A DNA stretch of 37,566 bases from Bacillota bacterium (GTDB lineage: Bacteria; Bacillota; Clostridia; Christensenellales; QALW01). How positions within the stretch are numbered: position 1 is the stretch's first letter; every line of letters starts with the position of its first letter. The notes under the pieces are model-generated. The model ran no database searches and was not told the origin of the DNA. It saw nothing but the letters and a program-made list of their open reading frames with translations. The stretch covers positions 1 through 37,566 of the forward strand of contig JAQXIQ010000017.1 in the NCBI GenBank assembly GCA_029007865.1. The letters run 5' to 3'. The translations under genes were made by a program, and so were the position numbers. Below, piece after piece: positions 1-37,566 of this stretch.

Positions 1-119
1 CCCTCCGTCAGCAAAACCGATCTTCTAACCCGTAACTCTTTCGCTTTTTCGGTCTCACATCATTGACAAATGAACAGTCTTTTAGGCGCAGCGTCCGCGC
101 AAGACGGCACAAAACCCGG

Positions 120-989
120 CTAGAGCCCGTCCATAAAGGAAAACAGCCTGCGCAGGGGCGGAGAATCGTCCCGCTCGAAAAATATTCCGGCCACAAGATT
201 GCAGTGGAAGCGGTGGCGCTCACGCACCTGAAACATTTCCGCCATGCCGGGGTTAAGCCGGTTGACCCTGTCTGTAAAACGGCGTTGGTTTTCTATATTG
301 CTTATGGGGTCAAACTCGGAATGCAGGCACAGCACCCGCGTGTCTTCCCCTCCGCGCACCATGTTTATAGGCGCCGCCGACGCGCGGTCAAAGCCGGGCC
401 GGAACAGGTTATCAAAAAGCTTTAGCGTGGCATCGGGATATTCGCAGTCAAAATCCATTATACCGCCCAGCGACGCAAGCCCCGCAAACCGTTCCCTGTC
501 CACGCCATAGCGCCGCTGCAGCTCACGGTCATACACCAACACTCCGCCCAGATGTCCGCCCGCCGAGGAGCCTATTACGATGACCCTGTCCGTATCAAAA
601 CCAAGGTTTTTTACATATTCGTCCGCCGCATTGAAGCCCGCAAAAACGTCCTCCGCCTGAGCCGGATAACGGTAATGCGGAGCATGGCGGTAGCCTATGG
701 AAACCGTAGGATAGCCGCGCAGAGAAAAGCGCCTGCAGATAAACTCAAACTCCGCAGGGGAATAGGACGACCAGCCTCCGGCGTGCAGATATACCACAAG
801 GCGGTTCTTTACCGGTGAATCGGGCTTAAAGTACAAAAAGTACTGATGCTGCTCCTTACCGTACCGTATCTTTTCGGAATGAATAAGCGGCGCGGTGAGC
901 ATGATCCCGGCTACCATGGGTATGGCTCTTAATCTGTCCTCCCGCTGTCTTGCAAGCACTATTTTTTTATTGTTATTGCTGTCTTTCAT
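120..989 (-). CDS. alpha/beta hydrolase (esterase/lipase-like)
   Basis: HAGGW oxyanion-hole motif, GSSAGG nucleophile elbow, late Asp (EFDPIS) and His (RHRFHC). ORF runs to 1073, but ATG at 989 has AGCGGAG six nt upstream. Confidence 0.85.
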   Translation of the reverse strand: MKDSNNNKKIVLARQREDRLRAIPMVAGIMLTAPLIHSEKIRYGKEQHQYFLYFKPDSPVKNRLVVYLHAGGWSSYSPAEFEFICRRFSLRGYPTVSIGYRHAPHYRYPAQAEDVFAGFNAADEYVKNLGFDTDRVIVIGSSAGGHLGGVLVYDRELQRRYGVDRERFAGLASLGGIMDFDCEYPDATLKLFDNLFRPGFDRASAAPINMVRGGEDTRVLCLHSEFDPISNIENQRRFTDRVNRLNPGMAEMFQVRERHRFHCNLVAGIFFERDDSPPLRRLFSFMDGL

Positions 990-1016
990 GTTCATCTCCG
1001 CTCTTTGCCCGGTATA

Positions 1017-1038
1017 CGCGCAAAACACTTTTTGCGCG
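1017..1038. repeat. Hairpin/inverted repeat CGCGCAAAA-cact-TTTTGCGCG upstream of the hydrolase start
   Basis: 9-bp perfect arms, 4-nt loop; lies in the 5' UTR if ATG 989 is the start. Confidence 0.7.
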
Positions 1039-1157
1039 GTCTGTCCGCCTCTGCCAGGACGGATAAAACGCACTTTTATTATATATTATTGGCGCAATAA
1101 AGGCAACGGTCAAAATAATACCCACGCGGCGCCTGATGAAAAACGGAAATACAAAAA

Positions 1158-1185
1158 CGCTCCCGAAGGAAGCCCTTCGGGAGCG
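1158..1185 (-). terminator. Rho-independent terminator of the surface-protein gene
   Basis: CGCTCCCGAAGG-aagc-CCTTCGGGAGCG, 12-bp perfect stem; minus strand reads into a T-rich stretch. Confidence 0.85.
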
Positions 1186-1220
1186 CGCACGGCATTTATT
1201 GCAATTGCCCTGTTTTACCG

Positions 1221-2033
1221 TTATCCTCTTTTCCTGGCAACAACCAGCGCTCCGCAGCCGGTTATGGCGGCAAGCGCATAAGCTATTACGGAGAAGTCCG
1301 CGGTATCCCGCTCGCCCTCCACAAGCTCGTCGGTAAGCTCAAGGGAATCAAACACGAACGCTATATAGTTGTCGCCCTTATTATCATAGAGACGGACATC
1401 CAGTTCGATATTCTCAACCTCGGAAAGAGAGCCAAGACCGGTTTTGCCCCAGCCCGTCAGAGCCGCCAGCTTGGAATTATCAAGCTCAAAGTAAACCCAG
1501 CCCTTGAAGCCTGCGCTTACCACCGCAGAGAAGTTTCTCTCACCGGCTGCTCCGCCCGAAGGATCAAAATATCCCACAGGAGTCAGAGCATTGCCGTCCT
1601 TGTCATAGAAGCCCAGCTCGTCAGCCGCGGCATTGACATACTTATTGCCTCCGTCGGCACGGAAATTGAGCGCAATGGTGATATCCGATTTTTCCGAAAC
1701 GTTCTCAAACCAGAAGCGCAGATATTTTTTGCTGCCGCAGTTTTCCCTGAACGCGGTTATAGCGTCGGTATCCCCGATAACTGCGGTAAACACAGTAGTG
1801 GTGGTAACCGTCATGGAAAGCTTAAGGGCGTTTCCGTTCACTCCCGTTACGGACGAATACTCCGGGATAGCCGTTCCGTAAGTGGCATTCATAAAGTCCT
1901 CGGTACTGCCGATATAGGTCTTGGCGTTCTCGGCGCTGTCAAAGGTCAGCAGCTCGGTATTTGCCGCAAATGCAGAAACCGAAAAGCAGCACGCCAGAAC
2001 AAGCGCTGCAGCTATGCAAACGATCTTTTTCAT
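1221..2033 (-). CDS. Secreted/cell-surface protein with signal peptide and C-terminal TM plus basic tail
   Basis: MKKIVCIAAALVLACCFSVSAFA signal peptide; C-terminus RDTADFSVIAYALAAITGCGALVVARKRG. Confidence 0.8.
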   Translation of the reverse strand: MKKIVCIAAALVLACCFSVSAFAANTELLTFDSAENAKTYIGSTEDFMNATYGTAIPEYSSVTGVNGNALKLSMTVTTTTVFTAVIGDTDAITAFRENCGSKKYLRFWFENVSEKSDITIALNFRADGGNKYVNAAADELGFYDKDGNALTPVGYFDPSGGAAGERNFSAVVSAGFKGWVYFELDNSKLAALTGWGKTGLGSLSEVENIELDVRLYDNKGDNYIAFVFDSLELTDELVEGERDTADFSVIAYALAAITGCGALVVARKRG

Positions 2034-2229
2034 AAATATACCTCCGTGATTTTTATTGATTATATTTTACCAAATTGCCATAAATAATAAAGGCACAAAT
2101 ATAACATACACTTGTACAATACTCACCCATTACCATGCATTGGCCTGAAAACATATTTTTCAGCCTTTTTTCTGCTGTTTTATGCTGTTTTTTAAGCACA
2201 ATACTGACTTCGGACGAAAAAATAGCGCT

Positions 2230-2245
2230 TAAAACCGCGGTTTTA
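2230..2245. repeat. 16-bp perfect palindrome TAAAACCGCGGTTTTA
   Basis: Direct reading; divergent intergenic region upstream of addB. Confidence 0.85.
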
Positions 2246-2434
2246 TAAATCCGGTTTGTAAACTATATGGCGCGGATGGTTTTATCCGGATACGCTCCGG
2301 ATATATAAAAAGCGCGTATTTCAAGCGCACATTTATAACTCTTAACAGCACAAAACTCATATTCCCGGCCTGCACTGCGCCGTACTGCTACCCGCCTTTT
2401 TATACCCGTTCCGGGGAAAACCGCCGCATATTTC

Positions 2435-2515
2435 ATTTCATTCACTGTTTGAAAAAACACCGCGCATTTCACTTACTGTTTGAAAAAAACATGGCTGATT
2501 TCATTACTGTTCACG
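2435..2515. repeat. Three imperfect direct repeats, about 31-bp period (ATTTCAttcACTGTTTGAAAAAA)
   Basis: ATTTCA at 2435, 2466, 2498; ACTGTT at 2444, 2475, 2506. Third copy truncated. Confidence 0.75.
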
Positions 2516-2537
2516 CCGTAATGCGACATTTTTGCAC

Positions 2538-2585
2538 TTGTGACGGCCGTGCTTTTATGCTATAATTTTTATGTTTCCAGGAGGT
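2538..2585 (+). promoter_or_regulatory. Predicted sigma-70 type promoter and RBS of addB
   Basis: TTGTGA (2538-2543), 17-bp spacer, TATAAT (2561-2566), AGGAGGT (2579-2585) before ATG 2590. Confidence 0.75.
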
Positions 2586-2589
2586 CACA

Positions 2590-5500
2590 ATGCTTACTGT
2601 AATACATTCGCGAGTACATGACGGGAAAACCACGGAGATAATCAACCGCATCGGAGAACTTATGCGGCAGGGGAAAAGGTCGGTGCTTATCGTGCCCGAC
2701 CAGGTGACTTATGCCGCAGAAAGGGATATCTGCTCTCAGCTGGGCATCTCCGGCTTTTCCCTCTGTCAGGTAATGTCCTTTAACCGCTTCTGCGAGGCGG
2801 TGCTGCGCAGCGCCGGCAAAAAATGTCCGCGCAGGCTTACGGATGCGGGGCGCATGATGCTGCTGGAGCGCGCGGTTATATTAAAACGCGATTCCCTGCG
2901 CATCTATGGCTCGGTATGCCGCCGCAGCGGCTTTGCCCAGCGCATGGAACGCATGCTGGCGCTGCTGAAAAGCTGCCGCATATCGCCGGACTCTCTGCTG
3001 GAAATGTGCAGCAGGCTGCCCGCCTCCCTCCTTAAGGAAAAGCTGTCCGACACCGCGGAGCTCTACCGCTGCTATCAGGAATTAACCGGGGCGGACTACT
3101 GCGACAACAACGACCTTTTCGGTCTGGCCGCAGACTGCGGCCAAAGCCCCTTGCTTAAAGATTGCCGTATATTTATCGACGGCTTTGATTCCCTTACGGG
3201 GCAGATGCTCTGGCTGATTCAGAAGCTGCTGCGGAGCTGCGACATTACGGTATCGCTTTCCCTGGACGACAGCGCGCCGTGGCTTTACTCCATGCAAAGG
3301 CGCACCATGGACGGACTTGTGCAGGCCGCGGCAAACTCCGGCTCCGTATTAAGATGCATTGAGCTGCCGCATATAAACCGCGGCAACAGCTTTGACGCCC
3401 TGCACGGCCTTTACGGCAAAGCGGAAAGCGCCGCCGCAGGCGGAGGAATAGACTTTTTCCAGGCCCCAGACACAGAAGCCGAGATACGGCACATAGCCTT
3501 TGATATACGCCAGAAGCTAAAGCGCGGAGCCCGCTACCGCGATTTTGCCGTGGCCTGCTGCGACACCTCCCTTATAAGCTCCGTGGAACGGATATTTGCC
3601 CAGTATTCACTGGCGGTCTTCTGCGATACCGCCCGTCCCATGCAGGCTCAGCCCGCGGTACAGCTGCTTATGAGCGCACTGGAGGCCTGCCGTGCAGACA
3701 ATTCCCAACGTGAAATGACGGAATTTCTGTGCAACTATCTGTGTCCTCTGCCGGTCGACGTTTCGGAACGGCTGCGCGTGCTGATTTCCTCTCTTGGACT
3801 GACCAATTACGAGCTTATTGAGCAGTGCAGCCGCGGCAGCGAGGAGACCCGGGCATTTCTGGCCGGGATTTCCGGGGAGCTCCTGCCCCTTCGGGTACTG
3901 CGCAAAGCTCTGCGCGGCTGCAAAAGCGCACGGGACTTTATAACCGCCGTATGGGATTTTATACAGGCCGTCGGGCTTTCCGGGCGTGTGGACAAGCTAA
4001 TAAGCCGCTGCATTGAAAACGGACTGCTCGCCGAAGCCGACGAGTATAAGCAGGTATGGGACAACCTTACGCAACAGTTAGAGCAGTTGGACATGCTGCT
4101 TAAGGACTGTCCCGATTGCGACCCGGATATGCTCATTTCCATGCTGGGACGCGCCTTTGAAAGCCAAAGCTGCTTTGTTCTCCCCTCCACAGTGGACTGC
4201 ATAACCGTGGGCGACCCTGCCAGAAGCCGTTTTTCCGGCATAAAGGAGCTTTATGTCATAGGCGCGGCAGACCCGTATTTCCCCGTATCGGACAGCGGAG
4301 AGGGTCTGCTCAGCCCGCAGGAGCTCTCCCGCATTAACCGAAACGAAAAGGTACTTTCCCCGGATACCGAGGACGCATCCGTCCGCAATACCTTTCTGCT
4401 TTTTTCCATGCTGCTGGCGCCCTCCGTGCTGCACCTGAGCTATGCGTTAAAGAAGGGACGGACTCAGCAGCAGCCCGGCAGCCTGCTGGAGCGTGTGCTT
4501 GCCTCCGTCCCGGTAGAAAGGCGCGATGCAGACACGCAGCAGGAAATGCTGGCCTGTCCCATGGGCGCGCTGGAAATACTGGCCTCCTCGGAACGGCTCA
4601 CCGCAAGCCAGTGTGCCGCAATGCAGGCTCTTGAAATGCTGCGGCCCGGTCTGCTGGCCTCCGTGACCTCTCCCGTTTCCGACCGCGTAACCGACGCCCG
4701 CGCTCTCTACGGCAGCATACCCATAAGCATGTCCAGGCTGGAAACGCAGGCGGAATGTCCTCTTAAAAACCTGCTTACGGGGGGCCTGCGGATGAACGAA
4801 GATACCGATTACCAGAGCAACGCCATAGATATAGGCAATATTATGCACGAAGCCCTGGAGCATTCCGTCCCAGAGCTTATGCAGGCAGGCGCGGCAGGCC
4901 GGAATGCCGAGCTGGCGCGCGGCATTGTGGAAAAAAACCTTTACGCAGCCGCCCGCAGCACCCACGACGGGGTTATGCTGCATACCGCCAGGGCACGGCT
5001 CCTTTGTGCGCGTCTGAACAAGAGCGTAACCGCAGCCTGCCGCAGTATAATGGAGGATCTTGACACATTTAAGCCCTTTGCCTTTGAGGTAAGCTTCGGC
5101 CGCGGAAAATACCCAGCGATAGAGCTGGACACCCGCGCCGGAAGAGTGCGCCTGCAGGGAAAGATAGACCGCGTGGACAAAAGCGCGGACGGCCAAGCGC
5201 TGCGGATAGTGGACTATAAATCCAGCAAGCATTCCATAACCGCGAAAAGCGTAGAAAGAGGCACTACCCTGCAGCTGCCCCTGTACATGATTGCCATGGA
5301 AAAGGCTACCGGCGCCCGGGGCGCGGCAATGTATTACCAGAACTGCTTCGGCACCGGCGTAAGCTACAGCGGACTTAGCTGCGAGGATTCCCCCGCCCCG
5401 GACAAAAATGCACTGACGCAGGCGGAATTCCGCGCCGTGCTGGACAGCGCCCAGGACACGGCGGCGCGTCTTGCGGCGGACATGCTGCAGGGCCGGACAG

Positions 5501-5613
5501 ATACCGACGGCGTAATCACGCAGGGAGCAAGCAGTCCCTGTGCCTACTGCGCGCACTCGGCGGTATGCTCCGTGCGCTTATCCGATACATCGCAGACAGA
5601 GGACGAGGATTAA
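2590..5613 (+). CDS. addB: ATP-dependent helicase/nuclease subunit B
   Basis: UvrD-like N-terminus (GKTT, LIVPDQ), C-terminal RecB-like nuclease (IVDYKSSKHS), Fe-S cysteines (ECPLKNLLT...CAYCAHSAVC); adjacent to addA. Confidence 0.93.
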   Translation: MLTVIHSRVHDGKTTEIINRIGELMRQGKRSVLIVPDQVTYAAERDICSQLGISGFSLCQVMSFNRFCEAVLRSAGKKCPRRLTDAGRMMLLERAVILKRDSLRIYGSVCRRSGFAQRMERMLALLKSCRISPDSLLEMCSRLPASLLKEKLSDTAELYRCYQELTGADYCDNNDLFGLAADCGQSPLLKDCRIFIDGFDSLTGQMLWLIQKLLRSCDITVSLSLDDSAPWLYSMQRRTMDGLVQAAANSGSVLRCIELPHINRGNSFDALHGLYGKAESAAAGGGIDFFQAPDTEAEIRHIAFDIRQKLKRGARYRDFAVACCDTSLISSVERIFAQYSLAVFCDTARPMQAQPAVQLLMSALEACRADNSQREMTEFLCNYLCPLPVDVSERLRVLISSLGLTNYELIEQCSRGSEETRAFLAGISGELLPLRVLRKALRGCKSARDFITAVWDFIQAVGLSGRVDKLISRCIENGLLAEADEYKQVWDNLTQQLEQLDMLLKDCPDCDPDMLISMLGRAFESQSCFVLPSTVDCITVGDPARSRFSGIKELYVIGAADPYFPVSDSGEGLLSPQELSRINRNEKVLSPDTEDASVRNTFLLFSMLLAPSVLHLSYALKKGRTQQQPGSLLERVLASVPVERRDADTQQEMLACPMGALEILASSERLTASQCAAMQALEMLRPGLLASVTSPVSDRVTDARALYGSIPISMSRLETQAECPLKNLLTGGLRMNEDTDYQSNAIDIGNIMHEALEHSVPELMQAGAAGRNAELARGIVEKNLYAAARSTHDGVMLHTARARLLCARLNKSVTAACRSIMEDLDTFKPFAFEVSFGRGKYPAIELDTRAGRVRLQGKIDRVDKSADGQALRIVDYKSSKHSITAKSVERGTTLQLPLYMIAMEKATGARGAAMYYQNCFGTGVSYSGLSCEDSPAPDKNALTQAEFRAVLDSAQDTAARLAADMLQGRTDTDGVITQGASSPCAYCAHSAVCSVRLSDTSQTEDED

Positions 5614-5721
5614 GTCCGCGCCGGCAAACAAACCGGAACATAATATCCCGCAGTCTTGCGCAGATTTACAAAGAAGGAGTATTTGACGGCCTCAGCCCGG
5701 CCGTACAAAGCACATAGCAAA

Positions 5722-8700
5722 ATGAAATTTTCACCTCAGCAGCAGGCGGCAATAGACAAACGCGGCGTCTCCGTAATGCTGGGCGCTGCAGCCGGAAGCG
5801 GAAAAACCACCGTTATGGTAAGCCGTATAATGAAGATGCTCACAGACGGCGACTGCACATTGGATCAGCTGCTGGTACTCACCTTTACCCGCGCCGCGGC
5901 TTCCAATATGCGCACCAAGCTGGAAAAGGAGCTTTCCGCCGCTCTGGCAGCCCATCCCGGCGACCCGCGCCTGGCCCGTGCCGCACGCGATCTGCCCTGC
6001 GCACAGATATCGACATTTGACTCCTTCTGCACCACTCTGGTGCGCAGATATTTCTTTTTGCTGGATATTCACGCCGACGCACGGATGCTGGATGAAAACG
6101 AACAGGAGGAGTTGGAAAACTCCGTTATGTGTTCCGTGCTGGAAAACGCCTCCGCGATATGGGAACGCGGGGAGTTTGACGGCCTTGAGCTGCTGTACGA
6201 CCTGTTTTCCTCCGGCAAAAACGATGCCGAACTGATGCAGGCGGTGCTGAGCATATACAGGCACTGTCAGCTTTATCCCCGCCCCGAGGAACGGCTGGAG
6301 CAGCTTTGCGGGGATGTGCGCGTGGACGATTTTGTGCTCAGTGATCTGGAGCTGCTTAAAAAGCGCTGCAGCGCGGCCCGTGACATACTGCAGAGATTTG
6401 CAAGCCTTGCCGGGCTTCTCTCTGCGGAAAAGGAGCGCATAAAGGCTCTGGACCTTGTTAAAAGCGACGGGCTTGTGCTGGAGCAGATCATGTCGGCCGG
6501 CAGCATAGACAGCCTGAGGAAAATAGAATTCACAAGAATGCCCACCATAAAGGAGGAACCCCTCCATACCGAGCTTAAAGCATTGCGCGAGCTGCTTAAG
6601 AATACGCTGAAAATATCCGAAACGGTCAAGTCCTACTCCGAGCTTGACCGGGAGCAGCTGGACACCGCGGGCCGGGTGCTGGGCGCCCTGGGCAGGCTCG
6701 TCAGGATGTATTCTGGGGAATTGCGCGATGAATGCCTCAGCCGCAATGTGCTGACCTTTACCCTGGCACAACGCCTTGCCATGGAGCTGACGGAACAGGA
6801 AACCGTGTTGGAGGAGCTTCGCGGCGATTACCGGTATATCTTTATCGACGAGGACCAGGACAGCAACCGCCTGCAGCGCTGCATGACGGAACGCCTGGCC
6901 AACTCCGATGAGAGCAATCTCTTTATGGTGGGAGACATCAAGCAAAGCATATACCGCTTCCGCAATGCCGAGCCCGGAATGTTTCTGGCCAAAACAAACG
7001 ATTACCGCGATGCGCCGGAGGGCTCGCCCTGCTGTGTACTGCGGCTCAACAATAACTTTCGTTCCCATAAGAATATCCTGGAATGCATCAACCTGATCTT
7101 CCGGCGAAATATGCGCTCGGATTTTTTTGAGCTGGACTACAATTCCGACGAGGAACTGCGCGCGCCGGAGGACGCCTGCTGGCAGACCGACGACAGGTAT
7201 GCGCTGCCCACCCGCGTGGTGCTGCTTAAAAACGATACCGGTGCCCTTCAGGATGAGCTGGACCGCGCGGAAGCCAGAGAGGCCGCCGCGCTGTGCCTGG
7301 AATTCCTGGGCTCCCCAATTGCGGAAAACGGGGGCACACGCCCTACGCGCTTTGGGGATATGGTGGTGCTGCACCGAAACGCCAACAAAAAAAGCGCCGT
7401 TTTTGCAGAAGAGTTCCGGCGTGCCGGCATCCCGTTTTCCGCCTCAAGCGAAAGCTCGCCTCTTGAGAGCTATGAGGTATCCTGCGTGCTGGATCTTTTG
7501 CGGCTTCTGGACAACCGGCGCAACGATTTTGCTCTCTTTTCCGCGATGCGGCTGTACGGCTTTACCCTGGACGACATAATAAGCATCCGCAGCGCCGATA
7601 TAAAAAGCAGCTTCTGTGACTGCATACTTAACAGCCGGAACACAAAGGTGACGGATTTCCTTACCGAGCTTGAGCGCCTGAGATTCCTGTGCTCCTGCCG
7701 CCCCGTGTGGAAGCTGCTGTGGGAAATATACGATTCCACCGGGTTCTTCGCCCGGTGTGCCGCTCTGCCCGGAGGCCGGGAACGCACCGACAACCTGCGC
7801 GCACTTGCCGCACTGGCGGAAAAATACTGCTCCGGCGAAGGCATGAGCCTGCACGGCTTCATAAACCTTTGCTCCACCACCGGAAAGCGCGCACTCCCCG
7901 GAGACCCCCTGATAACCGGCGACAAGGTGCATATGCTCACCGTCCACAAAAGCAAGGGGCTGGAGTTTCCCATCGTTATCATGGCGGGCTGCGGCGATAA
8001 GCTGTTCAAGAACCCGTCAAAGGAGAAAATACGCATAAGCAGAGATTTGGGGATAACCTTTAAGGCAGGGCAGCAGGATGCGCCGCTGTGCCGCTGTCTG
8101 ACCGAGGCAGCAGACCGAAGGGAACGTTACTTTGAGCGTTCGGAGCAGCTTCGCAACCTGTATGTCGCCGCCACGCGCGCGGTAAACCGGCTTGTTTTTA
8201 CCGGCATATACACGCCCGGGCACTACGGGCTGGACGCCGTGCGCTTTGACGCCGAGCGCTGCTTTGATTTTATCCTGCCGCCTTTGCTTGACCATCCGGA
8301 CGGCGCGTCCCTTGCGCGGGAGCTGGATATTCTGCCTCAGCCGGGCGAGGCCTCGGGCCGCTGGGAATGGCAGCTGCTGCCCGTTTCCGGCATAGGGGAG
8401 GTAAAATATGTCCGTCCGGAGCAAAAGAGCGAGGCTTGCTCGCAGCAGGAGATACGGCAGGCCGCGGAGGACTTCCGCTTCAGCTACAAATACAGCCGCG
8501 CCGCCATGCTGCCCGGCAAAAAGAGCGCTTCCGACGCCGAAAAAAGCTATGAGCTTGCCGCCCCGGATTTTTCCGACGGCATATCCGCCGCCGGCATAGG
8601 CAGTGCGTATCATCTGCTGCTGGAACATACCGATTTCCGCCAAAGCGCGGCGCAGACCTGCAAAAAGCTCACTGACGGCGGGCTTCTGGATGAAAAAACC

Positions 8701-9063
8701 GCCGGGCTTCTTGACCTTGGCAAGCTGGACAGGCTTATCAACTCACCTCTTGGCAGAAAGCTGGCGGAGGCGCACCCGACACGGGAGGCTCCCTTTACCA
8801 TGCTGGAGGAGCAGGACGGCGAGCATTATATCGTGCAGGGAATCATTGACTGCTTTTACGTCGAAAACGGAAAGGCGGTGCTGCTTGACTTCAAGAGCGA
8901 CCGTGTGCACAACAACATATCGGAGCTGCGGCAAAAATACCTTCCTCAGCTTGAGCTGTACCGCAAGGCGCTGCGCAAATGCTTCAATCTTGAGTGCGCC
9001 CGTTCCTCTCTGTACCTGCTGGATATAGGGTGTGAGGTGGAAATATACCCCGGATCGGTGTGA
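5722..9063 (+). CDS. addA: ATP-dependent helicase/nuclease subunit A
   Basis: MKFSPQQQAAI, Walker A GAAAGSGKTT, FIDEDQDSNRLQ, VGDIKQSIYRFR, VHKSKGLEFPIV, YVAATRA, nuclease motif VLLDFKSDRV. ORF opens at 5656; start uncertain (5683 TTG or 5722 ATG). Confidence 0.95.
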   Translation: MKFSPQQQAAIDKRGVSVMLGAAAGSGKTTVMVSRIMKMLTDGDCTLDQLLVLTFTRAAASNMRTKLEKELSAALAAHPGDPRLARAARDLPCAQISTFDSFCTTLVRRYFFLLDIHADARMLDENEQEELENSVMCSVLENASAIWERGEFDGLELLYDLFSSGKNDAELMQAVLSIYRHCQLYPRPEERLEQLCGDVRVDDFVLSDLELLKKRCSAARDILQRFASLAGLLSAEKERIKALDLVKSDGLVLEQIMSAGSIDSLRKIEFTRMPTIKEEPLHTELKALRELLKNTLKISETVKSYSELDREQLDTAGRVLGALGRLVRMYSGELRDECLSRNVLTFTLAQRLAMELTEQETVLEELRGDYRYIFIDEDQDSNRLQRCMTERLANSDESNLFMVGDIKQSIYRFRNAEPGMFLAKTNDYRDAPEGSPCCVLRLNNNFRSHKNILECINLIFRRNMRSDFFELDYNSDEELRAPEDACWQTDDRYALPTRVVLLKNDTGALQDELDRAEAREAAALCLEFLGSPIAENGGTRPTRFGDMVVLHRNANKKSAVFAEEFRRAGIPFSASSESSPLESYEVSCVLDLLRLLDNRRNDFALFSAMRLYGFTLDDIISIRSADIKSSFCDCILNSRNTKVTDFLTELERLRFLCSCRPVWKLLWEIYDSTGFFARCAALPGGRERTDNLRALAALAEKYCSGEGMSLHGFINLCSTTGKRALPGDPLITGDKVHMLTVHKSKGLEFPIVIMAGCGDKLFKNPSKEKIRISRDLGITFKAGQQDAPLCRCLTEAADRRERYFERSEQLRNLYVAATRAVNRLVFTGIYTPGHYGLDAVRFDAERCFDFILPPLLDHPDGASLARELDILPQPGEASGRWEWQLLPVSGIGEVKYVRPEQKSEACSQQEIRQAAEDFRFSYKYSRAAMLPGKKSASDAEKSYELAAPDFSDGISAAGIGSAYHLLLEHTDFRQSAAQTCKKLTDGGLLDEKTAGLLDLGKLDRLINSPLGRKLAEAHPTREAPFTMLEEQDGEHYIVQGIIDCFYVENGKAVLLDFKSDRVHNNISELRQKYLPQLELYRKALRKCFNLECARSSLYLLDIGCEVEIYPGSV

Positions 9064-9115
9064 CATAACACATTTGCACAGAGTGAAAACACTTTATACA
9101 TACAGGCAGCAAAAC

Positions 9116-9158
9116 GGCCGCGATGAAAACCGTGCACAAGACAGGTTCTCTCGCGGCC
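9116..9158. terminator. Possible bidirectional terminator between convergent addA and NlpC/P60 genes
   Basis: GGCCGCGA / TCGCGGCC 8-bp arms, 27-nt loop. Confidence 0.4.
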
Positions 9159-9200
9159 CTCATTTTATTCCGTTTTGAGTCTGTTTAGCAGTATGCCGTT

Positions 9201-10364
9201 TCAGTCAATTACGCGGCGTCCCCAGGAAAAAATATCGCGCCAGTAGTATTTGTTGATATCCGAAACGATAATCTTGCCCTCCATCGTTGAAGCATGAATA
9301 AACATTCCCTCGCCGATATATATACCGGCATGGTCACAGCGGTCGGAATCGTTGGGATTGGTATTGAAAAATACCAGATCTCCGCACTCCAGCTGAGCGA
9401 TTTTCTTAATTTTTTCACCGGTATTGCTGTACCCCTGATAATAAGCGGTACGCGGAAGCGTAAAACCGAAGTGTGCAAATACGGCGCGGGTAAAACCGGA
9501 ACAGTCATAAGCCTTGGGGCCAACGGCTCCCAGGACATAGGGCTTGCCCAGGAAAAGCTGACTGTAGACGGCAAGCTGCTGCTGCAAAGGCTCGCCCTCG
9601 GTATATAACGACGGCCCCTCGCTTCTGTCGGCGGAAGAATAAGCTGCCGGAACTGCAGAATCTCCGAACAGCGCCTCCAGAGTATCAATACAGGCCACTC
9701 CGGTGCATTCAATGCTGTTGTTTATCTGAAACGCCCGTACCGCCATGTATGTAACGCTGCCGTAGCTGCCGCTGGGCGCGCATTCGTAATAGCCAAGCTG
9801 AGCCAGGCGCTTTTGCAGAGCGGCAACATCGCTGCTCTCCTCCCCCCTGGCAAGGGAACGCCCCGGCGCGGTCATATCGGTGGAATAATCTGCGGACAGC
9901 GTGGTAATGCAGGAGGATTTAACATAGCCCTCGGCTCCCAGCAGAGTAAGACGGACCAGGCTCCAGCCGCTTTTTGAGCTTATGACAGCCACCTCGGTGC
10001 CTGCCGCAAGCTCCGCAAGCACCGTCCCGCGGGAAGATGCCTTGAGCCGCATCGGAGTATCTTTTTTAATGATTCCGGATTTTGACGCGGTTTTGCCGGA
10101 ATACAGCCCCAGCGCGGCAAGGGTGTCCAGCGTTATGGCTCCATCCTCATTCTCCGGGTCAAAAGCCGCAATCGCGGCGCGGGTTTCCCGGTCATATATA
10201 CCGCTGCACTCACCGCTATACAGACCCCGGCTCTTAAGAACCGATTGCACGGCGGCGATTTCGATGTTTTTATCCCCGGGCAGCATCACTCTTTCGGCCG
10301 CTGAAGCTCCTGCGGCGATAAACACCGTAAGTGCGGCAAGAACCGCACATATCAGTTTTTTCAT
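9201..10364 (-). CDS. NlpC/P60 cell-wall hydrolase with peptidoglycan-binding and SH3b-like domains
   Basis: Signal peptide; two PG_binding_1-like repeats; catalytic YDCSGF, CDHAGIYIG and FIHAS motifs. Confidence 0.92.
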   Translation of the reverse strand: MKKLICAVLAALTVFIAAGASAAERVMLPGDKNIEIAAVQSVLKSRGLYSGECSGIYDRETRAAIAAFDPENEDGAITLDTLAALGLYSGKTASKSGIIKKDTPMRLKASSRGTVLAELAAGTEVAVISSKSGWSLVRLTLLGAEGYVKSSCITTLSADYSTDMTAPGRSLARGEESSDVAALQKRLAQLGYYECAPSGSYGSVTYMAVRAFQINNSIECTGVACIDTLEALFGDSAVPAAYSSADRSEGPSLYTEGEPLQQQLAVYSQLFLGKPYVLGAVGPKAYDCSGFTRAVFAHFGFTLPRTAYYQGYSNTGEKIKKIAQLECGDLVFFNTNPNDSDRCDHAGIYIGEGMFIHASTMEGKIIVSDINKYYWRDIFSWGRRVID

Positions 10365-10501
10365 ATCACAGTCTCCGTTCCGGGCACTGCAGTCATAAAA
10401 ATGCTATATAACATTCCGTCGTATGTAACCGAAGCGGCGCCGGCCTCCGCCGATGCTGCCCGTCCGGGATTTATTATATGCCTGCAATGCACTATGCTTG
10501 C

Positions 10502-10523
10502 CTGCCGCGCTTTTGCGCGGCAG
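10502..10523. repeat. Hairpin CTGCCGCGC-tttt-GCGCGGCAG
   Basis: 9-bp perfect stem followed on + by CTCTTTATTCTTTT. Confidence 0.75.
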
Positions 10524-10577
10524 CTCTTTATTCTTTTGCGCCGTACGGCACATTTTTTGTCGGATAAAACCCTTTGC

Positions 10578-10613
10578 AAATGCGCTTCTACACGCACTTC
10601 AAAATGCGTTTCA
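10578..10613. repeat. Three 12-bp tandem degenerate repeats (aAaTGCGcTTCt)
   Basis: AAATGCGCTTCT / ACACGCACTTCA / AAATGCGTTTCA. Confidence 0.7.
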
Positions 10614-10770
10614 ATGCGCAACGGAAAATATTATACATTATTTGAAAATGCCATTTCAAATCCGGTTTCGGGCGTATATCCTCAAAATACAGGCTCTTGC
10701 TCAATTTTACGCTGTATTTCTCCGTTTGTTACAAAAAGCCGATATGTTTTCAAAAAAACGAAATATTTTT

Positions 10771-10802
10771 GTAATATTTATCTGCTAATATTACGGCAGA
10801 TA
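10771..10802. repeat. Two interleaved inverted repeats
   Basis: GTAATATT(771-778)/AATATTAC(787-794) and TATCTGC(779-785)/GCAGATA(796-802); mutually exclusive as hairpins. Confidence 0.75.
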
Positions 10803-10928
10803 CCGTTAATACCGTATAATCGGTGTTGTAATTACGGATCGGTTATGATAAAATAATAAGGTTAAGATATGTTCTGAGCGCCGCACGGCGGGAATTTATC
10901 AAATTCATGCAATAAAGAGGGACGGGAT

Positions 10929-12185
10929 TTGAGCGGCATATTAAAATACATACGGCTTATATCGGCAGCGGCACTGATATTCTGCGTGACCGCTGCAGCC
11001 TGCGTCTTTCCCTTGGCAGAACCTTCCGAGCCTCAGCCTCAGCCGTCGCCCTCGGCAACGGCAGACATAAATAACCCCGACATCTTTCTCGGCGACGAGG
11101 GCTGCGAAGCCTCGGCGGGAGGGCGCTTTGTGCTGACGGATGAATATCTGTATTATATCGACCCGGATGGCTCCATAAAAAGACAGCCTGCCGACGGCGG
11201 AGAAGCGGAGCTGCTGGTACCGGCCGGGGAGTACGCCTGCCTGAACGTCATGGGCGGTTATATCTATTATCTGGATAATACCTCCGGCATTTACCGCTGC
11301 GCCACGAATTCCGGAGAAGCGCAGAGGCTGTCTGCGTTAACGGCCGACAAGCTGTCCGTCCGCTCCGACGGGCTGTACTATCTGTGCGCGGGCGCCCTGT
11401 GGTATTGCTCGCTTCAGGGCGAGAGTGAACAGCTCATCTATGACGGCATAGAGGATTTTATTCTGTGCGGCGATTATGTTATAGCGGTGGCCGGCAATGA
11501 AAGCTACGGCTTTGACCTGTGGCCTTTGGGAGCCGATGAGCCGTTTGCGACGCAGGCGGCGCTTTATACCGTCAAAGACGGAACGGTATATGCCGAAACC
11601 AGCAGCGGCCTGTTCTGCTATGAAGGAGAGGATTTTGCACCCCGGCAGCTTCCCGGCAGCTTTGAGCTGCTGCCGGACGGCATCGCGGCCTGCGATGAGG
11701 GGATACTGTATTCTCCCCGAGGCACCGGCAAGGTTGTGCTCCGGGACATGATTACGGGCTTTGAGCAAACGGTGCTGGAGGATATAGATGAATTTTTTGT
11801 AGCAGGCGGGGACATAATATATCAAAAGGACGGCAGACTGTATGCCGCATGCTGCAACGGCTGGCAGCGACGGCTCTTAAGTGACGGCCTGCCGGGGAAA
11901 ATGCTGCTTTCCGCCCTGGAATGCAGCTCCGTCACTCTTAAATGCGATACCGATACCCTGCATCCCGGACAAAGCGCCACGGTCAGCGTATATATAGACG
12001 GCGCTCCCGCCTCTTTCCAACAGCTGATGCAGCTTTCCTGCTACATAAAGGACAATACCGTGCTTACGGTCTCGCCCAGGAACGACGGGCTGTGCATATA
12101 TGCCGCCGGCAAAGGCGAAACGGTGCTGCGCGTATCAACGGCCCAGAAAAATGTTTTTGCGGAGCTGCTCCTGCGCGTCGAATGA
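10929..12185 (+). CDS. Lipoprotein with YWTD-like/DUF5050-like repeats and possible C-terminal Ig-like (Big) domain
   Basis: TTG start after AGAGGGACGGG; lipobox TAAAC; repeats such as EYLYYIDPDGSIKR, GYIYYLDNTSGIYR, DGLYYLCAGALWYC. Confidence 0.75.
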   Translation: MSGILKYIRLISAAALIFCVTAAACVFPLAEPSEPQPQPSPSATADINNPDIFLGDEGCEASAGGRFVLTDEYLYYIDPDGSIKRQPADGGEAELLVPAGEYACLNVMGGYIYYLDNTSGIYRCATNSGEAQRLSALTADKLSVRSDGLYYLCAGALWYCSLQGESEQLIYDGIEDFILCGDYVIAVAGNESYGFDLWPLGADEPFATQAALYTVKDGTVYAETSSGLFCYEGEDFAPRQLPGSFELLPDGIAACDEGILYSPRGTGKVVLRDMITGFEQTVLEDIDEFFVAGGDIIYQKDGRLYAACCNGWQRRLLSDGLPGKMLLSALECSSVTLKCDTDTLHPGQSATVSVYIDGAPASFQQLMQLSCYIKDNTVLTVSPRNDGLCIYAAGKGETVLRVSTAQKNVFAELLLRVE

Positions 12186-12228
12186 GGGTCGGTGGCGGTC
12201 TTGTCCCTTAAAGGAAAGGACGGTCGCC

Positions 12229-12453
12229 GTGTCCCAGATTACAACGGTCAAAATCAGCTCATGCTTCTGGTGTGTATTTTTCTCTCTGTTTCCGGTGGTC
12301 GGACTTGCGTATCTGACAGTAAAGGCCTCATCCTCAAAGGATCCAAACATCAAAAATCTGTCAAAAGCTCTGCTTTTGCTCAGGGCCGCCGTGCTTGTGC
12401 TGGGAACCGTATCGGCTCTGGGAGCGGTATGGCTGCTTGACGCTCTTATATGA
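12229..12453 (+). CDS. Small membrane protein (about 74 aa, two predicted TM helices)
   Basis: GTG start with AAGGAAAGGA 8 nt upstream; two hydrophobic segments. Confidence 0.6.
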   Translation: MSQITTVKISSCFWCVFFSLFPVVGLAYLTVKASSSKDPNIKNLSKALLLLRAAVLVLGTVSALGAVWLLDALI

Positions 12454-12577
12454 TTACGCAGTTTTTCAAATGCCTCCCCCGACGCGTGTGCGCCGGTTTT
12501 TTGTTATTCTTTCCCGCAGCAATTTCGGCGGCAAATAGCGCCGCTCCGGCGGCAGGTCAGGGATAATCGTCTTTTCT

Positions 12578-12829
12578 TTGGTCAATACTAACGGCAAGGC
12601 CTCCATTGTATGCGCCTTAAAAACGCGGAGAAAGGACGTGGACACCGTGAACGAGGATATTTTCGGTCTGCCGGTTCCGGATGCTTTGCTGGAATTGCTT
12701 GCCCATGACGGAGCCCGGGAACGCTTTTTGGCCATGACACTGCCTCAGCGCAAAGCCATAGTATCCGGAGCAAAAGGCATGTTCCCGGATGAAATGCGCA
12801 CGTACTTTGAAAGAATGCTGATGAACTGA
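12578..12829 (+). CDS. Small soluble protein of unknown function; true start probably a GTG near 12640-12650
   Basis: ORF ends just before a strong terminator; GAGAAAGG upstream of internal GTG (VNEDIFGLPVPDALLELLAHDG...). Confidence 0.5.
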   Translation: MVNTNGKASIVCALKTRRKDVDTVNEDIFGLPVPDALLELLAHDGARERFLAMTLPQRKAIVSGAKGMFPDEMRTYFERMLMN

Positions 12830-12849
12830 CCATCCATGCTCCGCACAAC

Positions 12850-12877
12850 GCCGCCCCGCGCTGAACGGGGCGGCTTT
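12850..12877 (+). terminator. Rho-independent terminator
   Basis: GCCGCCCC / GGGGCGGC stem followed by TTT. Confidence 0.8.
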
Positions 12878-13091
12878 CCTGCTGTATGCGCGGCAAATGC
12901 CCCTCCTGACTCCCGCGCCCCGGATTACCCGCAGGAAGGGTCTTTTTTGCGTTTATATTTCCGTTTATATATTGTGTTTTTTGCCCGTTTGTGATATCCT
13001 AATAGGAAGATCGGACTGTCATGCCGACAGCGGACAATTATTACCGCAGTCCGGGACGGACTGCGGATACGGATAAAGGAGAATTATTAAA

Positions 13092-14204
13092 ATGGATAGT
13101 GCACATTCTTTCGGTGATATTCCTCTGCTGGGCTTCGGCGCCATGCGTCTGCCCTGCGGCGAAAACGGCGAAATCGACCAACAGCAGGTAAACGCAATGG
13201 TGGACGAATATCTTGCCGCAGGCTTCAAATATTTTGACACCGCATATTACTACCATAATGTATGCAGCGAGGGCGCACTGAAAAAGGCCCTGTCCGACAG
13301 ATACGACAGGAACGCGTTTCTGCTTGCGGATAAAATGCCCCTTACCATAATAAAAACGCACGAGGATTATCTGCCCGTGTTCAACGCACAGCTGGAGCGT
13401 GCCGGCGTAGAATGGTTTGATTTTTATCTTTTACATAACATAACCCGGGAGCAGATAGCCCTTACCGAGCAGAAGGGCGGCTTTGAGTTTGTCCGGCGCA
13501 TGAAAGAGGAGGGCAGAATACGCCACATCGGCCTTTCCACGCACGACACCGCAGAAGCGCTGGACGGCATACTCACCCGTCACCCGGAGATAGAATTCGT
13601 GCAGCTTCAGATAAACTATCTGGACTGGGAGAATGAATCCGTACAGTCCCGCCTTTGCTATGAGACCGCACGCAGACACGGCAAGCCCGTTATAGTGATG
13701 GAGCCCGTACGCGGAGGAGCGCTTGCCCAGATACCTCAGCAGGCGCGGCAAATGCAGCTGGAGCTGAACCCGGACGCGTCTGCGGCCAGCTATGCCATAC
13801 GGTTTGCGGCATCGCTTGAGGGAGTATTCATGGTGCTCAGCGGAATGAGCAATATGGAGCAGCTCAGGGACAATATAAGCTATATGAAAAACTTTGTCCC
13901 GCTTTCCGAAGCGGAAAAGTCCATGCTTTTCCGTGCAAAGGATATAATCCTGCAAAGCATGCTGGTGCCGTGTACCGGATGCCGCTACTGTACCGACGGC
14001 TGTCCCATGGGAATAAATATTCCGGCGCTTTTTGCCGCGGTAAACGAATGCCGGCTGTCCCCTCTTGCCGACTATGCGGCGCTGTACGACAAGGCATGCG
14101 AGCGTCACGGTCAGCCCAAGGACTGCATAGGCTGCGCTCAGTGCGAAAGGGTATGCCCTCAGCACATAAACATAATACAGCAGCTTCAGGGAATAAGAAG
14201 ATAA
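13092..14204 (+). CDS. Aldo/keto reductase with C-terminal 4Fe-4S ferredoxin-like domain
   Basis: GFGAMRLP, DTAYYYHN, YLLHN, then CTGCRYCTDGCPMGI and CIGCAQCERVCPQHI. Confidence 0.93.
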   Translation: MDSAHSFGDIPLLGFGAMRLPCGENGEIDQQQVNAMVDEYLAAGFKYFDTAYYYHNVCSEGALKKALSDRYDRNAFLLADKMPLTIIKTHEDYLPVFNAQLERAGVEWFDFYLLHNITREQIALTEQKGGFEFVRRMKEEGRIRHIGLSTHDTAEALDGILTRHPEIEFVQLQINYLDWENESVQSRLCYETARRHGKPVIVMEPVRGGALAQIPQQARQMQLELNPDASAASYAIRFAASLEGVFMVLSGMSNMEQLRDNISYMKNFVPLSEAEKSMLFRAKDIILQSMLVPCTGCRYCTDGCPMGINIPALFAAVNECRLSPLADYAALYDKACERHGQPKDCIGCAQCERVCPQHINIIQQLQGIRR

Positions 14205-14262
14205 TCCAAAACATATAACGGCATTTTTTGATATGATATTACCGATGCCGTAAGGAAGAGCT

Positions 14263-15249
14263 ATGGAAGAAAAGCAGTTGTTTCTGGAAATAAGCGATCC
14301 GGACATACTGCCCGAGCTATTCGGGCAGCGGGACGAAAATATCGGAGTAATACAGGACGAAACAGGCGTGCATATAGCCATGCGCGGCGGAAGCATAAGC
14401 ATTACGGGGGACCAGGACAAGGCCGAGATTGCGCTTACCGTGCTGAAGCGTCTGATGATGCTGCTGGCCAAGCGCGAAAAGATAGACAAGACCCGCATAC
14501 GCTATGCCATAGAGCTTGCCGCCGAGGGCAGGGATGAGCTGATAGACCAGATTATGAGCGACATCGTGGCCATCACCTACCGCGGCAAGCAGATAAGGGC
14601 AAAAACCATGGGGCAAAGCCGGTATGTAAACGCCATGAAAAACAACACCGTTGTCTTCGGGGTGGGCCCGGCAGGCACGGGCAAGACGTACCTGGCCATG
14701 GCTATGGCGGTAATGGCCTTCAAAAACAAGGAGGTCTCCCGTATTATACTCACCCGTCCGGCCGTGGAGGCAGGAGAAAAGCTGGGCTTTTTACCCGGAG
14801 ACCTGCAGCACAAGGTGGACCCCTACCTCCGCCCTCTTTATGACGCCATATACGAAATGATGGGGCCGGAGGCTTATGCGCGGCTTGCGGAACGCGGCGC
14901 AATCGAGGTGGCGCCCCTTGCATATATGCGCGGCCGCACTCTGTCTGACGCGTATATTATCCTGGACGAGGCACAGAACACCACAAACGAGCAGATGAAG
15001 ATGTTTCTCACCCGTCTGGGAGAGGGTTCAAAAGCGGTTATAACCGGAGACCTGACCCAGATAGATCTGCCTCCCGGAAAGGTCAGCGGGCTTAAACGCG
15101 CCGTAACCGTCCTGGAGGGGATAAAGGATATAAGTATATGTCATTTTTCGCACAAGGATGTGGTACGCCACGAGCTTGTGCAGAGCATAATAAAGGCTTA
15201 TGAAAGCTATGATAAAAAGCATTCTCCCCAACCGTCCGGCAGCGCTTGA
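14263..15249 (+). CDS. phoH: PhoH family ATPase
   Basis: GPAGTGKTYLAMA, TRPAVEAGEKLGFLPGDLQ, ILDEAQNTT, ITGDLTQIDLP; followed by pgpH/ybeY. Confidence 0.95.
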   Translation: MEEKQLFLEISDPDILPELFGQRDENIGVIQDETGVHIAMRGGSISITGDQDKAEIALTVLKRLMMLLAKREKIDKTRIRYAIELAAEGRDELIDQIMSDIVAITYRGKQIRAKTMGQSRYVNAMKNNTVVFGVGPAGTGKTYLAMAMAVMAFKNKEVSRIILTRPAVEAGEKLGFLPGDLQHKVDPYLRPLYDAIYEMMGPEAYARLAERGAIEVAPLAYMRGRTLSDAYIILDEAQNTTNEQMKMFLTRLGEGSKAVITGDLTQIDLPPGKVSGLKRAVTVLEGIKDISICHFSHKDVVRHELVQSIIKAYESYDKKHSPQPSGSA

Positions 15250-15333
15250 CAGATCCGCCGGGCATAACGGCAAACAGTATATTTTGCGGAAAGGAGCGCT
15301 CCGCACAGCATTCGGAGCAGGCATTGACATTAA

Positions 15334-17565
15334 ATGAAAAATAAAAATGAGACCCGGGCACAGAAAACACCGGGAATGCGCCGCAACGATACGGAAAGTG
15401 CCGGAATACGCGTTAAAAGAGAGCGCAGCAACAAGATAAAGTGCGTCGTTTACGGGCTGCTCTGCTTTGGCCTGGTGCTTTTTATAATGCTGGACACCGT
15501 AACGCCGCAAAAGTACAGCATTGAAGCCGGGGAGGTATCCAAAAGCACCATTGTGGCCACAAAGGACATAATGGACACCGTCAGTCTGGACGCCGCAAAG
15601 AAGGTTGCGCGCGATTCGGTCAGCACCGTTTACCGTATAGACGAAGAGGCGCGGGTAAACGTTATCAATGCGGTTGCCGACGATTTTTCCAAGGTGGAGG
15701 ACGCCCGCAAGCAGGCTGTCAACAAGAAAAACGAGTGGCTGTTAGAGCATCCGGGCACCGATTACCAGTTTGAGGACGCATATATTAACCTGCTGACAGG
15801 CAATCTGCCGGTAAGCTGCTCGGAAAGCGAAATGCTTGTTATAGTCAACACACCGCCTCAGGATATAGAAAGCATAGCCGCCTTTATCAAAACAAAGATC
15901 AGCTCCGTAATGATAATGGGCCTCAGCGAGGAAACCCTTATATCCGAGCGCAGCGCCATTGTAGCATCCATGAACACGGAATACTCGGCCGTAAGCGGTG
16001 AACTGCGGCTTATTGCGCGGCGCATACTGGAAAAGGAGCTTGTGGCAAACTATGCCCCGGATGAGGCCGCTACCGAAGCGGCCCGACTGGAAGCGGAAAA
16101 CGCCGTAGACGAGTCGGACTATCTGTATAAAAAAGGTCAGAACATTGTGGTAAGCGGCGAGCTGGTAACCGCGGCACAGGTAGCCATGCTGGAGCAGCTG
16201 GGGATGCTGGACAACAACAATATCGATATCAAGCTGTACCTGGGCGCAGGCCTGCTTGTCCTTACGGTACTGCTCATCGTGGCCTTTTATATAGCCGTAT
16301 ATGAGCCTCAGATGGTGCAGACTCCTAAAAAAGTGCTGATGCTGGCAATACTGATTGTGCTGTCTGTGCTTTATTCCTCTCTGGTCTATCCCTATCAGCC
16401 CGGGCTTGCCCAGATAGCCATAAGCACTATACTGATCGCCGTACTGCTGAAACCGCGGGTGGCGTTGGTAAGCAATCTTGCCCTTTCCGTAATACTGGGC
16501 GTGCTGGCTACGCAGTCGTCGGAGCTGGTGGAGAGCAGCACCATAAGCACCATGGTGGTATCCCTTATTGCGGGCACCGCCGCGGTATACCTTTGCAAAA
16601 AGCCCATGCACAGGATGCGCATAATGCTGGCCGGGCTTACGGTAGGGCTCACGGGCGGGCTGGCCAGTATTTTTACAGGTCTGGTTCTCTCCAGCGAAAT
16701 AAAAACGGTTTTCATAAACTCCTTATGGCCGGTGCTGGGCGGAGTAATCAGCTCTGTACTGTGCATTGGCACTCTCCCGGTATGGGAAGCCGTATTTGAT
16801 ATTCTGACACCGACAAAGCTGCTTGAGATAACCAACCCCAATCAGCCGCTGCTACGCAGGCTGGCAATTGAAGCACCGGGCACGCATCACCACAGCATAG
16901 TGGTAGCCAACCTTGCAGAGAGCGGAGCACAGGCGATAGGCGCCAACACCATGCTTACACGTGCGGGAGCGTATTATCACGATATCGGCAAGCTCGCCTC
17001 ACCGGAAGCCTATACCGAAAACCAGAACGATAAGCTCAAAAGCTTTCACTCCATGCTGCTGCCTTCGGAAAGCGCGGCAATTATAAAAGCGCACCCGACC
17101 GAGGGCTGCGAGCTGGCCGTAAAGCATAAGCTTCCCAAGGAGATATGCGATATCATACAGGAGCATCACGGCACCACCGTCATCAGCTATTTCTATGCCA
17201 AGGCACTGGAGGAGTTTGACAATGTGGACCGCGCCGATTATATGTATCCCGGTCCCAAGCCCCACAGCAAGGAAACCGCAATAATAATGCTGGCGGACAG
17301 CGTAGAAGCCGCAGTCAGGTCGCTGCCGGATAAATCTCCGGAGAGCGTGCGCGCAAAGATAGACCAGATAATCAGCGACCGTATTGCAGACGGGCAGTTT
17401 GACGAATGCAGCATTTCCATGCTGGAGCTGCATAAGATAGCGGCGGAATTCACCCAGTCGCTCAGCGGCGTGCACCACCAGCGTATCGAATATCCCGATC
17501 TTAAACAGGCTCTTAAGGACAACAGGGAAAGAGAAGAAGCTAATGAAAACCGAACTGATAAATGA
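15334..17565 (+). CDS. pgpH: 7TM-HD phosphodiesterase (PgpH/YqfF family)
   Basis: Extracellular domain, multiple TM segments, HD domain (APGTHHHSIVVANLAE, YYHDIGK, EHHGTT). Confidence 0.93.
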   Translation: MKNKNETRAQKTPGMRRNDTESAGIRVKRERSNKIKCVVYGLLCFGLVLFIMLDTVTPQKYSIEAGEVSKSTIVATKDIMDTVSLDAAKKVARDSVSTVYRIDEEARVNVINAVADDFSKVEDARKQAVNKKNEWLLEHPGTDYQFEDAYINLLTGNLPVSCSESEMLVIVNTPPQDIESIAAFIKTKISSVMIMGLSEETLISERSAIVASMNTEYSAVSGELRLIARRILEKELVANYAPDEAATEAARLEAENAVDESDYLYKKGQNIVVSGELVTAAQVAMLEQLGMLDNNNIDIKLYLGAGLLVLTVLLIVAFYIAVYEPQMVQTPKKVLMLAILIVLSVLYSSLVYPYQPGLAQIAISTILIAVLLKPRVALVSNLALSVILGVLATQSSELVESSTISTMVVSLIAGTAAVYLCKKPMHRMRIMLAGLTVGLTGGLASIFTGLVLSSEIKTVFINSLWPVLGGVISSVLCIGTLPVWEAVFDILTPTKLLEITNPNQPLLRRLAIEAPGTHHHSIVVANLAESGAQAIGANTMLTRAGAYYHDIGKLASPEAYTENQNDKLKSFHSMLLPSESAAIIKAHPTEGCELAVKHKLPKEICDIIQEHHGTTVISYFYAKALEEFDNVDRADYMYPGPKPHSKETAIIMLADSVEAAVRSLPDKSPESVRAKIDQIISDRIADGQFDECSISMLELHKIAAEFTQSLSGVHHQRIEYPDLKQALKDNREREEANENRTDK

Positions 17566-18040
17566 AACCGATTTTAACGACGAACACATGATACGGCGCA
17601 TGATAGGCGCCGCCGAATATGCCGCCGGCATTATAACGGGTACCGATGCTCTGGAAATAGGTCTGACCCTGACCTCTGCGGAGAATATACGCAGTCTCAA
17701 CAGGGAATACCGCGGCGTGGACTCGGTAACCGACGTGCTGTCCTTTCCGCTATCGGAGTTTGAACGGGGCTCCGAGGGCATACTGCCAACCGACCGCAGC
17801 GACATAACTAATCCGGATACCGGAAACACTATGCTGGGCGATATTGTAATCAATATGGAGCGGGTGTTTCAGCAGGCCCTGGAGTACGGCCACAGCGCCG
17901 AACGCGAGGCTTGCTACCTGTGCGTACACTCCGTGCTTCATCTCCTTGGCTGGGACCACGAGGACGAGGTGCAAAGGGCGGATATGCGCAGACATGAGGA
18001 GGAGATCATGAATGGATACGGTCTTGCAAGAGCTGATTGA
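17543..18040 (+). CDS. ybeY: Endoribonuclease YbeY (rRNA maturation)
   Basis: HSVLHLLGWDHE metal site; YRGVDSVTDVLSFP; LGDIVIN. Confidence 0.96.
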   Translation: MKTELINETDFNDEHMIRRMIGAAEYAAGIITGTDALEIGLTLTSAENIRSLNREYRGVDSVTDVLSFPLSEFERGSEGILPTDRSDITNPDTGNTMLGDIVINMERVFQQALEYGHSAEREACYLCVHSVLHLLGWDHEDEVQRADMRRHEEEIMNGYGLARAD

Positions 18041-18410
18041 CGCGGCGCAGGCGGCAATGCACAACGCATACTGTCCGTATTCCGGTTACAGCGTCGGTGC
18101 CGCCGTAATGAGCGCAAACGGCGATATATACACCGGCTGCAATGTCGAGAGCGCATCATACGGTGCTACGGTGTGTGCTGAGCGCGCCGCCCTATGCGCG
18201 GCAACGGTCGCCGGAGCACGCGCTTTATCCGCCGTTGCCGTGGTCTCAAGCGGCAGTACGCCCTACCCATGCGGTATATGCCGGCAAATGCTTTCCGAGC
18301 TTGCTCCGGAAGCCGTAGTATTCATGAAAGGGCGCGACGGCAGGATTATTCAGGCGTCGGTAAAAGAGCTGCTGCCCTATGCCTTTGAACTTAACGATAA
18401 TAAACCGTAA
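18012..18410 (+). CDS. cdd: Cytidine deaminase
   Basis: PYSGYSVGAA, CNVESASYGATVCAERAAL, PCGICRQML. Confidence 0.96.
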   Translation: MDTVLQELIDAAQAAMHNAYCPYSGYSVGAAVMSANGDIYTGCNVESASYGATVCAERAALCAATVAGARALSAVAVVSSGSTPYPCGICRQMLSELAPEAVVFMKGRDGRIIQASVKELLPYAFELNDNKP

Positions 18411-18500
18411 GCACAAGCCTGCGCCCGCCGCATAGCTTTAACCGCTTACGGCTTTCTTAAAAGCCATACCTGCATTTCGGTCTCACCGCGGTTTGCAAAA

Positions 18501-18526
18501 GCGGAGCGCCCGACCGGGCGCCCCGC
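18501..18526. terminator. Terminator between convergent cdd and metallophosphoesterase genes
   Basis: GCGG-a-GCGCCCG-ac-CGGGCGC-c-CCGC; minus strand continues TTTTGC. Confidence 0.75.
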
Positions 18527-18553
18527 CTTACTAGTATTCCTTTCAAATCAAAG

Positions 18554-19864
18554 CTATATAACCGGAGTTATAAAGCACACTTCCGGTATGATCTTATGCG
18601 TGCTCAGATCGGCGCCAAGAAAAACTATGCTTTTTCCGTACACTCGGACGATATACCCTTCACTGCCGTACGACGCGGTCGTCCTGCCCTCGGAATCGTA
18701 GCTTATGGTGCCGGATGCTGTATAGGATCTGGGCTGGCTGACAGAACCGTTATGCACTATACGCGCGTATTCGTCGGTAAAGTTCAGATTCTCCCTGAAG
18801 GAAAGATGCGTGTGTCCGTTAAACATTATTATCTCTTTATGCTGGGTAAGCAGCTTGCGCAGCCGTATATTCTGCTCAAACCGGCTGTCAAACATCATAG
18901 GCTGAACATATTTCCCGTTATAGCGGTCTCCCGGCCCGAAATTGCGCATAACCGCATGCTGTACAATAAATATATTTGCCTTGCCGCTGTATTGCTCCAC
19001 CAGCCCTTCCACCCAGTCCATCTGCTGGGGCGAAAAGTTGTCCTCCAGATTTGTAGCGGATATCTTGCTTATCTCCGGAGCCATGAATATAAACAGATTA
19101 TCCCGCGCGCCGTTTTCCCCCTGCCGTAAAATATAGTAATACGGTTCGCTTCCAGTGCGTATCCCCTCTGCCGTAGCCTCTATAAATCTCTGGGGATTGG
19201 GCGTATCATGGTTGCCCATAGCTTCGTTTACATCGGCATCGGTATAACCGCTCTTTTTTATACATTGAGAGTACAGGCGCCATTCGCTTTCCGACCCGTT
19301 TTCGCCGATATCACCGGCGGAAATAACATACGGCAGCCCCAACTCCCTGAACCAGATAAGGGCATCCTTCCACTTTTTGGCCGCGCCCAGGCCGGTATAG
19401 TTTAGGTGGATATCGGAAACCGAAGCAAAGGAGGTTTCCGCCTCCTGAGCAATGCGCTTTTGCTCCGGCAGAATTATGCTGTCTGCCTGCTTTTGTCCTA
19501 TGTATAATACAAGCCCGGTGGCCTCGGGCGGAACGGCGGCGTTCTGCGCAAACTCATATTTGCTATCCTTTGCCGCATCTGCCCGGGTAATGCACTCGTA
19601 AAGCTCCAGCGCGCCGTTTTCATCAGCCCAGAAAAGCGAGTATTCTCCTTCGCACTCTACGGTCACCACTCCGCCGGCATATCCCGGCTCCGCCGCATTC
19701 TGTTCGGTAAACTCGTAGGAAAACAGGCCGTTTTCGCCCTCCAGCTTTGTCGGAACATATATCTCCGCGGACGGCGATACCGTCGCGTCCGCATCGGAAG
19801 CCGGCGCACAGGCGCAAAACAGCAGCATAAGCACCGCAACAAACAAAACGATTTTCTTTGACAT
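18554..19864 (-). CDS. Metallophosphoesterase lipoprotein (calcineurin-like)
   Basis: Lipobox LFCAC; SDIHLNY, SAGDIGENG, MGNHDTP, VQHAVMR, NGHTHLSF. Confidence 0.9.
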   Translation of the reverse strand: MSKKIVLFVAVLMLLFCACAPASDADATVSPSAEIYVPTKLEGENGLFSYEFTEQNAAEPGYAGGVVTVECEGEYSLFWADENGALELYECITRADAAKDSKYEFAQNAAVPPEATGLVLYIGQKQADSIILPEQKRIAQEAETSFASVSDIHLNYTGLGAAKKWKDALIWFRELGLPYVISAGDIGENGSESEWRLYSQCIKKSGYTDADVNEAMGNHDTPNPQRFIEATAEGIRTGSEPYYYILRQGENGARDNLFIFMAPEISKISATNLEDNFSPQQMDWVEGLVEQYSGKANIFIVQHAVMRNFGPGDRYNGKYVQPMMFDSRFEQNIRLRKLLTQHKEIIMFNGHTHLSFRENLNFTDEYARIVHNGSVSQPRSYTASGTISYDSEGRTTASYGSEGYIVRVYGKSIVFLGADLSTHKIIPEVCFITPVI

Positions 19865-20040
19865 ACTTCCTCCTGCCGCAATGCAGTACAGATTTATCAG
19901 GGACTGCAGCCACGGTATGATTATACTATAATCCTGCTTGCTGCAACGCCCTTATCTGCACCGCGGCACATTTTCACCGTTTTCACCCGGGGCAGTCTGT
20001 TCCCATGCGCATCAAAACCCGTACATTCCGGAAGATAATG

Positions 20041-20090
20041 TGACGCAGCGTCATTTATCATTTGACATTTTTTCCTCATAATGTTATTCT
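20041..20090 (+). promoter_or_regulatory. XRE-gene promoter with upstream dyad
   Basis: Dyad TGACGC-a-GCGTCA (20041-20053); TTGACA (20062-20067), 17 bp, TATTCT (20085-20090). Confidence 0.7.
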
Positions 20091-20107
20091 TGATTTGAGG
20101 TGATGAT

Positions 20108-20425
20108 ATGTTTCCGCAGCGACTAAGAGAATGCCGCAAGCAACGGGGACTTTCGCTCAAGGAACTGGCTACGGTATTCAATATGAGCCACTCTACACTT
20201 TCAAAATATGAAACCGGTACCCGCCGTCCTGATACGGAAATGCTTATAAAGCTTGCCGAATACTTCGGGGTTACAACGGATTATCTTTTAGGTATAAGCG
20301 ATTCCCCTTACGGACAACTGCTTGCCGTTCAGTATTCCGCCGGCAGACTGCCTCCCGAAGCCCAGCATGAGCTTGACAGCTATGTTGAATATCTTACGGA
20401 TAAGTACTGCCGGGATAAAAAATAA
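20108..20425 (+). CDS. XRE-family (HTH_3) transcriptional regulator
   Basis: LRECRKQRGLSLKELATVFNMSHSTLSKYETGTRRPDTEMLIKLAEYFGVTTDYLLG. Confidence 0.95.
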   Translation: MFPQRLRECRKQRGLSLKELATVFNMSHSTLSKYETGTRRPDTEMLIKLAEYFGVTTDYLLGISDSPYGQLLAVQYSAGRLPPEAQHELDSYVEYLTDKYCRDKK

Positions 20426-20484
20426 TCCTTAGTTCATGCTCACAGTCCTTTGATAAAAATTTACAATATTTGGTAATTTTTATG

Positions 20485-20538
20485 TTGCAAAATCTGTTTT
20501 CTTTTGGTATAGTATTATTACCCGGTACCAAAAGGAGG
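20485..20538 (+). promoter_or_regulatory. Promoter with candidate XRE operator
   Basis: TTGCAA (20485-20490), 17 bp, TATAGT (20508-20513); CTTTTGGTA (20501-20509)/TACCAAAAG (20526-20534), extra TTTGGTA at 20469-20475. Confidence 0.7.
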
Positions 20539-20552
20539 TTTGCAGTATAATC

Positions 20553-20873
20553 ATGTTGTTCCCACAGATTGCTTCTGAAGCGCAGAAGTACCACATTACC
20601 ATGGTAACAGAGCCGCTCCCGGACGGTGTTAACGGCCTGCTGCTGAGCAATAAAAACGGATGCGTAAGCATTGCGTCAGACAGGCTGTGCAATTACGGTC
20701 AGGAAGTTACTCACGCTTTGAATATCGGCTATTATGCTGCCATTCTCTCCGGTGCAGGTGACCGCCGTCAATTCGCCCACGACCGTGCATACCGTCTTCT
20801 GTTTTCCGATAGCAGCGATAAAACAGCGGCAGCAACGGCTTATTCCAGGCTTGCCGCGTCCCGTTCCGATTAG
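20553..20873 (+). CDS. Degenerate ImmA/IrrE-like protein lacking the zinc motif
   Basis: GLLLSNKNGCVSIASDRL...VTHALNIGYY...RRQFAHDRAYRLL resembles the ImmA/IrrE layout; no HEXXH; directly downstream of XRE. Confidence 0.55.
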   Translation: MLFPQIASEAQKYHITMVTEPLPDGVNGLLLSNKNGCVSIASDRLCNYGQEVTHALNIGYYAAILSGAGDRRQFAHDRAYRLLFSDSSDKTAAATAYSRLAASRSD

Positions 20874-20968
20874 CAGGCTTGCCGGCACGGTTTTACATTA
20901 CTGTTTGCGCTCTTCACGCATGAAATTGCAGTATACCTGACATAATAAGAGCTTTTTCGAGGCACACC

Positions 20969-22267
20969 ATGTTAACTTTCTTTAGACGCACAATACCTTT
21001 TATGCTTTCTCTACTGCTCTGCGCAGCACAATGCGGCTGCTCGATGCCCATCATTACCCCTTGGACAACCGCACTACACAGCAACAGTCCCTCATCTACG
21101 GTCTCCGTGTCCGGCACTTCAGGCTGCACGACGTTCCCCTCTTCATATGCTCCGGCAGGCTCTCCGACCGTTGAACACACATCATTTACGCCTTCAACCA
21201 TGCAACCCTCGCCGGAGCCCACCGCACCGCCTTCTGCCGGTCTGTCTCAGGCTCCCTCGCTTACTTTGGAACAGTATTTGTCAGGCATGACACCGGAAGA
21301 AAAAATCGGGCAGATGTTTCTGGCCTGCTGTCCCTCTTCAAAACAGATAAGTGATATAATGCAATACCGTCCCGGCGGATATCTGCTCTTTTCCCGTGAT
21401 TTTGCGGATAAAACAGCCGATGAAGTGCGCGCCGCGATACAGTCATACCAGGACGCATCAGTCATTCCCATGCTGATAGCCACGGATGAAGAGGGCGGCA
21501 CTGTAGTGCGGGTAAGCAAAAATCCCGCTCTTCGCAGCAGTCCTTTTGCGTCCCCGCAGGAACTATACGGTACGGGCGGGATACAGCTTGTACTGGAGGA
21601 CGCCGAAGAAAAATCCCGTCTTCTTAAATCGTTGGGTATAAATGTCAATATGGCTCCGGTTTGCGATGTCTCGGAAAATCCCGAGGATTACATCTTTAAG
21701 CGCACCTTGGGTAAAAACGCCGTTGAAACTGCGGAATATATCCGTCAAACCGTGAGCGTTATGGAGCAGCAGCAGATAGGCTCGGTACTTAAGCATTTTC
21801 CGGGCTACGGCAGCTGCGGCGACACTCATTCGGGGCTTGTTACAGATAACCGTCCTATGGAAACCTTCATGCAGAGCGACTTTCTGCCTTTCTCCGCGGG
21901 CATAGAATCCGGCAGCGGAGCGGTTTTGGTGTCCCACAATATTGTCTCCTGCATGGACCCTGACAATCCGGCCTCACTCTCGCCGGCAGTACACGACATA
22001 CTGCGCAATACTCTGGGGTTTGAGGGCGTGATTATTACGGACGAGCTGTCCATGGGCGCAATTGCGGGATACATCAGTCCGGAAGAGGCAGCCGTGAAAG
22101 CGGTTCTGGCAGGGAACAATCTTATATGCAGCTTTGATTACAGAAAACAGATTCCCGCTGTTATTGAGGCAGTAAAAAACGGAGAAATCCCCGTCTCCCT
22201 CGTTGATGACTCGGTCCGGCGCATTTTGCGTTGGAAAGCTTCCCTTGGGCTGATAGAATTAGGGTAG
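20969..22267 (+). CDS. Glycoside hydrolase family 3 lipoprotein (NagZ-like)
   Basis: Lipobox AQCGC; ATDEEGGTVVR, LKHFPGYGSCGDTHSGL, ITDELSMGAI. Confidence 0.93.
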   Translation: MLTFFRRTIPFMLSLLLCAAQCGCSMPIITPWTTALHSNSPSSTVSVSGTSGCTTFPSSYAPAGSPTVEHTSFTPSTMQPSPEPTAPPSAGLSQAPSLTLEQYLSGMTPEEKIGQMFLACCPSSKQISDIMQYRPGGYLLFSRDFADKTADEVRAAIQSYQDASVIPMLIATDEEGGTVVRVSKNPALRSSPFASPQELYGTGGIQLVLEDAEEKSRLLKSLGINVNMAPVCDVSENPEDYIFKRTLGKNAVETAEYIRQTVSVMEQQQIGSVLKHFPGYGSCGDTHSGLVTDNRPMETFMQSDFLPFSAGIESGSGAVLVSHNIVSCMDPDNPASLSPAVHDILRNTLGFEGVIITDELSMGAIAGYISPEEAAVKAVLAGNNLICSFDYRKQIPAVIEAVKNGEIPVSLVDDSVRRILRWKASLGLIELG

Positions 22268-22433
22268 TTTTTCGCTGTTATTGCTTATTCTATTGCGTTT
22301 TTGCATTTTTTGCGTTAAAATATCTGCATTAAAATAGTAAACGTGTCCATGCCCAGGACCCGCATAAAAACCGGGCATACGGTGCGCAGACACATAGCCG
22401 TCCGCACATGCGTACGGAGAAAGGATATAATTT

Positions 22434-23222
22434 ATGGATACTTCTGATTTTTCCGCCCTTAAGGCCAAAAAGGGCTTTATATGCGATATGGACGGCGTGA
22501 TCTATCACGGCAACCGTCTGCTGGACGGTGTGCATGATTTTGTTCAATGGCTGCAAAAGGAAAACAAGCAGTACCTTTTCCTTACCAATTCCTCGGAAAA
22601 AACACCCCGAGAACTGCGCCAGAAGTTAAAGCGCATGGATCTGGATGTGGACGAGTCTCACTTTTACACCAGCGCCCTTGCTACAGCAGCGTTCCTCAAG
22701 CAGCAATCTCCGCACACCAGAGCTTACGTTATCGGAGACGCCGGGCTTATAAACGCCCTTTATGACGCCGATATAACCATTGACGATGTAAAGCCCCACT
22801 ATGTAGTTATAGGCGAAACCAGAAATTATAACTATGATGCCATATTAAAAGCGGTAAAATTCGTTAACAGCGGAGCCAAGCTTATAGCCACTAACCCGGA
22901 TATGACGGCGCCCTCCGAAAACGGCATTATCCCTGCCTGCCGCGCACTGGTGGCACCCATAGAGCTGGCTACCGGCAAAACCGCATATTACCTGGGCAAG
23001 CCCAATCCTCTTATGATGCGCACCGGCATATCCCTCTTGGGCTGCAGCAGCAGCGATGCCGTCATTGTGGGTGACCGTATGGATACCGACATAATATCCG
23101 GCATCGAATCGGAAATCGATACCGTACTGGTACTGTCCGGCGTCAGCAGCATGGAAACCCCCAAACAGTTCCCGTACAGGCCCAAATATATTCTTAACGG
23201 CGTTGGCGATATATGCAAATAG
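22434..23222 (+). CDS. HAD-IIA family phosphatase (NagD-like)
   Basis: CDMDGVIYHG, FLTNSSEKTP, LGKPNPLMM, VGDRMDTDI. Confidence 0.94.
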   Translation: MDTSDFSALKAKKGFICDMDGVIYHGNRLLDGVHDFVQWLQKENKQYLFLTNSSEKTPRELRQKLKRMDLDVDESHFYTSALATAAFLKQQSPHTRAYVIGDAGLINALYDADITIDDVKPHYVVIGETRNYNYDAILKAVKFVNSGAKLIATNPDMTAPSENGIIPACRALVAPIELATGKTAYYLGKPNPLMMRTGISLLGCSSSDAVIVGDRMDTDIISGIESEIDTVLVLSGVSSMETPKQFPYRPKYILNGVGDICK

Positions 23223-23304
23223 CCGTTTAACGCATTATACTGCATATAATCCGCGTTTCCGGCCGTAAAATCAACAAAGCCACGGCTTTTCGTTAATAAA
23301 CTTC

Positions 23305-23328
23305 ATGCGCCCCCCGGGCGCATTTTTT
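23305..23328 (+). terminator. Rho-independent terminator of the HAD gene
   Basis: ATGCGCCC-ccc-GGGCGCAT followed by T-run. Confidence 0.85.
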
Positions 23329-23441
23329 ATACCGTGAAGCGTTACGATGCGTTACCTTGACTGCATTTTATCTACGGATGCGGCGGACATATAACTCATA
23401 GGCTAAACCGCACTCAGCAGCTTTTTTGCTGTGCGGCCTCG

Positions 23442-23545
23442 CGGACGGTTTACGGCGCGGGCAGCGACCGAAAGGGAGCATGCCGCCGCGTGGGCGGCAC
23501 AGGGGCGAAGCGCAAAAGCGCAAGCCCCGTCCGCGCCGGAGTCCG
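23442..23545. other. Candidate structured noncoding element (nested multibranch inverted repeats)
   Basis: CGGAC(23442-446)/GTCCG(541-545); CGGCGCGG(453-460)/CCGCGCCG(531-538); TGCCGCC(481-487)/GGCGGCA(493-499); GGGGC(502-506)/GCCCC(524-528) with inner GCGC-aaaa-GCGC. Confidence 0.5.
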
Positions 23546-23592
23546 GAATGCGCAAGCTGACACCCGTATCACTCTGCACAAATCCGCACATA

Positions 23593-23624
23593 AACGGCCC
23601 ACGGAAGTTCTTCCGTGGGCCGTT
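23593..23624. terminator. Strong hairpin downstream of hydA, probable operon terminator
   Basis: AACGGCCCACGGAA-gttc-TTCCGTGGGCCGTT, 14-bp perfect stem, weak T-tracts. Confidence 0.65.
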
Positions 23625-23649
23625 AGGTTTTATATGGCTTGTGTTTTTA

Positions 23650-25401
23650 TCAATACTTTTTCCTGGCGATATAGTGAGTGTGCAGAAGCTCATGCGCCCT
23701 ATGGCTTCCCGGCTTCTCAAAGTACTCCTCGTATACCTGCTTGATGGCGGGATTTTCATGGCTCTTGCGGATGGTCTTTGCCTCGTCCTCGCTGTAAAGG
23801 CCCTGCGCGCGCACGGTTTTAGGATCGATATAGCTGAGTCTTGAAGCGTTCACTATAGGCTGTCCTCCGCCGGTTACACAGCCGCCCGGGCAGCCCATAA
23901 CCTCGATAAAGTCATACTGAGCTTCACCGGCCTTTATGCGGTCAAGCAGCCTGGAAGCATTACCTGTACCGTGTGCTATGGCCACGCGTACTTCCTTGCC
24001 GTTAAGATCCACAACCGCCTCTTTAATGCCCTCAACGCCGCGGCAGTCGGTAAACTCCACCTTATCCAGCGTCTTACCGGTCACTACCTCATACACGGTA
24101 CGCAATGCAGCCTCCATAACTCCGCCGGTAGCTCCGAAGATTACGCCTGCACCGGTGGACTGTCCGAGGCCGTTAACCTCATCAAAGTCCTCATCGGGCA
24201 AAGCCGCAAAATCGATACCCGCGGTCTTTATCATCCTTGCAAGCTCGCGCACCGTAAGCACCGCATCGACGTCCTGCATATTGTCATGTCCCAGCTCTTC
24301 CCTGCCGGACTCAAACTTCTTAGCCGTGCACGGCATAACCGACACAACATAGATATTCTTGGGGTCTATGCCGTTTTTCTGGGCAAAATAGCTCTTAATA
24401 ACGGCTCCCATCATCTCGTGAGGGGATTTGCAGGAGGACAGATTGGGTATGAACTCGGGATAGAAGGTTTCGCAATACTTGATCCAGCCCGGAGAGCACG
24501 AGGTTATCATGGGCATAACGCCGCCGTTGTTCATGCGCTCTATCAGTTCGGTGCCTTCCTCCATGATTGTAAGGTCCGCACCGAAATCGGTATCAAATAC
24601 ACGGTCAAAGCCCAGACGGCGCAGCGCGGCGGCCAGCTTGCCGGTGCAGCGGGTGCCCATAGGCAGACCGAATTCCTCGCCGATGCCTACGCGTACCGCC
24701 GGAGCAGGCTGTACCACAACATACTTGTCCGGGTCTCCCAGCGCGTTCCACACATCGTCTATGCTTTCCTTCTCGTGCAGGGCTCCGGTGGGGCAGGCGG
24801 TTATGCACTGTCCGCAGTTTATGCAGGTGGATTCCGCAAGGCTCTTATTGAACACGCAGCCTACAGCCGTTGTAAAGCCGCGGTTGGCAACTCCGATTGC
24901 GCCGACATTCTGCACTTTATTGCACACCGCAACGCAGCGGCGGCACAGTATGCATTTGGAGTTGTCGCGCACTATGGACGGGCCGATGTCATCCACGGTG
25001 CTGGGGGTCTTGGCTCCGTCAAAGCGGCCGTTAGTAACCCCCATCTCGTTGCACATTGCCTGCAGCTCGCAGCTTCCGCTCCTTATGCAGGAGGTGCATT
25101 CACGGTTATGGTTGCTCAGAAGAAGCTCCAGGTTAAGCTTTCTGGCGTTTCTGATTTTAGGAGTATTTGTTTTAACCTCCATGCCCTCGGAAACCGGCAT
25201 AACGCAGGCAGCAGCCAAAGCGCGTGCATTTTTGATCTCCACAAGGCACATACGGCAGGCGCCTATCTGATTTATGTCCTTCAGATAGCAAAGCGTCGGG
25301 ATATTTATATGAGCCGCTCTTGCAGCCTCCAGCACCGTATAATCGGAAGGCACCTGAACCTTAACTCCGTCAATGGTCAAATTAACTGTATTCACTGTCA
25401 T
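23650..25401 (-). CDS. hydA: [FeFe] hydrogenase catalytic subunit (HydA/HndD type)
   Basis: N-terminal 2Fe-2S, HNRECTSCIRSGSC, two 4Fe-4S motifs, H-cluster motifs TSCSPGW, MPCTAKKFE, EVMGCPGGCVTGGGQP. Confidence 0.95.
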   Translation of the reverse strand: MTVNTVNLTIDGVKVQVPSDYTVLEAARAAHINIPTLCYLKDINQIGACRMCLVEIKNARALAAACVMPVSEGMEVKTNTPKIRNARKLNLELLLSNHNRECTSCIRSGSCELQAMCNEMGVTNGRFDGAKTPSTVDDIGPSIVRDNSKCILCRRCVAVCNKVQNVGAIGVANRGFTTAVGCVFNKSLAESTCINCGQCITACPTGALHEKESIDDVWNALGDPDKYVVVQPAPAVRVGIGEEFGLPMGTRCTGKLAAALRRLGFDRVFDTDFGADLTIMEEGTELIERMNNGGVMPMITSCSPGWIKYCETFYPEFIPNLSSCKSPHEMMGAVIKSYFAQKNGIDPKNIYVVSVMPCTAKKFESGREELGHDNMQDVDAVLTVRELARMIKTAGIDFAALPDEDFDEVNGLGQSTGAGVIFGATGGVMEAALRTVYEVVTGKTLDKVEFTDCRGVEGIKEAVVDLNGKEVRVAIAHGTGNASRLLDRIKAGEAQYDFIEVMGCPGGCVTGGGQPIVNASRLSYIDPKTVRAQGLYSEDEAKTIRKSHENPAIKQVYEEYFEKPGSHRAHELLHTHYIARKKY

Positions 25402-25416
25402 AATCCTCCTTACCGA

Positions 25417-27213
25417 TTATTTCTTCTCGATGGCGCCGAAACGGCACTTCTCTATGCAGGCGCCGCACTTGATACACTTGGACTGGTCTATCACGAAGGG
25501 CGACTTGACCTGACCGGAGATGGCGCCCACGGGGCATACCTTGGAGCACAGCGAGCAGCCCTTGCACTTATCCGCCGCAATGGTGATGCGTGCAAGCTTC
25601 TTGCAGTGTCCTGCCGGACAGCGTTTTTCATATATGTGAGCTTCGTATTCGTCACGGAAATAGCGCAGTGTGGAGAGCACGGGGTTAGGCGCGGTCTGTC
25701 CGAGGCCGCACAGCGCGGTAGCCTTAATGGTGGTAGCCAGCTCCTCCAGCTTTTCAATGTCGCCGTCCTCGCCTCTGCCGTCGGTTATGCGCTCCAGTAT
25801 CTCCAGCATCCTGCGGGTGCCCACGCGGCAGGGAGTGCACTTACCGCAGGACTCATCCACCGTGAATTCCAGGAAGAACTTGGCTATATCCACCATGCAG
25901 TTGTCCTCGTCCATTACAATGAGTCCTCCGGAACCCATCATGGAACCGATGGCCATGAGTGAATCGTAATCAACCGGTGTGTCCAGATGGCTTGCCGGTA
26001 TGCAGCCGCCGGACGGGCCTCCGGTCTGAGCCGCCTTGAACTTCTTGCCGCCCGGAATGCCTCCGCCGATGTCGTATACTATCTCGCGGACCGTAGTACC
26101 CATAGGCACCTCAACAAGTCCGGTATTGACTATTTTTCCGCCCAGCGCAAACACCTTGGTGCCCTTGGACTTCTCGGTACCCATGGAAGCAAACCATTCT
26201 GCGCCCTTGAGTATTATCTGCGGAATATTGGCATAGGTTTCAACATTGTTGAGCATGGTAGGCTTGCCGAAAACGCCCTTGACTGCCGGGAACGGAGGAC
26301 GGGGTCTGGGCTCGCCGCGCTTGCCCTCGATGCTGGTAAGCAAAGCGGTCTCCTCGCCGCAGACAAATGCTCCGGCGCCCAGGCGTATCTCGATATCAAA
26401 GCTGAAATCGGTACCGAATATATTCTTGCCCAGCAGTCCGTAGGCTCTTGCCTGTTCAATGGCTATCTGAAGCCTCTTAACCGCAATGGGGTATTCGGCA
26501 CGGACATATATGTAACCCTGATCGCTGCCCACGGCATAGCCGGCTATGGCCATTGCCTCCAGCACCGCATGCGGATCGCCCTCCAGCACGCTTCTGTCCA
26601 TAAATGCGCCCGGGTCGCCCTCGTCGCCGTTACAGGCAACATACTTTTTGTCTGCCTGGGACTTATATGCAAACTCCCACTTCATACCGGTGCTGAAGCC
26701 CGCGCCGCCGCGGCCGCGCAGTCCGCTCCGCTTGATGGTGTCGATTACCTCCTCGCGGGTCATCTCGGTAAGAGCCTTGGCTAATGCCTTGTAGCCGTCA
26801 AAGGCTATATATTCATCGATGTTTTCCGGGTCTATAACGCCGCAGTTGCGCAGCGCAACACGGTGCTGCTTTTTATAAAAGCCTATATTGCTAAGGGAGG
26901 TTTCATGCACCTGCCCGTCCTTTTTGTCGTGATAGATAAGGTCTTTTACTATGCGTCCCTTGATAAGGTGCTCAGATACGATTCTGTCAACATCCTCGGG
27001 CTTGATACGCGCATAGAAAGCGCCCTCCGGATATACGATTACTATCGGGCCTCTTTCGCAAAGACCGAAGCAGCCGGTGCGAACTACCTTGATCTCCTCA
27101 TTCAGACCGTTCTGTGCGATGAGCTGCTCAAAACGCTCGATGATCTTAAGCGAATTTGACGATGTGCAGCCCGTTCCGCCGCAGACAAGTACATGCGCTC
27201 GATACATTCTCAA
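25417..27213 (-). CDS. hydB: NuoF-like hydrogenase subunit (HydB/HndC)
   Basis: Trx-like 2Fe-2S N-terminus, [44 protein letters not shown]-terminal 2x4Fe-4S. Confidence 0.95.
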
Positions 27214-27225
27214 ACTTCCTCCCTA

Positions 27226-27606
27226 TTATTTGTTCTCACCGGATTCATGGTAGCCTATGGTGTACTCCTCTACCACTTTGCCGTTTACGATGTGGTCGGT
27301 AATAATTCTGCCCACCATATCGGGATTGACCTTAACATACGTGACCTTTTCGCTGTCCGGAGCATATACCTCAACAATGGGCTCCAGGCGGCAAACGCCT
27401 ATGCAGCCGGTTTGGGATACCGTAACTCCCTCCAGCTTTCTCTGAGAGATCTCATCCATAAACTTAAGCAGCACCGGACGCGCGCCGGCGGCAATGCCGC
27501 AGGTCGCCATGCCCACTACAATGCGGGTATTTTTGTTATCCTTGCGCATGTTAATGCTGTTAAGAGTCCTCTGTCTTATTTCCTCAAGCTCTTTTATGCT
27601 TTTCAT
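27226..27606 (-). CDS. Thioredoxin-like 2Fe-2S ferredoxin subunit (HndB-like)
   Basis: MATCGIAAGA...QTGCIGVCRLEP motif; operon position. Confidence 0.9.
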   Translation of the reverse strand: MKSIKELEEIRQRTLNSINMRKDNKNTRIVVGMATCGIAAGARPVLLKFMDEISQRKLEGVTVSQTGCIGVCRLEPIVEVYAPDSEKVTYVKVNPDMVGRIITDHIVNGKVVEEYTIGYHESGENK

Positions 27607-27728
27607 ATTTTTCTCCGTTCTGCCGCTTAATAATTAACTCCGACAGGCGCATAGATCTTCGCAGCGGCTGAGAAGATTATGCTCTTTTCCTGTCTGCCGT
27701 AGCCCGCGGCATGGTAATCGCCGCTTTG

Positions 27729-28274
27729 TCAGTTACTGTCCGCGCCTATGCCGGCAAGCTCATCCCGCAGGCTGTCGCGCATCCAGGAAACCACTTCCGG
27801 GCTGCTAAGCGGTATTCCGCCCAGGGCTGCCTTGACCTCCCGGGTGTCAAACTCCATTCTGCCGCCGTCGGCAGTATATGTATAGATAAAATCGACATCC
27901 TCATGGCAGATAAACTGCGATACCATTGTGCCGTTTATGTCGCCAAGAGGCGGGCAGTCAATATTTGCGGTGTCAAAAACCGCGGTAACCGTTGTTCCCT
28001 CTCCCTGCTTCGAGGTTATTTCAAAGCTCCCGCCGCAGCCCTCGGCTCCCGCCTTAAAAAGCGGCAGTCCCAGGCCTACGCGTCTTGTAGTCCTTGTGGT
28101 TACAAACGGGTCGCACACCTTCTGCAAAAACTCGCTGCTCATACCGCAGCCGTTATCCGTAATAACCACCCTGAGCATGGTCCCCTCCAGGGTAATGCTT
28201 ACGCTTATAAGGGTAGCTCCGGCCTTAATACTGTTTTGCAGTATATCCAGGATGTGCAGGGATATCTCGTTCAT
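27729..28274 (-). CDS. GHKL-type ATP-binding protein without phospho-acceptor domain
   Basis: N-box DILQNSIKAGA, G1 DNGCGM, G2 VGLGLPLF, GEGTTVTAVF; no DHp domain or TM; between two hydrogenase subunits. Confidence 0.88.
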   Translation of the reverse strand: MNEISLHILDILQNSIKAGATLISVSITLEGTMLRVVITDNGCGMSSEFLQKVCDPFVTTRTTRRVGLGLPLFKAGAEGCGGSFEITSKQGEGTTVTAVFDTANIDCPPLGDINGTMVSQFICHEDVDFIYTYTADGGRMEFDTREVKAALGGIPLSSPEVVSWMRDSLRDELAGIGADSN

Positions 28275-28277
28275 AAC

Positions 28278-28760
28278 TCAGGCCTTGTACTTAGCCAGTA
28301 TGCCCGGTATGTCGGACGGAACAAGACGCCCGTAAACGTCGTCGTTTATCATCATCACCGGTGCAAGTCCGCAGCAGCCCAGGCAGCGGGTGTCCTGAAT
28401 TGTAAACACACCGTCCTTGGTGGTCTTCCCTTTGGTAACTCCGAGCTCCTTTTCAACCTCCTCCAGCACCGCAGCAGCGCCTTTAACATAGCAGGCTGTA
28501 CCGGTGCACACACCGATTACATACTCACCCTTGGGCTCCAGCGAAAACTGTGCATAGAAGGTGGCCACTCCGTATACCTCGCTAACCGATATTCCCAGCG
28601 CGTCGGCGATAACGGACTGCGTTTCCAGGGAAAGATAGCCGAAAAGCTCCTGTGCCTTCTGCATGATGGGCATAAGCGGGCCCTTATCATTTTTGTGAAG
28701 GTCAATAAAGCTTTGCAGTTCCCTGAGCTTTTGCTCCTTCTGCTCTTTGGATAGTGACAT
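28278..28760 (-). CDS. hydC: NuoE-like hydrogenase subunit (HydC/HndA)
   Basis: EVYGVATFYAQF, CTGTACYVKGA, DTRCLGCCGLAPVM. RBS GGAGG 7 nt before ATG 28760 (ORF runs to 28775). Confidence 0.94.
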   Translation of the reverse strand: MSLSKEQKEQKLRELQSFIDLHKNDKGPLMPIMQKAQELFGYLSLETQSVIADALGISVSEVYGVATFYAQFSLEPKGEYVIGVCTGTACYVKGAAAVLEEVEKELGVTKGKTTKDGVFTIQDTRCLGCCGLAPVMMINDDVYGRLVPSDIPGILAKYKA

Positions 28761-28855
28761 TTGCGTTCCTCCCATATAAAAAATAAAATTACCTGTTTAT
28801 TTACGCATGCCGGGGCTTGCGGCAAGCAAGCACCGCATGACGGCACGCCTTTGAA

Positions 28856-28953
28856 ATTATATCATAAACGGACATGAAATGCACGAATTTTTAAGCAAAA
28901 GCGCCATATTTTTGCGCAAAACGGCACTTTTGGCCATGCCGCCGGATTTCATG
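28856..28953 (-). promoter_or_regulatory. Hydrogenase operon promoter region with nested dyads
   Basis: Minus-strand TATAAT (28856-28861), weak -35; CATGAAAT(28873-28880)/ATTTCATG(28946-28953) flank palindrome TTTTGCGCAAAA (28910-28921). Confidence 0.5.
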
Positions 28954-29363
28954 TACTATTATATCATTCCGCGGCACTAAAATCAATATCAAAAAAGGTT
29001 TTTGATGCTTTTTTGTCCGGTGCGGGCTCAGAATACATACCCGGGCTTACCCGCATAAGCCGGGCAGACTGTTACACTTGATTTTCTTTGGGTTCGCTAA
29101 TATAATATTAAAAAAGCGCATGCAAGATGTCCGCGTTCCGATGCAAAGCGCAAATATATCCCGCCCCCGCAATCCGCGCCGCGCAGCAGTCCGTTTCCGC
29201 GGCGCAGCCGGCAAGCCCGGGCAAATTCGCCTGTCCCGGCGTCCTGCACACGATATTACATATTCTGTTCCGTCGGCAGGCACGGTGACGCAGGTCAAAA
29301 CACGGCTGCCGCCCGTATAGCGGCAAGGCGCACAGACAAGGCGCCGGAAAGGTAGGCTGCAAA

Positions 29364-30209
29364 ATGAAATTCCGATATCTCGGCACTGCCGCCGCAGAGG
29401 GAATTCCCTCCGTATACTGTGATTGTCCCGTATGCCAAAACGCACGCCAAAACGGCGGAAAAGACGTTCGCACCCGTTCCGGGGCGGTAATAGACGAAAC
29501 CCTGCTTATTGATTATCCGCCCGACATCTATATGCAGTGCCTGAACGGCCTGCTGGATGCGCGCCTTATCCGCAGCGTGCTCATTACCCATGCCCACGCC
29601 GACCACTGCGATATGTACGAGCTCATGTTCCGTTCCGATCCTTACTTCTGTCTGCCCTCCTGCGAATATACTCTGCATATTTACGGCAACGCCGCAGCCC
29701 GACACCGCTTTGACGAAGCCTGCCGTGAAACTCCCATAAACCATACCGAATTTCACATTATAAACCCATACAGCCCTTTCCCTGTCCAGGGCTTTACCGT
29801 TACGGCGCTGCCCGCCAACCACGCATACGAACAGGCCGCATTCATTTTTCTGCTGGAAAAGGACGGCAAGCGCATCCTGTATGCCAATGATACCGGGTAT
29901 TTTTTGCCCGAAACGATGGAATATCTGAAGGGAAAGCACTGTGATTTTATCTCTTTTGACTGTACCATGAGCCTTGCAGTCCCCGATGCCGGTTACGGGC
30001 ACATGGGCATCGACTGCGTTGCCCGGCTCAAGGACGACCTCATAGCCCAGGGCACCGCAGGGCCGGATACTCTGTGCGTGTGCAACCATTTTTCCCACAA
30101 CGGGCTCAATATGGGCGGCAAGCAGCTCCGCACCCACAGCGACCTCCGCGCTCAGGCGCAAAAGCGGGGTCTGGATGTGGCCTTTGACGGCATGGAGATC
30201 GTTTTATGA
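29364..30209 (+). CDS. MBL-fold metallohydrolase (PhnP-like)
   Basis: MKFRYLGTAAAEGIPS, CDCPVCQNAR, ITHAHADHCD, YANDTGY, DCTM, GHMGI. Confidence 0.9.
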   Translation: MKFRYLGTAAAEGIPSVYCDCPVCQNARQNGGKDVRTRSGAVIDETLLIDYPPDIYMQCLNGLLDARLIRSVLITHAHADHCDMYELMFRSDPYFCLPSCEYTLHIYGNAAARHRFDEACRETPINHTEFHIINPYSPFPVQGFTVTALPANHAYEQAAFIFLLEKDGKRILYANDTGYFLPETMEYLKGKHCDFISFDCTMSLAVPDAGYGHMGIDCVARLKDDLIAQGTAGPDTLCVCNHFSHNGLNMGGKQLRTHSDLRAQAQKRGLDVAFDGMEIVL

Positions 30210-30297
30210 CTTTTGCATCGCAACGGTAAATGCTTATTGCGGCATTATTCCTGCCGGAAGCGCAGTCTGCGACTTATGCTTACAGTTCTGACCGGGA

Positions 30298-30334
30298 AAC
30301 CGGCTTACAGGTACTGTAACCGGCTTACAGGTAC
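30298..30334. repeat. Tandem 17-bp direct repeat, period 20 bp
   Basis: AACCGGCTTACAGGTAC at 30298-30314 and 30318-30334. Confidence 0.85.
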
Positions 30335-30367
30335 CGGAAAGCCGGAAAGCTAATATTATACTGCATA

Positions 30368-30437
30368 AAAAGACCGCCCTGCACCGTATACATCTGCAAA
30401 AACTGCGGATACATACCATTGTTCAGAGCGGTCTTTT
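30368..30437. terminator. Long bidirectional terminator between convergent MBL and PFOR genes
   Basis: AAAAGACCGC (30368-30377)/GCGGTCTTTT (30428-30437) with an inner imperfect stem. Confidence 0.7.
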
Positions 30438-30453
30438 GATGTTTATTTAAGTG

Positions 30454-33969
<3,516 letters not shown>

Positions 33970-34074
33970 TTAATATGACCTCCTAAAAAAGAATATGTTG
34001 TAAAACGCACGCTTGGCGCGTTAAACTGCAGGTTATTCGGCACCGGGCAAATGTCCCTGTGCCGCCGACTCTAT

Positions 34075-34103
34075 ATTATATAGTGCGGAACGCTAAATGT
34101 CAA
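34075..34103 (-). promoter_or_regulatory. Consensus sigma-70 type promoter for nifJ
   Basis: Minus strand TTGACA (34098-34103), 17 bp, TATAAT (34075-34080). Confidence 0.85.
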
Positions 34104-34208
34104 GATATTAACCTTAGCGGCGACCTTAATCAAGTGTCAATAAATGGACTGTGATATCAAAATGCCATGTTCCGCTATACTTTTGTGTCACCGGTTCCCC
34201 TTTAGCTG

Positions 34209-34241
34209 TTAACCAAAAAATAAGCAGATATATTTGGTTAA
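34209..34241. repeat. Inverted repeat TTAACCAAA-N15-TTTGGTTAA
   Basis: 9-bp perfect arms. Confidence 0.75.
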
Positions 34242-34274
34242 TAGCACCTTATTTCTCCTTCGGTTTCATTAAAA

Positions 34275-34299
34275 GCCGGCGAAAAATGCAGTCGCCGGC
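34275..34299. repeat. Hairpin GCCGGCGA-N9-TCGCCGGC
   Basis: 8-bp stem; minus strand followed by TTTTAAT (terminator-like). Confidence 0.65.
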
Positions 34300-34362
34300 A
34301 TTATCTGCACCCGAAGATAATTCGGGCACGAAAAATACTATCAGGCATTTACATAAAACCTC

Positions 34363-34409
34363 TTGACATCACTAGACTATTATGATAGTATAGACTATAG
34401 AAATAGTCT
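34363..34409 (+). promoter_or_regulatory. Promoter with repeated TAGACTAT operator-like sites
   Basis: TTGACA (34363-34368), 17 bp, TAGTAT (34386-34391); TAGACTAT at 34373-34380 and 34391-34398, inverse ATAGTCT at 34403-34409. Confidence 0.6.
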
Positions 34410-34599
34410 GAAGGTTCGATATGGAGTAAAAACCGTTTGCAGAGAAGTCAAGATTATTATTTGCAGAATACTGTTTAAAGAAAGGGGGATCTCAACTTAA
34501 TAAATATAAATATTAAAAGGGGGGATTAAAGATAAAACCGTAATTGCGCAATCGGCTACAGCACAAAAGAACACATAATAAATGAGGAGGACTATCACG

Positions 34600-34632
34600 A
34601 TGAAAAAGAAATTATTCACGGCTGTGCAGTAA
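34600..34632 (+). other. 10-codon ORF (MKKKLFTAVQ*) with a good RBS: leader peptide or truncated gene
   Basis: GAGGAGG (34584-34590), ATG 34600, stop TAA 34630; first 12 nt identical to the gene at 34738. Confidence 0.5.
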
Positions 34633-34737
34633 AAGACTACAATTTTATATGCTATAAGATCTGATTGTTTATAAGCTACATTTATTAGGTCAAGTACCGT
34701 ATAAAAAAATAAGTAATTAAAAAGGAGATGAATTCGT

Positions 34738-35256
34738 ATGAAAAAGAAACTTATCATTGTCGCGGCGACGGTTCTGGCGTTGACGGCAGCGGCATGGGGG
34801 ATAAGCACCGCAGTTGAAAAACCGGTTGACCCGGGCAGCGCAAGCTTTTATCAGGACTGCATTTCCAAAGCAAGTGCGGAGCAAAAAGCAGAGCTTGCAA
34901 AACTGGCAAATGACGACGGTATAGTATATAAAAGAGCCGCCCTTGAAATAATCGGTCAGATAGAAAAAGGGCATCGGCGGGTAACTGGCGCGGACGCGGA
35001 GAGCATAGAGGCCCGCGGCCTGAGCGTCCAGCAAAAAATTGCTCTTTACAACGAGATAGCAGGCGCGCCCGATATGCAGAGGGACGGCAGCGGCATGGAC
35101 ACCGTTGTTTACAACATGGATGACCGGGGCAACCGCAGGCTGGTGCTTTTGAACGGAATTGCAATATTTGAAAGCAAAAATGCCGATGGCAGCTACTCCC
35201 GCACCGATGCAAACGGGAACCCTCTGCAGCCCAAACCCTCATCTGCCTGCGAATAA
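34738..35256 (+). CDS. Exported/membrane-anchored protein of unknown function (172 aa)
   Basis: RBS AAGGAG; signal/anchor MKKKLIIVAATVLALTAAAWG; followed by a terminator. Confidence 0.75.
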   Translation: MKKKLIIVAATVLALTAAAWGISTAVEKPVDPGSASFYQDCISKASAEQKAELAKLANDDGIVYKRAALEIIGQIEKGHRRVTGADAESIEARGLSVQQKIALYNEIAGAPDMQRDGSGMDTVVYNMDDRGNRRLVLLNGIAIFESKNADGSYSRTDANGNPLQPKPSSACE

Positions 35257-35303
35257 TATCGATGAAGCCGTTTCCTGCGGCATGACAAAAAAGGCATAAA
35301 CAA

Positions 35304-35361
35304 ATCCCCTCCGCCCAAGGGTAAGCAGTTAAGCTCTCTCCGGGCGGAGGGGATGTTTTTT
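35304..35361 (+). terminator. Rho-independent terminator
   Basis: ATCCCCTCCGCCC / GGGCGGAGGGGAT 13-bp stem then T-run. Confidence 0.8.
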
Positions 35362-35408
35362 GGGGTAAACGCTGCTTTTTGGAGCTAATGTTCCGTAAGA
35401 AAACGCAC

Positions 35409-36581
35409 TCAGCGCTGCCCGGTGCGGACAAGCAGGTCGTGTATCTTCTGCGCGGGGTTGAGCAGCTCGCTTACGGAGCAGTCGTGGTTCAGAGTATCTA
35501 TGATATAGGCTATATATTTGCTCATATCCACCTCCTGATACCACGGGCGCTCCAGCAGCTCGGGGCGGCGATAGGTAAGGTTTGTGGTAAACAGCTTGTC
35601 TATCCTGCCGTCCGCATACGCCTTGTCAAAGTTGTCAAAGCCCTCAACAAACAAGCCGAACGATGCGCATATAAATATGCGGCGCGCCTTCATGGCCTTG
35701 AGCTTTGTGGCGATATCCAGCACGGAATCTCCGGAAGATATCATGTCGTCCACAATGATAACATCCTTGCCCTCGACATTGTCTCCCAGATACTGATGCG
35801 CTATTATGGGGTTGCGGCCGTTGATTATTACGGAATAGTCGCGGCGCGTATAGAACATTCCCAAATCCAGCTCCAGCACCGAGGAATAATAAATGCAGCG
35901 CCCCATGCCGCCCTCGTCAGGTGAAATGATGGTCATGTGATCCCGGTCGATCTTCAGGTCAGGTATGGTGCGGAGCATGGTCTTTATCATCTGATAGGTA
36001 GGCTGAACGTTTTCAAAGCCGCTGAGCGGTATGGCGTTCTGAACCCTGGCGTCATGCGCATCAAAGGTAATGATGTTTTCCACGCCCATGCCGGTAAGCT
36101 CCTGCAGCGCAAGCGCGCAATCCAGGGATTCGCGGCTGGAGCGCTTATGCTGCCTGCCCTCGTAAAGCATGGGCATTATAACCGTGATGCGCCTTGCCTT
36201 GCCGCCTACCGCGGCAATTATTCTTTTAAGGTCCTGATAATGGTCGTCAGGGCTCATGGGTATTTCCTTACCGTACATCTTGTATGTGCAGCCCTGATTG
36301 AATACATCGGATATCAAAAACAGATCGTAGCCTCTGACAGACTGACGGATCGTGCCCTTTGCCTCTCCGGTGCCGAACCTGGGGCACACTGCGTTGATCA
36401 GATACGAGTCGCGGACATATCCTCCGAAAGCAATATTTTGAGTATGCTCACTCTCTCTCTCTGCACGCCATGAGCTCAGATAATAGTCAATTTTCTTGCC
36501 AAGCTCCTCACAGCCGTGCATGGCGATCATGCCAAGGCTCCCCACCGGAATGGTACGAAGCAGATCAGAATTATCCGGCAT
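35409..36581 (-). CDS. prs: Ribose-phosphate pyrophosphokinase (long atypical form, 390 aa)
   Basis: MPMLYEGRQHKRSSRES, ITFDAHDARVQN, IISPDEGGMGR, VIIVDDMISSGDS. Confidence 0.9.
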   Translation of the reverse strand: MPDNSDLLRTIPVGSLGMIAMHGCEELGKKIDYYLSSWRAERESEHTQNIAFGGYVRDSYLINAVCPRFGTGEAKGTIRQSVRGYDLFLISDVFNQGCTYKMYGKEIPMSPDDHYQDLKRIIAAVGGKARRITVIMPMLYEGRQHKRSSRESLDCALALQELTGMGVENIITFDAHDARVQNAIPLSGFENVQPTYQMIKTMLRTIPDLKIDRDHMTIISPDEGGMGRCIYYSSVLELDLGMFYTRRDYSVIINGRNPIIAHQYLGDNVEGKDVIIVDDMISSGDSVLDIATKLKAMKARRIFICASFGLFVEGFDNFDKAYADGRIDKLFTTNLTYRRPELLERPWYQEVDMSKYIAYIIDTLNHDCSVSELLNPAQKIHDLLVRTGQR

Positions 36582-36617
36582 AAGCTTCCTCCCGCAAATA
36601 AAACATTTTTCGCTTTT

Positions 36618-36646
36618 ATTTTACTACAAAGCCCGCAAATTGTAAA
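36618..36646 (-). promoter_or_regulatory. Predicted prs promoter
   Basis: Minus strand TTTACA (36641-36646), 17 bp, TAAAAT (36618-36623). Confidence 0.7.
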
Positions 36647-36791
36647 CAAATCTTTAACGGTTAAAAAGATAAAACGCAAAAATCAAAACTGCCGCGCTTG
36701 TTTACAGCACGGCAGCCGCACCGCGCATGCGCATTTACTGCGGCATACGCCGAACAATACATTCTGCACCGGCAGCTTTGCGCATCAGACG

Positions 36792-37566
36792 CTACCGTCC
36801 TTCCCGACCGGAGCTTTCGGCATTGACGGTGAGCATATATACCTCGTTTTTGCTCACTCCGTTGGCCTTTGCTACCGTTTTTACCGCTTCCTTGCGCGGC
36901 ACCCCCTGCGCAAGCAGGCCGGCAAGCTGCTCCTCAAGGCTGCCCTGCGGCCCCTTGGGCTCCGCCCCTCTTATGACCAGTACATACTCGCCTCTGGGCG
37001 GATGCTGCTGCAGAAACTCCCGACTTTCTCCCAGTTTAATAACGCAGCATTCCTCATGCAGCTTGGACAGCTCTCTGCACACCGCCACCTCCCTGTAAGG
37101 ATCAACGGCGGCAAGCTCGTCCAGCGTGCGTGCCAGACGGTGCGGCGCCTCATACAGCACCGCCGTATCCCGGAGGCTCATAACATGTTTGATGCGCTCC
37201 CGGCGCGCCTTGCCCTCAGCGGGCAAAAAGCCCTCGAATACAAACCGTGCGCACGGCAGCCCGGAAAGCACCAGGGCGCATACCGCCGCATTGGCGCCGG
37301 GAAGCACCGTAACAGGCACGCCTGCCTTACGCGCCGCGCATACCAGCGTAAAGCCGGGATCGCTTATGCCCGGCATGCCTGCGTCGCTCACCACCGCTAT
37401 GCTCTGCCCCATAAGCGCGCGCTGTACCAACACCGCGGCCTGTGCCTCTTCGTTAAACTTGTGATATGACACCAACGGCTTGCGGATATCGAAATGCTGC
37501 AGCAGCACCGCGGTGTGCCTGGTATCCTCACAGGCTATGCAGTCGCATTCCTTTAGCGTCCGCAGC
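36792..37566 (-). CDS. rsmI: 16S rRNA (cytidine-2'-O)-methyltransferase RsmI, 5' end outside window
   Basis: CEDTRHTAVLL, SYHKFNE, VSDAGMPGISDPG, LPGANA, GFLP, YEAPHRL, ELSKLHEE; open to the window edge. Confidence 0.94.
   Translation of the reverse strand, partial: LRTLKECDCIACEDTRHTAVLLQHFDIRKPLVSYHKFNEEAQAAVLVQRALMGQSIAVVSDAGMPGISDPGFTLVCAARKAGVPVTVLPGANAAVCALVLSGLPCARFVFEGFLPAEGKARRERIKHVMSLRDTAVLYEAPHRLARTLDELAAVDPYREVAVCRELSKLHEECCVIKLGESREFLQQHPPRGEYVLVIRGAEPKGPQGSLEEQLAGLLAQGVPRKEAVKTVAKANGVSKNEVYMLTVNAESSGREGR

Follow-up and report, generated by a model that had tools for sequence, protein, structure and literature searches.

The window analysed, a stretch of 37,566 nucleotides of contig JAQXIQ010000017.1 from a gut Clostridia genome, contains two adjacent genes on the forward strand, located at 20108-20425 (105 aa) and 20553-20873 (106 aa), both of which were confirmed as real ORFs. 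The first certainly encodes a regulator of the XRE/Cro-CI family, made up of a HTH domain and a conserved C-terminal tail (LPPEAQHELDSYVEYLTDKYC): it scores 72.2 bits against Pfam HTH_3 (PF01381; cut-off 23 bits, E 3.6e-20). The second, hereafter ORF2, does not contain a HEXXH motif and is a candidate non-proteolytic relative of the M78 (ImmA/IrrE) proteins.

Promoter-like sequences were detected upstream of both genes by a consensus scan. The one preceding the XRE gene, TTGACA-N17-TATTCT (20062-20090, forward strand), matches 10 of 12 consensus positions and carries TG before the second hexamer; TTGACA-N17-TATCCT is found at the same place in a relative of the same genus. Just upstream lies a palindromic element, GTGACGCAGCGTCAT (20040-20054), a candidate operator for the XRE protein, which aligns with GTGACGATCTGTCCT in the same-genus genome. 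The extended pattern GTGACG-N4-GTC-N-TTT, searched with zero mismatches, is present once per genome in both genomes, at the XRE gene. When both genomes were searched for a wider regulon under this candidate operator, exact matches occurred only at the XRE gene itself, a distribution which fits self-regulation only.

ORF2 is preceded by a separate promoter-like sequence, TTGCAA-N17-TATAGT (20485-20513, forward strand), and by a ribosome-binding site, GGAGG (20534-20538, forward strand), 14 nt before its ATG. In the relative, TTGCAA-N17-TATATT was read by eye at 5921-5949 of the corresponding locus (L048), and GGAGG is found 12 nt before the ATG. A perfect 9-nt inverted repeat, CTTTTGGTA/TACCAAAAG (20501-20534), also a candidate operator, brackets the -10 region of ORF2 and the beginning of the ribosome-binding site. 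A different inverted repeat occupies the same place in the relative (L048, 5933-5967): the position is kept, the sequence is not.

Conservation of the gene pair

The same XRE-ORF2 pair was found in one same-genus genome, MAG RGIG6306 from sheep rectum (JAFXDC010000045.1); the assembly containing the window amounts to 2.0 Mb in 153 contigs. Gene order is common to both genomes, and in both the pair lies beside the same HAD phosphatase gene. Identity to the relative is 30-32% for ORF2, about 68-69% for XRE (G001) and 91% for the flanking HAD protein. In the window only, an additional gene coding for a GH3 N-terminal domain (20969-22267) is located between ORF2 and HAD; none of the family's other four genomes contains an equivalent gene, and a recent insertion is likely.

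In two genomes of the sister genus, the HAD gene is present and no XRE/ORF2 pair lies beside it. At E 0.001, the 396 genomes of the order and the 391 genomes of the class that were searched yielded no further homologue of ORF2, and none was found in GTDB representatives, viral contigs or phages. The neighboring genes include addAB, phoH, ybeY, and those for a 7TM-HD protein, cytidine deaminase, Fe-hydrogenase, pyruvate:ferredoxin oxidoreductase and phosphoribosylpyrophosphate synthetase. No phage or conjugation genes are present among the neighbors tested, and the pair lies in ordinary chromosome, not in a prophage.

ORF2 diverges at a much higher rate than its neighbors, dN (NG86) being about 1.06 for ORF2, 0.23 for XRE and 0.08 for HAD; synonymous sites are saturated for ORF2 and XRE, and reach 2.66 for HAD. 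Such very fast divergence, together with an incomplete zinc site, a missing C-terminal domain and a C-terminal third which can barely be aligned between the two proteins, would fit the slow decay of what was once an ImmA/IrrE protease, now devoid of function. Several features speak for maintenance instead. The frame is open in both species despite the saturation of synonymous sites, and the promoter-like sequence and ribosome-binding site of ORF2 are held in position. Over the ungapped residues 1-62, differences at the three codon positions amount to 35, 26 and 43 (of 62), so that second positions, more conserved than third, are constrained. In addition, the blocks TEPLP.GV and THAL..G.Y are invariant in both proteins. 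Codon usage favours the frame of ORF2, one reverse frame being close (0.059 against 0.002). The simplest reading of these sequence comparisons is that ORF2 is a gene on which constraint is weak but real; late decay, leaving a functionless remnant, is considered rather unlikely.

Similarity of ORF2 to M78 proteins

The original prediction described ORF2 as ImmA/IrrE-like. Profile-profile comparison and genomic context sustain this description, but the protein stays below every curated family threshold. Comparison with Pfam, PHROGs and NCBIfam revealed nothing beyond chance, and PF06114 (Peptidase_M78; curated cut-off 22 bits) gave no match at E up to 10. A sequence search of the PDB produced PurS as best match (E 0.07), which is not meaningful. 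The absence of family matches in three libraries, and of ORF2 homologues outside the genus, would be expected if ORF2 were an unrelated, genus-restricted small protein located downstream of XRE, its resemblance to M78 being due to chance. The same holds for the ORF2 of the relative, which, taken alone, is at chance level in profile tests against M78 and has no hmmsearch match.

Against a chance resemblance stand the results of profile comparisons based on the pair of ORF2 sequences. An alignment of M78 N-domains matches the pair with E 1.3e-4, collinearly from the N-terminus, the match starting at residue 3 on the ORF2 side and at residue 4 on the M78 side. The full-length M78 profile scores 25.0 against the pair, a value reached by none of 300 column shuffles. 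The helical C-terminal part of M78 profiles attracts XRE proteins, so that a null made up of random real ORFs is misleading, and the null was restricted to the N-domain. More generally, scores of XRE proteins against full-length M78 profiles, apparently arising through that helical part, inflate similarity to the partner, and the N-domain alone suits tests of this kind.

ORF2 scores 24.4 in the single-sequence version of the N-domain test. Only two of the other 584 ORFs exceed this value, one of them a true M78 protein and the other unrelated; ORF2 is thus near the top among about 583 non-M78 ORFs. A hmmsearch with the M78 N-domain model ranks it above several true mini-M78s (short M78 proteins of about 70 aa and up), yet with an E of only 0.076. 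Direct comparison by hhalign with four mini-M78s gave E 0.058, improving with deeper profiles; the profile match to the mini-M78s is a weaker one (E 0.0016-0.0038). The flanking pattern noted originally (GLLL...SI...RL; RRQFAHDRAYRLL) does fit the M78 layout, but a measurable signal is confined to the N-terminal ~45 residues.

Genomic context also argues against an unrelated protein: ORF2 directly follows the XRE gene, and two full-length relatives of this XRE lie near M78 genes. One (G050) aligns with the window XRE over residues 2-104 and has a M78 gene about 1.5 kb downstream, with two ORFs between; the other (G094) aligns over residues 2-102, with a M78 gene about 0.5 kb downstream. Clostridia and their phages very commonly carry XRE genes paired with M78 genes; besides the mini-M78s, the M78 proteins of such pairs include a phage type, about 150 aa long, with the motif AEE[LIV]GH.

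Structure prediction, proposed originally as a check of similarity to DUF955, gave a divided answer. When twelve M78 rows were added to the ORF2 alignment, AlphaFold produced a model with pLDDT 72, pTM 0.63 and a M78-like order of elements, but with the two-row ORF2 alignment pLDDT was 42, a failure which is in line with an unrelated protein. Even with the M78 rows, two of five models exceeded 65 and three stayed at 40-44; the good model may consequently be driven by the supplied rows, and indicates compatibility with the M78 fold, not proof of it. Foldseek comparison of this model with the PDB retrieved zincins (E 0.04-0.11), with PprI/IrrE and CapP among the best, and comparison with a viral library gave phage proteins of the IrrE-type metalloprotease class, from E 0.003, among its best matches; no match in either library reaches E 0.001. 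On balance, ORF2 is probably of M78 ancestry, an assignment made with some reserve, while an unrelated protein of the genus is regarded as the less probable, though by no means negligible, explanation.

The zinc site of ORF2

The lack of HEXXH in ORF2, noted originally, was borne out and extends to [HE]EXXH, which is not found in any register. It is carried by all 47 M78 proteins collected for comparison and by neither of the two ORF2 proteins. The motif is thus lost in all known copies of ORF2 (n=2), and damage to the window copy alone, envisaged originally as an objection, is not what was seen, since the loss is common to the only homologue found. With two sequences, a maintained non-proteolytic partner and a slowly decaying one cannot be told apart by this feature.

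The placement of THALNIGYY at the position of HEXXH, also proposed originally, agrees with both the HMMER alignment to the M78 N-domain model and one of the MAFFT alignments (A8), where EEIGH falls on LNIGY in the window and on LDLGM in the relative, but it is only one of several registers. In a second MAFFT alignment (A7), EEIGH falls on QEVTH in the window and ACLTH in the relative, which leaves E51 and H54 in the former and the His alone in the latter; in the extended hhalign alignment, of low confidence, most of the metal site falls in a gap. The Glu of the next helix, third zinc ligand, appears by eye as Arg in the window protein, in a region which is not confidently aligned. As judged from these alignments, the zinc site is incomplete in every register and in both proteins.

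The A7 register raises the question of whether ORF2 could be an active or metal-binding M78 variant with a non-standard site, formed by Glu51 and His54 of QEVTH. Clostridial relatives do use EEXXH instead of HEXXH, and the site of Listeria MpaR reads EELMH (PMC6872733). Such a variant is nevertheless considered very improbable: the relative reads ACLTH, so the Glu is not kept, no residue equivalent to the expected third-ligand Glu is seen by eye at the aligned place, and the motif common to all collected M78 proteins is missing from both ORF2 proteins. In MpaR, a His-to-Ala change at the EELMH site served as control for protease activity (PMC6872733); EEXXH thus counts as a working site, and its absence from ORF2 argues against proteolysis.

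A possible role of ORF2 and related systems

The reading put forward here, tentatively, is that of a chromosomal XRE regulator accompanied by a M78-derived, non-proteolytic partner under weak constraint, the two stemming from the XRE + ImmA/IrrE (M78) module. The XRE protein would probably repress its own promoter through the GTGACG-N4-GTC element, and perhaps ORF2 as well, by way of the inverted repeat which overlaps the promoter-like sequence of ORF2. ORF2 would be a shortened, fast-diverging M78-type protein. From the protease domain it may have kept the N-terminal layout of helix, strand, loop and strand; a complete zinc site and the helical domain at the C-terminus would have been lost. 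Since the site is incomplete, ORF2 should not cut XRE; most likely it would bind XRE, or its C-terminal tail, changing its activity without cleavage. Beyond two apparently expressed genes, every step of this scheme is one that we infer. A more elaborate version, in which a pair kept vertically at the genus level had lost the zinc site permanently, regulated XRE by binding alone and had originated as a mobile-element switch, later domesticated in the chromosome, is regarded as rather unlikely. A limited search of the open-access literature found no M78 protein that acts on its XRE without proteolysis.

The arrangement, an XRE-type gene followed by a small gene similar to the M78 N-domain, is that of ImmR/ImmA of ICEBs1 and of phage pairs formed by a CI-like repressor and a DUF955 protease (for example Listeria MpaR, PMC6872733), and as in these pairs the regulator has its own promoter with a candidate operator. 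Unlike its counterparts there, ORF2 is devoid of HEXXH/EEXXH and of the helical domain at the C-terminus, is preceded by a promoter-like sequence of its own, and is located in ordinary chromosome, not in a phage or a conjugative element. The adjacent XRE gene is present in both genomes; cleavage of the repressor would not be expected without the zinc site. ORF2 shares with mini-M78s (about 70 aa and longer, with HE[LIMV]XH, from clostridial genomes and viral contigs; L078, L087-L105) the size class, the place after XRE and, in its N-terminal half, the LP..V.G....DG..I layout; HEXXH is kept in these proteins and absent from ORF2. The logic of a repressor and its M78 partner is also that of DdrO/IrrE(PprI) and CapH/CapP (PMC10904395, PMC10233336), and the model predicted with M78 rows resembles PprI and CapP. 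IrrE(PprI) and CapP, however, cut their repressor and have further domains, whereas in ORF2 the zinc site is incomplete and those domains are missing.

Other XRE-M78 loci were observed in the course of the analysis. Near-identical mini-M78s (92% or more) follow XRE genes at three loci (L078, L081, L083), in a genome carrying three copies (G056) and in a viral contig. The XRE proteins of L081 and L078 differ in the N-terminal DNA-binding part and share the C-terminal tail, which suggests, from the sequences, that DNA-binding heads may have been exchanged and the partner-facing tail kept. Beside another XRE gene, a mini-M78 (L079, 1486-2094, reverse strand) is fused to a C-terminal domain resembling, by eye, a LexA/CI-type peptidase (S24).

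In both members of the genus, an intact XRE gene overlaps a M78 gene, in divergent orientation from a gene for a Y-family DNA polymerase (IMS, PF00817). In the genome of the window (L035, contig C66) the three genes lie at 2295-3779 (reverse strand), 3688-4170 and 4133-4699 (both forward), and the M78 site reads HEIGH; in the same-genus genome (L052) they lie at 3-815 (reverse), 980-1426 and 1366-1935 (both forward), with site HELGH. This polymerase-linked pair resembles a DNA-damage switch of the DdrO/IrrE kind which, in Clostridia, would control a translesion polymerase, and may be a more useful lead than XRE-ORF2.

The XRE-ORF2 pair probably represents a plausible if modest variation on a well-known switch, and not a new kind of system. 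If the proposed reading is true, a very common repressor/protease module can become a binding-only switch, and the pair would offer, on a small scale, a natural way to find out whether binding accounts for part of the regulation by M78 proteins.
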